Positions 1-64,000 of a stretch of DNA of 64,000 bases are shown one piece after another (position 1 is the first letter of the stretch; each line of letters starts with the position of its first letter). The DNA is from Prochlorococcus sp. AG-355-K03. Its GTDB lineage: Bacteria > Cyanobacteriota > Cyanobacteriia > PCC-6307 > Cyanobiaceae. The notes beneath the pieces were generated by a model. The model was not told the DNA's origin. It ran no database searches and worked only from the letters and a program-made list of their open reading frames with translations. The DNA is taken from assembly GCA_003278685.1 (NCBI GenBank), contig QCDS01000001.1, positions 248,001 through 312,000 of the forward strand. The letters run 5' to 3'. The translations under genes and the position numbers were made by a program.

Positions 1-62
1 AATTGATTTTAAAGAAAAGTAGAAATTTAATATCTAGAATAAAGACGTATTTTCAAACATAA

Positions 63-746
63 ATGCATTTACCAATTTCAGACAAAATTGAATTAAATAT
101 TCTTCATCAAAATAGTCATCAAGCTGAGAAAAATAAAATCAAGTTTAATAATTATAATTTGCTTTGCTTGAACATAATGAGTAGTCCTGGTGCAGGAAAA
201 ACGAGATTACTTGAAATAACTTTAGAAGATCTTTCAAAAAAATTTCACAGTGCTGTTTTAGAGGGTGATATGACCACTAATCTTGATGCGGCAAGATTAG
301 AAAAATTAAATATTCCAGTAGTACCAATTACAACTGGAAGAGCATGTCATCTCGATGCGAATATGGTTAGTGGAGGTTTGAAATTATTAGAAAAAAAAAT
401 AAATCCTAATTTATTAGATATTTTGTTAGTGGAAAATGTAGGAAATTTAGTTTGTCCTGCAGAATTTGAGATTGGAGAACATTTTAAAGTTGCTCTTTTA
501 AGTATTACCGAAGGTGAGGATAAACCTTTAAAATATCCAATAATGTTTAGAGAAGCAGATTTAATTTTGATAACTAAAGTTGATTTGTTACCCCATTTGA
601 ATTTTGATATTAACGAATTAAAATCGAACATAGCTTCAACTAACCCTAAGGCAGATGTGATAGAAATTTCTTCGATAACCAAGTCTGGATTCGATTTATG
701 GCAAGATTGGATTAGTAAAAAGATTCTGAAATTTAAAAATAATTAA
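63..746 (+). CDS. hypB: HypB-type nickel metallochaperone GTPase
   Basis: SIMIBI-class G protein of 227 residues. The P-loop is SSPGAGKT (residues 40-47), followed by EGDMTTNLDAAR and a TKVD base-recognition motif near 172. The metal site of the HypB G domain is kept: a Cys-His pair in GRACHLDA (C95, H96) and Cys131 in NLVCPAEF. The N-terminal CxxCGC motif and His-rich stretch of some HypBs are absent. The family hands Ni2+ to a target enzyme. No hydrogenase is visible here, so the client is likely another nickel enzyme. In cyanobacteria such as Synechocystis, hypA/hypB copies next to an ABC importer serve the Ni-dependent guanidine hydrolase, which would lie upstream of this window. The family is clear; the client is inferred. 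Confidence 0.9.
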   Translation: MHLPISDKIELNILHQNSHQAEKNKIKFNNYNLLCLNIMSSPGAGKTRLLEITLEDLSKKFHSAVLEGDMTTNLDAARLEKLNIPVVPITTGRACHLDANMVSGGLKLLEKKINPNLLDILLVENVGNLVCPAEFEIGEHFKVALLSITEGEDKPLKYPIMFREADLILITKVDLLPHLNFDINELKSNIASTNPKADVIEISSITKSGFDLWQDWISKKILKFKNN

Positions 747-846
747 TATTGATTAAGTAAGAGTAATCTCTTAAAAGTATCAGTCATTACAACTTTAGAT
801 TTGCTTTTTCTTAAGTATTGATAAGAAGTAATATTTTTTTTCAAAA

Positions 847-1845
847 ATGTTTAAAAAATTGAGAGTTTTCTTTGCCTCTTTGCTTGCTCTAATATTAGCG
901 ATTTCATTAAGTACACTATCAAGTCCTGCAGCTCCAAAAGGTGATCCAATCACTTTGGGATACAGTAACTGGGCAGGATGGTGGCCATGGGCGATAGCTG
1001 TTGATCAAAAAATGTTTGAAAAAAATGGAGTTAATGTTCAGATGAAATGGTTTGATGGATATGTCCAATCCATGGAAACTTTTGCTGCTGGTAAAATTGA
1101 TGGAAATTCACAGACTCTTAATGATACTATTTCGTTCTTGCCGGGAGAGAATGGAGGGGAAGTAGTTGTTTTAGTTAATGATAATTCTGCAGGGAATGAC
1201 CAAATAATTGCAGATAAATCAATTAAAAGTGTTGCTGATTTAAAAGGTAAAACAGTAGCAGTAGAAGAAGGTGTTGTAGATGATTTTTTACTTGTTTTAG
1301 CTCTCAATGATGTTGGATTAACTAGGGATGATGTCATTATTAAAGGTCTTCCAACTGATCAGGCTGCAACTGCATTCGCAGCAGGAAAAGTTGATGCAGT
1401 TGGTGCATTCCCTCCATTTACAGGAACTGCAATGAAGAGGCCTGGAGCAAGAGTTATTGCTAGTTCAAAAGAATATCCTGGTGCAATCCCTGATCTATTA
1501 GCTGTAAGCGGAGATTTGATTTCTGAAAGACCAGATGATGTTCAAAAAATTGTTAAAACATGGTGGGATGTAAGAGAATTCATGGAAAAAAATCCAAGAA
1601 AATCTGAAAAGATCATGGCAAAGCGAGCTGGGATCCCAACACGCGAATACAAACAATATAAAGGTGGAACTAGGTTCTTTTCTTTGGAAGAAAATTTAGA
1701 AGCTTTTAGTGATGGGTTCGGTATGAAATATATGCCTTATGCAGCGAAACAAATGGCAGACTTTATGGTAAAGGTAGGATTTATTCCTGAAAAACCAGAT
1801 ATGAGTAAATTATTTGACTCTTCGTTCGTTAAAAACATCAGTTAA
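847..1845 (+). CDS. ABC transporter substrate-binding protein, NrtA/SsuA-like
   Basis: Periplasmic solute receptor of 332 residues. The N-terminus has a Sec signal peptide (basic start, hydrophobic core to about residue 25, Ala/Pro-rich cleavage region). The mature part begins with a beta strand and a Trp-rich pocket segment (YSNWAGWWPW) typical of the nitrate/sulfonate/taurine/thiamine-precursor receptor group. It lies 100 bp after hypB and 16 bp before the permease. The order hypB, receptor, permease, ATPase matches the cyanobacterial guanidine-hydrolase cluster (Synechocystis sll1079-sll1082), so guanidine or a related cation is the best guess. Cyanate, nitrate or taurine cannot be excluded from sequence alone. 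Confidence 0.88.
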   Translation: MFKKLRVFFASLLALILAISLSTLSSPAAPKGDPITLGYSNWAGWWPWAIAVDQKMFEKNGVNVQMKWFDGYVQSMETFAAGKIDGNSQTLNDTISFLPGENGGEVVVLVNDNSAGNDQIIADKSIKSVADLKGKTVAVEEGVVDDFLLVLALNDVGLTRDDVIIKGLPTDQAATAFAAGKVDAVGAFPPFTGTAMKRPGARVIASSKEYPGAIPDLLAVSGDLISERPDDVQKIVKTWWDVREFMEKNPRKSEKIMAKRAGIPTREYKQYKGGTRFFSLEENLEAFSDGFGMKYMPYAAKQMADFMVKVGFIPEKPDMSKLFDSSFVKNIS

Positions 1846-1861
1846 TTAATACAAAATTAAA

Positions 1862-2680
1862 ATGGTTAGTTCGAAATTAATCAAGAGGGATAAATATTTT
1901 TTATCCCTCTTTTCATTTGGTAGTGAACCGAAAAAATTAAATAAAATATTTCTTCAAATAGCCTCACTTTTGCTTCCACTTTTAATTTGGACATTAGTTT
2001 GTCAATTAAAACTTGTAAGTGAAATGTTTTTACCATCACCTTTAGCGGTCTTTTATTCTCTTTTGGATATGGCTGAAAGTGGAATATTATTTGAAGATAT
2101 TTTTGCAAGTACTGGTAGGGTATTTGCTGGTTTTATAATTGCAACAATTTTTTCAATTCCTTTAGGAATTTTAATGGGTTCTTTCCCTTCTTTTTGTGCG
2201 TTATGTGAACCATTAATTGCGATGCTTAGGTATATGCCTGCTGCTGCTTTTTCTCCTTTACTTATTATTTATTTAGGAATTGAAGAGGCTCCAAAAATTG
2301 CATTAATTTTCATTGGTACCGTTTACTTTAATGTTTTGATGGTTATGGATTCAGTAAAATTTGTACCCAAAGAACTCATTGAAACAACGCTTACTTTAGG
2401 AGGTAATACAAAAGATTTATTGATCAGAGTTATAGCCAGATATTCATTGCCAAGTATTATAGATACTTTAAGAATTAATATTGCAACTTCATGGAATTTA
2501 GTAATTGTTGCCGAGTTAATTGCAGCAGAAGTTGGTTTAGGTAAAAGGATTCAACTGGCTCAAAGATTTTTTCGCACAGATCAAATATTTGCAGAATTAA
2601 TAGTTCTTGGATTAATAGGATTTGCTTTGGATATGAGTTTTAGATTGCTACTTAGACGTACATGTAAATGGGCTATTTAA
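1862..2680 (+). CDS. ABC transporter permease (BPD_transp_1)
   Basis: Inner-membrane permease of 272 residues with about six helices. The cytoplasmic EAA-type loop is at about residues 172-195 (ETTLTLGGNTKDLLIRVIAR), followed by LP and the conserved SWNLVIVAELIAAEVGLGKRI region of NrtB/SsuC-type permeases. The gene starts 16 bp after the receptor gene and ends directly against the ATPase start (TAA then ATG), so the transporter is one transcription unit. Codons 8-17 are folded into a terminator-like hairpin (separate entry). No later in-frame ATG lies before the first helix, so this start is probably right. Confidence 0.9.
   Translation: MVSSKLIKRDKYFLSLFSFGSEPKKLNKIFLQIASLLLPLLIWTLVCQLKLVSEMFLPSPLAVFYSLLDMAESGILFEDIFASTGRVFAGFIIATIFSIPLGILMGSFPSFCALCEPLIAMLRYMPAAAFSPLLIIYLGIEEAPKIALIFIGTVYFNVLMVMDSVKFVPKELIETTLTLGGNTKDLLIRVIARYSLPSIIDTLRINIATSWNLVIVAELIAAEVGLGKRIQLAQRFFRTDQIFAELIVLGLIGFALDMSFRLLLRRTCKWAI
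1883..1913 (+). promoter_or_regulatory. Terminator-like hairpin inside the permease start
   Basis: Perfect 12-bp inverted repeat: left arm 1883-1894, right arm 1900-1911, 5-nt loop, then a short T tract. It sits between the receptor gene and the body of the permease gene but overlaps permease codons 8-17. Hairpins after receptor genes commonly stabilise the 5' mRNA or end part of transcription, giving excess receptor over permease. That role is inferred here. Confidence 0.6.
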
Positions 2681-3442
2681 ATGAAATTAGATGTTAATAA
2701 TATTTCAAAATATTTTGGGGAAGGTTCAAATAGAAAAAAGGCAATTGAGGGAATAAGCTTTTCAATAAGTTCTGGCGAATTTAAAACTCTTGTTGGGAGC
2801 TCTGGATCAGGTAAAAGTACTATATTGAGGATTATTGCTGGGCTTGAGAGTCCATCTAAAGGGAATGTAAAAGTAGATGGAAAAATAGTTAGTGGACCAG
2901 GATTGGATAGAGGAATGGTTTTTCAGAAATATAGTCTTTTCCCTTGGCTCACAGCATCTGAGAATATTGCCTTTGGAATGAATTTAAATTCTTATAAGTT
3001 GAAAGAAATAAAATATAGGACATCTTATTTATTAGAAGTAGTAGGTCTTCAGGATTCGGGAAATAAGTATCCAAAAGAATTATCTGGAGGAATGCAACAA
3101 AGGGTTGCAATAGCAAGAGCTCTAGCGACTAACCCTAAAATTCTACTTTTAGATGAACCTTTTGGAGCCTTAGATTTGCAGATAAGAGAATCTATGCAGA
3201 AATTTCTCTATGAATTATGGAAAAAAACTTCATTGACAGTTTTACTTATAACCCATGATATTGAAGAAGCATTAGCTCTCTCTCAGCAAATATGTATTTT
3301 GGCACCTAATCCTGGAAGAATCATAAAAGAAGTTAAGGTAGATCTACAAAAAGGAGATTTAGATAAATTGAAACTTGATTCGGATTTTGCAAAATTAAGA
3401 TATGAGTTATCTGATTTTTTAAGAGGTCTCCAAAAAAAATAA
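2681..3442 (+). CDS. ABC transporter ATP-binding protein, NrtD/SsuB-like
   Basis: Cytoplasmic ATPase of 253 residues that powers the importer. Walker A is GSSGSGKST (39-47), the Q-loop FQKYSLFPWL follows, the signature is LSGGMQQR (134-141), Walker B is ILLLDEPFGALD (154-165) and the switch His is in LLITHD. This is the nitrate/sulfonate/taurine importer subfamily. It abuts the permease and is followed after 3 bp by the Rieske oxygenase, so all are probably co-transcribed. Confidence 0.92.
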   Translation: MKLDVNNISKYFGEGSNRKKAIEGISFSISSGEFKTLVGSSGSGKSTILRIIAGLESPSKGNVKVDGKIVSGPGLDRGMVFQKYSLFPWLTASENIAFGMNLNSYKLKEIKYRTSYLLEVVGLQDSGNKYPKELSGGMQQRVAIARALATNPKILLLDEPFGALDLQIRESMQKFLYELWKKTSLTVLLITHDIEEALALSQQICILAPNPGRIIKEVKVDLQKGDLDKLKLDSDFAKLRYELSDFLRGLQKK

Positions 3443-3445
3443 ATA

Positions 3446-4468
3446 ATGTCAACAAGTTTTTTGCCTACTTGGCTTTATAGCGAACAAAAAATTTTTGAAC
3501 TTGAATTAGAAAACTATTCAAAAAATTATTGGCACCCATTGATTTTCATAGGAGAAATTAAACCTGGCGAAATATTGGAAAAAAAATTCTTTAATCAATC
3601 ATTATTAATCTCTTGTTCAGAAAAAAACTTAATAACTGTTTTCAAAAATAGATGCCCTCATCGTGGGTCAAAATTGTGTTTGCCAAAAACAAAATTAAAT
3701 CCTTCTAAAAATATTTTTTGTCCTTACCATGGCTGGACTTTTGATAGTTTTGGCAAACTAAAAACCTTGCCATTAAAGTACAATTTTGAAACAAAAATAG
3801 AAACAGAGGATTATTTTTTAGAAAAAGTTAACTCTTTAATAAATGGACCTTTAATTTGGATTAATTTCAGCAACAAACCAATATCTATAGATGATCAAAT
3901 TGAGCTTGTTGGGAGAAAATGTAATGATCAATGGGATATGAATTACAATATTTTTTCTGAATTTTCTGATACCTTAAATTGCAATTGGAAAATTGCCCAT
4001 GACAATACACTGGACGATTATCATGTAGCAATAGCTCATAAAGATACCCTACATAAAGAACAAGGTCCAATTAAAAACTACAGGTATTTCTTCAGTGAAT
4101 TTTGTAATGTACTTGTTACCCCTCTTAGTAGTGAAGGAAATCTATATACCTTTGGATTACTCCCATGGACCCATCTAATAATCTGGCCTGGTAAAGGGAT
4201 TGTTTTAATAAATTATCTTCCTAAAAATATTGGTCAGTGTATTATTGAAATTAAATTAGCCTCTGCTTCTTTATGTAAAAATGATTTAGAAAATTGGAAA
4301 AAAAGTATATTAGAATTTCTTGGAGAAGATAAAGTTATTGTCGAATCAGTTCATAAGTCTTATCTCGAAAAGTTTAAACTTGGTCCGCCTAATATACTTG
4401 AACAAAGGATTATACACTGGCAAAATATTTATAAAGATTTTCTAAATGCATCGGGCATTTCTTTCTAA
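3446..4468 (+). CDS. Rieske [2Fe-2S] non-heme iron oxygenase, alpha-subunit type
   Basis: 340 residues. The Rieske cluster ligands are in CPH (C70, H72) and CPYH (C92, H95). The mononuclear iron site is DNTLDDYHVAIAH, giving H193 and H198 with the bridging Asp at 190/191, as in ring-hydroxylating and related oxygenases. Such enzymes hydroxylate or demethylate small substrates using a separate reductase, and no reductase gene is visible here. The gene follows the importer ATPase by 3 bp, so it probably acts on an imported compound or a derivative of it. A chlorophyll-type substrate is less likely in this context. The specific reaction is unknown. Confidence 0.88.
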   Translation: MSTSFLPTWLYSEQKIFELELENYSKNYWHPLIFIGEIKPGEILEKKFFNQSLLISCSEKNLITVFKNRCPHRGSKLCLPKTKLNPSKNIFCPYHGWTFDSFGKLKTLPLKYNFETKIETEDYFLEKVNSLINGPLIWINFSNKPISIDDQIELVGRKCNDQWDMNYNIFSEFSDTLNCNWKIAHDNTLDDYHVAIAHKDTLHKEQGPIKNYRYFFSEFCNVLVTPLSSEGNLYTFGLLPWTHLIIWPGKGIVLINYLPKNIGQCIIEIKLASASLCKNDLENWKKSILEFLGEDKVIVESVHKSYLEKFKLGPPNILEQRIIHWQNIYKDFLNASGISF

Positions 4469-4582
4469 AATAATTACTATTTAGTTCACAAATATTATTA
4501 ATTAAATTTTTAATTTGGTAGGGATTTACTACATATTTAATATGCTTTATTGATAATGTAGTTAAGTACAAAAAAGTTGATT

Positions 4583-4900
4583 ATGAAAAATTTTATACTA
4601 ATAATAGTCTCTTTATCTTTCTTATCTTCTTGCAGTAATGACAAAGATTTTTTTCTCACTAAGGGGAACGCTTTGTTAAGTTGCGGAGGTAAATCTCGTA
4701 TTATCGAAAATGATAAAGAAGAGATAATTAATACTGAAGTTAAGGATTTAAGAGATGGAATTGGTAAATACGTTGAATTTACAGTTGTTGAGACTGATAA
4801 AAAAGGAGGCAAATATAGGATTATTAATTGTTTCCCAAGTGAAGAACCACAAGATTCAATAATAAAAACTGTTAAAACAAATTATAAATTAAGTAATTAA
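4583..4900 (+). CDS. Small putative lipoprotein
   Basis: 105 residues starting at ATG 4583, rather than the in-frame TTG two codons earlier. The N-terminus is a classic lipoprotein signal: MKN, a hydrophobic run, then the lipobox LSSC with the acylated Cys at residue 16. The mature part is polar and has two more Cys. No family was recognised. It stands alone, 114 bp after the Rieske gene, and converges on the LOG-family gene. Confidence 0.7.
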   Translation: MKNFILIIVSLSFLSSCSNDKDFFLTKGNALLSCGGKSRIIENDKEEIINTEVKDLRDGIGKYVEFTVVETDKKGGKYRIINCFPSEEPQDSIIKTVKTNYKLSN

Positions 4901-4928
4901 AAGTTATTTAAAAATAATTAGCTTACCT

Positions 4929-5783
4929 TTAAGCTGAGATTTTTGATGATTTGATAATTTCCCATGCTTCTGGTGCGGTATCTGCATATTGGAAAAGATT
5001 TAAGTTTTCATCTGAAATTAATCCAAGATCAGCTAGATATTCGAAGTTAATTATTTTATTCCAATAATCTCTACCAAAAAGTATGATTGGGATTTTAGTT
5101 TTCATTCCTGTTTGACAAAGTGTCAATAGTTCAAATAATTCATCTAGTGTTCCAAAACCTCCAGGGAAAAAAACAGCGGCTACAGATCGCATTACAAAAT
5201 GGATCTTTCGTAATGCAAAATAATTAAACTTAAAGCAAAGACCGGGAGTTATAAAAGCATTTGGGATTTGTTCATTAGGCAGACTGATATTTAACCCTAT
5301 AGATTTACAATTTGCTTCAAATGCACCTCTATTAGCAGCTTCCATAATTCCTGGCCCCCCACCTGTCACAATCACATGAGAATTACAGTTTTTATTTTGA
5401 TTACTAATTGAAGCAAGTTTAGAAAACTCCATTGCGGATTGATAGTAATGACTCATAAGAAGCAAATTTTCTAATCTATTTAAATTTCGTTTTAAAAGTA
5501 TCGATTTAGGATTTTTTTTAAGCAACTCTTCTATATTTTCAAGTCTCTTTTTTATATTTGATTCTTCTGTAATGCTTGCGCCTCCAAAAATAATTATTGT
5601 TGAAAGAATTTTATTTTCTTCAAGGATTAAATCTGGTTTAGTAATTTCAAGAAGCATTCTCACTCCACGCATTTCATTTCGGCTAAGTAAACCAATATCT
5701 TCGTGAGCCAATTTATAAGTATCAGAATTAATAATTAAATTCAGGTTTTTTAAATTATTAATAGGGGATATATGTTTTTTCAT
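4929..5783 (-). CDS. LOG-family nucleotide-binding protein (TIGR00730-like)
   Basis: 284 residues from ATG 5783; a TTG three codons upstream would overlap the cupin gene. The Rossmann fold carries the signatures GGGPGIMEAANRGA and PGGFGTLDE of the LONELY GUY/'lysine decarboxylase-like' family. Members are nucleotide 5'-monophosphate phosphoribohydrolases or nucleotide-binding proteins. The catalytic Arg/Glu of PGGxGTxxE are present. It follows the cupin gene with 1 bp between, so the two are probably co-transcribed. Confidence 0.85.
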   Translation of the reverse strand: MKKHISPINNLKNLNLIINSDTYKLAHEDIGLLSRNEMRGVRMLLEITKPDLILEENKILSTIIIFGGASITEESNIKKRLENIEELLKKNPKSILLKRNLNRLENLLLMSHYYQSAMEFSKLASISNQNKNCNSHVIVTGGGPGIMEAANRGAFEANCKSIGLNISLPNEQIPNAFITPGLCFKFNYFALRKIHFVMRSVAAVFFPGGFGTLDELFELLTLCQTGMKTKIPIILFGRDYWNKIINFEYLADLGLISDENLNLFQYADTAPEAWEIIKSSKISA

Positions 5784-5784
5784 T

Positions 5785-6303
5785 TCAAACAAGAGTTTTA
5801 ACTTTTCTTTCTAGAGGATTAAAATAGATTCTTTTGATTTTGTTATTTTCGTAAATCCAATAAACAGGCGGACTTTTTCTTGCCTTAATTAAATTAATTT
5901 TGTCTAACTTTTGAGGGGTAAATTCTTTAGAAGGATCAAAAAATTTATCTCTCTTGGGTTGGTTTAAAACAATACTACCTTCTTTCCCTGAGATAGATCT
6001 GTGATAAGTTCCTACAGGAATTTCTAATGCTCCCATAGATCTATTTAAATAAATCACATGATGAGGTTCATCCCAGGAAGGATTTATTAAAACAAATGTC
6101 CTTTCTCCAGTGATAACTAAATTGTGGTCAATTTGATGATTGTGAACGTAATATTGCTCATCTTTTAAATCATCTGGAGGAGATATAGCTTCTCCAGAAT
6201 GGATCACAACATCAGAACCGTTAGAATTATCTATGCCTGCATCGAAGAATGTGACTTTTAGAGTCTCTCTAAAAATATTTATTGGGAAGAATCTTAATTC
6301 CAT
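5785..6303 (-). CDS. Cupin-like conserved protein
   Basis: 172 residues, mainly predicted beta strands. It contains YVHNHQIDHNLVI and, about 70 residues later, GTYHRSISG. These suggest the two cupin motifs, with His residues able to bind a metal. The function is unknown. It directly precedes the LOG-family gene in a two-gene unit. Confidence 0.7.
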   Translation of the reverse strand: MELRFFPINIFRETLKVTFFDAGIDNSNGSDVVIHSGEAISPPDDLKDEQYYVHNHQIDHNLVITGERTFVLINPSWDEPHHVIYLNRSMGALEIPVGTYHRSISGKEGSIVLNQPKRDKFFDPSKEFTPQKLDKINLIKARKSPPVYWIYENNKIKRIYFNPLERKVKTLV

Positions 6304-6381
6304 GGTGCTAACTCCCTTTTAGAAAATTTATAAATACTAATAAAAATTTATTTACTTTTAAAAAACAGCTATTTAATTTTT

Positions 6382-6528
6382 TTAATTGCAACAAACCAGG
6401 CAATCTTCTTGATTTGGATAATCTATACATTCTTTATTTAAAATTTCTTCTAAAAAATCTACTTTTTTAACATAATCAAGATCTTTTAATTTTTTGTTTG
6501 GAACCGTGAACTGAGTTTGTAGTTTCAT
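6382..6528 (-). CDS. 48-aa protein with CP12-like C-terminal motif
   Basis: Starts at ATG 6528 with a strong AGGAGA ribosome site. The C-terminus reads KECIDYPNQEDCLVCCN, that is C-x3-P-x4-C followed by two more Cys. The same spacing is found in the C-terminal loop of CP12, the redox-controlled linker of GAPDH and phosphoribulokinase. The N-terminal CP12 half is missing. A second protein of this type is at 6732-6884. Redox-dependent binding to a dehydrogenase is inferred only. Confidence 0.65.
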   Translation of the reverse strand: MKLQTQFTVPNKKLKDLDYVKKVDFLEEILNKECIDYPNQEDCLVCCN

Positions 6529-6543
6529 TTTCTATTCTCCTAA

Positions 6544-6645
6544 TTAATACTGTTTTTTGAATCCATTCCAAGTTTGAGAAAACCTTAATCCCAGATAAGA
6601 AATTAAAATTGTCCAAAATAAAATTTCTATACCTAAATTAGTCAT
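6544..6645 (-). CDS. 33-aa single-helix membrane micro-protein
   Basis: ATG 6645 has a near-perfect AGGAGG ribosome site nine bases upstream. The N-terminus is a hydrophobic helix (LGIEILFWTILISYLGLRF) and the tail is short, basic and aromatic. It lies between the two CP12-like genes on the same strand. No family was recognised. The strong ribosome site is the main support. Confidence 0.6.
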   Translation of the reverse strand: MTNLGIEILFWTILISYLGLRFSQTWNGFKKQY

Positions 6646-6731
6646 TTGCTTGGCCTCCTTTCTTTCTGATTATTCTTTAGTACGGGTATTATGTAAAAAT
6701 CAAGCGTAAGAATACCTAAAAGTTAAAGTTT

Positions 6732-6884
6732 TTAATCACAAAAAATCTTGCAATGATTGTTACTCGGATGTTCTGTACATTCATTATTCCAATAAGCTTC
6801 AATTTTTTTGAGCTTATTATCAAATGAAAGGTCTTTTTTATCCAAATTAATTTCTTGGATAGTAAATGTGTCATTTAGTGCCAT
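6732..6884 (-). CDS. 50-aa protein with CP12-like C-terminal motif
   Basis: ATG 6884 is preceded by AAGGGG at good spacing, which makes it a better start than the upstream in-frame codons. The C-terminus is NECTEHPSNNHCKIFCD. It keeps C-x3-P-x4-C plus a hydrophobic and acidic end, close to the CP12 C-terminus. The N-terminal half is polar with no membrane segment. It is paralogous in its last 18 residues to the protein at 6382-6528. Confidence 0.68.
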   Translation of the reverse strand: MALNDTFTIQEINLDKKDLSFDNKLKKIEAYWNNECTEHPSNNHCKIFCD

Positions 6885-7121
6885 AAGACTTACCCCTTTA
6901 CTACAACTATGTTCTAATTCATTTGAATAGTAAATTTCAAGTTTTATGTGTGCGGTAAGAGGAACAAAATTGTACGGATTAAGGATCAAAAAAAAATCTC
7001 AAATTATGAATAATTGTAAGGAAAATATCTTCAAAAAATTTATTCCAACTTTAAAAAAATTTGTATAAATTTTGCTAGAAATTTTATTCTTTTAATACCT
7101 TCTTATGTCTGCTAGTATCTA

Positions 7122-7217
7122 TCATTCATCTAATCTATCTGCATATTCTCTTAAAATCTCAGCCATCTTTTGATGTGGAATTTTTTGTCGATATTCTCTA
7201 CAAAAATCAAAAATTTA
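7122..7217 (-). pseudogene. Possible gene remnant (C-terminal fragment)
   Basis: An open frame without a plausible start codon encodes a helical segment, EYRQKIPHQKMAEILREYAD, then RLDE and a stop. It looks like the C-terminus of a small alpha-helical protein whose start has been lost. It could also be a small gene with a non-canonical start. Confidence 0.3.
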
Positions 7218-7250
7218 TCTAATAAATCTTTATTGGAAAAGATATAAAAA

Positions 7251-7346
7251 TTAGCGTCTCATTTTAAAAGTAAAGTATGCATACCCACCAAGCAATAAAA
7301 GACTTACAACCCCATAAGTAATCGCTATGCCGTAGATGTAAGTCAT
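7251..7346 (-). CDS. 31-aa single-helix membrane micro-protein (third of an overlapping trio)
   Basis: ATG 7346 overlaps the stop of the preceding gene (AAATGA). The protein is one long hydrophobic helix (about residues 4-25) with a basic tail, FKMRR. The size and shape are like small photosynthetic or respiratory complex subunits, but it matches none that I know (PsbM, PetL, PetG and others were considered). Translation is probably coupled to the two upstream genes. Confidence 0.6.
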   Translation of the reverse strand: MTYIYGIAITYGVVSLLLLGGYAYFTFKMRR

Positions 7347-7483
7347 TTATTTATAAAGACATAAGCAGAATATAAATAAACTAAGAAAACTCCAATAGCT
7401 ATGGAACTTCCATAAATAAGAAAGTTCCAAAATCTATATAATTTAGGTTTTTTAAATTTTTTTTCTTCTTCTTTAGTAATCAT
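7343..7483 (-). CDS. 46-aa single-helix membrane micro-protein (second of an overlapping trio)
   Basis: The charged N-terminus (MITKEEEKKFKKPK) is followed by a hydrophobic helix from about residue 20 to 43. Its ATG overlaps the stop of the 38-aa gene upstream, and its stop overlaps the start of the 31-aa gene downstream. This is strong evidence that all three are real and co-translated. Function unknown. Confidence 0.62.
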   Translation of the reverse strand: MITKEEEKKFKKPKLYRFWNFLIYGSSIAIGVFLVYLYSAYVFINK

Positions 7484-7596
7484 TTATTTTCTTTTTCTTT
7501 TCTGGCAGCATTACCTTTTGCTCTTAATACCAAAGTTATCGTAAGGGCAGCGCTTAATATCACAGCATCAATTAATAGGTGCGGGGAAATATTCAT
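7480..7596 (-). CDS. 38-aa membrane micro-protein (first of an overlapping trio)
   Basis: One hydrophobic helix (residues 5-24, HLLIDAVILSAALTITLVL) is followed by a strongly basic tail rich in Lys and Arg. Its stop overlaps the start of the 46-aa gene (AAATGA). The ribosome site is weak. Function unknown. Confidence 0.6.
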   Translation of the reverse strand: MNISPHLLIDAVILSAALTITLVLRAKGNAARKEKENK

Positions 7597-7656
7597 CAGC
7601 TGCAAAGAGAAATAAGAAGAGTCATTATCTTTTCAGCAATAAATCTATTAAACATT

Positions 7657-7679
7657 AAAAAAGAGGGATTTATCCCTCT
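7657..7679 (-). terminator. Rho-independent terminator
   Basis: An 8-bp perfect stem (AGAGGGAT/ATCCCTCT, 2-nt centre) is followed on the minus strand by six T. It is placed to end the 51-aa gene at 7749-7904. Confidence 0.7.
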
Positions 7680-7748
7680 AAGTTTAGATCGACTGTCAAT
7701 CATAGTCTACTTAAGCTTTTTAGCTTCTCTAAAAAAACAGTATTTTAT

Positions 7749-7904
7749 TTAGCCAGAGCAAGAGAAGGCACCTGCAAGAATATTTTTAAAAATTGGTGCT
7801 TGACCCAAGGCATACAAAAAGAAAGTTGATGATGCGAGAGTAATAGCTATTTTAGAAGCCCTGTTAACTTTCAAATTTGATACTTTTGCAAATGCAGAGT
7901 TCAT
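7749..7904 (-). CDS. 51-aa hydrophobic micro-protein
   Basis: ATG start. A basic N-terminal stretch (KVSNLKVNRASK) leads into a hydrophobic segment of about 20 residues and ends in FSCSG. It could be a single-pass membrane protein. A terminator follows 70 bp downstream. No family recognised. Confidence 0.5.
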   Translation of the reverse strand: MNSAFAKVSNLKVNRASKIAITLASSTFFLYALGQAPIFKNILAGAFSCSG

Positions 7905-7980
7905 TTGTTCTTTAATTTATTGATCTTATAATAGCTGCAAAAATTAAATATTCAGCATCAATATTTACCAAAGAATAATT

Positions 7981-8184
7981 TTATTGCTCCTTTTTCTCAG
8001 CTTGCATTTTTACTAGCTCAAATTCTTTTTTAGAAACTATTCTGTTTTTGTATGCTGGATATCTTGTCTTCCACCATTTATTGATCGAAATAGCTACTCC
8101 TTCTAAATTTTGGGTACAAATATTGACCCATAGAGTTTTAGTTTTAATTTCTTTGTAGAATTCCCAACTTGTAGGTGAAGCCAT
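7981..8184 (-). CDS. 67-aa conserved-looking hypothetical protein
   Basis: The start is taken at ATG 8184 (MASPTSWEFYK) rather than the TTG four codons upstream. It is soluble and rich in aromatic and basic residues (INKWWKTRYPAYKNR), with a charged helical C-terminus (KKEFELVKMQAEKKEQ). No domain was recognised. Confidence 0.55.
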   Translation of the reverse strand: MASPTSWEFYKEIKTKTLWVNICTQNLEGVAISINKWWKTRYPAYKNRIVSKKEFELVKMQAEKKEQ

Positions 8185-8196
8185 TAAAAATCGCAA

Positions 8197-8510
8197 ATGA
8201 AAAATTTCAATAAATTATGGGAAATGGTCCATAAACTAAAACTTTTGTTTTTTTAAAAACAGGATTTAGTTGAAGATATAGAGTTTTCATTAAGTGGTAA
8301 TAAAAAACTTTTAACAAAAGATTTACATCACTTTCGCCTTCTAGGAAAGTATTACTTTAATTTCATAACGAGTTTCAATTAAAAAATATCTCCACAAAGA
8401 AGGGGCCAAAAATTGACCCCTTTTGGTGAAACTCTTCCAAAGAAACACCATTAAAATCTTACTCTGAAAGTTGCAAAGTTAAACAAATTAACAAAATCAA
8501 GATTAATAAT
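8197..8510. other. Gap with one weak hairpin, no gene seen
   Basis: Very AT-rich. The only structure is a 10-bp hairpin with one mismatch at 8400-8422 (AAGGGG/CCCCTT arms), flanked by short T or A runs. It may end transcription from either side. No credible reading frame was found. Confidence 0.4.
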
Positions 8511-8720
8511 TTATGCGGCCTTTTTAAAAGGGTTCATATTCATTAAAAAGTTATTACTTTTGCGGGTACTCATTTTTCTATATCTTTGATTTATATCCAG
8601 GATATATTTTCTAGCTTTCTTATCACTTTCAATTTTCTTTTTTCGAAGACGTAAAGCCCTTAAATCTTCTATGGACATGAGGCCATCATCTTGATTGAAA
8701 TTTAAATGATCAAATTGCAT
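8511..8720 (-). CDS. 69-aa basic hypothetical protein
   Basis: ATG start. It is highly charged, with an Arg/Lys-rich centre (LRALRLRKKKIESDKKARKY), no membrane segment and a likely helical fold. No family recognised. Small basic proteins of this kind are frequent in Prochlorococcus variable regions. Confidence 0.5.
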   Translation of the reverse strand: MQFDHLNFNQDDGLMSIEDLRALRLRKKKIESDKKARKYILDINQRYRKMSTRKSNNFLMNMNPFKKAA

Positions 8721-8979
8721 CAGTTTAAGAAATTAAGTTCCATCTTTAAGTGCAAGATTAACAACCTTATCTTTATTTGCAATAGAGATAATTAACCAAC
8801 TTAACTCAAATTAGTTATTCAATTTTCAGAAAGCTATGAATCTAAGTATTAAAAACTTTCTAAAATCAAGAATAATTTTTGATTGAATTAGATGTAACTT
8901 CTACAGATACAAATGATTCTCCATAATGAGATTCGGCTGATCTTATCAGTAACCAGTAAAAGAAATTTACTAAAGCTTT

Positions 8980-9151
8980 CTCCACGAGGATTTAGTAACT
9001 AATTTAAATAAACTCATCATTTTTGTAATAGCAATATACAAAATAAATTTATTGCGCAATCAAGATATTTGCCTTATAAAGCATAGTTTCATATTAATTA
9101 AGAAAAATTTGCACTCTCAGGCTTTAGGGAGCGGACTAAATCCTCGTGGAG
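8980..9151. repeat. 17-nt inverted repeat, arms 138 bp apart
   Basis: Bases 8980-8996 (ctccacgaggatttagt) are exactly the reverse complement of 9135-9151. The right arm lies inside the candidate small RNA at 9104-9180. Apart from this, 8721-9103 holds no reading frame that I can support. Confidence 0.75.
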
Positions 9152-9180
9152 TATTGGACTTTAGCCCGCTCTATTTTTTT
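9104..9180 (+). ncRNA. Candidate small RNA, about 75 nt
   Basis: No reading frame covers this strand here, yet a strong intrinsic terminator (9129-9180) is present. Upstream is a promoter-like pair TTGCCT (9069-9074), a 17-bp spacer and TATTAA (9092-9097), which puts the RNA start near 9104. The segment is clearly more GC-rich than its surroundings. Its central part can pair perfectly over 17 nt with the DNA or any RNA of 8980-8996. The coordinates of the 5' end are an estimate. Confidence 0.45.
9129..9180 (+). terminator. Rho-independent terminator hairpin
   Basis: Left arm 9129-9143 (GAGCGGACTAAATCC) pairs with 9056-type right arm at 9156-9171 with one bulge and a few G-U pairs. A run of seven T follows (9174-9180). 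Confidence 0.65.
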
Positions 9181-9307
9181 AGCAAAAGAAAAATAGCACT
9201 GCAAGGTAACTAGATCTCCAATTATTATATTTAATTCTGAATAAGCCTTTAATGGTTAATTGAGCAAGATTATCTGAGCAAATGTCGGTGTTCTTTATTG
9301 TATAATT

Positions 9308-9403
9308 ATGTTACAAACATTAGTTATATCAATGGATTCAGTATTTTTGCTCATTGATATATTCATTCTTAGAATAATATTATTGTTGATGCCTAAAGAA
9401 TAA
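9308..9403 (+). CDS. 31-aa hydrophobic micro-protein
   Basis: ATG start. It is almost wholly hydrophobic from residue 4 to 28 (VISMDSVFLLIDIFILRIIL), ending in MPKE. It is the first of three consecutive tiny frames on the plus strand. Support is limited to the frame, the helix and the packed context. Confidence 0.35.
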   Translation: MLQTLVISMDSVFLLIDIFILRIILLLMPKE

Positions 9404-9409
9404 TTAATT

Positions 9410-9505
9410 TTGAAAAAAATAGTTAAATTTTTTAAATTACTTAAGAGAAGAATTGATATTCATAATGCAGAGTCTGAATTGAAATTTATATTGGAAAATA
9501 AATAA
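9410..9505 (+). CDS. 31-aa basic micro-protein, TTG start
   Basis: The TTG start gives a basic amphipathic N-terminus (KKIVKFFKLLKRR) and a charged C-terminus. The stop shares a base with the next ATG (TAATG), which suggests coupled translation with the 48-aa gene. Weak on its own. Confidence 0.35.
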   Translation: MKKIVKFFKLLKRRIDIHNAESELKFILENK

Positions 9506-9651
9506 TGGGATTCCCACATTGCCCTATATGTGTAGTTCTAGCATTTGTTTCAGTTTTGATGGGAATTACTCGTAGTTGTATGTCTTATATTCTTTTTAGG
9601 GAGTTTGTGAGAGCTGAATCTACTTTTAAATTTAAGTTTAGTTTCTATTAA
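9505..9651 (+). CDS. 48-aa membrane micro-protein
   Basis: ATG overlaps the preceding stop (TAATG). The N-terminus carries HCPIC and leads into one hydrophobic helix (VVLAFVSVLMGI). The tail is aromatic and basic. No family recognised. Confidence 0.45.
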   Translation: MGFPHCPICVVLAFVSVLMGITRSCMSYILFREFVRAESTFKFKFSFY

Positions 9652-9706
9652 TTGTTGACATCTAAGTATAAATACTTTATAAATAGATTGTAGTGAATAC
9701 TACAAA

Positions 9707-9787
9707 ATCGTCCGATCTACCATCTGATAGACCGCAGTACGACTCAAGCCATAGGACGGGGACTTGAGCAAGTTTAGGAGCTGCATC
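9707..9787 (+). promoter_or_regulatory. GC-rich structured leader upstream of a YRG-motif gene
   Basis: This 80-base block has much more G and C than the sequence on either side and ends with an AGGAG ribosome site (9776-9780) seven bases before ATG 9788. It contains CTCAAG (9743-9748) and its complement CTTGAG (9763-9768), which could form a hairpin just upstream of the ribosome site. It is probably a 5' UTR with a regulatory structure. Function inferred. Confidence 0.45.
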
Positions 9788-9889
9788 ATGGTAAACATGT
9801 ATTTCAATGGAAAGTCATTTGTCTATTGTAGAAAACAAGAAGAAAAGATTATAAAGCTTACTTATAGAGGATCTATTTACTTAAAATAA
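9788..9889 (+). CDS. 33-aa micro-protein with DUF4278-like YRG motif
   Basis: Starts at ATG 9788 with a good AGGAG site. The C-terminal IIKLTYRGSIYLK matches the short 'L-x-YRG-x-x-Y' core of DUF4278, a small cyanobacterial domain of unknown role. The N-terminus is MVNMYFNGKSFVYCRK. It sits behind the structured GC-rich leader, which raises the chance that it is expressed. Confidence 0.55.
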   Translation: MVNMYFNGKSFVYCRKQEEKIIKLTYRGSIYLK

Positions 9890-10284
9890 GATTTTTAATT
9901 TATTTTAAAAAGTTTGGACATTTATTGACGTTTTTGGATTAAGTATTTATTTATACTTTATAAGAAGAACTTATGTTGATTATATTTTTTGCCTATTTAA
10001 AAATTCATATATTCGTATATTTAGTAACGAGAAATTAATTTTAAAATAATTAATTTGTAATTAGATTTTTAAAAGGTTATGCAACCTATTTCTGAGGAAC
10101 TTTACAAAAAAATAGTTGAGAGTTCTAAAAAATGAGTAAGTTACTAATTGCTTTATTGGCTTTAGATATAGGCGTTAGTCTGTCTAAAGTTTTTATTTTT
10201 ACCTGAAAATTAAATTACTCAGCACAAAAGAAGCAATTATTTTCTAAAAAGAAATAATTACTGGGTATTATTTATTTGATCTAC
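9890..10284. other. AT-rich gap with two very short frames
   Basis: Only two minimal plus-strand frames are visible, 10080-10136 (18 codons) and 10131-10205 (24 codons). They overlap as AAATGA. The second is hydrophobic (MSKLLIALLALDIG). Their size gives no real support, so I do not call them genes. Confidence 0.3.
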
Positions 10285-10374
10285 TTATTTTATAAAATAC
10301 AAAATTAAACCAACAAAAGAACTTCCTACAAGTAGTAGCACCATTAAAAGTGCTATTAACTTTGCTAATCCCAT
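10285..10374 (-). CDS. 29-aa single-helix membrane micro-protein
   Basis: The ATG lies inside the last codons of the SnoaL-like gene, so translation is probably coupled. Nearly the whole protein is one membrane helix (LIALLMVLLLVGSSFVGLIL) ending in a single Lys. Function unknown. Confidence 0.5.
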   Translation of the reverse strand: MGLAKLIALLMVLLLVGSSFVGLILYFIK

Positions 10375-10751
10375 AAAGATAAATCCGAATTTCCTGTAGA
10401 TCTTTGCATCCAGTGAATTTTCCAAGCATTATTTACTTTTTTAAAAATTGACGTAACTGTTGGTAAGTCATCATTAGGTGTTCCTTTATAAGTAAATTTT
10501 GAACCTAGTGTAAAAATGCACATTACTATATTTTCGCTTAAAAATTCGAATCGGTGAATTTTAGTTATTTCTGCCTTTTCTTGAATAATTTCATCAGTAA
10601 TCATTTGTTCGAACCCTTTTGCATCTATAGGATTACCACTCGGTCTTATGAATAAAAAATCTGGAGTCGCATTGTAAAGAAAAAAAGAGGCCATTTTTTT
10701 TGGATTGGCAAACTCATTTAATAATGAAATTATTGTTTCTTTGTCATTCAT
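10365..10751 (-). CDS. SnoaL/NTF2-like fold protein
   Basis: 128 residues from ATG 10751; the in-frame TTG at 10802 would add 17 unlikely residues. The pattern is that of a small NTF2-like alpha+beta barrel: an N-terminal helix (KETIISLLNEFANP), a 'DFLFIRPSGNPIDAKGFEQMI' type segment, then strands ending in NNAWKIHWMQRS. Members are often small isomerases or ligand-binding proteins. No function can be assigned. Confidence 0.65.
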   Translation of the reverse strand: MNDKETIISLLNEFANPKKMASFFLYNATPDFLFIRPSGNPIDAKGFEQMITDEIIQEKAEITKIHRFEFLSENIVMCIFTLGSKFTYKGTPNDDLPTVTSIFKKVNNAWKIHWMQRSTGNSDLSLWD

Positions 10752-10870
10752 AAAAAAGGGAAATAACCCTTCTATTTTAGATCTAATATTAAAAATGTAC
10801 AAATCAAATGGAATAATTCTAAAAAAAATTCGGTAGGATATATGTAAAAATTAGAATTTTAATGTAAATC

Positions 10871-10993
10871 ATGATCAATTCATTAAACAAATTAATGCCG
10901 GTTGGCAAAAAGGTCAAAAAATATTTGCCTTTCTTTATTGGATTTAAATTACTTACATTTACTGGCTTCCTTACTTATTTAATTAATCGCTAA
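10871..10993 (+). CDS. 40-aa single-helix membrane micro-protein
   Basis: ATG 10871 (or in-frame ATG 10895). The N-terminus is basic (GKKVKKY), followed by one hydrophobic helix (LPFFIGFKLLTFTGFLTYLI). The positive-inside rule places the N-terminus in the cytoplasm or stroma side. No family recognised. Confidence 0.45.
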   Translation: MINSLNKLMPVGKKVKKYLPFFIGFKLLTFTGFLTYLINR

Positions 10994-11036
10994 TCGATAT
11001 AATCTTAACAATAAAGTTTAACTAAATTAAAATCTA

Positions 11037-11231
11037 GTGAATAAAGAAGAACGAACTAAAAGATTTAAGTCTCTGTCAAGCATGCAAAGACAAGAACTGA
11101 TATTAAAGAAGATGAAAGAGAGAGGCATAGAGGTGGGAAGTGGAATTCCTAATAAAAAATACGATAGCAAAGAGGTTTATGAATTAATTCATATTGCAAA
11201 TTGCTTCCCAGAATTAAGAGAGAAAAAATAA
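11037..11231 (+). CDS. 64-aa basic helical protein, GTG start
   Basis: The GTG start gives MNKEERTKRFKSLSSM. The protein is soluble, highly charged and likely helical (QRQELILKKMKERGIEVG), with a C-terminal segment DSKEVYELIHIANCFPELREKK. It reads like a conserved small picocyanobacterial protein. No named domain recognised. Confidence 0.6.
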   Translation: MNKEERTKRFKSLSSMQRQELILKKMKERGIEVGSGIPNKKYDSKEVYELIHIANCFPELREKK

Positions 11232-11262
11232 AAAAATATTTAGTTTTCTTTAATTAAGTAAT

Positions 11263-11643
11263 TTATTTTGGTTCCCTTATTGCAGTAATAATTAACCCAC
11301 CTATCAACGAGAGATTCATAAATACTGCTCTTTGATGAAAAGGGAATAAATGAAAAATTATTGTTGTTGGAATAATAAATAGTAATAAAAAGACTGAACC
11401 GATTTTTTGATTTTCCCCAAATATAAAAAATCCAGAACCCAAGATAAGACATATAATTGCTCCCACGAGAAGAATAGATGAAATTGGTTCTGGAATACCT
11501 TTTGAAGAAATATATTCAACTGTTCTTTCAAAATCATTTATTTTGCCTGGTATTGCTGAGATAAATATTGCTGAAATTGATAATCTTGAAAAAAAATCTA
11601 AAAAAGATTTGAAACTTTTATTTTTAAAAAAAGAATTTTTCAT
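11263..11643 (-). CDS. DoxX-family membrane protein
   Basis: 126 residues with four predicted helices and the DoxX pattern: first helix with LSISAIFISAIPGKI, second at LVGAIICLILGSGFFIFG, third at LLFIIPTTIIFHL, and a C-terminal helix. DoxX proteins are poorly understood and some act in redox or thiosulfate-linked reactions. A second DoxX protein is at 37997-38548. Confidence 0.75.
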   Translation of the reverse strand: MKNSFFKNKSFKSFLDFFSRLSISAIFISAIPGKINDFERTVEYISSKGIPEPISSILLVGAIICLILGSGFFIFGENQKIGSVFLLLFIIPTTIIFHLFPFHQRAVFMNLSLIGGLIITAIREPK

Positions 11644-11840
11644 AATCTTATTATATGAAAAAAATTTTATGTGTTTGATAGATACTTTACTAGTCCGAAA
11701 TACTTTTAAATTATTCTCAAAGAGGTTTAGCTCAATTAATAGAAATCTTTTTAATTAATGTGAATCTTTTTAAGGTAATTAATAGTAATTTACGAATTGT
11801 CTTTTTATATTTATGAAATGATAAATTTAATTAAAATTAA

Positions 11841-12317
11841 ATGTTTAAAAAATTTATTTTAACTTCTTTTTTACTTTTTAGTTCTCTAATAACTATATAT
11901 CCTTCAAAAAAAGAAAATACTAATTTTTTCGATTATTGTTATTCTCTAGAAAAAATAATTTCTAGAAATACATTAGAAAAAAGTAAGAATCTATCGAAGA
12001 ATTTTAAGTCTTTAGCAAAAGATATTACTCTATTTGGGACTAACAAAACTAAGGGTAATTTCGCTAATAAGATAATTGATCAATATAAAAATTCCAAAAA
12101 ATTATTTATTATAACTGTTGTTCCAAATCAAATTTATTGTTTAGCAGGATATTGGATTGAGGAGGTAAGTCCAGGAAAATTTGAATCCATTTTCTATGAG
12201 AAAACCAAACAAAAAATAAATGAATATAAGAATAATAAAAAAGAAGTAGATAAATTTATTAAAGAAATTAATTTAGAATATAAATCTATAAAAAAAGAAA
12301 TTAATGACTTTTTTTAG
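11841..12317 (+). CDS. Exported hypothetical protein
   Basis: 158 residues. The N-terminus is a signal peptide or anchor (MFKKFILTSFLLFSSLITIYPS). The rest is lysine-rich with two Cys and a long charged C-terminal helix with heptad-like spacing. No known domain. It converges on the next gene with 4 bp between the stops. Confidence 0.6.
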   Translation: MFKKFILTSFLLFSSLITIYPSKKENTNFFDYCYSLEKIISRNTLEKSKNLSKNFKSLAKDITLFGTNKTKGNFANKIIDQYKNSKKLFIITVVPNQIYCLAGYWIEEVSPGKFESIFYEKTKQKINEYKNNKKEVDKFIKEINLEYKSIKKEINDFF

Positions 12318-12321
12318 AAAA

Positions 12322-12771
12322 TCAAAATCTTTTTTCTAATAAAATTAATTCATTTGTTATGGAAGATTTATTTTTTTTAGATTGCGAAATAAAAACTATT
12401 AGTAATCCAAAAATAATTACAAATCCAAAAATTGATAAAGTATAAATTATTTTATTTTTGATATTAAATTTAAGTTTGTTTTTGGTAATTTTTCCAAAGA
12501 ATGGAAAATTTTTATTTGATAATGAATCATATATTTCAGAATCGTTTTCAAAATAATAATTATTAAATAGTTCATCCCTATTTTCATGGATGTCTATCTG
12601 CAAGTTATTTTCAGAGGCACCAACTTTGTAATTCGATTGCTCATAAAAAAATTCATGAATTTTTGAAATATTTGTTATTTTTTTATTTTTAACATTAAGT
12701 TTAGTTTTTTGAAAATCATTATCAAACCATTCGTCATAAACTATAAAGTTTGGTTTAGCAAAATAAGACAA
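12322..12771 (-). CDS. C-terminally anchored hypothetical protein, TTG start
   Basis: 149 residues. The first 105 are polar and rich in Asn, Asp and Lys. They are followed by one membrane helix (IIYTLSIFGFVIIFGLLIVFI) and a short basic tail. This is a tail-anchored layout with a large soluble domain. No family recognised. Confidence 0.55.
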   Translation of the reverse strand: MSYFAKPNFIVYDEWFDNDFQKTKLNVKNKKITNISKIHEFFYEQSNYKVGASENNLQIDIHENRDELFNNYYFENDSEIYDSLSNKNFPFFGKITKNKLKFNIKNKIIYTLSIFGFVIIFGLLIVFISQSKKNKSSITNELILLEKRF

Positions 12772-12962
12772 GACTCTATTACAAAAAGTACATTAAAAAG
12801 ATAAATCAAAGAAAAAAAAGAAATTTATTTTTGTTGGTAAATTTCATAAATCATGTTTAAATATCATCATTAATTGTCAAGTTCTTATTTAAAGAAATTT
12901 ATAGATTTCTAAGTCTCTAATTATTTGATTGTTTTTTGCGTATTAGTTTTAGGAAAAATTTA

Positions 12963-13118
12963 TTATTTTGACTTTCTTGTGCCTCCATAGGAATAATCAT
13001 TATGTTTAGAAATAAAATTCCAACATTCTTTACAACAAAAAATCCAGTTCGTATGAATTATTGATCTTACTCTGTAATGAATTTTATCTTGCTTATTACA
13101 CAAATCACATTTTTTCAT
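12963..13118 (-). CDS. 51-aa zinc-ribbon-like protein
   Basis: ATG 13118. It has CDLC at residues 4-7 and CCKEC at 28-32, two Cys pairs spaced like a small zinc ribbon, then a basic tail ending GGTRKSK. Nucleic-acid or protein binding is plausible but not shown. Confidence 0.6.
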   Translation of the reverse strand: MKKCDLCNKQDKIHYRVRSIIHTNWIFCCKECWNFISKHNDYSYGGTRKSK

Positions 13119-13449
13119 TAATAATTAACTTTGGAAATTAATTTTAGATAAAAATAAGTTTGTTTTAAAAATATTCACGAAAAGTTTTTTATCGTGTCAT
13201 TATTAATAAGCACTCTTCACCTCCTGAAGCAAAGCAGTGGTCATGTTGGGTGCGAATATTTCAATTTATTGTCAATAAATTTAAAATTTTATAATTATAA
13301 TTCTGAACCAACATAACTTACCTCTATAAAAATCTCCCCAGCTTTAATTAAATAAAAATTTAGATTATACATTTAAATTAGAAATTTAAAAAGAAATTCA
13401 CAGTTAACATTTAATTGACCTTAGTATCTTTGAATTACTATTGAATATC
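13119..13449. other. Gap with a short GC-richer block
   Basis: Mostly featureless AT-rich sequence. At 13203-13260 there is a denser block containing an AGGAGGTG sequence on the minus strand and a 13-codon minus frame (13203-13244, MTTALLQEVKSAY). It may be a leader peptide, part of a small RNA, or a gene remnant. I cannot decide. Confidence 0.3.
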
Positions 13450-13593
13450 ATGAACATTTATTTATTCTGGATATTATTTTTAGCTCTGTGGGGGGTAGTT
13501 CCTTTGATGATTATTAAAGGAAGAAAAGATGATACTCCAAAATTAAAGACAGTTCCTGAACTTAAATCGAAAAAGAAAGGATGGTTCAGCTAA
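13450..13593 (+). CDS. 47-aa single-helix membrane micro-protein
   Basis: ATG 13450. The N-terminal helix (IYLFWILFLALWGVVPLMII) is followed by a cytosolic-type basic tail (KGRKDDTPKLKTVPELKSKKKGW). The layout, short N-terminus, one helix and a charged tail, is that of a small subunit or assembly factor of a membrane complex. Not identified. Confidence 0.55.
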   Translation: MNIYLFWILFLALWGVVPLMIIKGRKDDTPKLKTVPELKSKKKGWFS

Positions 13594-13660
13594 ACATTTT
13601 ATTCGAGAATGATTTAATTTATAGACCTCTAGATAATTTTAAATATTCTAATAAACTTTT

Positions 13661-14176
13661 CTAAAGCAAAATATTCGATTCTACAGGAAAATTAAATTTA
13701 TCTCTTCCACAAAGCTCTCTTAATTCAATTACCACTGATAAGCCACTAATTTCCTTACCAGAATCATTGAGCATTTCAGCAACACATTTAACCGTTCCCC
13801 CTGTTGCTAATAAATCATCAACTATAGCGAAGGATTTATATGGCTTTATTGCCTCTCTTTGGATAGCAAGCGAATTGCTACCATACTCAAGGTCATAGGA
13901 TCTATTTATGAGTTTCCCAGGGAGCTTGCCAGGCTTTCTCGCTACCACCATAGGTTTAGATAAGTGAAAAGAGATTGCTGTGCCAAAAATAAAACCTCTA
14001 GCATCTATTGATATAATCGCATCTGCATTTTTGAAAATTGAACTCTTTGACATTTCTTCTATTACTTTTGAGAAAACATCTGGTTGTTGAAGCAAAGGAA
14101 GTATATCTTTGAAAATAATTCCTCTTTTAGGAAAATTTATGTGATCTTTAATTAAATGTTTAAGATTTTCAGTCAA
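13661..14176 (-). CDS. apt: Adenine phosphoribosyltransferase
   Basis: 171 residues, normal for the family. It joins adenine and PRPP to AMP in the cytoplasm (purine salvage). The PRPP-binding motif VDDLLATGGT and the upstream FPKRGIIFKDILPLL segment are diagnostic. The start is TTG (TENLKHLIKDHINFP). It is a core gene set within the accessory region. Confidence 0.95.
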   Translation of the reverse strand: MTENLKHLIKDHINFPKRGIIFKDILPLLQQPDVFSKVIEEMSKSSIFKNADAIISIDARGFIFGTAISFHLSKPMVVARKPGKLPGKLINRSYDLEYGSNSLAIQREAIKPYKSFAIVDDLLATGGTVKCVAEMLNDSGKEISGLSVVIELRELCGRDKFNFPVESNILL

Positions 14177-14389
14177 GTTTTTTTAGTCATAATAATTATT
14201 ATATTTTTAATTTTTTTGATGACAAAATGTATATGGTAATATTTTGTGAGATGCCGCAGGAAATAGGTTCGAAATCAAAAAACCTAAAAAACATATCTGA
14301 AAAATAGAAGGAAGCTTAAAGATCTGATAATCTTTTTCTTGCGAAAGGAATTTTTAAATAATTATATTAATATTTATGTTCTTAAAATA

Positions 14390-15595
14390 TTAAAAAGAAC
14401 TTGATTTTCTCAGTAAATAAATTCCACCTCCAAGAGAAATTAAGACAGGTGACCATGCAGCAAAAATTGGAGGTAAAATCCCTTTTACTCCGAACGAACT
14501 AAATAAAAATGACATAACATAATAAATTAATATAAGAATTACGCTTAATCCAAAACCCTGACTTTTTGAAGATCTTAAATTAGATTTAGATCCAAGACTG
14601 CTTCCTATTAAGCCAAAGACCAAGCATGCAAAAGGCAGGGTGAATTTTTCTTGAATGCGGACTTTAATTCTTCTAACCTCTTTCAAGTTTCCAGTTTTCT
14701 CATAAATCTTTTCTGCTTGTATAGCCTGCTTTAAAGTCATTTCATTTGCATCCTTAGGAACTTTCGCAAGTTCCAATGGCCCTTCTACAAATGGATATGT
14801 ATATTCTTTAAATTGAATATTAGTAGTTTGTCCGCTTGGATCAATTGATACAATACTCCCATCAGAAAATATCCACGAGGAACTTTTTTTGTCAAATGCT
14901 CCTGTCTTTGCTTTTAAGATTTGTTGAAAATCTTCTCTGGAAAAATCTAAAACTGTAACTCCCTGCATAATATTGTTTTCAAACCATGAGGCATAAAATA
15001 TATGAGTAAGGTATGTATTTATTTTTGTTGGTTTTTTATTAGATGCGTTTATCCTAGATCCATATCTTGAAAACATAATATTATCTTTTCCTTGTTCAGC
15101 GCTAAAAGAACTTCCTATGCCTCCTCTTAATGTCGTTTCAGCTAATTTATTACTCGTAGGTACTATATTATCGTTGAAGTAAAAAGTTAATCCTGTCATA
15201 AATATTGAAAGAGCAATAGCTGGAGAAATAATTCTTGAAGTTTTTATCCCCAAAGATTTCAATGCCAACAATTCAGAATTGCTTGACAATTTTCCATAGG
15301 CTAATAATGTTGAAAGTAAAACTGCCATTGGGAATGATAAGACTAAAAAACTGGGTAAACTAAAAAAAAGAACTTTTAAAGCTAAAAATAAAGGTAAACC
15401 AAATTCCACAATTTTCCTTATAAGATCAAACATTACTCCAACAGATAATGAAATAACGGTAAAAGCAGAAATTGCAAATAACATGGGAGGTATTATTTGC
15501 CCTAATACCCATCTATCTATTAAAGGAAGTAAATACCAAGGAGAAATTATTTTATTAATAGTTTTTTTTATTAGTGATTGATTTGAAAGTGTCAA
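14390..15595 (-). CDS. LptF/LptG-family permease (YjgP/YjgQ)
   Basis: 401 residues, TTG start. Three N-terminal helices come first (with the conserved PLIDRWVLGQIIPPMLFA start), then a periplasmic beta-jellyroll region of about 150 residues, then three C-terminal helices. This is the layout of the LptF/G transmembrane subunits, which lift lipopolysaccharide out of the inner membrane with the LptB ATPase. Cyanobacteria often carry one such gene, so I do not choose between F and G. Confidence 0.88.
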   Translation of the reverse strand: MTLSNQSLIKKTINKIISPWYLLPLIDRWVLGQIIPPMLFAISAFTVISLSVGVMFDLIRKIVEFGLPLFLALKVLFFSLPSFLVLSFPMAVLLSTLLAYGKLSSNSELLALKSLGIKTSRIISPAIALSIFMTGLTFYFNDNIVPTSNKLAETTLRGGIGSSFSAEQGKDNIMFSRYGSRINASNKKPTKINTYLTHIFYASWFENNIMQGVTVLDFSREDFQQILKAKTGAFDKKSSSWIFSDGSIVSIDPSGQTTNIQFKEYTYPFVEGPLELAKVPKDANEMTLKQAIQAEKIYEKTGNLKEVRRIKVRIQEKFTLPFACLVFGLIGSSLGSKSNLRSSKSQGFGLSVILILIYYVMSFLFSSFGVKGILPPIFAAWSPVLISLGGGIYLLRKSSSF

Positions 15596-15784
15596 AAGTA
15601 ATTTATTTGTTTTTTACTGTCTTTTTAGCATTATAAAATATCAATGATTTAGAAACCAATTTAAAATTGATAGTTAAGAAAAATATTTGAATTCCTAAAA
15701 TTTCATAAATAAATCAGAAAAATAATTTATTAACACTTGCAATAAAACAAGAATTTTGTTTTCTTTAAAAAAAAGAGTTAAAGC

Positions 15785-15904
15785 ATGAAAAATAAAAATT
15801 TAATATACGAATGCAATTGCATGCACTGCCAACAAAAACTCAATCAAATTAACAATTCAAAACTATATTGGGATAAATTATTTTTAAGAAAAAAGTTGGT
15901 ATAG
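15785..15904 (+). CDS. 39-aa Cys-rich micro-protein
   Basis: ATG 15785. The first half holds CNCMHC (residues 10-15), a tight Cys/His cluster able to bind a metal. The second half is polar and basic. Uncertain because of its size. Confidence 0.4.
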   Translation: MKNKNLIYECNCMHCQQKLNQINNSKLYWDKLFLRKKLV

Positions 15905-16018
15905 TTTTTCAACTAAATCTTCTAAAGTTTTGAAACTTTTTAAAGTAGTTGTTATAAGATTATTATTTTCAGAAAAAATAAAGTTTTAGGAACTTTAGTA
16001 TTGAGCCTTTTAAGGATA

Positions 16019-16208
16019 ATGATATTACTTAGCCTTTTGATTTTTTTTGTAAATCATATTTTCTCGATTTAAAAGAAAAAGGATAATTACAATACAAGAT
16101 GGAATGAGAATAAAATCTAAAGACATACATTTTGTTCAGTATATTTACTATTTAGCAAATATAAAAACAATTGACATTAGTTCCTCTGCTTTAAGATTTA
16201 ATTTATAA
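16019..16208 (+). pseudogene. Possible frameshifted small membrane protein
   Basis: An ATG frame from 16019 gives a hydrophobic helix (LLSLLIFFVNHIF) and stops at 16070. The next frame continues at once with basic, then DGMRIKSKDIHFVQYIY sequence to a stop at 16206. Joined, they read as one protein of about 60 residues. A run of eight T (16041-16048) is a likely slip site. Could be chance. Confidence 0.3.
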
Positions 16209-16289
16209 GTCAAAATCATCTAAATTCTTCGTATATTTACTTGCGTTTAAAATTGAAAGAGCCTGCAGGTACCCCACCGGCAAGCTCAT
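16203..16289 (-). CDS. 28-aa micro-protein with GC-rich 5' end
   Basis: ATG 16289. MSLPVGYLQALSILNA is encoded by a block far richer in G and C than the surrounding sequence, and the remainder (SKYTKNLDDFDL) is AT-rich. The base composition suggests constraint, either coding or as an RNA structure. Weak ribosome site. Confidence 0.35.
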   Translation of the reverse strand: MSLPVGYLQALSILNASKYTKNLDDFDL

Positions 16290-16578
16290 GACGACCTAGT
16301 TAATTCAGATTTATGAATTTAACCAGCTAAGCACTTCCTAAATGCTATACATATCATACTAAGTAAAATTACTTACTGTGGGTATAAATGCTTATTTTGA
16401 ATGATTGATCTACGAATTTCATAAAAAAAGTGGTTTGATTAAAAAATGTAGACTGTAATTTTTTTAACGGAAATATATCATTTTTACTTATTTAAATATT
16501 CCACGAGAAATCGTCAGAGAGTTTGGTTTACAAAAGTTAATACTTGTGTTACATTACTTAACAATTATTATTTTCTTA

Positions 16579-16785
16579 ATGACTAAATCAGGAGTTACTA
16601 CAGAATCAGGTGGTAGACAGAATATGTTCCCATCAGAAACAAGACCATATATTGATGAAACTGTTTCTTACGATGGATATCCTCAAAATGCAGAAAAAGT
16701 TAATGGTAGATGGGCTATGGTTGGTTTCGTTGCACTAATAGGTGCCTATGTAACAACAGGACAGATAATTCCTGGAATTTTCTAG
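16579..16785 (+). CDS. hli: High-light-inducible protein (HLIP)
   Basis: 68 residues from ATG 16579; an upstream in-frame GTG would add 11 unlikely residues. The single chlorophyll-binding-type helix is EKVNGRWAMVGFVALIGAYV, with the ExxNGRxAMxG motif and the end TTGQIIPGIF. HLIPs are thylakoid proteins that protect photosystems under excess light. The C-terminus is that of the multi-copy, phage-shared group. Two more follow on the other strand. Confidence 0.92.
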   Translation: MTKSGVTTESGGRQNMFPSETRPYIDETVSYDGYPQNAEKVNGRWAMVGFVALIGAYVTTGQIIPGIF

Positions 16786-16855
16786 CACTTAAATTATTAT
16801 TTTTGAAATTTTTTAGAGCTTTAATATTAAGTTTACTTAAAGAATATTTTTAGTT

Positions 16856-16984
16856 TTATTTTAAATTTGAAAATAAGAAAAACCAAATAAAAGTTATTGC
16901 ATTTAGGCTAAATATTACCCCAAGAAATATATAAACGAACTTTTTGCCAATGAACGCTGTCTCCGGTTCAAGTTTTACTCTCAT
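16856..16984 (-). CDS. 42-aa single-helix membrane micro-protein
   Basis: ATG 16984. The polar N-terminus (MRVKLEPETAFIGKK) is followed by one helix (FVYIFLGVIFSLNAITFIWFF). It lies between the HLIP genes, so a thylakoid role is possible. Not identified. Confidence 0.5.
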   Translation of the reverse strand: MRVKLEPETAFIGKKFVYIFLGVIFSLNAITFIWFFLFSNLK

Positions 16985-17215
16985 TATATTCTTGAATTAG
17001 TTCGATAAAGATAGCATTACTTAAAAGTAAAATTAAGTTTTAAACAAGAAGAACATCTTAGCTAATACTTTATTTTAAAAGTTAGTAAATATTATCATTT
17101 TCCTCTCCAGGATTTAATCTTTTTTTGCCAATATAGATTATTAAATTAGAAAAAATCCATAAAAATAGCCTAACTTAATTTTAAATTAGGCTATTTGGAG
17201 AATTAAAAATTTGTT

Positions 17216-17356
17216 TTAGATAAAACCAGGAATGATTTGACCTGTAGTTAAATATGCTCCAACTAAAGCAACAAAACCTAACATTGCAAATCTACCGTTA
17301 AGCTTTTCAGCAACGATTTTTTCTTTTTCAACTATTTTTGGTTCGTTATTTTTCAT
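17216..17356 (-). CDS. hli: High-light-inducible protein (HLIP)
   Basis: 46 residues from ATG 17356, which overlaps the stop of the HLIP gene upstream (TAATG). The helix is EKLNGRFAMLGFVALVGAYL and the end TTGQIIPGFI. The charged N-terminus (MKNNEPKIVEKEKIVAEK) is its own. Translation is probably coupled to the next entry, which would give fixed amounts of the two proteins. Confidence 0.93.
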   Translation of the reverse strand: MKNNEPKIVEKEKIVAEKLNGRFAMLGFVALVGAYLTTGQIIPGFI

Positions 17357-17463
17357 TAGAACCAACCTGGAATGATCTGGCCTGTTGTGACGTATGCACC
17401 GACTGCTGCAACGAAACCTAACATTGCTGCCCAACCATTAAAACGTTCTGCTTCTGGAGTCAT
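17356..17463 (-). CDS. hli: High-light-inducible protein (HLIP), minimal form
   Basis: Only 35 residues: MTPEAERFNGWAAMLGFVAA, then VGAYVTTGQIIPGWF. It is essentially just the chlorophyll-binding helix. The usual ExxNGR has become ERFNGW, so the Arg that pairs with the Glu in other HLIPs is replaced by Trp. It is the first gene of the pair. Confidence 0.92.
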   Translation of the reverse strand: MTPEAERFNGWAAMLGFVAAVGAYVTTGQIIPGWF

Positions 17464-17707
17464 TTTGTTTATATAATTTGTAAATAAATATAACATAATT
17501 ATTTAGTAATGTAAAGAAAACTTGTGATTATTCCTCCCTTTATCAGGAAAAATCAAATACTGCTACATATATGTGTCGAAATATACCTTATTGATGTTTT
17601 TATTTTTGTTCTGATTTTTTAAATTTGAAAAAAAAAATATGAGCTTTTCACCTTGTTTTTTTAGAGGTATATCCTCATTTAGAGGTAATTTAAATTAATA
17701 TATTACA

Positions 17708-17745
17708 AGAGTCAGCTAGTAGGGATACAGGCTGACTCTTTTTTT
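17708..17745 (+). terminator. Strong Rho-independent terminator
   Basis: A 9-bp perfect stem (AGAGTCAGC 17708-17716, GCTGACTCT 17731-17739) with a 14-nt loop and seven T in a row. The only upstream plus-strand frame is 17639-17698 (19 codons, MSFSPCFFRGISSFRGNLN). The transcript it ends may therefore be a small RNA or a micro-peptide mRNA. Confidence 0.8.
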
Positions 17746-17823
17746 GAAAATTTTTGGTTTTTGACTTAAATAATTTTTAAAATTAAAAAAATTGCTATTA
17801 ATAAATTAGATATATATGAATTT

Positions 17824-17988
17824 ATGTCATTCTCGACCTATTACATGCATTTAGTTTTTGGAAGGATTCCTTCTCTAATGAGTTCTGAATTAATACTTTA
17901 TATCTTGCCTGCTCTTACAATTTCAATATTATTCTTTAGCCTTAAAATAATGTTTTTTAAGACTCCTAAATTGAGAAAGGTTAAATAA
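17824..17988 (+). CDS. 54-aa single-helix membrane micro-protein
   Basis: ATG 17824. The polar-aromatic N-terminus is followed by one helix (ELILYILPALTISILFFSL) and a basic tail (KTPKLRKVK). It is 52 bp before the broken methyltransferase gene on the same strand. No family recognised. Confidence 0.5.
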   Translation: MSFSTYYMHLVFGRIPSLMSSELILYILPALTISILFFSLKIMFFKTPKLRKVK

Positions 17989-18040
17989 TAAAGGATTTTA
18001 AAATTATTATTTTTACTGAAGTGCCTAATTTTTTTTAATT

Positions 18041-18657
18041 TTGGATAATAGACTTTTTTTTTCGGCAACTCAAAGAAATAGAGACTGCATTGGTGATGTA
18101 CTATCCAGAATTATAAAAAAAGGTTCAGTATTGGAAATCGGAAGTGGCAGCGGTGAACATGCAGTGGTTTTTCAAAAAAGATTTCCCGGAACAATTTGGC
18201 AAACAAGTGACCCAGAGTTAGTGCATAGAAAAAGTATAAGTTCTTGGCTTGAGTATGAAGACCTAACTAAGAAAATGCCCCAGCCTCTTGAGATTGACGT
18301 AAAAAAATTCCTTGGAAAATTCCATTGATATTTGCTAATTCTTTGCAAGGAATAGTCTCTATAAATATGATTCATGTAGCAGAGTGGTCTTGTACTGTAG
18401 CACTCTTTAGAGAGTCAGGAAAATTACTCAAAAAGGGACAATTTTTGTTACTTTATGGGCCATTTAGGATTTCTAATAAGCATACAAGTGAAAGTAATTA
18501 TTTGTTCAATAATTCATTGAAAATGCAAAATGATCTTTGGGGTATTAAAAATCTTGAGGAAGTTCGTGATGAGAGTAAGAAAAATGGTTTTTCTCAAGAA
18601 AATATTATTAGTATGCCTGCAAATAATTTTTCAATAATTTACAGAAAAGTTTCTTGA
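18041..18657 (+). pseudogene. DUF938 SAM-dependent methyltransferase, frameshifted
   Basis: Two overlapping frames make one DUF938 protein of about 205 residues. The first (18041-18328, TTG start) gives SATQRNRD and the SAM-binding VLEIGSGSGEHAVVFQ. The second, in force from about 18304 to 18657, gives FANSLQGIVSINMIHVAEW and the C-terminus. The break is at a run of seven A (18301-18307); eight A would restore one frame. It may be a pseudogene, a sequencing error, or a slippage site that still yields some full protein. Function of the family is unknown. Confidence 0.85.
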
Positions 18658-18708
18658 TAAGGCAAATAGAAATATCAAAAAGTAATTAAAATTCATCATA
18701 TTAGATGA

Positions 18709-18870
18709 TCAACCTGATAGTTTTTTGCTCCATTCTTTGTGCTTTTGATCTAAATCTGAAATTTTTTCGCCTAAACTCAACTGTCTTTCTAATAATTCAA
18801 CTTTTGTAAGTGTTATTTTCTCCGAATAAAATTTAATAGGTTGCTTACCATGCAAATTGTCACCGCTCAT
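18709..18870 (-). CDS. 53-aa coiled-coil hypothetical protein
   Basis: ATG 18870. A polar N-terminus (MSGDNLHGKQPIKFYSEKI) is followed by a helix with heptad pattern (LTKVELLERQLSLGEKISDL). Soluble. It may form a small coiled coil. Not identified. Confidence 0.5.
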   Translation of the reverse strand: MSGDNLHGKQPIKFYSEKITLTKVELLERQLSLGEKISDLDQKHKEWSKKLSG

Positions 18871-18988
18871 AGAATTATTTTATTTAATTATTTTTTCTAA
18901 GATGAAAAATTTGTTATTGCTAATTCTTTTATATTCTTTTCATATTTGCGTAAATTAATGTGATATAGAATTGATGCTTATTGAATTT

Positions 18989-20155
18989 TTAATCCGCCAT
19001 TTTGTATGAAGATTGCCATATATATCTTCCTCTCTTGATATCTGACTTAACAGCAACGCAATTGCAAGCAATATTCCATAGAGCTTTGTGTATTGGATCA
19101 GGATTAAAAAGATATGCTTTTTTAAAGGCTTTTTTAATTAAGACAGTTGCCTTTTTTGCATGATAATGAGGGATTGTTGGACATACATGATGAACGACAT
19201 GGCTAGAACCTATATTATGGTGAAGAAAATTAAGGATTTTACCGTAAGGCCTGTCAATAGATAGAAATGCCCCTCTCATAAAGGAAAATTCAGTATTTGA
19301 AAGATGAGGTACATCAGAATCTGTATGATGAAGCCATGTATAAACTACTAGCCAACAATTAACCACTAATAAAGGACCAAAATACAGAGCAATTACTGGA
19401 AATATTCCACACTTGAGAACTAAATAAACAGTGCCTAATAATGTCAAACCTACACCAATATCTGATATCCAAACCTTCTTGGCCCATATTGATGGCCATA
19501 ATGCTTTAGAGAATGGTTTAATTGGCCAAAAATGATTTGAAGTTCCATATTTAACACCTCCTGTACTTCCCGTAAGTAAATAAGCAGGCCAGCCAAATAT
19601 TAGATGTAAAAAAAGTTGAAGAATTCCATAATTTTTCTTACCTAAGGAATTTGAAAAATGTAATTCTTTTTCTCCGCCAACTTTTTCTGTAACTCCGTTC
19701 CCTTTAATGACTAAAGGGACGTGCGTTTCTCCATTGGTTATGTTATTTGTGAATCGATGATGAACTGCATGAGAACGCTGCCAAGAAAAATAAGGCACTA
19801 GAAGTAATGAATGTAGTAAATAACCAGTTACAGATTCCAATGTTTTGTTTTTAGAGAATGCTCCATGCCCACATTCATGGGCAATTACCCAGAACCCCAT
19901 TGCAGTGGTACCTGATATTAATGCGTAAATTATCCAAATTGGGATCATTTTTGGAGTAAATGGAATAGATAACCCTATTGCAACTATAAATGATTGAATT
20001 AAAGTTGATTGTAAAAGATACCTCAAAGAAGTTTTGGTATTGCACTTGAAGTAGTGATCTGGGATAACATCCTGAAATTCTTTTATGCTTGGAATATCTT
20101 TATCTTCTATTACAAGCGCTTGGCCTTGAAGACCTGAAAGTTTTATATTACTCAA
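18989..20155 (-). CDS. desA: Fatty-acid desaturase, delta-12/omega-6 (DesA) type
   Basis: 388 residues. The three His boxes of membrane di-iron desaturases are present: HECGH (93-97), HAVHH (129-133) and HVVHH near residue 330, with four to six membrane helices between them. The first two boxes and their spacing fit acyl-lipid delta-12 desaturases, which add double bonds to membrane lipids and keep thylakoids fluid in cold or high light. The symbol is by family resemblance. A second, distant desaturase is 1.6 kb away. Confidence 0.88.
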   Translation of the reverse strand: MSNIKLSGLQGQALVIEDKDIPSIKEFQDVIPDHYFKCNTKTSLRYLLQSTLIQSFIVAIGLSIPFTPKMIPIWIIYALISGTTAMGFWVIAHECGHGAFSKNKTLESVTGYLLHSLLLVPYFSWQRSHAVHHRFTNNITNGETHVPLVIKGNGVTEKVGGEKELHFSNSLGKKNYGILQLFLHLIFGWPAYLLTGSTGGVKYGTSNHFWPIKPFSKALWPSIWAKKVWISDIGVGLTLLGTVYLVLKCGIFPVIALYFGPLLVVNCWLVVYTWLHHTDSDVPHLSNTEFSFMRGAFLSIDRPYGKILNFLHHNIGSSHVVHHVCPTIPHYHAKKATVLIKKAFKKAYLFNPDPIHKALWNIACNCVAVKSDIKRGRYIWQSSYKMAD

Positions 20156-20400
20156 ATTTTTTTTGGTTAAGAACTTTTTAAATAAAAGTGAATTTATATA
20201 CCTTATTATCCATCAAAGGATCTCATAATGAAAAGAATTGATAATTTTTTTCGATAAAATTTTACTATTTTTATTTCATCTTCAAATAAAACCACTTGTG
20301 CCAAATATTTTTATTTTATTCTTTTATCGCAATCGCTTTAATTATCATTTAAATTTTTTTTATTCTCATTGTCTTTGATCTTATTTAAATCTTAATTAAA

Positions 20401-20532
20401 TTAAAGACCGCGCATGTACCTCTTAGGTAAACCAGATTGTTTACGTGGCTTTACTAGAATAGGTAAAACAATAACTCCTACCGTAAAAAGACAGATTGGA
20501 GCAACAACCATCAATATAGATTCTAGAGACAT
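20401..20532 (-). CDS. 43-aa single-helix membrane micro-protein
   Basis: ATG 20532. The short N-terminus (MSLESIL) leads into one helix (MVVAPICLFTVGVIVLPIL) and a basic tail (VKPRKQSGLPKRYMRGL) whose final part is unusually GC-rich for this region. The layout resembles small photosystem or cytochrome subunits, but no match is known to me. Confidence 0.55.
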   Translation of the reverse strand: MSLESILMVVAPICLFTVGVIVLPILVKPRKQSGLPKRYMRGL

Positions 20533-20719
20533 GAATAATTTTGAATTTATTAATAAATAGCAGGATTTTTTTTTAAAGTCATGCGTATTTATATCTATTT
20601 TGTGAGAATAGATTCAAAATTTTTATAAATTATTAAGTAAAAAAGAAAAAAAGATTAAAAAAAATCAATTTCTTCAAAATTCATCCTATTTACTTAATCA
20701 TTATTTAAAAAGATTAGTT

Positions 20720-20860
20720 ATGGATGAAGAAAAAAAGTGGTTGCTTATGACTTATTATTGTCCCACTCACGGTGATTCAGGTTTAGTAAAGCCTATTCAA
20801 CTAAGAAAAAAAGAAATTAGTAAAACATTCCTAAAAAAAGGTAGGAGTTCTAAAAATTAA
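20720..20860 (+). CDS. 46-aa hypothetical protein
   Basis: ATG 20720. The N-terminal half contains LLMTYYCPTHGDSG, with Cys and His close together. The C-terminal half is Lys/Arg-rich. Soluble; not identified. Confidence 0.4.
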   Translation: MDEEKKWLLMTYYCPTHGDSGLVKPIQLRKKEISKTFLKKGRSSKN

Positions 20861-20996
20861 TTTTTAAATAAAACCTAAGATTTTGTAATAATGTTCTAAA
20901 TCTGCATTGAAATCTAGTTAATTAAAAATGGATATCTTAAAATCCTATAAGCTTCTTTTTATCAGCAGTATTATCAAATAAATAGAAAAACATAAC

Positions 20997-21149
20997 TTAA
21001 TTTGTATCAGAATCGCATGTTAATTCACATTGATTAAGATCATGTGATGATATCTTTTCTAAAATTCTTAACATATCAATTTCGGAAAGCTCTCCATTCG
21101 AGTTCCACTTTAAAGTTGTTTTCCTTTGAGGTGAATTTTTTTTATTCAT
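20997..21149 (-). CDS. 50-aa CX3C micro-protein
   Basis: ATG 21149 lies within the 3' end of the twin-CX3C gene (8-bp overlap), so the two are probably translated together. The protein is polar with a helical centre (SEIDMLRILEKISSHDL) and a single C-x3-C near the end (QCELTC). Not identified. Confidence 0.55.
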   Translation of the reverse strand: MNKKNSPQRKTTLKWNSNGELSEIDMLRILEKISSHDLNQCELTCDSDTN

Positions 21150-21300
21150 TTTGATCACCATTCTTTAAATGAACTTCTAAACAACGAGTAATACACTCTT
21201 GATGACCATCCACAATACTGCATTCAGTAATGCACTCGAAATATGAATCAATAGAATCTATTTCTGTAGTTTGGTTTGTAGAAACAAATGAATCATTCAT
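21142..21300 (-). CDS. 52-aa twin-CX3C micro-protein
   Basis: ATG 21300. The centre reads CITECSIVDGHQECITRC (residues 23-40): two C-x3-C pairs eight residues apart. On two facing helices this would allow two disulfides or a metal site. The rest is polar and acidic. The stop overlaps the next gene's start. Twin-CX3C proteins elsewhere include small helical-hairpin chaperones, but homology is not claimed. Confidence 0.58.
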   Translation of the reverse strand: MNDSFVSTNQTTEIDSIDSYFECITECSIVDGHQECITRCLEVHLKNGDQNE

Positions 21301-21588
21301 AATATTGTTGGATTTATTTGGAATAGAGATATAGCACGAAATTATGTTAGATAATTTAATTTATTAAGTTAATTAGAAAAAATAAGTATTATTTACTAAA
21401 TTTATTTTGCAACTAGTTTACGTTTAAAAAGATAATAATATGCTTCTTTTAAAACAGAAAGGGAAAATATAATTTTGATTATTTAATATTAATTTTATAA
21501 GTTAATCTTTCAAAAAATCAGCATAAAGACTGATTTACTTTTCAGTAATTTAGTTAGAAGATAAAAAAGTACACTTTTAGATTTTCAA

Positions 21589-21741
21589 ATGAAATCATTA
21601 ATTAATTGGCTTTCGAAAATGTTAGAGAGTATGGCAAATGCTTTTATGCATCCTTTAAAAAATGACTTACCTCCCTCTATTGGTACACATGCCTATAGTA
21701 GTATTCCCATAAAAAGAAAATTGAGAAGAAGGTTCAATTAG
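21589..21741 (+). CDS. 50-aa basic hypothetical protein
   Basis: ATG 21589. An amphipathic N-terminal helix (SLINWLSKMLESMANAFM) precedes a Pro-containing segment and an Arg-rich end (KRKLRRRFN). It converges on the second desaturase gene with 3 bp between the stops. Not identified. Confidence 0.5.
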   Translation: MKSLINWLSKMLESMANAFMHPLKNDLPPSIGTHAYSSIPIKRKLRRRFN

Positions 21742-21744
21742 GTA

Positions 21745-22851
21745 TTAACTTATAGGAATTAATTTTTCATTTTTATTATCCCAAATAATATATTTAAAGC
21801 AGTTTGAAAAATCGCTTAATTTTAAGAATTTTGATTGTTGGAGTAAATGAATGTTTGCTTTATGACAAGCTCTTAAGTTGTAATTTGGTATTCTCTCAGA
21901 GAGATGATGAATGCTGTGGAATGATATGTCTGCTAAAAACCAATTTAGCCAATTAGGGATATCTAAATTGCTACTACCTAAGATAGCTCCATTGATGAGA
22001 TCCCAATTTTTTGTATTTTTAGAATATGCATTTTCGTAATTATGTTGTACGAAAAAAACACATATTAAAATTGCTGCTGATAAGGTTAATACAATGGAAT
22101 AAAATGATAAGAAAAAAACTACCCCCAACCATTTACACATAAAAATCCACCCTACTATTACCACTATGTTATTGATTATTAATTCACATAGTTCACTGAA
22201 ATTATCTCCATAATCAGAAAAAGGTGGTTTGACTCTTGAATTAATAGCTAAAAGTTGAGAAAATTCTCTGTTTTTTATTTTGATAAAAGTCTCTTCCAAT
22301 ATATCTTTACTTAAATTAAAAATAATAATAACAAGACCTAATCTAGGTTTTAAAACTAAGTAAAAAAAACCGCCAGGGAAAAGCATTATCCAGTTTCGAC
22401 TTATTTTGTAAAATATTTGCTCTCTTTTTGTAAGGGATTCATAATCTTCAAGACTTAAAACATCTATCGGCCCTTTATAAATTTCCCAATTTCCATTATT
22501 TCTATGATGAAAAGCATGATCAATTGACCATGATTTCTGGGGAATACCATTAACTAAGCCAAGTAAAAATCCAAAGAAGAGGTTGAATTTCCGTTTTGTA
22601 AAAAGAGAATTATGACCGCAATCATGCATTAATGAAAATGTTCTACAAGACAATAGTGTTAGGAGAACTATAAAAGGTATCAATAGAAATCCTTTAAACA
22701 ATAATGAAAGAGGTTGATTTATTATGTTGTAAATGATTAACCAAATAGAAATTATTGGGACGATGGTAGAAATAATTTGATACGAAGCTCTAAAATTATC
22801 TCTTTTTAGAAATGGCGTTATTAAAAAATCACCTTTATTTACTTTAAGCAT
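21745..22851 (-). CDS. Fatty-acid desaturase family protein
   Basis: 368 residues. The His boxes are HDCGH (about 76-80), HAFHH (about 112-116) and HSIHH near residue 315, with hydrophobic helices at both ends. This group has HDCGHNSLF in the first box and a longer middle part than DesA, and it is clearly not a recent copy of the desaturase at 18989. The substrate is unknown and may be an acyl lipid. Membrane-bound; electrons would come from ferredoxin as in cyanobacterial desaturases. Confidence 0.82.
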   Translation of the reverse strand: MLKVNKGDFLITPFLKRDNFRASYQIISTIVPIISIWLIIYNIINQPLSLLFKGFLLIPFIVLLTLLSCRTFSLMHDCGHNSLFTKRKFNLFFGFLLGLVNGIPQKSWSIDHAFHHRNNGNWEIYKGPIDVLSLEDYESLTKREQIFYKISRNWIMLFPGGFFYLVLKPRLGLVIIIFNLSKDILEETFIKIKNREFSQLLAINSRVKPPFSDYGDNFSELCELIINNIVVIVGWIFMCKWLGVVFFLSFYSIVLTLSAAILICVFFVQHNYENAYSKNTKNWDLINGAILGSSNLDIPNWLNWFLADISFHSIHHLSERIPNYNLRACHKANIHLLQQSKFLKLSDFSNCFKYIIWDNKNEKLIPIS

Positions 22852-22921
22852 ATTAATCTTATTTTTTTTGATATTAACAATTTTAAAAAATTATTGATTA
22901 TTCAATAAATAATAAAAAAGT

Positions 22922-22967
22922 TTAAGAACCATGTCTAAAGAATAAATTCTTTAGACATGGTTCTTAA
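22922..22967. repeat. 22-nt perfect inverted repeat over a stop codon
   Basis: Arms 22922-22943 and 22946-22967 are exact reverse complements with two bases between. The right arm codes for the last residues of the 51-aa gene and the stop (22935-22937) lies in the left arm. On the minus strand it is followed by CTTTTTT, so it can act as that gene's terminator. On the plus strand no T run follows directly. Confidence 0.8.
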
Positions 22968-23090
22968 TTGATCTAGATTTAATTTTTCTAAGTAATTTTT
23001 AAATTCACTAAGATTCCTATAAGAGTCAGAATTTTTACTCTCGTAAAGAAGACTATTAGAAATTAACTCAATAAGATGATCTTTATCCAT
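22935..23090 (-). CDS. 51-aa hypothetical protein
   Basis: ATG 23090. Acidic and helical (DKDHLIELISNSLLYES) with a C-terminal LDQLRTMSKEFIL. Its last codons form one arm of a perfect 22-bp inverted repeat. Resembles small conserved picocyanobacterial proteins, none named. Confidence 0.5.
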   Translation of the reverse strand: MDKDHLIELISNSLLYESKNSDSYRNLSEFKNYLEKLNLDQLRTMSKEFIL

Positions 23091-23175
23091 AATTCCTTAT
23101 AGACCAAAATTCCTGTTTAAAAATTTAAGGTCATGAATTCGAGATCATTAACTCATTTCTATTAAGAGTAATTTT

Positions 23176-23394
23176 TTATAGATTTTTTAAATCTTGTTCT
23201 ATTTTTTCTAATCTTTCACTTAATTCTTTTTGTTCCTTAATTAAGGCTTTTTTCTTTTCAGCAAGCTCTTTGTTCAAAGGGGAATTGAAATATTTTTGGT
23301 AAGAGACAAAAAAAACTGCTATCGCTACTGCAATGCCAAGAGCACCAATTATTAAGATTGGAGATGAAGGAAAGTCGTAAAATGGAATTGACAA
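23176..23394 (-). CDS. 72-aa membrane-anchored coiled-coil protein
   Basis: TTG start. The N-terminal helix (ILIIGALGIAVAIAVFFVSY) is followed by a lysine/glutamate-rich coiled coil (LAEKKKALIKEQKELSERLE). Single-pass anchor with a charged stalk. Not identified. Confidence 0.6.
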   Translation of the reverse strand: MSIPFYDFPSSPILIIGALGIAVAIAVFFVSYQKYFNSPLNKELAEKKKALIKEQKELSERLEKIEQDLKNL

Positions 23395-23603
23395 TGTACT
23401 TTATTAAATATTAATCCTAGCTATCTCACAAATAAAAATATGAGTAATAAATACTTATTCTTTACGAAGCTTTATGGGTAATTATGCTAGTTATTAGTAA
23501 AAAATAAATGAGATTAATCTTAAATTAAATTTTAAAAATAAGTAATTGTACAGCTGTCAAAGACTAAATAACTAATAATGATTAAACTAGTAAAAATTTT
23601 TTC

Positions 23604-23930
23604 ATGAAGAAAATCATAAATAAAAAACATAATAAAAACGAACCATGGTTTAAATGGTTAACGAGAGAACTTAATTCTTATGAAGCTTTTCAGGATTTCG
23701 AATCAGGTAAGAATCCACGAGATGTAGCAGAGGATTTTATTTATAGAAATAGTATTGCTATTTCAGAAGTTTTCGAGAATTTTGATGAAGAAGATAAAGA
23801 TACACTTGATCAGTTTCTTAAATTAACCGAATGCGAGATGCATGTGTTTAGGATTCTTGAAAAACAAATAGAGTTAAGAAACAAGATAAGATTTGTAGAT
23901 TTTAAAAAAAAGAAAAAAATGAAGAGTTAA
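23604..23930 (+). CDS. 108-aa hypothetical protein, paralog of 34380-34646
   Basis: Soluble and acidic with a lysine-rich tail. It shares with the 88-aa protein at 34380-34646 the pattern WF-x-W (WFKWL / WFSWF), a central 'A-E-x-F-x-x-x-N' segment and a C-terminal SE/CE-x-H motif (LKLTECEMHVFR / MKLSESELHILK). It therefore belongs to a small two-member family. No function known. Confidence 0.65.
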   Translation: MKKIINKKHNKNEPWFKWLTRELNSYEAFQDFESGKNPRDVAEDFIYRNSIAISEVFENFDEEDKDTLDQFLKLTECEMHVFRILEKQIELRNKIRFVDFKKKKKMKS

Positions 23931-23933
23931 TTT

Positions 23934-24269
23934 CTATATCAGTTTATTTTTCCCATTACCTTTCTTACCAAAGCCTAGCCAGATGAACCATAAGATCCAT
24001 CCTAAGATAGGTATTAAATTAATAAAGATCCATTTCCAATCTTTTCCAAAATCTTTGATTCTTCTTACATCAATAGCTATTTGAGGAATGATACAAACTA
24101 TTCCATAAGCATTGAAACCAAACGTTTTTAAAAATATTGGGATAGTTAGGAAAGAAATTATAAGATTCGCTAGTTGAACTAACCACCAGTCCGATCGAGA
24201 TGTGAACCCTTTGAAGTCTGTAGCTTTAATCCAAAACTCTTTGTATGCATTTAAAAAGTCATTAAACAT
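23934..24269 (-). CDS. DUF805 membrane protein
   Basis: 111 residues with three helices and the DUF805 signatures: FKGFTSRSDWWLVQL at the start of the first helix and an RIKDFGKDWKW loop before the last. Small inner-membrane protein of unknown function. It converges on the previous gene (3 bp between stops). Confidence 0.82.
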   Translation of the reverse strand: MFNDFLNAYKEFWIKATDFKGFTSRSDWWLVQLANLIISFLTIPIFLKTFGFNAYGIVCIIPQIAIDVRRIKDFGKDWKWIFINLIPILGWILWFIWLGFGKKGNGKNKLI

Positions 24270-24334
24270 AAATTAAAAATTCAAAGAATCTAACATTATC
24301 AATTTAATCTTTAATTTATCAAAATATTATTTAT

Positions 24335-24496
24335 TTACTTAATAGGATCAAATAAATTCATATCATTTGAATCTTGCTTTGGAATCTCATCTTGATTTGG
24401 TAATGAACAGAATCCGTCTTTGCAAATCATCTTTTCTTTTGCAATATTGTTAGTTTTTGAGAATATGTTTTTGTTATTTGAAGATTCTTCCAGCAT
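24335..24496 (-). CDS. 53-aa polar hypothetical protein
   Basis: ATG 24496. Asn/Lys-rich N-terminus, ICKDGFC in the centre, acidic C-terminus ending LFDPIK. No membrane segment or known domain. Confidence 0.4.
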   Translation of the reverse strand: MLEESSNNKNIFSKTNNIAKEKMICKDGFCSLPNQDEIPKQDSNDMNLFDPIK

Positions 24497-24569
24497 TTAT
24501 ATAAAAAATTAAATCCAATATTAAATTAATAACTCAATTTATTTTGATAAGCAACAAAATTAATATTAA

Positions 24570-24758
24570 TTATTTATTTACTTTTTTTGATTTGGCAAGT
24601 CTCTCCAAAACAGCGCCATTATATAAATGAATAAAGATATAGAACAAATATAAAGTAAAGAATTTAGATGCATGTTTATTTATTAAAGTAATAACAAAGA
24701 AGGGCCTTTCATAAAATGGGATTTCAGCAGAATGGTAATTTTTTGACTTAGAAATCAA
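24570..24758 (-). CDS. 62-aa uncertain hypothetical protein, TTG start
   Basis: The only start is TTG 24758 and there is no internal Met. A polar N-terminus is followed by an aromatic hydrophobic stretch (FFTLYLFYIFIHLY) and a charged end (LERLAKSKKVNK). It could be a gene or a degraded remnant. Confidence 0.33.
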   Translation of the reverse strand: MISKSKNYHSAEIPFYERPFFVITLINKHASKFFTLYLFYIFIHLYNGAVLERLAKSKKVNK

Positions 24759-24925
24759 ACAAATTCTAGTATTTATTTAAGTTTTTTATCCTTTCCCTAA
24801 ACTTTGGGAAGGAAAAGTTTTTAAATTTTTGGAATATATCTACTTAGGTAGTAAAACTTATAAATCTAAGAGTTTTATAAATCTAATTAAATTCTACATT
24901 TTTAAATGTTTATTGTATTTCACGA

Positions 24926-25060
24926 TCAATCCTTATTTATTTCTGTTAAAGCTTTTCTCCCTTCCTTAAGATTTCTTAAAACGAACCAGGTTAGAGAGTT
25001 TATCATAAGGACGATAAGTGTAATTAGAGAAATATGAGTTGTATCAATATTGTTGGCCAA
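24926..25060 (-). CDS. 44-aa single-helix membrane micro-protein, TTG start
   Basis: TTG 25060 follows an in-frame stop closely. One helix (ISLITLIVLMINSLTWFVL) and a basic tail (RNLKEGRKALTEINKD). The layout is the same as other micro-proteins of this region. Moderate support. Confidence 0.45.
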   Translation of the reverse strand: MANNIDTTHISLITLIVLMINSLTWFVLRNLKEGRKALTEINKD

Positions 25061-25098
25061 TTTAATTAAATTCTTTATGAGTCTTTAATTCAAAAAAT

Positions 25099-25281
25099 TC
25101 AAACATCTGATCTAGAGTAAGCAGGTATTAGCATTCCACCATCTTGATCGTCATTATTGTCGTCATCAAACCCACCTCCCAGAAGTAATTCAATAATTAC
25201 AAGTACTGCTACTGGATAAAAGCACCATAGTATTGCTGTAAAAGGACTAACTGATGAAGAAGCTGAGTAAAATTCCGTCAT
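25099..25281 (-). CDS. 60-aa membrane protein with acidic QDGG tail
   Basis: Start at ATG 25281 (MTEFYSAS). One membrane helix (AILWCFYPVAVLVIIELLL) is followed by DDDNNDDQDGGMLIPAYS. The acidic Asp run plus QDGG recurs in the 44-aa protein at 26420-26554 on the other strand. This looks like a small family in which a short anchor presents an acidic, possibly cation-binding tail. Confidence 0.6.
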   Translation of the reverse strand: MTEFYSASSSVSPFTAILWCFYPVAVLVIIELLLGGGFDDDNNDDQDGGMLIPAYSRSDV

Positions 25282-25566
25282 AAATTGATAATAATCTAAA
25301 GAAACAACAATTGTGGATCCTCTGGGTAGTGTTTTATTCAATATTTCTATGAATATTTTTTAAAAACTTTTCTCTTACGCACGAATAGATTTTTGGTATG
25401 TATTGATATTTTTATTCTTTAAAATCAATTTGAATAATAATTTTCTTGAACCTACTTAGAAACTCATAATGACATAATGAATCTCGCAATTGTTATTTTT
25501 TATACTTAACAATAATTGTACAATTTTAATTCAAAAACTATTATTTATCTTGATTTTATAAATTCT

Positions 25567-25698
25567 ATGTTTTCTTTCACTTTTGATCCTTTGGCTGCGA
25601 TATTTGGTATATCAGGAATTGTAGGCTTCTTTTTCTTCGTTTCTGCTGCTAAGGGAACTTCCAGTATCAATACAAAACCAAAAAAGGAATTAGATTAG
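25567..25698 (+). CDS. 43-aa single-helix membrane micro-protein
   Basis: Start at ATG 25567 (MFSFTFDPLAAIFG). One helix (LAAIFGISGIVGFFFFVSA) and a Lys-rich tail. Not identified. Confidence 0.5.
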   Translation: MFSFTFDPLAAIFGISGIVGFFFFVSAAKGTSSINTKPKKELD

Positions 25699-25763
25699 AA
25701 CTTATTCTGTCAGAATACTAAATTGAAATTTTTAAATTTAGTATTTTAAAGGCGTGTTAATTA

Positions 25764-25934
25764 TTACTTATTCCATTGTTTAGAAATAAATTCAAGAAAA
25801 TCTTTTAGATCCTCTTCAGGACAATTTGTTTGTTTTTGTAAGTCAATGCAAATTTGCTTAATATTAGTAAAGGCCTTTTTTACTATTTCGTTTTTTTCAA
25901 TAACTTCAAAATATTCTTGATCAGTAAAAGGCAT
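25764..25934 (-). CDS. 56-aa hypothetical protein
   Basis: ATG 25934. Soluble and helical (FTDQEYFEVIEKNEIVKKAF), with two Cys nine residues apart (CIDLQKQTNC) and a C-terminal helix ending QWNK. No family recognised. Confidence 0.5.
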   Translation of the reverse strand: MPFTDQEYFEVIEKNEIVKKAFTNIKQICIDLQKQTNCPEEDLKDFLEFISKQWNK

Positions 25935-26026
25935 AATATTAGTTTCCTTCTTGAAAAATTATTTATTAAACATATCTTATCTGCATTGACTTAACAGTAA
26001 AGAAGAAAAAATCTTTTTTCTTAAAT

Positions 26027-26302
26027 TTAGCTACCCAATCGATAATGTTTTTTAATACTTTTGGTTACTTCCCACTCGCAGTTAAGTCCAGCAGGAAACT
26101 CAACTAGATCTCCAGCTTTAATCACGTAAATGTCACCGTCTTGGGTATTTATTTTCGCTTGACCTTCAATAATTAAGCAAATTTCCTTATCATCGTAATT
26201 CCATTGAAATTTGCTTGGCTTGCATTCCCAAATAGGCCAACTTTTTATTCCATACTGAATTATTACGCTTGCACTACAGGGGGAAGATATTAGAACTTTC
26301 AC
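26027..26302 (-). CDS. Small cupin (cupin_3/DUF861 type)
   Basis: 91 residues, GTG start. It carries the cupin_3 hallmarks WPIWECKPSKFQWNYDDKE, ICLIIEGQAKI and IKAGDLVEFPAG. The family includes (S)-ureidoglycine aminohydrolase-like and EutQ-like proteins, but the single-domain cyanobacterial members are uncharacterised. Confidence 0.82.
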   Translation of the reverse strand: MKVLISSPCSASVIIQYGIKSWPIWECKPSKFQWNYDDKEICLIIEGQAKINTQDGDIYVIKAGDLVEFPAGLNCEWEVTKSIKKHYRLGS

Positions 26303-26419
26303 GAAATAGTTCGGATGTTTTTTTTTATTTTACAAATAAAAGAAATATTTTTTTCGAGAATGTGTATTTCTTTACTGTCTTTTATTTTATTTCATTTATC
26401 ATAAAAAAAATCTTAATTT

Positions 26420-26554
26420 ATGGATGAGCTTTCTGTATTGTCAATTTCGCTTTCTATAGCTTCTCTAGGAATATTTTTTTTATTTTTCGCTTCAAATGAT
26501 GATGATGACCAAGATGGAGGTAAGTTGATTAAATCATTAGAAAAAATTAATTAA
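26420..26554 (+). CDS. 44-aa membrane protein with acidic QDGG tail
   Basis: ATG 26420. One helix (SVLSISLSIASLGIFFLFFA) is followed by SNDDDDQDGGKLIKSLEKIN. The DDDDQDGG block repeats the tail of the protein at 25099-25281. Small, but the shared motif supports a real gene. Confidence 0.55.
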   Translation: MDELSVLSISLSIASLGIFFLFFASNDDDDQDGGKLIKSLEKIN

Positions 26555-26556
26555 TT

Positions 26557-26673
26557 TCAATTAAATAAAACATTTAATAGAGATTTATAACCTATAAAGC
26601 CTGCATAAATGCAGCTTAAAAAAATTACATAAACTTCCAATGTACCGAGTCTTTTTTTCTTTAATGTTTTCAT
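26557..26673 (-). CDS. 38-aa single-helix membrane micro-protein
   Basis: ATG 26673. A basic N-terminus (MKTLKKKRLG) and one helix (LEVYVIFLSCIYAGFIGY). It converges with the preceding gene, 2 bp between the stops. Not identified. Confidence 0.5.
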   Translation of the reverse strand: MKTLKKKRLGTLEVYVIFLSCIYAGFIGYKSLLNVLFN

Positions 26674-26749
26674 TGTTTTGAGTGTTTATAGGGTAATTTT
26701 ATTTAATTTGTTTTTTATTAACATGAGTATTTTTACATTAAATCAGAGA

Positions 26750-27622
26750 TTAAAGAATTATTAATGTCAAGCCAAAAAATAAAAAACAAGTAAAAAATAT
26801 TATTTTTTTTGTAATTTCTCTTTCCTCATTTTTAGCAAAAAATAGTGAAATTACTGGAGATGTGCTTAATAAAGCCCATCCTACACCTATGGGGAGGGTT
26901 TTAAATACAACTTGTTGTAGAAATATTCCTATATTTGTTCCAAGAAGTATTGAAATAAAAAATTTTTTTTGTTGTTTTTTGTCTATATTTTTTAAGAAAA
27001 AATTAATCTTAAATCCTTTTAGACTAATCAAAAAAATTATTGCACCTAATAATCTTATTTCAGTTGTAAGGAAAGGAGATAAATTGCTTTGAAGGAAAAC
27101 CATCCTTGATAAAAGACCTCCAAGAACAGCACATAAAACTGATAAAAAGGGAAAAGCAAAAATCTTAAAGTTATTTTTTTCTGAGGAAGAGGAGTTTTCT
27201 TCTTTAAAATCGTTACCTTTTCTGAGAATTATGAATAGAGAAATCGTTACTATAATTATTCCAACCCAAGATTTAGTTGTTAAATTTTCATTAATAAAAA
27301 ATTCCCCTGACAAAGCTGCCATTAACGGAGAAAGAGTTTCTATAGATAAAGTTTTTCTTGTGCCAATTGTTTGTAATGACTTTAAATAGAAAGTATCACC
27401 TAAACCAATACCTATTATTCCACTAATTATTAGTATAAATATGTTTTTTAATGCAGTTGTAGAACTTAGATTGATAAAAGCAGGTATAAAAATTAAAAAG
27501 GCTATTATATTTTTTATTAAATTAATATCTATTGATTTATATTGTTGAGTTTGCGCTCGCCAAATAAAGCAAGCATAAGTCCAAGATGTAGCAGCTCCAA
27601 AAGCAGAAAGGATTCCAATCAA
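26750..27622 (-). CDS. EamA/DMT-superfamily transporter
   Basis: 290 residues, TTG start, with ten predicted helices in two repeats of five, each an EamA domain. The first repeat has the typical TFYLKSLQTIGTRKTLSIETLSPLM, the second VFKTLPIGVGWALLSTSPVISL. Exporter or importer of small metabolites in the inner membrane. The substrate cannot be told from sequence. Confidence 0.85.
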   Translation of the reverse strand: MIGILSAFGAATSWTYACFIWRAQTQQYKSIDINLIKNIIAFLIFIPAFINLSSTTALKNIFILIISGIIGIGLGDTFYLKSLQTIGTRKTLSIETLSPLMAALSGEFFINENLTTKSWVGIIIVTISLFIILRKGNDFKEENSSSSEKNNFKIFAFPFLSVLCAVLGGLLSRMVFLQSNLSPFLTTEIRLLGAIIFLISLKGFKINFFLKNIDKKQQKKFFISILLGTNIGIFLQQVVFKTLPIGVGWALLSTSPVISLFFAKNEEREITKKIIFFTCFLFFGLTLIIL

Positions 27623-27642
27623 AACGAATAATTTTTAAAAAT

Positions 27643-27741
27643 TTATTTTATAAATTGAGTAAATGCTAAAAAGAATACATAAACAAGAATCAAAATCCCC
27701 GGTAAGTACTGAATTAGTGATTTGAAATTATTTTTTTTCAT
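27643..27741 (-). CDS. 32-aa single-helix membrane micro-protein
   Basis: ATG 27741. The basic N-terminus (MKKNNFKS) is followed by one helix (LPGILILVYVFFLAFTQFI). It lies between the 78-aa gene and the transporter gene on the same strand. Not identified. Confidence 0.5.
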   Translation of the reverse strand: MKKNNFKSLIQYLPGILILVYVFFLAFTQFIK

Positions 27742-27757
27742 ATTTTATAAATTTATC

Positions 27758-27994
27758 TTAAACAGTTTTTTTATTAGTAGGGTACAAACTCTCTAACTTC
27801 TTTCTTCTTTTAACTTTCTCATTAATTCTTTCTTCTTTTTCTTTTTTTTTGATCTCATCATTTATCTTATTTTGTCTATATCCAAACCAAAGTAGAACCC
27901 AAATAACAGAAGTTATTAAAAGAAGAGCAGTATATTGACCAGTCATAGGAAAACTGGCCTCAGAATATTTAACGTAAGAAAAAATTGGACTCAT
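27758..27994 (-). CDS. 78-aa single-helix membrane protein with charged tail
   Basis: ATG 27994. One helix (YTALLLITSVIWVLLWFGY) is followed by a highly charged Lys/Glu helix (RQNKINDEIKKKEKEERINE). The N-terminus looks lumenal or periplasmic. Not identified. Confidence 0.6.
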   Translation of the reverse strand: MSPIFSYVKYSEASFPMTGQYTALLLITSVIWVLLWFGYRQNKINDEIKKKEKEERINEKVKRRKKLESLYPTNKKTV

Positions 27995-28178
27995 TTAATT
28001 AAGTTAAAGCATAAAAATAACGACTGCGTTTATTTTTTAGAAATTTATAAATTAGTAAATTGCAACTATTTATTATCTAGTTTTAAAGTTTTTTATTAAT
28101 ATTTTTATGGTTTTTGGAGTAATTTTTCTTTTTTACTCCTTGCTATTATCAGATTGAAGCATATTAAATAATAAGTTT

Positions 28179-29417
28179 TTGGAACCTTTTGATTTAGCAG
28201 TTGTAGGTGGCGGTGCAGCCGGTTTTATGACAGCAATAACTGCTGCTGAAAATGGAGTAAGAAGAATAATAATTCTTGAAGCTACTTCAAAACTTATGGA
28301 GAAAGTAAGGATTAGTGGAGGGGGAAGATGTAACGTCACTAATGCGACGTGGATACCTAATGAACTAGTTGAGAATTACCCCAGAGGTGGAATTCAGCTC
28401 TTGGAATCATTTAATCGTTTTGCTGCTGGAGATGTGTATGATTGGTTTGAGAAAAAAGGGTTAAAATTAAAAATTGAGGAAGATCTAAGAGTTTTCCCAG
28501 TATCTAATTCTTCTTCAGATGTTATTGATTGTTTGAGAAAAAGTGCTTTATCAAAAGACGTAGAGATATTAACAAAATTTTTTGTAAAAGAAATTTCAAA
28601 AAATCCAGATAATATATTCAATATTTTTAGTCTTAAAAAAGCAAAGGTAACTGCAAAAAATATTATTCTTTCAACTGGAGGTAATCCAAGCGGATATAAA
28701 TTAGCTCAAAATCTTGGACATACCATTGTTAAACCTGTACCATCGCTTTTCACTTTTTCTACAAAAGAACCAAATTTGGATGAATGTAGTGGGGTATCGA
28801 TAAAGGGCATAGATATAGAAATTAAATTAAACAATAAGAATTTTCAAAATAGAGGCGATTTACTAATAACGCATTGGGGGTTTAGTGGGCCAGCAGTATT
28901 AAAACTTTCATCAATTGCAGCAAGGGAACTTTATAGCCAAAAATATAAATTTAATCTAATCATTAAATGGTCTTCTTTAAGTTATAGGGAGTTAAAAGAA
29001 AAAATTAATTATTTAAGATTAAATAATGGCAAGGTGAATCTTATCAATAGTAGACCTGTTCCACTATTAACAAAAAGATTATGGATTTTTTTATTAAAGA
29101 AAATAGGTATTGATAAAGAGAAAAAGTGGGCTGATTTATTGGCGGATGAAAGAGAGAAAATTATAGATACCCTCATGAGGGATAAATATATAATTTCGGG
29201 CAAAGGTCCATTTGGAGAGGAATTTGTTACTTCCGGAGGCGTAAAAATTAATGAGGTTAATTTTAAAAGTATGGAGAGTTTAATTTGTCCAGGGTTATTT
29301 TTTTCTGGAGAAGTTTTAGATGTTGATGGGATCACTGGTGGATTTAATTTTCAACATTGTTGGACAAGTGGATGGATCGCTGGGATGGCAGTCTCAAAGT
29401 TAAATCAATCAAAATAA
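28179..29417 (+). CDS. HI0933/YhiN-family flavoprotein
   Basis: 412 residues, TTG start placing the dinucleotide fold at the N-terminus: DLAVVGGGAAGFMTAITAAE. It keeps the family motif MEKVRISGGGRCNVTNA and the C-terminal FSGEVLDVDGITGGFNFQHCW with the final FAD-contact segment. The family has an FAD domain with an inserted beta barrel and is of unknown reaction, probably an NAD(P)H-linked oxidoreductase. Full length. Confidence 0.9.
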   Translation: MEPFDLAVVGGGAAGFMTAITAAENGVRRIIILEATSKLMEKVRISGGGRCNVTNATWIPNELVENYPRGGIQLLESFNRFAAGDVYDWFEKKGLKLKIEEDLRVFPVSNSSSDVIDCLRKSALSKDVEILTKFFVKEISKNPDNIFNIFSLKKAKVTAKNIILSTGGNPSGYKLAQNLGHTIVKPVPSLFTFSTKEPNLDECSGVSIKGIDIEIKLNNKNFQNRGDLLITHWGFSGPAVLKLSSIAARELYSQKYKFNLIIKWSSLSYRELKEKINYLRLNNGKVNLINSRPVPLLTKRLWIFLLKKIGIDKEKKWADLLADEREKIIDTLMRDKYIISGKGPFGEEFVTSGGVKINEVNFKSMESLICPGLFFSGEVLDVDGITGGFNFQHCWTSGWIAGMAVSKLNQSK

Positions 29418-29540
29418 ATTAATAAGTAATAAATCAGTAAGTAACAATTCAATAAGTTTATCTTTTTTTTATTAAGTATTAGACGGAAAAAGTTTTTTGA
29501 AGAAACTTTAATTTTAAAGTTTTATTATTGGTGAAGATTA

Positions 29541-30290
29541 ATGCAGAATCTTGTATCAAAAAAAGAAGAAGAGGAAAGAAGATTAAAAGCTTTAGCAGAA
29601 TATAGGATTTTGGGAACCAAGCCAGAATCATGTTATGACGATATTACAAAAATTGCTGCTACAACCTGTAATGTGCCTATTTCTTTAATGACTTTGGTAG
29701 ACAAAGATAAACAATGGTTTAAATCCAAAATAGGACTTCAAATATCAGAAACTAGAAGAGATTGGTCTTTTTGTACACATGCAATAAAAGAAAATAGTCC
29801 ATTAATTATTCATGATGCTTTCCAAGATGAAAGATTTATAAATAATCCATTGGTTACTGGAGATCCAAAGATTCGTTTTTATGCAGGTTTTCCCCTTAGA
29901 AATAGTGATGGTAATAAGCTTGGAACTCTGTGTGTAATAGACAGAAAGCCAGGAAATCTAACTACACAACAATTTAATATTATGGAATTATTATCTAAGC
30001 AAATAGTTTCATTTTTAGAGCTTAGAAAAAAGTCATTAAATTTGCTAGATGCTTTATCTAATTTGCATAAACAGGAAGGGATTTTATCAGTATGTTCATA
30101 TTGCAGAGAAGTGAAAAATAAGGAGGGCGATTGGATGCATTTAGAAAAATATCTTTCGAAAATTAGTGATATTAGATTCAGTCATGGGGTTTGTGATAAT
30201 TGTATGGAAAAACATTTCCCAGATGTAATCGAAGTATGGAATAAAAAGGATTTTTTTGAAGATGGCCAGAAAAGGTTTTTAGAGTCCTAG
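29541..30290 (+). CDS. GAF-domain protein with C-terminal Cys-pair module
   Basis: 249 residues. The GAF domain spans about residues 25-170 (VPISLMTLVDKDKQWFKSKIGL, SFCTHAI, FYAGFPLRNSDGNKLGTLCV). The C-terminal 65 residues carry CSYCREVKNKEGDW and HGVCDNC, a Cys-pair module usually attached to histidine kinases or diguanylate cyclases. No kinase, cyclase or other output domain is present, so it may sense a ligand and act through a partner. Confidence 0.85.
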   Translation: MQNLVSKKEEEERRLKALAEYRILGTKPESCYDDITKIAATTCNVPISLMTLVDKDKQWFKSKIGLQISETRRDWSFCTHAIKENSPLIIHDAFQDERFINNPLVTGDPKIRFYAGFPLRNSDGNKLGTLCVIDRKPGNLTTQQFNIMELLSKQIVSFLELRKKSLNLLDALSNLHKQEGILSVCSYCREVKNKEGDWMHLEKYLSKISDIRFSHGVCDNCMEKHFPDVIEVWNKKDFFEDGQKRFLES

Positions 30291-30378
30291 ATTCAATACC
30301 CGACTTTTTATTGTTTAATTTATTTTCTAAACAAATTCTTTATTTGGTGGTTAGTATTGTATAAATTTTGACTAGAAA

Positions 30379-30864
30379 ATGTTATTAGGAACTTTATTGA
30401 CAGGTGAAATTGCTAAAAGTGCATTAGTAGCATATGTTCATTATTTAGGAATAATATTGTGTTTCGGTTCTCTTTTGTTTGAAAGATTGACTCTCAAAGT
30501 TGGTCTAAATAGAAATGAAACGATCTCAATGATAATTGCAGATGTGGTTTATGGTTTGGCAGGAGTTGCGATATTAGTTACTGGGATTCTGCGTGTTAAG
30601 TATTTTGGTCAAGGAGGTGATTTCTATACAGGTAATCCTGTGTTTTGGATAAAGGTTTCTCTTTATATTATTGTTGGATTACTTTCTTTATACCCAACAA
30701 CAACCTATATCTTATGGGCCATTCCATTAAGTAAGAATAAATTACCTGAAATATCTGAAAATTTAGTCAAGAGGTTCAGACTAATCATTACTACTGAATT
30801 AGTGGGCTTTGCAACAATACCTTTGTTTGCCACTCTCATGGCTAGAGGTGTAGGTTTAGGTTGA
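30379..30864 (+). CDS. DUF2214 membrane protein
   Basis: 161 residues, four helices. The conserved start AYVHYLGIILCFGSLLFER and the centre YGLAGVAILVTGILRVKYFGQG match DUF2214, a cyanobacterial and proteobacterial membrane family with conserved His that may bind heme. Its stop overlaps the start of the DUF1643 gene. Confidence 0.82.
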   Translation: MLLGTLLTGEIAKSALVAYVHYLGIILCFGSLLFERLTLKVGLNRNETISMIIADVVYGLAGVAILVTGILRVKYFGQGGDFYTGNPVFWIKVSLYIIVGLLSLYPTTTYILWAIPLSKNKLPEISENLVKRFRLIITTELVGFATIPLFATLMARGVGLG

Positions 30865-31403
30865 ATAATTTATGTCTAGAAAGAAATTGTTTAATAAGTT
30901 CTAATAAACTATATAGATGGAGTTTAAGTTATAAGATTTCTAAATCTAAAAAAGAGATTATTTTTATTGGTCTAAATCCTTCATTATCAGATGCAGTTTT
31001 CTTGGATAATACAACAAAAAAGATAATTAAAATCTCGAAAAATAATAATTACGGCAAAGTTAAATTAATCAATTTATTTGCTCTTATTTCAAGTAATCCA
31101 GAGAGACTCTTTAATCACAAAAATCCTGTTGGGTATTTAAACAATAATCATATTTATAAAAACTTAAAACACTGGTCTGAAAATAAAAATTGTGATTTAT
31201 GGTTAGGTTGGGGTAACAAAGGGAAATTTCTAAATAGAAATAAAAGAATATTAAAAAAAATAATGCAATATAACTCAATCAGAAAAAATAATTTTGATAA
31301 TCCTCTTGGACCGCTTTTAATTAAGAAAACAATCAAAGATAATCCAATACATCCACTATACTGTTCTGATAATTCCATTCTCAAAGCTGTAAAAACGCTT
31401 TGA
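30861..31403 (+). CDS. DUF1643 protein
   Basis: 180 residues, TTG start overlapping the previous stop (GGTTGA). The family motif is present: IFIGLNPSLSDA, then VKLINLFALISSNPERL and DLWLGWGNKG. DUF1643 proteins are soluble and of unknown function. Probably co-transcribed with the DUF2214 gene. Confidence 0.8.
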   Translation: MNNLCLERNCLISSNKLYRWSLSYKISKSKKEIIFIGLNPSLSDAVFLDNTTKKIIKISKNNNYGKVKLINLFALISSNPERLFNHKNPVGYLNNNHIYKNLKHWSENKNCDLWLGWGNKGKFLNRNKRILKKIMQYNSIRKNNFDNPLGPLLIKKTIKDNPIHPLYCSDNSILKAVKTL

Positions 31404-31467
31404 TGCAAAGGTTTAAGGGCAATTAATTTAAACTTATGTTAAAATAACTTTAAGATCGGGTTAAATT

Positions 31468-31596
31468 ATGAGTAACACAAAGCAACTGCAAAAACTTAAA
31501 AACTTAAATGTAAAAGCAGAAAAATGCCTTACAAGAGATGAAGCACAAAAAATATTGATAAAGGCTAATAAGGCTCAGAGTAAAATAAATTTTTAA
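31468..31596 (+). CDS. 42-aa basic helical micro-protein
   Basis: ATG 31468. Lysine-rich and helical throughout (MSNTKQLQKLKNLNVKAEKC, then LTRDEAQKILIKANKAQSKI). The second half resembles an isolated helix-turn motif. Not identified. Confidence 0.55.
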   Translation: MSNTKQLQKLKNLNVKAEKCLTRDEAQKILIKANKAQSKINF

Positions 31597-31690
31597 ATTT
31601 GATCTTTGCTTTTTTTAGAAATAATTTATCAAAACAATTTTACAAATATTTTTCTAATTATTTAGAATTTTTTTATTATATTTAATTTTG

Positions 31691-32422
31691 ATGGTTTTTA
31701 ATATTATTAAAATAAGAAAATCTCACGAAAGATTTAAATCTACTAGAGAATGGCTAAATTCGATGCATTCATTTTCTTTTGCAGAGCATAGAGATCCAAA
31801 ATGGGATAATTTTGGGAAAATTAGAGTTATAAACGAAGATATTATTTCTCCTAATGCAGGATTTAATACACATTCTCATGCAAATATGGAAATAATTACT
31901 GTCGTAACAAAAGGAGCAATAACTCATAGAGACTCTTTAAACAATCTTGGGAAAATTCGCAAAGATGAAGTACAAGTTATGTCTGCAGGTACTGGAATAT
32001 CTCATAGCGAGAAGAATGAAGAAAATGAGAACTGTAAGTTATTCCAGATTTGGATATACCCTCAAAAAGAAAATATCAAACCTCGATATGATCAAATTTC
32101 ATTAAATGAAAAGTTGTGGGACAATCTTATTTTTAATTACAAAGACGGTAAAAATAATAAGCTTTTTCTAAATCAAAGTATCTCTTTATGGCGTTGTAAA
32201 TATAAGCCAATTAAAGAAAAAAAATTGCCATTAAAAATCGATAAATATAATTGGATACAAATAATAGAAGGTAATCTTTTATTAAAAAGTAAAGATTCAA
32301 ATTCAAATATATGTCTCGAGTCTGGAGATGGCTTGGGATTTGAAGTTAATAATTATGAAGATGTCTCTATAGATACTGAAAAAGAGCTAGATTTTCTCTT
32401 ATTTTCGATGCCTTCCTTATAG
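31691..32422 (+). CDS. Pirin-family bicupin protein
   Basis: 243 residues from ATG 31691. The N-terminal cupin has the pirin signature HSFSFAEHRDPKWDNFG and the metal ligands in THSHANMEIITVV (His-x-His) with further His in GISHSEKNEE. The C-terminal cupin follows LFQIWIYP. Bacterial pirins of this size can act as quercetin dioxygenases or as redox-sensitive regulators. The true role here is unknown. Confidence 0.88.
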   Translation: MVFNIIKIRKSHERFKSTREWLNSMHSFSFAEHRDPKWDNFGKIRVINEDIISPNAGFNTHSHANMEIITVVTKGAITHRDSLNNLGKIRKDEVQVMSAGTGISHSEKNEENENCKLFQIWIYPQKENIKPRYDQISLNEKLWDNLIFNYKDGKNNKLFLNQSISLWRCKYKPIKEKKLPLKIDKYNWIQIIEGNLLLKSKDSNSNICLESGDGLGFEVNNYEDVSIDTEKELDFLLFSMPSL

Positions 32423-32436
32423 TTTATCTGTGACTA

Positions 32437-32751
32437 TTATCCATCAACTCCTTTATTAAATGCATTTAAGGCTTGCAAAGCCATGTTAAGGTGAACTTCC
32501 ATAGCACCAAGAGCAATTAAAGAATTTGATGATTTATCTTTTAGTAAATTCTCTTTTCTTTTTGACAACTCATTAACTACCTTCTTAGTTGAAGCTTCCC
32601 AATTGTTTATTAACTCTTCAAATTCTCTTTTTTCAGGACTTTCTATTTCTGCGAATTCATCAGAAAAATGAGAATCTTTTTGTGCCTTAAGCATCAAGTA
32701 ACTTAATTTTTTATGGCTTATTGCTTGAGGTAAATTGTTAGATTCACTCAT
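32437..32751 (-). CDS. 104-aa hypothetical protein
   Basis: ATG 32751. Soluble and almost entirely helical and charged (EKREFEELINNWEASTKKVV, NELSKRKENLLK), ending with a more hydrophobic helix (LGAMEVHLNMALQALNAFNK). Probably a conserved picocyanobacterial protein. No domain recognised. Confidence 0.6.
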   Translation of the reverse strand: MSESNNLPQAISHKKLSYLMLKAQKDSHFSDEFAEIESPEKREFEELINNWEASTKKVVNELSKRKENLLKDKSSNSLIALGAMEVHLNMALQALNAFNKGVDG

Positions 32752-32838
32752 TGATAGTAGTTAATTTTATAGTCAAAATCTAACTAATTAAGTGAATATT
32801 TGCTAGAGGGTAAACGGTTGTGATGACCGACCTGAAAA

Positions 32839-34275
32839 TTACGAAATGATACTTGAAAAAAAAATGGATTTATTAACCTTTAATTGTTCACTTATTAGTT
32901 TCTTGAAATAATCTCCACGCTCTTCATAATTTTTAAATTGATCAAAACTAGAGCATGAAGGTGAGAATAATAATGTTTCAACCCTATTATTTTGTAAATA
33001 ATGAAAAACAAAATTTAAAAGCTCTTTCAGTTCTGAAAATTCAAAAATATTTTTTTTAAATCCTTCATTAATAAGTGCCATTTTTAGGACTTTTGAGCTT
33101 TCTCCAAAAAGGAAAACACATTTAACTTTTTTCTTTAAAACTTTTATCCACTCACTATATTCATTGCCTTTTAATCTACCCCCAGCAATAATTATTATTT
33201 GACCTTCAATTGAACTTATTCCTGCAATAGATGAGTCAAAATTTGTAGCTTTACTATCATTAATTATTTCCAGATTGTTATTTTTATAAATTGTTTCCAT
33301 CCTATGGGGTAATTGTCTGTAATTAGATAAAGAATCTTTAATCTTCTTTCCAGATAATCCAATTTTTCTTGCTGCTGCAATTACCAGTAAAAGATTTTGA
33401 AGATTATGCTTTCCTTTTAAAGAAAAATGTTCAAGTTTGAATAGTTTCTTTCCTCTCTCAATAATGAATGCTTGATCATCTATCCAATAATCGCATTGAA
33501 AAAAATTTGATTTATCGAAACTAGTTGTTATCCAAACACCTCTTGATAGCGCACTGTAGTGATTTCTTAGGTTTTTATCGTCATAATTATAAATTCTAAA
33601 ATCAGATTTATCTAGCAAGCTTTTTTTGATGTTGAAATACTTCTCAAGTGTTTTATGCCTTTCAAGATGATCTTCTGTGAAGGTTGTCCAGATTCCAATA
33701 TTAGGTTTTACTTCTGGAGATATCTCTATTTGATAACTGCTTAATTCAGCCACAAGCCAATCAATTTTTTTGTGTTTTTTGGAGTAAGCATATTTACATA
33801 AAGGTGTACCAATATTTCCAGCAAAAGGAGCATATAATCCAGTATCGCAAAGTATATGGCTTAGTAAATGAGTAACAGTAGTCTTGCCATTAGTGCCAGT
33901 AATACCTATCCAATTTGTGTCTTTTAAAATTTCCCATGCAACATTAATTTCTCCAATTATTTTAATTCCCCTTTTTTTTAATTCAATAATAGTTAGATGG
34001 TCACAAGGTATTGATGGACTTACAACAACAGATTCAATCTCATTCATAAAAGTTTGAATTTCTTCAAATACAAATTCTTTATTCAGAGAAACTAGTGTAT
34101 TAAGCTCTTCTAATTCTGCTTTTCTTTCTAAGTATTCTATCCCATCTTTACTTTCCCAAACAATTACTCTCTTATTGATGCTGCTCAAATACTTGGCAGC
34201 CCAAAATCCAGATTTACCTAATCCAATTACAAGATTAATATTTTTTCTTTTACTTGAATGATTATTATCTATCAT
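32839..34275 (-). CDS. murD: UDP-N-acetylmuramoylalanine--D-glutamate ligase
   Basis: 478 residues. It adds D-Glu to UDP-MurNAc-L-Ala in peptidoglycan synthesis, in the cytoplasm. Visible motifs: N-terminal nucleotide fold ([15 protein letters not shown]), the Mur-ligase ATP loop [16 protein letters not shown] (about 125-140), the [12 protein letters not shown] segment, HNLQNLL, and [11 protein letters not shown] near residue 340. Full length. Confidence 0.95.
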
Positions 34276-34379
34276 TAAATTTATAATTGAATTTATATTA
34301 ATTGCGTTTAAAGGTTAATTCAATCATGAGATCTTTCTTCAGTATTTATATACATTATTCGCCAAAGAAAAGTTAATTA

Positions 34380-34646
34380 ATGGAAGATAATACTGCAAAA
34401 TATTGGTTCTCTTGGTTTTATGAAAAGTGGGAGAAAAATGCTCCAGGTGAATTAATTGAACAAGGTTTAACTCCGTCTCAGATTGCTGAGCGCTTTGTAA
34501 ATGAAAACCATGATGCTTTTATTCAATTGTCAAAAAAAATTGATGAAAAAAATTATGATGCCTTAACAGAATTTATGAAACTCTCAGAAAGTGAATTACA
34601 TATCTTGAAGTATTTTCTAAAGTTAGTAAAAATGAAAAATTTATAA
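34380..34646 (+). CDS. 88-aa hypothetical protein, paralog of 23604-23930
   Basis: ATG 34380. Soluble and acidic. It shares WF-x-W near the N-terminus, the central AERFVNENHDAF segment and the C-terminal MKLSESELHILKYF with the 108-aa protein at 23604-23930. It overlaps the 3' end of the SDR gene by 6 bp in convergent orientation. Confidence 0.68.
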   Translation: MEDNTAKYWFSWFYEKWEKNAPGELIEQGLTPSQIAERFVNENHDAFIQLSKKIDEKNYDALTEFMKLSESELHILKYFLKLVKMKNL

Positions 34647-35570
34647 GAAGTTTTTAAGTATTTCAAGGCTTTTTTCCCATAAATTTTTTCTTTCTTTTTT
34701 ATTCATGGCGAAAGGCGAAGTAGGGGATAGTTTTGGATGACCTCTGAAATTAAATCTAGGACCATAATGATCACCTCCTCTTGCGTCTGGTGAAGTAGCT
34801 GCATAAAGTTGAGGTAAAGCACCCATCTCAGCAGTTTGAAAAATAGGGCTTAATAATTCCAAGGAGAATGTTTCTAATGGACTTGGATTGGGTTTTTGAG
34901 CAGTAAAGAGATTTGTTTTTGCAATTCCCGGGTGAGCAGCTAGAGAAAGTATATTTTTGTGCTTTAAATTTTCATTTAGTTCCAGAGCAAACATTACATT
35001 TGCCAATTTGCTATTGGAGTAAGATTCCCATTTATTGTAATAGTTCTCGGCTTTCAGATTTTTCCAACCAACTTTGCCAAAAAATTGTGCTCCGGAAGTC
35101 ACCGTCACTACTCTAGATTCTTCTTTTTTTTCAATAATTGGAAGTAGCTTTAGAGTTAAAAGCATATGAGCTAGATGATTAACTGCAAATTGTATTTCAT
35201 ATCCTTGAGCACTAAGAGTTTTAGGCGGATGCATAATGCCTGCATTATTGATTAGTAAATCCAAATTTTCAAAATTATCAAAAATTTTGGACTGAACTTC
35301 AACAATATTTTTTAAATCTGACAAATCTAATTCTAAAGGTGTAAATAATCCTTCAGGATTAAGACCTTTAAGTTTTTTGATAGTTTGATTAGCTTTTTCA
35401 AGTGATCTACAAGCTATAACAATATGAGCATTTTTTTCTGCTAAGGCCTTTGCAGTGTAGTATCCAAGACCACTATTCGCACCAGTAATTAGCGCTGTTT
35501 TGCCTGTAAGGTTTGGAATATTAGATGTTTCCCAGTTAGAGATTTTAGGTCTTGAAATAGTGGCAGTCAT
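34641..35570 (-). CDS. Short-chain dehydrogenase/reductase
   Basis: 309 residues. NAD(P)-binding motif TGANSGLGYYTAKALA (about 29-44), NNAGIM, and the catalytic YSNSK (Tyr-x3-Lys) near residue 182. This branch resembles protochlorophyllide-reductase/retinol-dehydrogenase-like SDRs. It is not the light-dependent protochlorophyllide reductase itself by its sequence details. Substrate unknown. Confidence 0.87.
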   Translation of the reverse strand: MTATISRPKISNWETSNIPNLTGKTALITGANSGLGYYTAKALAEKNAHIVIACRSLEKANQTIKKLKGLNPEGLFTPLELDLSDLKNIVEVQSKIFDNFENLDLLINNAGIMHPPKTLSAQGYEIQFAVNHLAHMLLTLKLLPIIEKKEESRVVTVTSGAQFFGKVGWKNLKAENYYNKWESYSNSKLANVMFALELNENLKHKNILSLAAHPGIAKTNLFTAQKPNPSPLETFSLELLSPIFQTAEMGALPQLYAATSPDARGGDHYGPRFNFRGHPKLSPTSPFAMNKKERKNLWEKSLEILKNFL

Positions 35571-35678
35571 TTAGTAATCCTGCATATTGCTTTGGAATTT
35601 AACCAAAATTTAATTACTTTTCTACTGTAAATACTGGAAGTCAGTATCGTGAGCTCTTATTGAAGGTACTATTTAGTG

Positions 35679-36428
35679 TTATTTTTCAATTGCATATTGC
35701 CATTCGCTATTTTGAGATAAACTTTTCTCTCTAAGTAACTGTAATTTCCTACTATTTATTTTTACAACTATCCCATTAGTTGGATATTTCGCAAATATTT
35801 TTTTCTCTAACCAATTTTTTTTATATATTTGGATTTCGCTTGTATGATTTGTGAAGTAACTGTCAGGGGTGCTGAAGCCACATTTTTTAAGATAATTAAG
35901 GGTTTCGTATTGATTAAGTCTTCTATTAAGTATTTGGAAACAGCAAAAGCGGAGACTTTCTCCAATCCCTTTCTTATCCTTAAGGTATTTTCTTGTAATT
36001 CTTTGGGAAATTCCGGCAACTTGGTTTGTAGCGTATAGTTCGCCTCTAATTTGAAAATCTCGTTTGATAGGAATACAATCGGGGACGTTTTTAATTTGTT
36101 TAATTTTGCTTGAGACATCAAATCCTTTTTTTGTAATAGCTTTATTAAATTTGCCATCTAGATATCTAATTGCAATAGCACAGCCATCAATTTTTGGTTG
36201 AATGCTTAATCTTGTTTTTGTTAATAAACTTTCCAAAAATTCTTTATAGTTTTCTTTGGCTAATTTTGGCAAAAGTTTATTATTTTTTTGGTTAAAGTAG
36301 TTAGGCTTTCGATCAACAGGAATAAAGAGCTTTTCAAGTTGCTTAAATGCATCATCCGAAATTATGCCTTCACCTATTCTGTATTGTTCATCTAGATACT
36401 TAACATTTCTCACTAGTAAATTATTCAT
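35679..36428 (-). CDS. Stand-alone NAD+-dependent DNA-ligase adenylation domain
   Basis: 249 residues against roughly 670 for LigA. The nucleotidyltransferase motifs are present: KIDG with the adenylated Lys79, RGELY (128-132), NGIVVKI (218-224), and a final WQYAIEK in the place of motif V. The protein stops exactly there: the OB fold, zinc finger, helix-hairpin-helix and BRCT parts are missing. The N-terminal NMN-binding (Ia) region is short (about 35 residues). It might still form enzyme-AMP, or act on a special nick with partners. A full LigA must exist elsewhere. Confidence 0.8.
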   Translation of the reverse strand: MNNLLVRNVKYLDEQYRIGEGIISDDAFKQLEKLFIPVDRKPNYFNQKNNKLLPKLAKENYKEFLESLLTKTRLSIQPKIDGCAIAIRYLDGKFNKAITKKGFDVSSKIKQIKNVPDCIPIKRDFQIRGELYATNQVAGISQRITRKYLKDKKGIGESLRFCCFQILNRRLNQYETLNYLKKCGFSTPDSYFTNHTSEIQIYKKNWLEKKIFAKYPTNGIVVKINSRKLQLLREKSLSQNSEWQYAIEK

Positions 36429-36705
36429 AATAATTTTGATAAATATTTAAAAATCTTTTAGAAAAATTCATTTAATTAAAGATTTGAAAATTAAAATTAG
36501 ATCTAAAAAGTAATTGACCACTAAATATCCTCCTACGCAGAGAGCGATTTAAGAGTATAAAATGTATTTATAAGACGTTTAAATTAAATACTTCAATCAA
36601 ACATATTTACTTAAGAGTGGAACAGAAAATTTTAAGAATTAATTTAAAGGCAAATTTTTGAAATTTCTATCAATACAAAAAAAAATTTTTTAGAGTTATG
36701 AGAAA

Positions 36706-37854
36706 ATGTCATTTTTATTAAAAGCTCAAAATACCTGGGAAAATTTTGCGAAATACAAAATCAATGATTATGCAAAATTAAGAAATTTTGATTTTGGACC
36801 AAATAACGAAAGTTCAGTTTCAAAATTATCGCCTTTCATTACTCATAGAATATTATCAGAATATGATCTGATTCATGATATTAAAAGTAAGTACAAAATC
36901 AAAAATTCAACTAAATTTGTTGAAGAAATATTTTGGAGAGTTTACTGGAAAGGGTGGATGGAAAATAGACCTAAAGTTTGGAGAAATTTTATTTCAGAAA
37001 ACAATCTCGATTTTGATTATGAGTTATATGAAAGTGCAATTAATGGCAATACAGAATTAGATTTTTTTAATTCTTGGGTACATGAATTAAAGCAGTACAA
37101 CTACTTGCATAACCATACAAGAATGTGGTTTGCGAGTACTTGGATATTTAATTTAGGCCTCCCTTGGCAATTGGGAGCAAAGTTTTTCTTTAAATATCTT
37201 TTTGATGGAGATGCTTCATCTAATCTCCTTAGCTGGAGGTGGGTCGGAGGATTGCAAACGAAGGGAAAACAATATCTTTTTTCATCATCAAACCTCAGAA
37301 GGTTTTCAAATAATAGATTTAATGTAGAAAAAATAAGTAATCAACAAATTTTTCTCGAAGAATCTAGTCAAATCCCATTTGAAGATGAGATTTATAAAAA
37401 TGATATGCATCCTAAATCAGATAATCTGATTATGTTTGAAAATGATCTACACCTTGCAACCCTTAAAAATTTACTTCCAAGCTATAAAAAAGTATTTATT
37501 ATCCTTTTAAAAAATGAACAAAGACAAATTAAATTGTCTGAATCTGTATTGAAATTTAAACAAGATTTGGTCTCTGAATTTTTAGAGCAATTCGATAATG
37601 TTGAACAGATTGATCCTTATTCATTGGAAAATATTTTTAAAAATACTAACGAAATAGACATTATTTATCCTGGAGTGGGAGAAAATTATGATTTCATAAC
37701 TGAGTTTAAAAATTTACACCAAAAAAAAATTTTTAATCTTGTGAGGGATGAAGATTTATTTGCTTGGAAATTTGCTAAAAGAGGGTTTTTTAAATTTAAA
37801 GAAAATATTCCAAAAATAAATCAGAGAATATTAGAAAATTTTTCAAAAAAATAA
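36706..37854 (+). CDS. Photolyase/cryptochrome-like protein, domains in reversed order
   Basis: 382 residues. Residues 1-225 match the helical FAD domain of photolyases (SPFITHRILSEYDL, EEIFWRVYWKGW, RMWFASTWIFNLGLPWQLG, FDGDASSNLLSWRWVGGLQT). No alpha/beta antenna domain precedes it. Instead, residues 240-382 read like that domain: LIMFENDLHLATLKNLLPSY recalls the FRNDLRLxDNxAL start of normal photolyases. The domain order is thus swapped. Light-driven repair or signalling is inferred from the FAD domain. Confidence 0.82.
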   Translation: MSFLLKAQNTWENFAKYKINDYAKLRNFDFGPNNESSVSKLSPFITHRILSEYDLIHDIKSKYKIKNSTKFVEEIFWRVYWKGWMENRPKVWRNFISENNLDFDYELYESAINGNTELDFFNSWVHELKQYNYLHNHTRMWFASTWIFNLGLPWQLGAKFFFKYLFDGDASSNLLSWRWVGGLQTKGKQYLFSSSNLRRFSNNRFNVEKISNQQIFLEESSQIPFEDEIYKNDMHPKSDNLIMFENDLHLATLKNLLPSYKKVFIILLKNEQRQIKLSESVLKFKQDLVSEFLEQFDNVEQIDPYSLENIFKNTNEIDIIYPGVGENYDFITEFKNLHQKKIFNLVRDEDLFAWKFAKRGFFKFKENIPKINQRILENFSKK

Positions 37855-37996
37855 TTTTTAACTTAGTTGAATTCCTAATCACAAAGCAACCCGTTTGGTA
37901 AGTAGGTATAAATACTTATTTAGGTGCGACTTTTGCTCTTTAATCCACGATGGATACTGTGACTAGTTATTTTTACTTAAGGATAATTTTTTAATA

Positions 37997-38548
37997 GTGC
38001 TTTCAACAATTCTTACAAAGTCGTTTAGCAAAGATACTGCTTTATTAATTCTTAGAGTTATAACTGGAACTGTTCTTATACATCATGGTTATGAGAAATT
38101 AGCAAACATAGAAAATTTCGCTGATGCTTTTGTAAGACCATTACATCTCCCATTCCCAATTTTTTTATCATACATAGCAGCATTTTCAGAAATAGGTGGT
38201 AGTTGGTTATTAATTATTGGCTTAGCCACAAGATTCGGAGCATTGGCAATTGTTGGAACAATTTCTGTCGCTATATATCATGCGCTTGTTACTTCAGGTT
38301 TTAATATTTTCTTACTAGAGCTTTTACTTTTATATTTCGCTTCAGCAACTTCAATCGCATTAACAGGTCCCGGTAATTTCTCCTTAGATGAAGTTATTAT
38401 CAGAATTTTGAAATCAGAAGATGTGGAGGAAATTATATCTTCAACTAAAGCAAAATCTTCGAAGCAAGTTGAAGTTAAAGAAGAAACAAGCAAAGGTGGT
38501 TTATTTCAATTTCTACAAGCGAACATACTCTCAGATACTTCAAGCTAA
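37997..38548 (+). CDS. DoxX-family membrane protein
   Basis: 183 residues, GTG start. Four helices with the DoxX pattern: LILRVITGTVLIHHGYEKL in the first, FLSYIAAFSEIGGSWLLIIG, FGALAIVGTISVAIYHAL and a fourth at LLELLLLYFASATSIAL, followed by a charged Lys/Ser tail of about 50 residues that the short DoxX at 11263-11643 lacks. Role unknown. Confidence 0.83.
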   Translation: MLSTILTKSFSKDTALLILRVITGTVLIHHGYEKLANIENFADAFVRPLHLPFPIFLSYIAAFSEIGGSWLLIIGLATRFGALAIVGTISVAIYHALVTSGFNIFLLELLLLYFASATSIALTGPGNFSLDEVIIRILKSEDVEEIISSTKAKSSKQVEVKEETSKGGLFQFLQANILSDTSS

Positions 38549-38713
38549 CTTTTTAGGATAAAGACTATTTACTAGTTCTAACCTTTTTCGATAACTGTCT
38601 CTTTTCTCTAGTTTTATCTTAATCGTTGCTTCACAAAGACTTATAAAAAGTCCTATGGCAGTCACCCAAGATAGAAAAATAAAAGGGTTTTCTGGAATTC
38701 CTGAGAAATTCAT
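38540..38713 (-). CDS. 57-aa single-helix membrane micro-protein
   Basis: ATG 38713. One helix (FIFLSWVTAIGLFISLCEA) with a basic tail (IKIKLEKRDSYRKRLELVNS). Its 3' end overlaps the end of the DoxX gene by 9 bp. Not identified. Confidence 0.5.
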   Translation of the reverse strand: MNFSGIPENPFIFLSWVTAIGLFISLCEATIKIKLEKRDSYRKRLELVNSLYPKKLA

Positions 38714-38787
38714 ATAAATAATACTTCTTTTTTAAAACTGACTTATCACTATCTGTATTTCAACCTAAATATACAATTTAGAAATAT

Positions 38788-39339
38788 TTAAGGATTAATT
38801 TCAACTTTTTCCCATTTTTTAACCTTTTCCCAAAGATATCGTTTATGAACAGGCTGTTCTAATTTAAGAAGATCTACTGAATATATTTCAAAATTTAGAA
38901 CCACAAAATTTTCTGACTTGGGTAGATTGGATAATCTTTCATGATTAGATTGGCCTTCTGGGTTTATTTTCTCTCCAGGAGACCCCCAAAACCAAGAAGA
39001 TTTTGATTTTTCTGATAATGAATCCCAATAATTTTTGTTATCACTTATTTCACGTATTTCTCCTTTAAATCTATATTGTGATTTGGTTTTCAAAAAGAAC
39101 CATAATATTTCTGCATTAGGGTTGGATTTTAAATGCCCAATTTTTTCACTTCTTCTATCTGTGAAAATTATCATTGAACTATCTTTATGCCATCCTCTGA
39201 AAACAACTGTTCTTAATCTTGGCTCATTTTCTTCGTTTACTGTTGCAAGCTGTATCCATCTATTAGAGGGTGATTTACCCTCTTTTTTTCTAGAAGATTT
39301 TAAATCTTGCCTCCAACTGGGTAAGTTGTTATCAGGCAT
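38788..39339 (-). CDS. Pyridoxamine-phosphate-oxidase-like FMN-binding protein (Alr4036 family)
   Basis: 183 residues. The FMN-binding split barrel is visible in RWIQLATVNEENEPRLRTVVFRGW, IIFTDRRSEKIGHLKSN and ILWFFLKTKSQYRFKGEI, and the C-terminal segment HKRYLWEKVKKWEKVEINP. This cyanobacterial/plant group is related to pyridoxamine-5'-phosphate oxidase, but the substrate is unproven. The start overlaps the end of the next gene upstream by 8 bp. Confidence 0.83.
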   Translation of the reverse strand: MPDNNLPSWRQDLKSSRKKEGKSPSNRWIQLATVNEENEPRLRTVVFRGWHKDSSMIIFTDRRSEKIGHLKSNPNAEILWFFLKTKSQYRFKGEIREISDNKNYWDSLSEKSKSSWFWGSPGEKINPEGQSNHERLSNLPKSENFVVLNFEIYSVDLLKLEQPVHKRYLWEKVKKWEKVEINP

Positions 39340-39949
39340 TTAATTTAGGCAATATTAGACCACTTTTCTTTTTGTATTCTTCGAATGAATCATATTTTGA
39401 GAGCGATTTATCTTTTTTTATCATTCTTGGTAGAAAAACTATAGAGAAAAATATTACAAGAATTACTAATGGAACGAAACTCATTGAGAGGATGGCGAAT
39501 GATAGATAAATTAGTATTTCTCCTAAATAATTTGTATTTCTTATATTTTCGAAAAATCCTTCTTTAATTAGATCTTTTTTTAATTTAAGAGAAAAATATT
39601 TTTGGGCATCACTAGCAAAGTGTAGAAACACACCAATTATATTTATAGATACAGAAGCAGCTATTACAATATTTGGAACAGATTTCTCAGATGAGATAAG
39701 AATGTAGGGAGCTACCCAGTAACTTCCAAGGAAAATAAAACCAGTAACTGAAGTTAAAAAATTGATTTTTTCTTTAAAATAAGGATCTGGGAATATCTTT
39801 TCTTTTAAAAGCCAAAGTAATCCATAAGTACCATGCAGAGCTAAATAAACGTAAGGAGCGATCGTAAAATTATCAAAAATAACCATAAGACCTATCACTA
39901 CAAATGCAGTGAGCCCCTTATGTAGATTAATTATTTGATTAAGTTTCAT
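39332..39949 (-). CDS. DUF1295/isoprenylcysteine-methyltransferase-like membrane protein
   Basis: 205 residues with about five helices. The C-terminal part (NIRNTNYLGEILIYLSFAIL, then SFEEYKKKSGLILPKL) resembles the steroid-reductase/ICMT/DUF1295 group that use SAM or NADPH within the membrane. Precise reaction unknown. It is translationally close to the FMN-protein gene. Confidence 0.75.
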   Translation of the reverse strand: MKLNQIINLHKGLTAFVVIGLMVIFDNFTIAPYVYLALHGTYGLLWLLKEKIFPDPYFKEKINFLTSVTGFIFLGSYWVAPYILISSEKSVPNIVIAASVSINIIGVFLHFASDAQKYFSLKLKKDLIKEGFFENIRNTNYLGEILIYLSFAILSMSFVPLVILVIFFSIVFLPRMIKKDKSLSKYDSFEEYKKKSGLILPKLNA

Positions 39950-40017
39950 CTTTTTGAATAATCTAAAAAATGAAATTATTTTCTGTGGATCTAACCTAAG
40001 TCGTCAAAAGTTTTAAT

Positions 40018-40088
40018 GGGCGATACTGGATTCGAACCAGTGGCCACTACCGTGTCGAGGTAGTGCTCTACCACTGAGCTAATCGCCC
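40018..40088 (-). tRNA. trnV: tRNA-Val(GAC)
   Basis: The minus strand folds as a full cloverleaf: acceptor GGGCGAT/ATCGCCC, D arm GCTC/GAGC, anticodon stem CTACC/GGTAG with loop TCGACAC, T arm ACTGG-TTCGAAT-CCAGT. The loop register puts GAC at positions 34-36, a valine tRNA. Position 33 is C instead of the near-universal U. No encoded CCA end. Confidence 0.88.
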
Positions 40089-40138
40089 AAATTGAAGAAA
40101 TTTTTTATTCCCCTTATAAGAAAATAGCAGGTTGAGTT

Positions 40139-40930
40139 TCATTTTCTAAGTAATTTAACTTTCCATCGTTCTCTTTTGGTTATTTCTAAATTTAAAATTT
40201 CAATAAATCCTTTATTTTCAAGTTCTAGTTTGTCGCCAATTTTTAGATTAATTGTTGGTTTATTAACTTTGCTTCCATTTAATCTGAGCATTCCATTTTC
40301 TATCCTTTCAATAATTTTTGTTCGTGATACCCTAAAGCCCGCTGAAGCTATAGCATCTAATCTTGTTGAAGCTTCTACTGTATTGACAAGTTTTTTGGAT
40401 CTTCCAGAAGGTATTTGTAATTCATCTATACCTACTATATTAATTTTTACTTTTACGTCTCTCAAATAAAAAATCTTTTCATCTAGATGCTCAATATCTA
40501 AATTATCAATTATCCCTTGTGCTCCCCTATCGCCAATAGTCCATATATCTCCAACTTTTAATTGATTAACCCCATTTTCAATTAAGAGGGATCTAAAATC
40601 GTCTTGTGTAGCATTATCAAATAAAAAATTTCCATTAATTTTTATTCCTTGAGCTGGAAAATTACTTTTTAGCGCATCCTCCACAAGAATATTATCCCCT
40701 CTAAAGCAAGCTATCCTAGATCTTTGAGAGGAAGAAAATCCTCCATAAATAAAAAATTTGAAATCATTTAAATTTTCAAAATCTTTTAAAATCTCTTCGC
40801 AAACATAAGTTGAATTAAACCCAGTCCAATAAGTTTCCCAGTGTTTGTAAGCTAAGTTAGCAATATTTATTAATTCCTCAGTTTCTTTTTTGTAGTTTGA
40901 ATTTATTAAGATTTCTTTTAAGTCAATCAT
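40139..40930 (-). CDS. Photosystem II S4-domain protein
   Basis: 263 residues. The C-terminal half has an S4 RNA-binding domain (STRLDAIASAGFRVSRTKII, then NGMLRLNGSKVNKP). The N-terminus is the YlmH-type domain found in TIGR03069 proteins, which are confined to oxygenic phototrophs and named for an early link to PSII. RNA binding or a ribosome-rescue role is plausible. It abuts the downstream membrane-protein gene (0 bp). Confidence 0.87.
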   Translation of the reverse strand: MIDLKEILINSNYKKETEELINIANLAYKHWETYWTGFNSTYVCEEILKDFENLNDFKFFIYGGFSSSQRSRIACFRGDNILVEDALKSNFPAQGIKINGNFLFDNATQDDFRSLLIENGVNQLKVGDIWTIGDRGAQGIIDNLDIEHLDEKIFYLRDVKVKINIVGIDELQIPSGRSKKLVNTVEASTRLDAIASAGFRVSRTKIIERIENGMLRLNGSKVNKPTINLKIGDKLELENKGFIEILNLEITKRERWKVKLLRK

Positions 40931-41497
40931 TTAGCCTTCTAAAAAAATTATATCTTTTGCTTCTGATTGTTTTATCAAAGCCCAAGGTAATTCAGTTCCA
41001 ATTTGATTTTCAAGTAGAACAAGCCATTTACCCTCTTTATTAGAATTAATGATTGATCTTAACTCTTTATTTCTATTAATGTTGATACTTGCAGAAGAGA
41101 CAATGCTTCCTAAATATCCTGAACCCATTCCTAAAAGTCCTCCAATGAGAGATTCCCCGATGTTATTTAAACCAAGAAAGCTGAAGGTAGATAAATTTGT
41201 CATATTAGAAAAAGCTATTCCAGCTATAAACCCAAACGGCATTAGCCATTTACTCATATCTTTTTGCCTGATCTTCCTATCAAGTTTAGGATTTAAGATT
41301 CTTATATCTTCAAAATTTTGAGATTTGAATAAGATATTTGCTTTTGCATTTAGCAATTCTGTTTCATCTGATGATATTTTCTCACTTATTGGTGGGATCA
41401 GAATAGCTTCAGAGAGCATTACTGATTTTTCGTTGAGAACATCAAATAGCTGTATACATTTATTAATGTCTTCAAATATCACAATACTTTTAGTCAA
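40931..41497 (-). CDS. Conserved membrane hypothetical protein
   Basis: 188 residues, TTG start. Two Gly-rich hydrophobic segments lie in the centre (WLMPFGFIAGIAFSNMTNLS, then ESLIGGLLGMGSGYLGSIV), flanked by soluble parts. The stop abuts the start of the S4 gene, so the two are probably one transcript. It may support the membrane or PSII-related role of its neighbour. Not identified. Confidence 0.7.
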   Translation of the reverse strand: MTKSIVIFEDINKCIQLFDVLNEKSVMLSEAILIPPISEKISSDETELLNAKANILFKSQNFEDIRILNPKLDRKIRQKDMSKWLMPFGFIAGIAFSNMTNLSTFSFLGLNNIGESLIGGLLGMGSGYLGSIVSSASININRNKELRSIINSNKEGKWLVLLENQIGTELPWALIKQSEAKDIIFLEG

Positions 41498-41596
41498 ATT
41501 TCAATCCTCAAATGTTTGTGTGTTATTCAAATTAATAAAATAAGATACATACACTATAGATTAAGTTAAAGTAAAAGATTAAAGAACCAATCTTAA

Positions 41597-43183
41597 ATGA
41601 CAAAAGTTCTCATTACAGATCCAATTGATCAAAAAGGAATCGATATTCTTTCACAAGTTGCTCAGGTTGATCAGAAGATAGGGATTTCAGACTCTGAGTT
41701 AGCTTCCATTATTAAAGATTATGATGCTTTAATGATTCGCTCTGGTACTCAAGTGACCGAAGAAATTATTAACTCTTCAAGTAAACTGAGAATCATTGGG
41801 AGAGCAGGAGTTGGAGTCGATAATGTAGATGTTAAGGCTGCTACGCAAAAAGGAGTGCTTGTTGTTAATTCTCCAGGGGGTAACACAATAGCAGCGGCTG
41901 AACATACTATAGCTATGATGTTGGCCTTATCTAGGCATATTCCAATTGCTAATAGTAGTACTTTGTTAGGTAAATGGGAGAGAAAGAAATTCGTTGGTAA
42001 TGAGCTTTATAAGAAAAAATTAGGTGTAGTAGGTTTAGGGAAAATTGGTGCTCATGTAGCAAAAGTTGCTAATGCATTAGGAATGGAAGTTTGCGGATAT
42101 GATCCCTTTGTTTCAACTGAAAGAGCTCAACAAATCCAAGTTAAGCTAACTGATCTAGAAGATTTATTCCAACAATCCGATTATGTAACTTTGCATTTAC
42201 CTCGCACACCAGAGACAGAGAATTTAGTCAATATGGAGGTGCTTAAAAATATGAAAAGTAGCGCAAAATTAATTAATTGTGCTCGAGGAGGCTTGATTGA
42301 TGAAGAGGCATTAGCAAAAGCTTTGAATCAATCATTGATTGCAGGTGCTGCAATAGATGTCTTTTCTAAAGAACCTTTGGAATCTAATTCACCACTTTTG
42401 AAGGTTGAAAAGAATCTTATTCTTACCCCCCACTTAGGAGCATCTACTCGGGAAGCACAAGAAAATGTAGCTGTTGATGTTGCGGAACAAATAAGGGATG
42501 TCTTGCTTGGTTTATCTGCTAGAACTGCAGTAAATATTCCAGGTTTGAGCCCTGATATTATGGATAGTCTGAAACCTCATTTGCAGTTGGCTGAAACCAT
42601 GGGTCTGCTTATAAGCCAGCTTTCAGGTGGGCAGATACAGAAATTAGAAGTAAAGCTTCAAGGTGAATTTGTTCAACATCCTTCTCAGCCATTAATAATA
42701 GCTAGTCTAAAAGGCCTTCTAAGTAAAGCTTTGGGAGATAGGATTAATTATGTGAATGCTTCGCTAGAAGCAGATTCAAGAGGTATTTCAGTAGTCGAGA
42801 ATAAAGATGAGGCAAGACCTGAATTTGCTAGTGGTTCGCTTCAGTTAACCACTTATGGAGATAACGGCGACCATAGCGTAGCGGGAAGCATTTTTGCTGA
42901 TGGGGAATTAAGAATTATTAGTATTGATCAATACCCAGTTAATGTATCACCAAGCAGATATATGTTGGTTACTAGGCACAGAGATATGCCAGGCATTATT
43001 GGCAAGCTGGGGTCTTTATTAGGTAGCAATAATGTAAATATTGCCTCAATGCAAGTTGGGCGCAAAATTGTTAGAGGCGAAGCTGTTATGGTTCTAAGTA
43101 TTGATGATCCAATACCTAATAAGTTGCTTGATACCATTATTGAAGTAGATGGGATTACCAACGCTAATCCAGTTACTCTATGA
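41597..43183 (+). CDS. serA: D-3-phosphoglycerate dehydrogenase
   Basis: 528 residues, the long (type 1) form. It oxidises 3-phosphoglycerate in the first step of serine synthesis, NAD-dependent. Motifs: NAD fold GVVGLGKIGAHVA (about 146-158), the catalytic His in LILTPHLGAST near 278, then the ASB intervening domain and a C-terminal ACT regulatory domain (YMLVTRHRDMPGIIGKLGSL). Core gene. Confidence 0.95.
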   Translation: MTKVLITDPIDQKGIDILSQVAQVDQKIGISDSELASIIKDYDALMIRSGTQVTEEIINSSSKLRIIGRAGVGVDNVDVKAATQKGVLVVNSPGGNTIAAAEHTIAMMLALSRHIPIANSSTLLGKWERKKFVGNELYKKKLGVVGLGKIGAHVAKVANALGMEVCGYDPFVSTERAQQIQVKLTDLEDLFQQSDYVTLHLPRTPETENLVNMEVLKNMKSSAKLINCARGGLIDEEALAKALNQSLIAGAAIDVFSKEPLESNSPLLKVEKNLILTPHLGASTREAQENVAVDVAEQIRDVLLGLSARTAVNIPGLSPDIMDSLKPHLQLAETMGLLISQLSGGQIQKLEVKLQGEFVQHPSQPLIIASLKGLLSKALGDRINYVNASLEADSRGISVVENKDEARPEFASGSLQLTTYGDNGDHSVAGSIFADGELRIISIDQYPVNVSPSRYMLVTRHRDMPGIIGKLGSLLGSNNVNIASMQVGRKIVRGEAVMVLSIDDPIPNKLLDTIIEVDGITNANPVTL

Positions 43184-43201
43184 AGTGGCTTTAACTAGTT
43201 A

Positions 43202-44113
43202 ATGGAAACTAAAGATTGGTATAAACTAACTTTTCTGATAGAAAGTGATTCTGAAGAAATTATTATTTGGAAATTAAATGATCTGGGAATATTTAGTTTT
43301 TCATTTGAATATTTAATTAAAAATGAAAATAAAAAAGAAGTTAATATATGGCTTCCAATTGATGATTGGGATGAGAGTTCTAGAAGTGGTTTTGAAAAAA
43401 TAATTAGCAAACTTTTAAACATTAATCCCCCTAAGAATAAATTTTTTGAATGGAGTATTATCAAAGAGGAGGATTGGTTAACAAGTTGGAAGAAATATTG
43501 GGCTCCTGAATTAGTAGGAAATCATTTTTTAATATTGCCTTGTTGGATAAATCTAAATAAAAAATTTAAAGATAAACAAATCATAAAAATTGATCCCGGA
43601 GAAGCTTTTGGTACAGGAAGTCATCCTTCAACTTATCTTTGCTTGGAAAAAATGGAGAATATTTTATTTTCTGATAAAAAGGTATTAGATATTGGGAGCG
43701 GTAGCGGGATTTTGAGTGTCGCCGCAAGATTACTTGGCGCTAATGAGGTTTGTGCAGTGGATAATGATTATTTAGCTATAAATTCAACAAAATCTAATTT
43801 CCAACTAAATTTCGGTAATTTAAACAAATTAAATACATATTTGGGATCTTTTAATGAGGTAATTTTTAAAAATCAACTCGAACAATTTGATTTTGTTTTA
43901 TGCAATATTCTTGCTGAAGTAATAAAAGGAATGATTCCAAATATCTATAAGTGCTTGAGAAACAATGGGGAAGTCATTTTCAGTGGAATTCTGAATTCAC
44001 AAAAGGATGAAATTATAAAAATATTAATTCAGCATGACTTGAAATTATTGGATGTATCAACTAGAAAAGATTGGGCATGCATTTCTGCGCAAAAAGCCAG
44101 CAATCCAACCTAA
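43202..44113 (+). CDS. prmA: Ribosomal protein L11 methyltransferase
   Basis: 303 residues. The N-terminal L11-binding domain is followed by the SAM fold with [20 protein letters not shown] and the conserved [13 protein letters not shown] before it, and a Asn-Ile-Leu motif (CNILAEV). It trimethylates L11. 18 bp after serA, the usual cyanobacterial arrangement, so probably in one operon. Confidence 0.93.
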
Positions 44114-44247
44114 GTATAAGTTTTTCTTATAGATACTCTTTCATACATTTTATTGTGTCATTTTTTACTTCAAAATCTCACATATCGACCTAATCGATGT
44201 TAAAAATGTATTTGATAGGTATTAATTACCAACAATTTTTTATTTAA

Positions 44248-44547
44248 ATGGCTTCTTACAAAGTTACTCTCATCAGCGAAGGTGAAGGTCTCAATTCAAC
44301 TATTGAAGTACCTGATGACCAATACATCCTCGATGCGGCTGAAGAACAAGGTATCGACCTTCCTTATTCCTGCAGAGCTGGTGCATGTTCAACATGTGCT
44401 GGAAAAGTTACTTCAGGTAGTGTTGATCAGTCTGATCAAAGTTTCTTGGATGACGACCAACTAGAAGCTGGTTTTGTTCTTACTTGTGTTGCTTATCCAA
44501 CATCTGACGTAACAATTACAACTCATGCTGAGGAAGAATTGTACTAA
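44248..44547 (+). CDS. petF: Plant-type [2Fe-2S] ferredoxin
   Basis: 99 residues. The four cluster ligands are C42, C47, C50 (CRAGACSTC) and C80 (LTC). Acidic throughout, as needed to bind photosystem I and FNR. It carries electrons from PSI to FNR, nitrite reductase and other enzymes. A terminator follows closely. Codon use is richer in C than nearby genes, as expected of highly expressed genes. Confidence 0.97.
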
Positions 44548-44592
44548 TTATAAAAATTTAACTTTTCTGAGTTGATTATTGATTATTTCTCT

Positions 44593-44621
44593 GCCACCCT
44601 CTATGAAGGTGGCTTTTTTTT
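44593..44621 (+). terminator. Rho-independent terminator of petF
   Basis: GCCACC (44593-44598) pairs with GGTGGC (44608-44613) and eight T follow (44614-44621). Confidence 0.9.
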
Positions 44622-44625
44622 GTGA

Positions 44626-44994
44626 ATGGATAAATTTGAATTTTTCAAGACTGGCAGTGTTCAATCAAGTTATGGTGGTCAGTACAGTTATAAGGTAATT
44701 GGCCCCTGTTGCAGACTTTATGATAGGGAAGAGTTACCTTGGCCCTGCTCAAGGCTTGCTTGGAGAAGTAAGGAGCCTAGTTGGAGAAGAATAGGGTCTA
44801 GGTTCGTTGCTGATATGGCTTCAAGAAAATGTCCATCTTACTCAGTTCAGATTTTGGAGCCTGGATCAAAACCTGTTGAGACAGTTATAACTCTTTTTTC
44901 AAAGAAATTTTCTTCTGATATACAAGAATGGTGGTATAGCAAAAAACCAGGCTCAAAAGAACCTGGTAATATCTTCCCTTCTGAAATTGGTTAG
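44626..44994 (+). CDS. 122-aa conserved cyanobacterial hypothetical protein
   Basis: Starts just after the petF terminator. Soluble, with many Trp and Cys: CCRLYDREELPWPCSRLAW near residue 26 and a Cys at residue 67. The C-terminus is WYSKKPGSKEPGNIFPSEIG. The density of Trp, Arg and Cys implies a conserved fold, perhaps metal-binding. No named domain recognised. Confidence 0.7.
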   Translation: MDKFEFFKTGSVQSSYGGQYSYKVIGPCCRLYDREELPWPCSRLAWRSKEPSWRRIGSRFVADMASRKCPSYSVQILEPGSKPVETVITLFSKKFSSDIQEWWYSKKPGSKEPGNIFPSEIG

Positions 44995-45003
44995 CTTTAA
45001 ATA

Positions 45004-45567
45004 TTATGCTTTTGGCTTTGGCGGCATGTAACCTTTTAAGCCAGTGCATTCAAGACTATCAATTGTATTAACTCCAGTTTGTGAGTTAGTTCCACTAGCT
45101 CTTTCACATAATGATTTTCTCTGAGAAAGATCAAGATTTGCATCAGTAAAGTCTGCCCCATCAATAATTGCTCCATCAAAAACACTTTTCATTAGCTCGC
45201 CATTGGTAAGATTTGCATCTGTAAAATCGGCATTATCAAAGCGTGTTGCATATGCAATAAGGTCCGTCATATTGGCTCCTTTAAAACTAGAGTTTTTTGC
45301 AGTCGTCACACTCATATATGCACCTTGAAGATTAGCTTCTCCTAAATCTTGATTAGATAAGTCATATTTAACATATTCAGTATTATGAAGGTCAGCACCG
45401 TGAAGATCATCTTTTAGAACGTCAACTGATGAAGGATCACTAGGATAGAGTGCACTTGCAGATATTGGATTAATAAGTAACCCAATAATTAATGGAAGAA
45501 AAATAAATAGTCTTTTACAAGACTTATGTAGTGATGAAAAAATAGAGACCATTTCGATCGACATCAT
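45004..45567 (-). CDS. Pentapeptide-repeat protein, probably lumenal
   Basis: 187 residues. The N-terminus is a signal peptide (LFIFLPLIIGLLINPISASA), and the mature protein is a right-handed beta helix of about nine A(D/N)Lxx repeats (DLHGADLHNTEYVKYDLSNQ, ANLQGA, GANMTD, ADFTDANLTN). Two C-terminal Cys may form a disulfide. Thylakoid lumen pentapeptide proteins are common in cyanobacteria and chloroplasts; their role is unclear. Three possible Met starts lie within six codons. Confidence 0.85.
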   Translation of the reverse strand: MMSIEMVSIFSSLHKSCKRLFIFLPLIIGLLINPISASALYPSDPSSVDVLKDDLHGADLHNTEYVKYDLSNQDLGEANLQGAYMSVTTAKNSSFKGANMTDLIAYATRFDNADFTDANLTNGELMKSVFDGAIIDGADFTDANLDLSQRKSLCERASGTNSQTGVNTIDSLECTGLKGYMPPKPKA

Positions 45568-45638
45568 ATAGAAAAACCTAAGACTATTATTTCATGGGTT
45601 GGTCATTTACAACGCTCCTGCTAACGAACTGTTGCAGT

Positions 45639-46577
45639 TTATTTTATTTCTGCCGTTAGAAAATCTTTTGCAAGCTGAGTATTTGGAAAAACTTTTTGAG
45701 CCTCTTTAAGCAAATCGCTTGGAGTAATTGCGTTTTTATTAGTATATCTTGGACTTAAATGAGTAATAATTAATTTTTTTGTGTTAGATAATAATGCTGT
45801 TTTGGCAGCCATGATTGTTGTGGAATGTAATTTTTCGTATGCCATGCTTTCATCCTCCACTGAAAAAGTCGATTCATGTACGAGTAAATCGGCATTTTTT
45901 GATAGTGAAACAGCTGATTCGCTAAACACTGTATCTGTGCAATAAACAAAACTTTCACCTTTTCTAGGAGGTCCACAGAATTCTTTCCCATCAAATGTCC
46001 TTCCATCCGCTAATACGACTTTTTTACCTTGTTGCAGTTCTGAATAAATTGGTCCAGGAGCAATTTTTAGAGACTCTGCTTTTTTGATATCAAATATACC
46101 TGGTTTATCTTTTTCACTCACCCTATAACCATAAGCAGGTATTTTATGTTTAAGGCAGGCACAATTTACTTTTATTTTGTTGTTTTCAAATAGGATTTTA
46201 TTTTCTGATGCAGAATTTTCAACTTCCACAAAATTTAATGGAAAAGACAATTTGCAAAAACTACTTTTTAGTGATGAATTTATAAAACTTCGCAACCCTG
46301 AAGGACCGTAAATTTGAATACCCTCACTATTTCCTGATAAACCTAAGGTAGCTAAAAGTCCAGGCAAACCATAAATATGATCACCATGCATATGAGTAAT
46401 AAATATTTTCTTGATTTGTGAAGATTTAATATTGCTTTTCATTATTTGATGTTGCGTTCCTTCTCCGCAATCAAAAAGCCAAACTTCTGATGACTGTGAT
46501 AATTTAAGTGCTAGGGAAGAAACATTTCTCGTTAAGGTTGGGACACCTGAGCTTGTTCCTAAGAAGGTAATATTCAC
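45639..46577 (-). CDS. rnz: Ribonuclease Z
   Basis: 312 residues, GTG start. The metallo-beta-lactamase zinc motif is [11 protein letters not shown] (H62, H64, D66, H67), with further ligands in the CTDTVFS and VHESTF segments. It cuts the 3' trailer of tRNA precursors, which fits tRNAs without encoded CCA such as the one at 40018. Confidence 0.92.
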
Positions 46578-46650
46578 TTATTTATGATATTTTTATTTTT
46601 ATATCTGGATTAAATTTAGACTTTTAGTCAAACTTAGGCAAATTAAGCAT

Positions 46651-47841
46651 TTGTTTTTAAACAAAGTGATACTTAAATTTAAAAATAACTATAGAAAATC
46701 TTGCCTGATAAGTATTTTATTTATTTGTATTTTTCAGAGTGAAAGTGTTTTTGCATCCAGAGAACCAATCATTAGAGTTTTGATATCAAAAAATAACAAT
46801 TTAAGGATCAGATCAGATAGATCAATTCCTTTAACAATAGAGGGTAAATTTTTTTCACGCAAAAGAATAAAAGGTTTAACTTTGAAAAATGATAAAAATA
46901 GAAAAATTTTATATTTTGATAAGAATAAACAAAAAAAATATGACTTAAAAATTAATCAAATATTTCAAGTGAGTTCTTCCGATAGAAGAGGTATTTGGGT
47001 AGGTCAGAAGAGATTTGCTGGTAAGCTTAATCTCTTTGTACTCGACTCCGAAATATTGGTAGTAAATGTTTTAGGAATAGAAAAATACCTTAATAGCGTT
47101 GTGGGTTCAGAAATGCCAACAAAATGGCCTATTGAAGCATTAAAGGCACAAGCAATTGCCTCAAGAACTTATGCTTTAAAGCAAAAGGGAAATAATTTAT
47201 TTGATATAGATTCAACCCAGAAAAATCAAGTCTATAATGGCTTAGAATCAAGAACTTATAAAACCATCAGAGCCGTTAAAAGCACAAGATCTTTGGTTTT
47301 AACGTATAAAAATAAATTAATTAATGCTTTGTTTCATAGCAGCTCAGGTGGAATGACAGAAAATAGTCAAGATGTGTGGAAAAATAAATATCCATATTTA
47401 TCAAGTGTGAAAGATTTTGATAAAAATAATCCAAAATTTAGATGGCAAAAAAAAATTACGAGTAATGAATTAATAAATTTATTTCCAAAGATTGGAGGTT
47501 TAAAAAATATAGAGATTCTAGATATTACTAGTACAGGGAGGGTAAAAAATTTAGAACTTATTGGGGCTTATGGTTCTGATCAAATATCTGGGGTAGATTT
47601 TAGAAAAAGATTAGGCCTGAAAAGTAATTTTATCAGATTTAAATTTTTTGAGGAAGAATTAAACAACAATACTCCTCAAAAGAAAGGGTTGATAGTTTTT
47701 GGACAAGGATCAGGTCATGGAGTCGGAATGAGTCAGTGGGGGGCTAAATATCTGGCGTCTAGAGGCCAAAAAGCTGAAAGAATATTAAAGCATTTTTATA
47801 AAGGTGTGCAGGTTAAACCTTTTAGAAAAGATTACCTATAG
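46651..47841 (+). CDS. SpoIID/LytB-domain protein
   Basis: 396 residues, TTG start. An N-terminal anchor or signal (LISILFICIFQSESVFA) is followed by a SpoIID domain at about 140-385: VLGIEKYLNSVVGSEMPTKW, IEALKAQAIASRTYAL and the end GHGVGMSQWGAKYLASRG. SpoIID-type proteins are lytic transglycosylase-like or amidase enhancers acting on peptidoglycan. Exported to the periplasm. Confidence 0.9.
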   Translation: MFLNKVILKFKNNYRKSCLISILFICIFQSESVFASREPIIRVLISKNNNLRIRSDRSIPLTIEGKFFSRKRIKGLTLKNDKNRKILYFDKNKQKKYDLKINQIFQVSSSDRRGIWVGQKRFAGKLNLFVLDSEILVVNVLGIEKYLNSVVGSEMPTKWPIEALKAQAIASRTYALKQKGNNLFDIDSTQKNQVYNGLESRTYKTIRAVKSTRSLVLTYKNKLINALFHSSSGGMTENSQDVWKNKYPYLSSVKDFDKNNPKFRWQKKITSNELINLFPKIGGLKNIEILDITSTGRVKNLELIGAYGSDQISGVDFRKRLGLKSNFIRFKFFEEELNNNTPQKKGLIVFGQGSGHGVGMSQWGAKYLASRGQKAERILKHFYKGVQVKPFRKDYL

Positions 47842-47844
47842 AAG

Positions 47845-48762
47845 TTATTTAGCATTAAGGACTAATTTTGGATTTATATTAGTTTGCTCTTCATTTAAGA
47901 AACCTATCCCAAGTAGGATTTGTTTTTTATCTATTACTTTTATGGGTTTTTTGTAGTCAAAAGATTTGTTTTCCTGGAAGTATTTAATATCAACTCTAAT
48001 TGCTCTACCTGTTTGCCAAAAATTGATTTGTTCTTCAGTACTTAAGACAAATGATGAAATGTGATTAAGAGCAGAAATTGTAGGAATAATGAAATTTTTC
48101 GAGTTTTTTTTATCTTTTTTGATATCAGATATTTTTATCGAGTTTTGTTCATCAAAGCCACAAGCTGAAATTCTTTTTAGCTGTAGAAGGCAACCTTCGG
48201 AATTAAGAACTTCTCCTAAATCTCTTGCAATTGCTCTTATGTATGTGCCAGCTGAACATTTAACTTTTATTTCTATTATTCCGTTTATTTGGTCCCATTT
48301 CATTAAAGTAAGTTCGTCTATTTTTACTTCTCTTGGTGCTAATTCAAAAACTTCATTCCTGAAAGATTTTTTATAAGCCCTCTCACCATTGATGTGCACA
48401 CTAGATACTTTCGGCGGAATTTGTTTAATAATTCCTCTAAATCTATTTAAGTATTGATCTAATTTTTCATCACTGATTTTAGGCCAACTTTTTTGATTAA
48501 TTATTTCTCCGTGAATATCATCAGTGTTAGTTCTTATCCCTAATTTAATTTGTCCTATGTAAGTTTTACCCTGAGGTAGATATTGAATAAATCTTGTTGC
48601 ACTGCCTATCGCGATTGGTAATATTCCTATAACTTCTGGGTCAAGAGTTCCTGTGTGACCGACCTTTTTTGTATTTAGTAACTTCCTTATTTGTTTAACA
48701 CAATCATGTGAAGTACATCCTTTATCTTTATTAATTACTAAGAATCCATCTTTAGTTTCCAT
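47845..48762 (-). CDS. truB: tRNA pseudouridine-55 synthase
   Basis: 305 residues. N-terminal [15 protein letters not shown], then [19 protein letters not shown] carrying the catalytic Asp, and the [13 protein letters not shown] motif. It makes the T-loop pseudouridine. Convergent with the SpoIID gene (3 bp between stops). Confidence 0.95.
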
Positions 48763-48838
48763 TTTTAATATTAAGAATACTTTGAGAAAGATTTATAACC
48801 ATCCTATGATTTTGATATTGGAAATTTAGAAAAAGAAA

Positions 48839-49579
48839 TTGAAAAACAATAAATTTATTTTAAAAGAGTTTTTAGACAATGCTTTTAATTTGAAATCACA
48901 TTTAATGGAATACTTATCTATAAGAGAATGTGATTTAGATAGATTCCTTGCAAATGCAAAGATGAATTTGGCAAATTCACATCCTGGAGACGCTTTGAAT
49001 GATGTTTCGGATTTTTATACTGAAATAGTTGGAGATCGGCATGTAGCTGATTTAGCTGCTTGGCATCTCACGAGTAGGGAATACATCGCTGATACTTTAA
49101 AACTTCAGCAGAGATTTTCTGGAGATTTGGTTTTAGATTTTGGAGGAGGAATTGGAACGCATGCCTTAGCTAACGCTATGTCTTCAAAAGTTGAGCATGT
49201 TTTTTTTGTAGATATTAATGAGACAAATAGAAATTTTGTTGAATACAGGGCAAAGAAATTAGGAGTCGCAAAAAAACTTACTTTTTGCAAGACAATTCAA
49301 GATACACAAATATCTAAATTTGATACGATAATTTGCCTTGATGTTTTGGAACATCTTGCTGATCCAGCTTCACAAATTGAGATTTTCAATAAGTTTATGG
49401 ATCTTAATTCTATTGCTTTATTTAATTGGTATTTTTTCAAAGGAGAAAAAAATGAATATCCTTTTCATATCGACGACATTCAAATTGTTGAAAAATTTTT
49501 TGAGACTCTTCAATCAAATTTTTTAGAAGTATTTCATCCTATTCTTATAACTACAAGAGCTTATAAGAAAATTAGATAA
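48839..49579 (+). CDS. SAM-dependent methyltransferase
   Basis: 246 residues, TTG start. The SAM-binding region is [20 protein letters not shown] and the later [16 protein letters not shown] typical of class I methyltransferases. Its substrate is unknown. The N-terminal 80 residues are helical. The 3' end overlaps the end of rpmA by 8 bp in convergent orientation. Confidence 0.85.
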
Positions 49580-49832
49580 CTATATTAACTCTTTTTCTAT
49601 TTCTTAAATTTCTTTTAATGCTTTCGAAACTTACGGTTCCTTCTTTGAGTGCAAAAAGGGTGTCATCTTTACCTTTTCCGACATTGATACCCGGTAAAAA
49701 GGATGTACCTCTTTGGCGAATTAAAATTGATCCAGCAGTTACTTTTTCTCCGCCATAAGCTTTTACACCTAATCTTTTGGAATTTGAATCTCTTCCGTTT
49801 CTAGTAGAACCTGTTCCTTTTTTATGTGCCAT
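49572..49832 (-). CDS. rpmA: 50S ribosomal protein L27
   Basis: 86 residues. [20 protein letters not shown] and [20 protein letters not shown] are the family hallmarks. Located in the peptidyl-transferase region of the large subunit. It follows rplU by 9 bp. There is no N-terminal extension like that of Firmicutes. Confidence 0.97.
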
Positions 49833-49841
49833 TAGAATTGT

Positions 49842-50282
49842 TTAATTTGTAGATTTTTCGGATTTTGGTTTAGTTTCCTTTTTGACAGTTTCCTTTTTAG
49901 AAGAAGACTTAGGAGCATTATTGCCTATTGTAATAGATTTTACCATAACTCTTGTAAGTTCTTGTCTGTGTCCCATCTTCCTTCTTGTCTTTTTTTTGGG
50001 ACGCATCTTGTAAACAAGAATCTTCTTATCTCTTTTATGAGAGACCACTTCTAATTCAATTTTTGCGTCTTTAACGTATGGTTTACCAACACTTATTGAG
50101 TCCTTATCCTTCAAAAGTAAAACTTTTTCAAGTGTTATCTTGTCTTTCTCTTTTGCATTTAACTTGTCTATGTCGTAGTATCTATCAACTTCGAACCAAA
50201 ATTGTTGACCTGAAGTTTCTGCTATTGCATACAATTCATTACTTTCAGAAGAATTGTTTGAGGAGTTTTTAGAATTTGTCAT
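49842..50282 (-). CDS. rplU: 50S ribosomal protein L21, with extra tail
   Basis: 146 residues compared with about 103 in most bacteria. The core YAIAETSGQQFWFEVDRYYD to RRKMGHRQELTRVMVKSI is normal. There are about 15 Ser/Asn-rich residues before it and about 28 Lys/Ser-rich residues after it. First gene of the rplU-rpmA operon, transcribed away from kaiB. Confidence 0.95.
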   Translation of the reverse strand: MTNSKNSSNNSSESNELYAIAETSGQQFWFEVDRYYDIDKLNAKEKDKITLEKVLLLKDKDSISVGKPYVKDAKIELEVVSHKRDKKILVYKMRPKKKTRRKMGHRQELTRVMVKSITIGNNAPKSSSKKETVKKETKPKSEKSTN

Positions 50283-50425
50283 ATCTTAAAGACGCTACTA
50301 GGCTCAAATTAATAATTTGATTAAGCCTAATAAGCAATCATAATAGTTTGTTTATTTTCTTATTATGTAGTGTAATAAGTCAAGGGTTGTTTTAAATCTT
50401 TTATATCAATTCAGGAACTATAACG

Positions 50426-50743
50426 ATGGCAGCAAGGAAAACATATATTTTAAAACTGTATGTTGCTGGCAATACTCCTAATTCGATGAGAGCTTTAAAT
50501 ACCTTAAGAGAAATTTTAGATAATGAATTCAAAGGAGTTTATGCTTTGAAAGTTATCGATGTACTTAAGCAACCACAACTTGCAGAAGAAGATAAAATTT
50601 TAGCAACTCCAACTTTAGCTAAAATTTTACCGCCACCAGTTAGAAAAATAATAGGTGATCTATCAGACAGAGAGAAAGTTTTAATTGGTTTAGATCTACT
50701 TTTTGATGAATTAAGTGAAACTGAATATAGTGGAGATAAATAA
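50426..50743 (+). CDS. kaiB: Circadian clock protein KaiB
   Basis: 105 residues. Thioredoxin-like fold with the KaiB core [19 protein letters not shown] and [22 protein letters not shown]. It binds phosphorylated KaiC. No kaiA lies between rplU and kaiB, which matches the known loss of kaiA in Prochlorococcus. Confidence 0.97.
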
Positions 50744-50816
50744 TATATATATAAACCTTTTAAAATTAAAAATAAATTCAAAATTTATTTCATCTTTTTT
50801 TAATTAGCACAAAACT

Positions 50817-52346
50817 ATGAATGATAAGAAATTTAGCAAATCAGATAAAATGCAAGTACAAAAATTACCAACTGGAATAGAAGGCTTTGATGATGTTTGT
50901 AGGGGTGGTTTGCCTGTATCTCGAAGTACACTCGTTAGTGGTACCTCAGGAACTGGTAAAACTGTTTTTTCTCTGCAATATTTACACCATGGAATTTGTA
51001 ATTTTGATGAGCCTGGAATCTTTGTAACATTTGAGGAATCACCTTTGGATATTATTAGAAATGCCGCAAGTTTTGGTTGGGATTTACAAGAATTAATTGA
51101 TCAAAATAAACTTTTTATTTTGGATGCATCTCCTGATCCTGACGGTCAGGATGTAGCTGGTAACTTTGACTTATCCGGTCTTATTGAGAGAATTAGTTAT
51201 GCAATTAGAAAATATAAAGCTAAAAGAGTCGCAATAGATTCAATGACTGCTGTATTTCAACAGTATGATGCTATTTACATAGTAAGAAGAGAAATATTTA
51301 GATTGATAGCAAGATTAAAAGAAATAGGTGTGACGACAGTTATGACTACAGAAAGGGTGGATGATTACGGACCAATTGCCAGATATGGTGTAGAAGAATT
51401 TGTATCTGATAATGTTGTCTTATTAAGAAATGTTCTTGAGTCAGAGAAGAGAAGAAGAACTCTAGAAGTTCTGAAGTTAAGAGGTACTGTACACATGAAA
51501 GGTGAATATCCATTCACTATGGGAATGGATGGAATAAGTGTGTTTGCCCTAGGAGCAATGAGATTAACGCAGAGATCCTCAAATATCAGGATTAGCTCAG
51601 GTGTTAAAGATCTTGATGATATGTGTGGTGGAGGATATTTTCAAGATTCCATAATTCTCGCTACTGGAGCAACTGGTACAGGTAAAACAATGCTTGTATC
51701 AAAATTTGTTGAAGATGCTTATAACAATAATGAAAGAGCAATACTTTTTGCATATGAAGAATCTAGGGCTCAATTGCTTAGGAATGCGACTAGCTGGGGA
51801 ATAGATTTTGAAAAAATGGAAAGTGATGGATTATTAAAAATTATTTGTGCATATCCTGAATCAACTGGTTTAGAGGATCACTTACAAATTATAAAAACGC
51901 AAATTAATCAATTTAAACCAAAAAGAATGGCAATTGATTCTCTTTCTGCTTTGGCCAGAGGTGTAAGTTTGAACGCATTTAGACAGTTTGTAATTGCTGT
52001 AACCGGCTATACAAAACAAGAAGAAATAGCAGGGTTTTTTACTAATACTGCAGAAGAATTTATGGGAAGTCATTCTATAACTGATTCTCATATCTCAACA
52101 ATTACAGATACTATATTGTTGCTTCAATATGTAGAAATAAAAGGTGAGATGGCACGTGCCTTAAATGTTTTTAAAATGCGGGGATCATGGCATGATAAAC
52201 GAATAAGAGAGTTTATCATTACAAATAGTGGTCCAGAAATAAGGGATTCTTTTTCTAATTTTGAACAAATATTTAGTGGTGCTCCTCACAGAGTTGTGCC
52301 GGATCAAAATGTTCAAAATGTTTTTAAAGGAATAGATAATAATTAG
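50817..52346 (+). CDS. kaiC: Circadian clock protein KaiC
   Basis: 509 residues, two RecA-like domains. Walker A loops are GTSGTGKT (42-49) and GATGTGKT (284-291), with the catalytic Glu pairs at E73/E74 and E314/E315. The phosphorylation sites are kept: S427 and T428 in DSHISTITDT, equal to S431/T432 of Synechococcus elongatus. Autokinase, autophosphatase and ATPase. 73 bp after kaiB; the stop overlaps the end of the nblS gene. Confidence 0.98.
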   Translation: MNDKKFSKSDKMQVQKLPTGIEGFDDVCRGGLPVSRSTLVSGTSGTGKTVFSLQYLHHGICNFDEPGIFVTFEESPLDIIRNAASFGWDLQELIDQNKLFILDASPDPDGQDVAGNFDLSGLIERISYAIRKYKAKRVAIDSMTAVFQQYDAIYIVRREIFRLIARLKEIGVTTVMTTERVDDYGPIARYGVEEFVSDNVVLLRNVLESEKRRRTLEVLKLRGTVHMKGEYPFTMGMDGISVFALGAMRLTQRSSNIRISSGVKDLDDMCGGGYFQDSIILATGATGTGKTMLVSKFVEDAYNNNERAILFAYEESRAQLLRNATSWGIDFEKMESDGLLKIICAYPESTGLEDHLQIIKTQINQFKPKRMAIDSLSALARGVSLNAFRQFVIAVTGYTKQEEIAGFFTNTAEEFMGSHSITDSHISTITDTILLLQYVEIKGEMARALNVFKMRGSWHDKRIREFIITNSGPEIRDSFSNFEQIFSGAPHRVVPDQNVQNVFKGIDNN

Positions 52347-54409
52347 ATAATTTCTTTAACTTCAGAACCTGGAAAAGAATCTGAATTATTAATAGCTTTT
52401 GTCAATAATTCATCTTTATCAGATTGTGCCAAGGCTAAATCAAACCAAAACGTTGTTCCTACTCCTAATTCACTAGCCATACGAATTTCCCCACCGTGTT
52501 TTTCAATAATCCCCCGCACTATAGATAAACCTAAACCGGTACCTTGCTCAGTATGGACTGAATTCTCTACTCTATAAAAACGATCAAATATCTTTTCTTG
52601 ATCAGACTGAGAAATACCTGAGCCAGTATCAGCAATCTCAATTCTTACTTTTGGGAGTGGTGAAACTAATTCACATTGAGGGGCTGCATCATTTTTAATA
52701 CTTGGAGGGAAAGCAGGACAAGAATCTGGCCAAGTATAAGCTCTTATAATTATGGAGCTATTTTTTGGACTAAATTTCAATCCATTACCTAGTAAATTGT
52801 CAAAAACCTGTAAAAGTAAATCAAAATTCCCAAGAATTGGAGGAATAGTTTCCTCTATATCATGAGCTAATGAAACATTTTTTTCTGAAGCATTGAGTCT
52901 ATAATTTCTAAGAGTCTGCTCTATTGCTGGTTTTATGTCCATTTGCTCTAGCTGAACAATTTTCCCTGACTCCAATCTAGATAAATCTAATACGTCATTT
53001 ACAAGTCTTGTTAACCTATCAGTCTCTGAGTTTGCAATCCCCAAAAATTCTATTTGTTCTTCATCAGAAAGCTGTTCTTTTAAATCATGTAAGGTCTCTA
53101 CATAACTTTTGATATTAAAAAGTGGTGTCCTTAATTCATGCGATACATTACTTATGAATCTATTTTGTGCCGCGTTAAGTTCAACTTCTCTTGTTAAATC
53201 TTGGATTGTTACAGCAATTCCTTTTAATTCAACTTTATTTGTATCTAAGACTGATTGCAAGACAATTCTTAGGGTTCTTGCTGGTTCTCCTAAACTGAAT
53301 CTTAAATCGTCCTTCTCTTTTTTCCTGTTTAAAATAGATTCTATATTCGTATGTAAGTCATTGGATAAAATTTCGGGGATTTCATTTAAAAAATGTTTAC
53401 CTTCTAGAAATCTTCCTTCCCAACGAAATAATCTCTTTGCTGTTGGATTAGTAAGTACAATTTTGCCTTTTGAGTCCAATAATATTGCACCATCCGCCAT
53501 TGTAGCTATTAATGATTGCTGCTTAATTTGTGCCGCTTTTAGTTCTTCAATATTAGCTTCGTCATAATTTTCTAACTGTGTTGCCATTCGGTTAAATCCA
53601 TTTAAGAGTTCTCCTAGATCACCTGTCATGGGTAAAGAAATTCTGGACTTAAAATTTCCTTTTGAAATTTCTCTAACACCTCTTACTAACTCTCTAACTG
53701 GTCTTGTAATTGTAAGGGCATTAAATACAGCTCCAAGAATTACTAAAACCCAAATAGAGATAAAAACTGCAATGGTTACTTCTCTGGTTAAAGCAGCACT
53801 GGCTAGTGCTTTTTTATTAGGGGTGACTCCCAAAGCTAAAGTTCCAAGATATTTTCCTTTCCACAACATTGGGACAAATACATCTGTTACTTGACCTTGT
53901 GGTGTCGCATGCTGCCTAACTAAAGGGAATTGTGGTCTCTTTTTCAATTCTGAAGGTAGTTTTAATTTTCGAGTAAGCTGAAACTGGCTGTCTGAGCTTG
54001 TTGGTGTTGCACTGATTGGTATCCCAAGTTGAACAATATCTTCAGCATCAGTAAAGAATATATAACGAAGGTTTCGACTTGATCTCCAGAACTTTTCAGC
54101 TACGTTTGAAATTTCTTTTTTTTGGTTATTAGCGACTAATTCTGTAACATTCCCAGATAACAATAAGCCAAGATCTCGAGCATATCTAGTATCATTCATT
54201 CCTGCATCTCTTTGAATGCTATTTAATGCAAAAAAAGTTATTCCTGTCATTAGGAGACTTACGACAAGAGTTGCTATGGCTAACAACTTTGTTCTTAAAC
54301 TGAAACCACTCCACCAAGCGAGAACTCCATTAATCCAATAGTTATTATTAATATCTTCATTATCAGTAATGTTATATTTTCTACTTTCTCGATTATTGGT
54401 ATCCACCAT
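52343..54409 (-). CDS. nblS: NblS/Hik33-type sensor histidine kinase
   Basis: 688 residues. Order: N-terminal helix, periplasmic sensor region, second helix (VAIFISIWVLVILGAVFNAL), HAMP, PAS (LIATMADGAILLDSKGKIVL), HisKA with the phospho-His in FISNVSHELRTP, and HATPase (GTGLGLSIVRGII). NblS controls high-light, nutrient and HLIP responses in cyanobacteria, so it may regulate the hli genes of this window. It converges on kaiC (4-bp overlap). Confidence 0.93.
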   Translation of the reverse strand: MVDTNNRESRKYNITDNEDINNNYWINGVLAWWSGFSLRTKLLAIATLVVSLLMTGITFFALNSIQRDAGMNDTRYARDLGLLLSGNVTELVANNQKKEISNVAEKFWRSSRNLRYIFFTDAEDIVQLGIPISATPTSSDSQFQLTRKLKLPSELKKRPQFPLVRQHATPQGQVTDVFVPMLWKGKYLGTLALGVTPNKKALASAALTREVTIAVFISIWVLVILGAVFNALTITRPVRELVRGVREISKGNFKSRISLPMTGDLGELLNGFNRMATQLENYDEANIEELKAAQIKQQSLIATMADGAILLDSKGKIVLTNPTAKRLFRWEGRFLEGKHFLNEIPEILSNDLHTNIESILNRKKEKDDLRFSLGEPARTLRIVLQSVLDTNKVELKGIAVTIQDLTREVELNAAQNRFISNVSHELRTPLFNIKSYVETLHDLKEQLSDEEQIEFLGIANSETDRLTRLVNDVLDLSRLESGKIVQLEQMDIKPAIEQTLRNYRLNASEKNVSLAHDIEETIPPILGNFDLLLQVFDNLLGNGLKFSPKNSSIIIRAYTWPDSCPAFPPSIKNDAAPQCELVSPLPKVRIEIADTGSGISQSDQEKIFDRFYRVENSVHTEQGTGLGLSIVRGIIEKHGGEIRMASELGVGTTFWFDLALAQSDKDELLTKAINNSDSFPGSEVKEII

Positions 54410-54413
54410 AAGC

Positions 54414-55745
54414 TTAATTCTCCTTGGAAAAGTTTTTTCTCACTTGATGACCGATATCATTTCTAAAATAAATACCCTCAAAATGAATTTCTTTTAAATT
54501 TTTGTATGCTTTTTCAAAAGCCATATCAAAGTCTTTATCTTGACAGACAATACTTAAGACCCTTCCTCCAGCAGTTAATAATTTCCCACTTTCACTAAAA
54601 GAAGTACCTGAGTCAAAAATTTGACAATCATATGAGTCAATCTTACCTATTTTTATTTGATATCCAGTTTTATATTCGTGAGGATAACCTTTGGAGGTCG
54701 CTATTACACAACCACTAACTTTGTGAGAAGCATTAATTTTTTCATCACCAGTTAAAGTTCCCATTGAGCATTTTTCTAAAAGGAATACAAAATTTTGATC
54801 CATCAAGGGCATAATTGTTTGACATTCTGGATCACCAAATCTGCAATTATATTCTATAACCTTGGGCCCAGATTTTGTGATCATTAACCCAAAATAAATT
54901 ACGCCTCTATAGTCAATATTTCTTTTATTTAGCCCATTTATTGTTGGTTCAATTATCTCTTTGATAATCCTATCAAGGGAATCTGCTGTTAATAATGGAG
55001 CAGGAGAATAAGCCCCCATACCTCCTGTATTTGGACCTTTATCCTTCTCTTTAAGTCGTTTGTGATCTTGGGCCGTTGGAAGTAATGTATATCTCTTTCC
55101 ATCGCATAAAGCAAAAACTGAAACTTCTGGCCCTTGAATTTTTTCTTCAAGAACAACTACCTTCCCAGAGTTGCCAAATCTACCATTAAAAATTGTCTCT
55201 GCTGCTTTAATGCATTCATCTTTTGAATTAGGAATAAAAACACCTTTTCCTGAAGCTAGACCATCAGCTTTTACAACAAGCGGAATTGGTGATGAATTGA
55301 TAATTTTTTTGGCTTCTTCTATAGAATTGACTTTCCAAAATTTTGCAGTTGGAATATTATCGTCTTGCATAAATTCCTTCGCCCAAGATTTACTAAATTC
55401 TAGTTTTGCTCCATCTTTATTAGGACCAAATACTTTAAAATCTTTTTTGCGTAGAAAATCAGCTAATCCATTCGCAAGAGGTATTTCTGGTCCGATAACA
55501 ACTAAATCTATCTTCAAAAAATCAAGTTTTTCGACTAGTTCATTTTTATTATTTATATCAATTTTTATTCTTTCACATTTATTTATTCTTTCTGAACCGG
55601 CGTTACCCGGTATTAAATAAACTTTTTTCACTAATTCATTTTTTTGAATAGCCCAAGCCAAAGAGTTTTCTCTTCCTCCATTTCCTATTATTAATATATT
55701 TTCTAATCTAATAAAGTTCCTAGAACTAGGTGAATGAATTACCAT
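54414..55745 (-). CDS. purD: Phosphoribosylamine--glycine ligase
   Basis: 443 residues. ATP-grasp enzyme of de novo purine synthesis (step 2). N-terminal ILIIGNGGRENSLAW, ATP loop PLVVKADGLASGKGVFI and C-terminal NCRFGDPECQ are diagnostic. An N-terminal stretch of about 15 residues precedes the normal start. It is 4 bp upstream of nblS on the same strand, which may couple their expression. Confidence 0.95.
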   Translation of the reverse strand: MVIHSPSSRNFIRLENILIIGNGGRENSLAWAIQKNELVKKVYLIPGNAGSERINKCERIKIDINNKNELVEKLDFLKIDLVVIGPEIPLANGLADFLRKKDFKVFGPNKDGAKLEFSKSWAKEFMQDDNIPTAKFWKVNSIEEAKKIINSSPIPLVVKADGLASGKGVFIPNSKDECIKAAETIFNGRFGNSGKVVVLEEKIQGPEVSVFALCDGKRYTLLPTAQDHKRLKEKDKGPNTGGMGAYSPAPLLTADSLDRIIKEIIEPTINGLNKRNIDYRGVIYFGLMITKSGPKVIEYNCRFGDPECQTIMPLMDQNFVFLLEKCSMGTLTGDEKINASHKVSGCVIATSKGYPHEYKTGYQIKIGKIDSYDCQIFDSGTSFSESGKLLTAGGRVLSIVCQDKDFDMAFEKAYKNLKEIHFEGIYFRNDIGHQVRKNFSKEN

Positions 55746-55880
55746 ATATTTGTTTTTTAAAGTTATGAGGTTTCGATGAATAATCAGTTAAAATGAAAAT
55801 AAAATCATTTTGAAGCTGATCACTAATAATTATGTTAATTACAAAAACTGCTTTAGTAATCAATATGAGGTCTTAAATTA

Positions 55881-56618
55881 ATGAATAATAAATATGAGTT
55901 AATTTATGAAGGCAAAGCAAAAAAAGTATTTACTCATGATGATGCAAATGAAGTGAAGATTGAATTTAAAGATGATGCAACTGCTTTTAATGCCCTGAAA
56001 AAACAAAAATTTGAAGGGAAAGGCAAACTTAATTGCCTAATAAGTGCAAGAATTTTTGAGATTCTCATTAAGGAGAATATTCAAACTCATTTTATTGAAC
56101 TTGAAAATGAAAATATAATGATTGCAAAAAAAATAAAAGTAATTCCATTAGAAATTGTTCTTAGAAATGTTGCTTATGGTTCTTTGTGCAAACAAACCAC
56201 TATTAAACCTGGCACTTTCCTGTCAAAACCATTAATTGATATTTATCTTAAAAATGACGAACTTAATGATCCCCTTATTACAAAAGATAGAATTGAATTA
56301 ATGAATATATTAAGCTCTCATGATTTAGAGTTGATAATAAATTTAACTCTAAAAATTAATGAAATCTTAAAAAGTTTTTTTAAAAATATTCAACTTCAAC
56401 TTGTGGATTTCAAGTTGGAATTTGGTTATGATTCTGAAGATAACATTCTCCTCGGGGATGAAATAAGTCCTGATAATTGTAGATTGTGGGATCTAAATCA
56501 AAAAAATGATATAATAGTAAGCCTAGATAAAGATAGATTTAGAAATGATTTAGGTGGTCTAATTGAAGCCTATAGTGAAATTCACCGAAGAATAAACGAT
56601 TTCCTCAAACCTAATTAA
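55881..56618 (+). CDS. purC: SAICAR synthetase
   Basis: 245 residues. It joins aspartate to CAIR in purine synthesis. The start YELIYEGKAKKVFTHDD, then PLEIVLRNVAYGSLCKQ and the LVDFKLEFGYD and LGDEISPDNCRLW motifs are characteristic. Divergent from purD with 135 bp between the starts. Core gene. Confidence 0.95.
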   Translation: MNNKYELIYEGKAKKVFTHDDANEVKIEFKDDATAFNALKKQKFEGKGKLNCLISARIFEILIKENIQTHFIELENENIMIAKKIKVIPLEIVLRNVAYGSLCKQTTIKPGTFLSKPLIDIYLKNDELNDPLITKDRIELMNILSSHDLELIINLTLKINEILKSFFKNIQLQLVDFKLEFGYDSEDNILLGDEISPDNCRLWDLNQKNDIIVSLDKDRFRNDLGGLIEAYSEIHRRINDFLKPN

Positions 56619-56654
56619 ATAAATAATGACTCATTTATCTTAATCACAAGTACT

Positions 56655-58787
56655 ATGCAAAAACATTTTTTAAAATTTGGAAAGGTTTTCATAAATGTTG
56701 CCTGCTCTCCCTTGATGTTGATATCAAATAATTCAGAACTGGCTGCTAAGTATTTGCCAAGTGACTTTGATCAATCAATAAAAAACTTAGAAATATCAAA
56801 TATTAATAATGTTTTTTTTCAAGTTAATGATTTCAAAAAAGAACAGAAATTTCTTCTTGCTGAAAATAATAATGATATTAATGAAAAAAGTGTTGTTATC
56901 TCAGAAATAATTATCGAAGGTTGGGAAAATCATCCTGAGGGTAGAAAACTTGAATTGGCAGCATATGATTCTATGAGCATAAAGCCTGGAAGTATTGTTG
57001 ATAATCGAATTTTAAATCAAGATCTCAACGCAATTTATGCTAGTGGTTGGTTTTCAGGAGTTAATATAAAGTCTCAAGATGGACCACTAGGTGTGAGGCT
57101 AATAGTAAATGTAGTGCCTAATCCAATTTTGAAAAAAGTTGAACTTAAACCAAAAAACTCTGTAATCTCTAATAAATATGTAGATAATATTTTTAATAAT
57201 TTTTATGGGACAACTCTTAACTTAAATGAATTTCAAAATAAGTTAGAAATAATAAAAAAACGTTATGAAAAAGAGGGTTATTCTTTAGTTAGAATTAGTG
57301 GCCCCGATAGAATCTCTGAAAACGGAGTAGTAACATTAAAAGTTTCTGAGGGTATTATATCTGAGGTAAAAATAAGATTCCCTGATTCTGATGGTGAATT
57401 TGTTATTGATGGAAAACCTAGAAAAGGGAAAACAAAAGATTGGGTCATTAAGAGAGAATTAAAAACACAACCTGGCACTATTTTTAATAGAAAAATTTTA
57501 GAAGCTGATATCGGTAGACTATATGCCACATCATTATTTGATGATGTAAAAGTTTCCCTTGGTCCTGACAATTTAAATCCTGGTCAAGTCATAATTTTTT
57601 TAGACTTGAGCGAACAAAGAACAGGATCATTGACCGGTGGACTAGGATATAGCAATGGTTCAGGTGTCTTCGCCTCAATTGGTTTGCAAGAAACAAATAC
57701 TCTAGGAAGAGCATGGTCTACAAATTTGAATCTAAATTTCGGAGAATATTCAACCACCTATAATTTTTCATTATCTGATCCATGGATTAAAGGAGATAAA
57801 CATAAAACATCTTTTAGAACAAATCTTTTTTTAAGCAGAGATTATCCACAAGAATTTAAAAGTGAAAATAATGGGCGCATATACGCAGTAGATGATACTA
57901 CTACTTCAACTTCTGATACTTTTTCGTCAATAGTTTTAGAAAAAACAGGAGGTGGTTTTTCTTTCTCAAGGCCATTAAATGGTGGAGATCCATTTAAGGT
58001 TGCTAAATGGAGAGTTCTTGCAGGAATGAACTTTAAGAAAGTAAAGATGATTGATGGTGATGGCAATAAAAAACCTTATGGTGATAAGACTCCAACAACA
58101 GGAAATATAAATGATATTGTCTGTATTGGATTTACTCCAAATGATGGTTCATGCCCTGAAGAAAATACATTAGTGAGTGTTATCGCGAGTACTTCTAGAA
58201 ATAATTTGAACAGTTCCATTAACCCAATTGCAGGAAATAAATTTACTTTTGGTACTGAACAATTTGTTTCAATGGGAAAAAATTCTCCAACTTTTAATAG
58301 AATGAGAGCATCATATTCTTATTTTATACCCACAAAACTGATCAATTTAACCAAAGCATGTAAATCTAGTAAAGCTACTAGTGACGATTGTCCTCAAACT
58401 ATTGGTTTTCAATTTAAGGCAGGAACTATTCTTGGGGAACTGCCTCCTTATGAATCATTTTGTATGGGAGGAACATCATCAGTTAGAGGGTGGGGATCTT
58501 GTGATTTAGCTGTAAGTAAAAGTTTTGTTGAAGGTACTGCAGAATATAGATTTCCTGTTTGGAGAATGATATCAGGAGCCTTATTTGTTGATGCAGGAAG
58601 TGACTTAGGATCTCAAAATGATGTTCCAGGGAAACCTGGCAAATTATTACAGAAATCTGGTTCTGGTTATTCGCTTGGAGGAGGGGTGGGAGTAAAAACG
58701 CCAATTGGGCCATTAAGATTAGATGTCGCTAGTAAGGACCTAAGTGGAGATTGGAGATATACACTTGGAGTTGGATGGAAGTTTTAA
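56655..58787 (+). CDS. bamA: Outer-membrane protein assembly factor BamA (Omp85)
   Basis: 710 residues. The N-terminal region has two or three POTRA domains (VVISEIIIEGWENHPEGRKL, then repeated 'IYASGWFSGV'/'LYATSLFDDVKV' and a 'VKEGIISEV' type element). The C-terminal 400 residues form the beta barrel with the MGGTSSVRGWGSCDL lid loop and end in WKF. It inserts outer-membrane proteins. First gene of the lipid A operon, 36 bp after purC. Confidence 0.93.
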   Translation: MQKHFLKFGKVFINVACSPLMLISNNSELAAKYLPSDFDQSIKNLEISNINNVFFQVNDFKKEQKFLLAENNNDINEKSVVISEIIIEGWENHPEGRKLELAAYDSMSIKPGSIVDNRILNQDLNAIYASGWFSGVNIKSQDGPLGVRLIVNVVPNPILKKVELKPKNSVISNKYVDNIFNNFYGTTLNLNEFQNKLEIIKKRYEKEGYSLVRISGPDRISENGVVTLKVSEGIISEVKIRFPDSDGEFVIDGKPRKGKTKDWVIKRELKTQPGTIFNRKILEADIGRLYATSLFDDVKVSLGPDNLNPGQVIIFLDLSEQRTGSLTGGLGYSNGSGVFASIGLQETNTLGRAWSTNLNLNFGEYSTTYNFSLSDPWIKGDKHKTSFRTNLFLSRDYPQEFKSENNGRIYAVDDTTTSTSDTFSSIVLEKTGGGFSFSRPLNGGDPFKVAKWRVLAGMNFKKVKMIDGDGNKKPYGDKTPTTGNINDIVCIGFTPNDGSCPEENTLVSVIASTSRNNLNSSINPIAGNKFTFGTEQFVSMGKNSPTFNRMRASYSYFIPTKLINLTKACKSSKATSDDCPQTIGFQFKAGTILGELPPYESFCMGGTSSVRGWGSCDLAVSKSFVEGTAEYRFPVWRMISGALFVDAGSDLGSQNDVPGKPGKLLQKSGSGYSLGGGVGVKTPIGPLRLDVASKDLSGDWRYTLGVGWKF

Positions 58788-59624
58788 GTGTTTTCTTGGC
58801 CTACTAATTATGATTTCTGCTATACCTTGTCTGGTCCTATCTCCAGAGAAGGTATAGGCCTTCATAGTGGAGAAAAAACAAGAGTTACAATTTCTCCTTA
58901 TGAAAAAGAAGGATATTATGTCTCTTTCAAGGATAAACCTGGCGACATTTTTAAGTTAACTCAGGATTTAATCGGAAGTACCATGCTTTGTACGGCAGTT
59001 AAATTGGGAGGGCGAAATTTATATACTATTGAGCATCTACTATCATCAATGGCTGGGTGTGGGTTAAGTTACATTCATATTGAGGTTGATGGGAAAGAGA
59101 TTCCTCTTTTAGATGGATCAGCAATCCAGTGGGTTAAAGATTTTGAAGAAGTAGGTATAAAAAAGGCACCTAGACCAGATAATTTCTTTCAAGAGATTAA
59201 TAAATCAATAATTTTAAATAAAGAAGGTTCAGTAATAGCAGCAACCCCTTCTAAAAAAACTACAATTATATCCACAATAAATTTTGACTATAAAGCAATT
59301 GGGAATCAAACTTTTGTGATTGACTTAAATCCAAAAAATTTTGTTGAAATGATTGCTCCTGCTAGAACTTTTGGTTTTAAAGATCAATTTCAAGAGTTAA
59401 GTGAACTTGGATTAATAAAAGGTGGAAGTTTGGAAAATGCCCTTGTTTGTGACGGTGATAAATGGGTTAATCCACCATTAAGATTTGATAATGAACCAAT
59501 AAGACATAAAATTTTAGACCTAATTGGGGACTTGGCTTTGGTAGGGTTACCTAAGGCTCAAATTTTAGTTTATAAAGGATCACATTCTTTAAATGCTTTA
59601 TTGGCCTCATCGCTAAAAAACTAA
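58788..59624 (+). CDS. lpxC: UDP-3-O-acyl-N-acetylglucosamine deacetylase
   Basis: 278 residues, GTG start directly after the bamA stop. It is the committed step of lipid A synthesis. Zinc ligands are in [12 protein letters not shown] and in [13 protein letters not shown]. The motif [16 protein letters not shown] is at the start. Shorter than Escherichia LpxC (305), normal for cyanobacteria. Confidence 0.95.
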
Positions 59625-59641
59625 CTTTATCTTTAATTGTT

Positions 59642-60100
59642 TTGGAAAAGAAATTATCCAGTGAAAATAATCAACTTTCCTCTGAGCACATACTAGGTTT
59701 GTTACCTCACAGATATCCTTTCGCACTTGTGGACAAAGTCATAGAGCATATTCCTGGGGAGAAAGCAGTTGCAGTAAAAAATGTAACTATAAATGAGCCT
59801 CAATTTCAGGGACATTTTCCTGAGAGACCCTTGATGCCTGGGGTTCTTATTGTTGAATCAATGGCTCAAGTAGGTGGAATAATTGTAACGCAAATGCCTG
59901 ATCTTCCTAAAGGACTTTTCGTCTTTGCTGGAATCAATAATGTTAAATTCAGAAAACCAGTTGTGCCAGGAGATCAATTGATAATTTCTTGTGAGTTATT
60001 GTCTATTAAAAGACAAAGATTTGGGAAGGTTAAAGGTGAGGCGCACGTTGATGGGAAGTTGGTTTGTGCTGGAGAATTAATGTTTTCATTAGTTGATTAG
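59642..60100 (+). CDS. fabZ: 3-hydroxyacyl-ACP dehydratase
   Basis: 152 residues, TTG start. Hot-dog fold with [15 protein letters not shown] and the active site [20 protein letters not shown] (catalytic His and Glu). It supplies the fatty-acid cycle and balances acyl chains for lipid A. Stop lies 4 bp before the lpxA start. Confidence 0.95.
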
Positions 60101-60104
60101 GGAT

Positions 60105-60947
60105 ATGGATCATAAAAATAATGAATTTAACTCAAAATTTAGTGGGGTAAAAGTGCACCCAAATGCTTTTGTTGATCCAAGTGCCGAATTACATGATGGG
60201 GTTGTTGTCTCTCAAGGAGCTATTATCGGTCCTGATGTGACTATTGGGAAAGGAACCGAAATAGGCCCGAATGCTGTTATTTCAGGAAGAACTCAAATTG
60301 GTATTAACAATAAAGTTTACCCAAGTGTTTTTATAGGTCTTGATCCCCAGGACCTTAAATACAAAGGGGCCCATACTGAAGTAATTATTGGAGATAATAA
60401 TACTTTCAGAGAATGTGTAACTATTAATAAGGCAACAGATGAAGGCGAAAAAACAATTATTGGAAATAATAATTTGTTGATGGCTTACACTCATATCGGC
60501 CATAATTGTGAACTTGGTAATAGGATAGTTTTATCAAATAGTGTTCAAGTTGCAGGCCATGTGAAGATTGAAGATAAAGCTATTATTGGCGGTTGTTTAG
60601 GTATTCATCAGTTTGTACATATTGGATATTTAGCAATGATTGGAGGGATGACTAGAGTAGATAGAGATGTACCTCCTTTCTGCTTGGCCGAAGGGCATCC
60701 AGGAAGATTGAGAGGTTTAAATAGGATTGGAATTAAGAGAAGTGGTTTAATGGAAAATAAAGATTTTGATTTAAAACTTTTGCAAACTACTTGGAATTTC
60801 CTTTTTAAATCTAATGATGCGATTTCAAATTCATTAGAAAAAGTGATGAAAGGAGAATTAGATATTTCATCTTCAAAATTATGTAATTTCTTAAAAGAGT
60901 CAATATCTAAGGAAAGACGAGGACCAATGCCTATAGTGAATTTATGA
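60105..60947 (+). CDS. lpxA: UDP-N-acetylglucosamine acyltransferase
   Basis: 280 residues from ATG 60105, which has an AGGGA ribosome site; the TTG at 60093 would overlap fabZ. A left-handed beta helix of hexapeptide repeats (VVVSQGAIIGPDVTIGKG) is followed by HIGHNCELGNRIVLSNSVQV with the catalytic His and a C-terminal helical domain. First acylation of lipid A. Confidence 0.95.
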   Translation: MDHKNNEFNSKFSGVKVHPNAFVDPSAELHDGVVVSQGAIIGPDVTIGKGTEIGPNAVISGRTQIGINNKVYPSVFIGLDPQDLKYKGAHTEVIIGDNNTFRECVTINKATDEGEKTIIGNNNLLMAYTHIGHNCELGNRIVLSNSVQVAGHVKIEDKAIIGGCLGIHQFVHIGYLAMIGGMTRVDRDVPPFCLAEGHPGRLRGLNRIGIKRSGLMENKDFDLKLLQTTWNFLFKSNDAISNSLEKVMKGELDISSSKLCNFLKESISKERRGPMPIVNL

Positions 60948-62122
60948 ATAAAAAGATATTTATAAGTACTGGAGAAGTCTCTGGAGATTTGCACGGAAGT
61001 TTGTTATCAAAAGCATTATTAGAGGAATCTAAAAAAAAATCGATAGATTTAGAAATTTGCGGATTAGGTGGGGAAAGGATGAAGAAAGAAGGAGTAAAAA
61101 TTCTTCAAGATACTACATCAATTAGTGCAATAGGAATTTGGGAGGCTTTACCTCTTATTCTTCCAACAATAAGAATTCAAAAAAGATTTTATAAATTACT
61201 AAAAAAATATCCTCCAGATTGCTTAATTCTTATTGACTATATGGGCCCCAATATAAAAATTGGAACAAAATTAAAAAGATCGAAAACTAAAATTCCAATT
61301 TTTTACTATATTGCTCCTCAAGAGTGGGCTTGGAGGGTTGGTAATAACACTACAACAAATCTAATAAAATTTTCTGATAAAATTTTCGCGATTTTCAAGA
61401 AAGAAGCAGCATTCTATAAAAAGAGGGGCGGAAATGTTATGTGGGTGGGACATCCAATGATTGATTTGACAAAGAAACTTCCTCTAAAGAAGGATGCCAG
61501 AACTATTCTTAACCTTCGCTCTAATCAAAATATCCTGCTTTTGATGCCAGCATCAAGACCTCAAGAATTACGATATGTATTACCTACATTTATGAAAGCG
61601 GCTAAAAAATTACAACAAAAATATCCAAACTTGGTTGTCTATATTCCCTCATGCAGGAGTTCTTTTGATGAAATATTTAAAAAAGCCTTTAGGAAATATC
61701 AAGTTAAAGGACATGTGATTTCTCAAAAAAATAGTGCAAAATTAAAGCCCTATATTTATTCGCTCACTAAAATTGCTTTTTGCAAATCTGGGACAGTTAA
61801 TATGGAATTAGCTTTATATGGCATACCGCAGATTGTTGGTTATAGAGTCAGTAGGGTAACTGCTTTTATCGCTAGAAAAATTCTCAATTTCAAAGTAAGA
61901 TTTATTTCACCTGTAAATTTGTTAGTTAATAAATTAATAATCCCTGAGTTTGTGCAAAGAGAGTTTGACGAAAAGAAAATTTTTTACAAATCTTGTAGGA
62001 TTCTTGAGGGAAAGTCAGAAAAAATAAAAATTAAAAAAGGTTATGCTTTTTTAAAAAAAGAATTAGGAGAAGAGGGCGTAGTCCAGAGAGCTGCTAAAGA
62101 AATTATTAATTCTATTATTTGA
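60944..62122 (+). CDS. lpxB: Lipid-A-disaccharide synthase
   Basis: 392 residues. Glycosyltransferase (GT19) that joins two lipid A halves. It starts ISTGEVSGDLHGSLLS, with GLGGERMKKEG, YYIAPQEWAWR and KSGTVNMELAL. ATG overlaps the lpxA stop (TTATGA), so translation is coupled. Confidence 0.95.
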   Translation: MNKKIFISTGEVSGDLHGSLLSKALLEESKKKSIDLEICGLGGERMKKEGVKILQDTTSISAIGIWEALPLILPTIRIQKRFYKLLKKYPPDCLILIDYMGPNIKIGTKLKRSKTKIPIFYYIAPQEWAWRVGNNTTTNLIKFSDKIFAIFKKEAAFYKKRGGNVMWVGHPMIDLTKKLPLKKDARTILNLRSNQNILLLMPASRPQELRYVLPTFMKAAKKLQQKYPNLVVYIPSCRSSFDEIFKKAFRKYQVKGHVISQKNSAKLKPYIYSLTKIAFCKSGTVNMELALYGIPQIVGYRVSRVTAFIARKILNFKVRFISPVNLLVNKLIIPEFVQREFDEKKIFYKSCRILEGKSEKIKIKKGYAFLKKELGEEGVVQRAAKEIINSII

Positions 62123-62138
62123 ACTTTATAATAAAAAA

Positions 62139-62741
62139 ATGAAATACCTCTTATCTCTAATAGTTGCTCTTTCAATATTTGTTAACCCTGTAAACGCTTT
62201 TGCAGAGGAATTGATTCTTGCAGGAGGTTGTTTTTGGTGTTTAGAACATGATTTAGAGTTATTACAGGGGATAAATTTTGTACAAAGTGGCTATTCAGGT
62301 GGAGATTTGCAAAATCCTACTTACGAAAATCATGAAGGACATCAGGAAGTAGTTTTGGTAAACTATGATTCCAAATTGGTAACTTTACCCGAAATACTTA
62401 GGCTGTATTTCAGAAATATTGATCCTCTGGACGGCAAGGGTCAATTTTGTGATCGTGGAGATTCTTATAGGCCAGTGATCTTTTTCAAAGATGTAACTGA
62501 GGAAAGTGATGCAATAAATGCAGTTGTTTCCGCCTCTAATGAATTGCGTGTGCCATTAGAAAAAATATCTGTAGAATTAAAACCAAAAGGTAAATTTTGG
62601 TTAGCTGAAGAATATCATCAGGATTTTGCTGAGAGAAATGAATTAAAATATAAGTTCTATAGATTCTCATGTGGGAGAGATCAGAGGTTGGATAAATTAT
62701 GGGGAGATAATGCTAGATCAACAAATCTTTGGAATGAATGA
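62139..62741 (+). CDS. msrA: Peptide methionine-S-sulfoxide reductase, exported
   Basis: 200 residues. The active site GGCFWC (C31 catalytic, C34) follows a signal peptide (LLSLIVALSIFVNPVNAFA), so the enzyme is likely sent to the periplasm or thylakoid lumen rather than the cytoplasm. YSGG, EYHQDF and the C-terminal FSCGRD are present. It repairs oxidised Met. 16 bp after lpxB; probably in the same transcript. Confidence 0.93.
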   Translation: MKYLLSLIVALSIFVNPVNAFAEELILAGGCFWCLEHDLELLQGINFVQSGYSGGDLQNPTYENHEGHQEVVLVNYDSKLVTLPEILRLYFRNIDPLDGKGQFCDRGDSYRPVIFFKDVTEESDAINAVVSASNELRVPLEKISVELKPKGKFWLAEEYHQDFAERNELKYKFYRFSCGRDQRLDKLWGDNARSTNLWNE

Positions 62742-62752
62742 TTTAAATATAG

Positions 62753-64000
62753 TTATTTATTTTTAATCCATTGAACAAGAGTTTTAACTCCAAAACCGGT
62801 TGCACCTGATGGGTTGATCCCTTTATTCTTGTCAGTCCAACAAGTCCCAGCAATATCAATATGAGCCCATTTAATCTCCTTATCAAAGAATTCCTCTAAA
62901 AACAAAGCAGCTGTTATTGAGCCACCTGCTCTAGGACCTGTATTTTTCATGTCAGCTATATGAGACTTTAAACCTTCTTTATAAGATTTTTGTAAAGGCA
63001 TTTGCCATAATTCTTCTCCAGACTGTGATGATGCGGCTTTTAGGTCATTTGCTAAATCATCATTATTGCTCCAGAATCCAGCTACATCATTCCCTAATGC
63101 AACTACAATAGCTCCTGTTAAAGTTGCCAGATCTATTATTGAATCTGGTTTTAAATTTGATGCGTAAGTTAAAGCATCAGCTAATGTAAGTCTGCCCTCA
63201 GCATCAGTGTTATTTATTTCAATTGTCTTACCGTTAGATGCTTTAACTACATCACCAGGATGTACTGCAGATCCATTTATCATGTTTTCGCAAGATGCCA
63301 CAATAAAATGAATTTCTAATCCCTTTGGTTTTATTGCCCCAAGTGCTTTTGCCGCTCCTAAAACTGCAGCGCTTCCGCCCATATCATATTTCATCATTTC
63401 AATTTGAGAGGCTCCCACTTTCAGATTGTATCCTCCAGAATCAAAGGTTAAACCCTTCCCAACAAGCGCAATCTTTTCTTTTATAGGACCCTCTGACTTT
63501 AAAGTAAGATGTATAAATTTAGGATCTAGATCAGATCCTTTTGCTACAGCTAAATATGCACCCATTCCTAAATCTTCACAATCTTTTGCCTCTAAAATTT
63601 TTACTCCCAAACCATGATCTTTAGCTATTTGAGAAGCTTGTATAGACATTTCCTGAGGAGTAAGGCTATTTGGAGGGGCGGCTACAAGTCTTCTTGCTAG
63701 TTCTACACCTTCACATATTTGTGCTGTCTCTTCAAAGCTAATATTCTCAAATTTTTTCAAATTCAAAAACTCTATTTCTTTAAGAACTTTCTTTTCATCT
63801 TTTTTCTTATTAAATCTGTTATCTTTGTAAGCGGATAATCTGACAGACTCTGCTAATTGATTTATTTCTAATTGTGAATTTATAAATTCCCAAGGTAGCA
63901 AGATGCTCATTTTTTCATTTTTATCAACAGTTTTCCTAACTAGATTTCCTATAGAGTTTTCTATATCACTTTTATTTAGGTCTTTTGATTTGCCAAGACC
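62753..64000 (-). CDS. pepA: Leucyl aminopeptidase (partial)
   Basis: The C-terminal 415 codons or so are inside the window; the frame stays open to base 64000 with [20 protein letters not shown], so the N-terminus lies outside. Two-metal M17 peptidase: catalytic region [15 protein letters not shown], metal ligands in [15 protein letters not shown] and a [14 protein letters not shown] end. It frees N-terminal residues during protein turnover in the cytoplasm. Confidence 0.95.

Follow-up and report, generated by a model that had tools for sequence, protein, structure and literature searches.

Genes A and B at the locus

The window, the whole 64,000-nucleotide stretch of Prochlorococcus DNA that was analysed, is AT-rich and contains two very small overlapping genes, A and B, on the reverse strand. 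The window copy of A lies on a 334-kb contig of a cell genome, between two fatty-acid desaturase genes. The features of the locus are as follows.

21142–21300, reverse strand: gene A, 52 aa, a CX3C-x8-CX3C micro-protein, homologue by sequence comparison of PHROG 665
20997–21149, reverse strand: gene B, 50 aa, with a KTTLKW..NGELS.IDM.RIL core and a C-terminal CX3C
21153–21159, reverse strand: GGTGATC, part of the Shine-Dalgarno complement before B, in the last codons of A (window sequence; some orthologues have GGAGGTGATC)
21326–21399, reverse strand: conserved promoter region of A-B with blocks TAGTAAMTAATACTTATTT, CTTAAYAAA and TGCTATATCTC (alignment of 45 unique orthologues)
21380–21399, reverse strand: conserved upstream element TTAGTAAATAATACTTATTT, inverted-repeat-like TAGTA-N5-TACTTA, a putative regulator site (same 45-orthologue alignment)
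21329–21336, reverse strand: conserved TGCTATAT, probable extended -10 of the A-B promoter (conserved block, by eye)

The cysteines of protein A are arranged as C23-x3-C27-x8-C36-x3-C40, and protein B carries a CX3C, C41-ELT-C45, near its C terminus. Translation of the two frames bears out an earlier sequence-only reading, which had described A as C-x3-C-x8-C-x3-C and B as overlapping A by 8 bp and ending with one C-x3-C. The ATG of B (21149–21147) sits within the 3′ end of A, which creates the 8-bp overlap. An alternative in-frame ATG at 21161, with a 20-bp overlap, is present in the window copy. Its equivalent is found in none of 29 other orthologous loci (L005–L033), so B likely starts at 21149.

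A and B are real genes, as judged from the overlap of B with the end of A in 44 of 61 genus genomes, purifying selection and an embedded ribosome-binding site. At E ≤ 1e-3, 195 of the 200 genus genomes searched, including all 66 high-quality ones, have A or a paralogue. B was sought in 61 genus genomes and matched in 51 at E ≤ 0.01, 44 of these at E ≤ 4e-20. In all 44 strong-B genomes, A is located directly upstream of B on the same contig and strand with overlapping ends, according to a comparison by eye of the A and B match lists. Among 45 unique orthologous A-B pairs, A has a median dN/dS of 0.141 over 897 comparisons and B one of 0.113 over 865, where the comparisons are not independent of each other; these values indicate purifying selection on both genes. 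Each Cys codon of A and B is seen both as TGT and as TGC in the 45 pairs. Internal stops in three listed A matches (G018, G088, and G097) count against gene reality.

Distribution and paralogues

Within the taxonomic family, a profile of A (A1) matches 145 of 151 genomes, including all 94 high-quality ones, and 55 of 59 genera. The corresponding profile of B (A2) matches 117 of the 151 genomes and 73 of the 94. Among 292 Cyanobacteriota, A (profile A3) is found in 37 genomes: 36 belong to f1, the window's family, and the remaining one, from outside it, is a weak match at 6e-4. B (profile A4) is found in 36, all of f1, with no match outside that family among the 292. On the cell side, as far as searched, A and B seem confined to this bacterial group.

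The genome of the window itself contains four A-type places. The loop between the two CX3C pairs varies from 6 to 10 residues across the family; most loops have 6 or 8 residues, and lengths of 7, 9, and 10 are rare. Loop-length parity was considered as evidence for strands and dropped, as there were too few independent events.

Translational coupling and promoter region

An exact Shine-Dalgarno complement of at least 5 nt occurs in the 22 nt before the B start in 57 of 64 unique A-B pairs, namely 35 of 37 pairs with a short B and 22 of 27 with a long B. As a control, 17 of 97 A genes without B have a complement of at least 5 nt within the 27 nt that precede their stop. This difference supports the earlier claim that A and B are co-translated. 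The B start has an offset of -8 in 32 of the 37 short-B pairs and of -4 in 17 of the 27 long-B pairs. The arrangement points to an operon in which two very small proteins are encoded by translationally coupled genes.

Three conserved blocks lie within roughly 100 bp before A in the 45 unique orthologues. The probable extended -10 at 21329–21336, TGCTATAT, was not among the sites of a promoter consensus scan. The upstream element at 21380–21399 has a copy with 0–1 mismatch before A in all eight genomes searched. It was rejected as the mark of a wider regulon: beyond the eight sites before A, the eight genomes contain 10 two-mismatch places, compared with 4 for a reversed-pattern control. Three of the two-mismatch copies recur inside the end of one 253-aa gene and are read as coding sequence, and no other recurrent intergenic site was seen among the other loci, nine of ten of which were read.

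Cysteine conservation and the two forms of B

The four cysteine columns of A are occupied by Cys in 162/162, 161/162, 161/162, and 161/161 unique profile matches from all loci examined, counts that are favored by a profile built from Cys-bearing proteins. The exceptions are one Tyr (L218) and one Ala; L218 and a phage A without one Cys (L223) were kept in the counts. A histidine near the end of A is common and is missing in phage members. No further metal-ligand residue conserved through the whole A family was found in the alignment. The alignments (A3–A7) contain one representative per near-identical protein set, chosen by Cys or LKW patterns.

Both cysteines of B are invariant in 45 close orthologues. 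In the wider set, the CX3C of B is present in 80 of 87 unique B cores linked to A and in 58 of 76 unlinked ones, which argues that it is neither obligatory nor tied to A and that the second Cys of B is dispensable. The expectation that all six cysteines are conserved therefore held for the four of A and, among close orthologues, for the two of B, but not for the CX3C of B at large.

Many B proteins of other lineages, from single-cell Prochlorococcus contigs, are 107–144 aa long; we take these lineages to be low-light types. The long B consists of an N-terminal part joined to the LKW core, with the N-terminal motif GGSIxC..CSxxxCxYxxDLHSAK (L303:3001–3393 and relatives). Three Cys and one His of this part are invariant in 11 aligned members; among further members the His is variable. 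In the window's clade, B is short and lacks this part. In loci fetched for a B relative, on contigs nearly all titled Prochlorococcus, A is directly upstream by pattern in 26 of 68 B ORFs. Together with the 76 unlinked against 87 linked unique cores, this makes B without A common. Conversely, no B profile match near A was found in the 4–6.5 kb examined at five divergent loci (L035–L038 and L040).

Fold of protein A

AlphaFold2, run on A with 36 alignment rows, predicts strands at residues 20–30 and 33–43, a locally confident β-hairpin. The mean pLDDT is 69.8, rising to 94 for residues 21–30 and 95 for residues 31–40. The strand register of the model implies that the cysteines would pair as C23–C40 and C27–C36. 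Chou-Fasman means slightly favor strand as well. However, the hydrophobic periodicity of both arms, taken as means, is strongest at 90–110°, the helical angle (permutation p 0.03–0.11), and shows no peak at 160–180° (p 0.30–0.86). AlphaFold and hydrophobic periodicity thus disagree on strands or helices. The disulfide-locked helical hairpin of the earlier reading is accordingly one of two candidate folds, and the redox or metal partnership that it suggested for A and B is a putative one. Both geometries would give nested Cys pairs, but only the helical one could bind one ion with all four cysteines.

This last property bears on the possibility that A is a metal-binding micro-protein in which the four Cys of a helical hairpin would ligate Zn, Cu, or Fe-S; A would then act as a metal buffer or chaperone, with B as delivery partner. 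The four near-invariant cysteines would suit such a role, and the helical periodicity of both arms would bring them together. A paralogue with a 10-residue loop (L069:3985–4140; contig C29 in the window's own genome) also lies beside WD40, CobW-type GTPase, and ZnuA-like genes, named by reading, in eight of nine loci; at the ninth (L427), the search pattern missed A where the profile had matched. However, this paralogue is convergent to the Zn-type genes and stands outside their operon, and the genomes are congeners. Were the β-hairpin correct, the Cys pairs would lie about 13 Å apart and could not share one ion. The alignment offers no additional conserved ligand either, the terminal His being lost in phage members. 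We regard metal binding as rather doubtful, ranking close behind the redox thiol hairpin described below.

Foldseek at E ≤ 0.001 returned no match for A in PDB or BFVD, and none for the long B in PDB. The model of the long B is poor (mean pLDDT 54), and the best VIA-align result for it (Z 5.6, rmsd 3.2, 57 aligned) is below a telling level. Among sequences of solved structures, the best matches are a venom peptide at E 0.068 for A and a match at E 1.1 for B, both taken as chance.

Twin CX3C helical hairpins include proteins of the small Tim/CHCH type and plant α-hairpinins. A shares their CX3C-xn-CX3C spacing, but its loop is 6–10 residues, AlphaFold predicts strands, and it has no credible relative among solved structures. 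The tachyplesin type comprises two-disulfide β-hairpins. If the AlphaFold model is right, A would resemble them in its twin CX3C with nested cross-strand pairs; unlike them, it is acidic, longer, and presumably cytosolic, and the likeness is architectural only. The Pfam Defensin-like family PF24552 was rejected at 16.7 bits against a gathering score of 27 bits. Lanthipeptide precursors (prochlorosins) have a conserved leader and a variable Cys-bearing core. They were also rejected, since conservation in A lies in the Cys half, with a variable N terminus.

Genomic neighborhood

Forty loci were fetched for A or B, and 32 gave an A-B pair by pattern; in some of the other eight, A or B is present but escaped the pattern or the ORF filter. 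The flanks differ by clade: the window's clade has desaturase genes, a second has ribosomal-protein-S4-like genes among others, and a third has small proteins. The A-B pair persists while its flanking genes differ, the loci being from related lineages and not independent. In the third clade, a 47-aa membrane-type protein is encoded downstream (10 loci). The third clade also encodes a 70-aa protein ending in WDxECxxHPTxSHCKVYD on the same strand, about 0.9 kb downstream of A/B, in 12 of the 40 loci. This end forms a C-x8-C and is CP12-tail-like by eye; four such proteins scanned gave no Pfam match. An OsmC-like ORF, named by reading, occurs in 6 of the 40 loci at varying places.

In 22 of 28 loci, a second paralogue of A, whose loop has 6 residues, comes after an ABC-F-like ATPase gene, and in 20 of 28 it is convergent to an HtrA-like protease gene; the loci span several genera of the family. 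These names are by reading, and at least three of the 28 loci contain other paralogues. Such a setting could suit a constitutive adaptor or assembly factor, for instance of a photosynthetic or ribosome-associated complex, in which the cysteines of A would serve structure only, as disulfides, or make up a thiol patch that does not switch. But synteny alone says little, and purely structural disulfides are unusual in the bacterial cytosol, so that we consider this role unlikely.

Relatives of A in cyanophages

Look-ups in Pfam, NCBIfam, and PHROGs gave one informative family, PHROG 665, the other rows for A and B being weak or below cut-off. The A of the window matches the PHROG 665 profile at E 1.5e-4 and one phage member at 3.7e-14, and the record notes of three of the phage genes read T4-LIKE GC 363. 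The window protein and the phage members have DxYFECIxxC...CxxxC in common. These matches indicate that A is homologous to the cyanophage family PHROG 665/T4-GC 363. Aligned phage members differ in having mostly a 6-residue loop, their own N termini, and no adjoining B. Because it resides on the cell contig between desaturase genes, the window A is a cellular relative of this family and is not phage-encoded.

Relatives of A are encoded on 84 stretches in IMG/VR, of which 80 loci were kept, and in 337 phage records in one search and 361 in another. All these records have cyanophage or marine names except one, Ochrobactrum, probably a chance match at E ≤ 1. Records named Synechococcus or Cyanophage number 338 with A and 449 with gp23, counted without record-by-record matching. 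Phage tblastn found nothing with the window A or with one viral variant as query; phage-type queries were needed for matches. In six records opened, A lies between a gp46-type gene and a peptidase or small genes, between gp23 and gp3, or unannotated elsewhere.

None of 55 unique viral A genes has an adjoining B. B-like ORFs occur on five viral contigs and in three phage records, two of which are the same phage. These LKW..DGELS ORFs include L226:3001–3111 of phage P-SSM7, where the ORF lies downstream of psbA and ferredoxin, and those of L118–L122.

The lack of B beside viral A, together with the overlap, coupling, and purifying selection of A and B, would fit an antagonist pair, such as inhibitor and anti-inhibitor, in which the phage carries A to overrule the host B. 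Yet B is common without A, and no family match for A or B points to a toxin or inhibitor. We judge an antagonist pair to be quite improbable.

A possible redox-switched thiol hairpin

CP12 is a redox regulator of the Calvin cycle that binds GAPDH and PRK in a redox-dependent manner. Like it, A is a tiny Cys-pair protein common to picocyanobacteria and their phages, possibly with a similar thioredoxin logic. A differs in its CX3C twins, has no AWD_VEE core, and bears no detectable sequence relation to CP12; neither A nor B has a Pfam CP12 row at E ≤ 1. PMC3906501 describes CP12 as an AWD_VEE core with N- and C-terminal Cys pairs, some of which may be absent in cyanobacterial classes. Passages of PMC3037559 and PMC3906501 report that T4-like cyanophages carry CP12.

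Our best explanation, held tentatively, is that A is a small cytosolic adaptor under thiol control, built as a hairpin and made together with its partner B. It may be switched by redox state and, like CP12, may have been borrowed by phages. A and B would be very small cytosolic proteins of a Prochlorococcus/Synechococcus family. A would form a hairpin of strands or helices, with its four Cys as two nested pairs, C23–C40 and C27–C36. These thiols may close and open with the redox state of the cell, under the action of thioredoxin when there is light. Like CP12, A would then switch between folded and unfolded states and between binding a target and letting it go. B may dock through its LKW..DGEL..D..RIL core, and its CX3C tail may join the thiol chemistry. 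On this view, cyanophages would bring A without B in order to drive that same target in the host.

The thiol hairpin is favored by the near-invariant four Cys and by a polar N terminus of A without an obvious signal peptide (by eye). Purifying selection, coupling with an embedded ribosome site, and the retention of the pair beside differing flanks also speak for it. So do the CP12-tail-like protein and OsmC-like ORF at some loci, the A relatives in hundreds of cyanophage records, the carriage of CP12 by T4-like cyanophages, and the Cys pairing implied by the AlphaFold strand limits. It is weakened by the disagreement of the fold methods, by the lack of a fold match at E ≤ 0.001 and of a CP12 match, by A without B in viruses and at the five divergent loci, by the dispensable second Cys of B, and by the non-independence of the loci. 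A more specific proposal, which we think unlikely, places A next to CP12 as another micro-switch of picocyanobacterial metabolism that phages have borrowed and thioredoxin controls. Its hairpin, a Cys ladder, would fold conditionally; the host would make A together with its docking partner B, the phage would make A alone, and A would act on a host enzyme or complex.

A literature search, with most subscription papers outside its reach, found no published work on the host A-B operon, its coupling, or the phage link. Passages of PMC5082946 and PMC5490813 and a text search of PMC2984593 yielded nothing on A or B. A match for GC 363 is a page number only, and one for PHROG 665 reads phrog_6651. 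As far as searched, the phage side is already catalogued as a family of unknown function, and the host operon and its link to that family are undescribed. Among phototrophs, Prochlorococcus and marine Synechococcus are the most numerous. A small protein retained both by picocyanobacteria and by many phages that infect them may act at a control point, either of infection or of photosynthetic metabolism. The analysis ties PHROG 665 to an operon of the host that also has a partner gene, conserved sequence in its promoter region, and defined cysteines, so that the function can be tested directly.

Other features of the window

Two tiny proteins are encoded elsewhere in the window on the reverse strand, at 6732–6884 and 6382–6528. 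One has a CP12-tail-like end, WNNECTEHPSNNHCKIFCD, and the other looks like a degenerate copy; a protein of the same kind follows A-B in another lineage. Rfam identifies a glutamine-II riboswitch at 9706–9768 on the forward strand and a Yfr20 RNA at 16260–16347 on the reverse strand.
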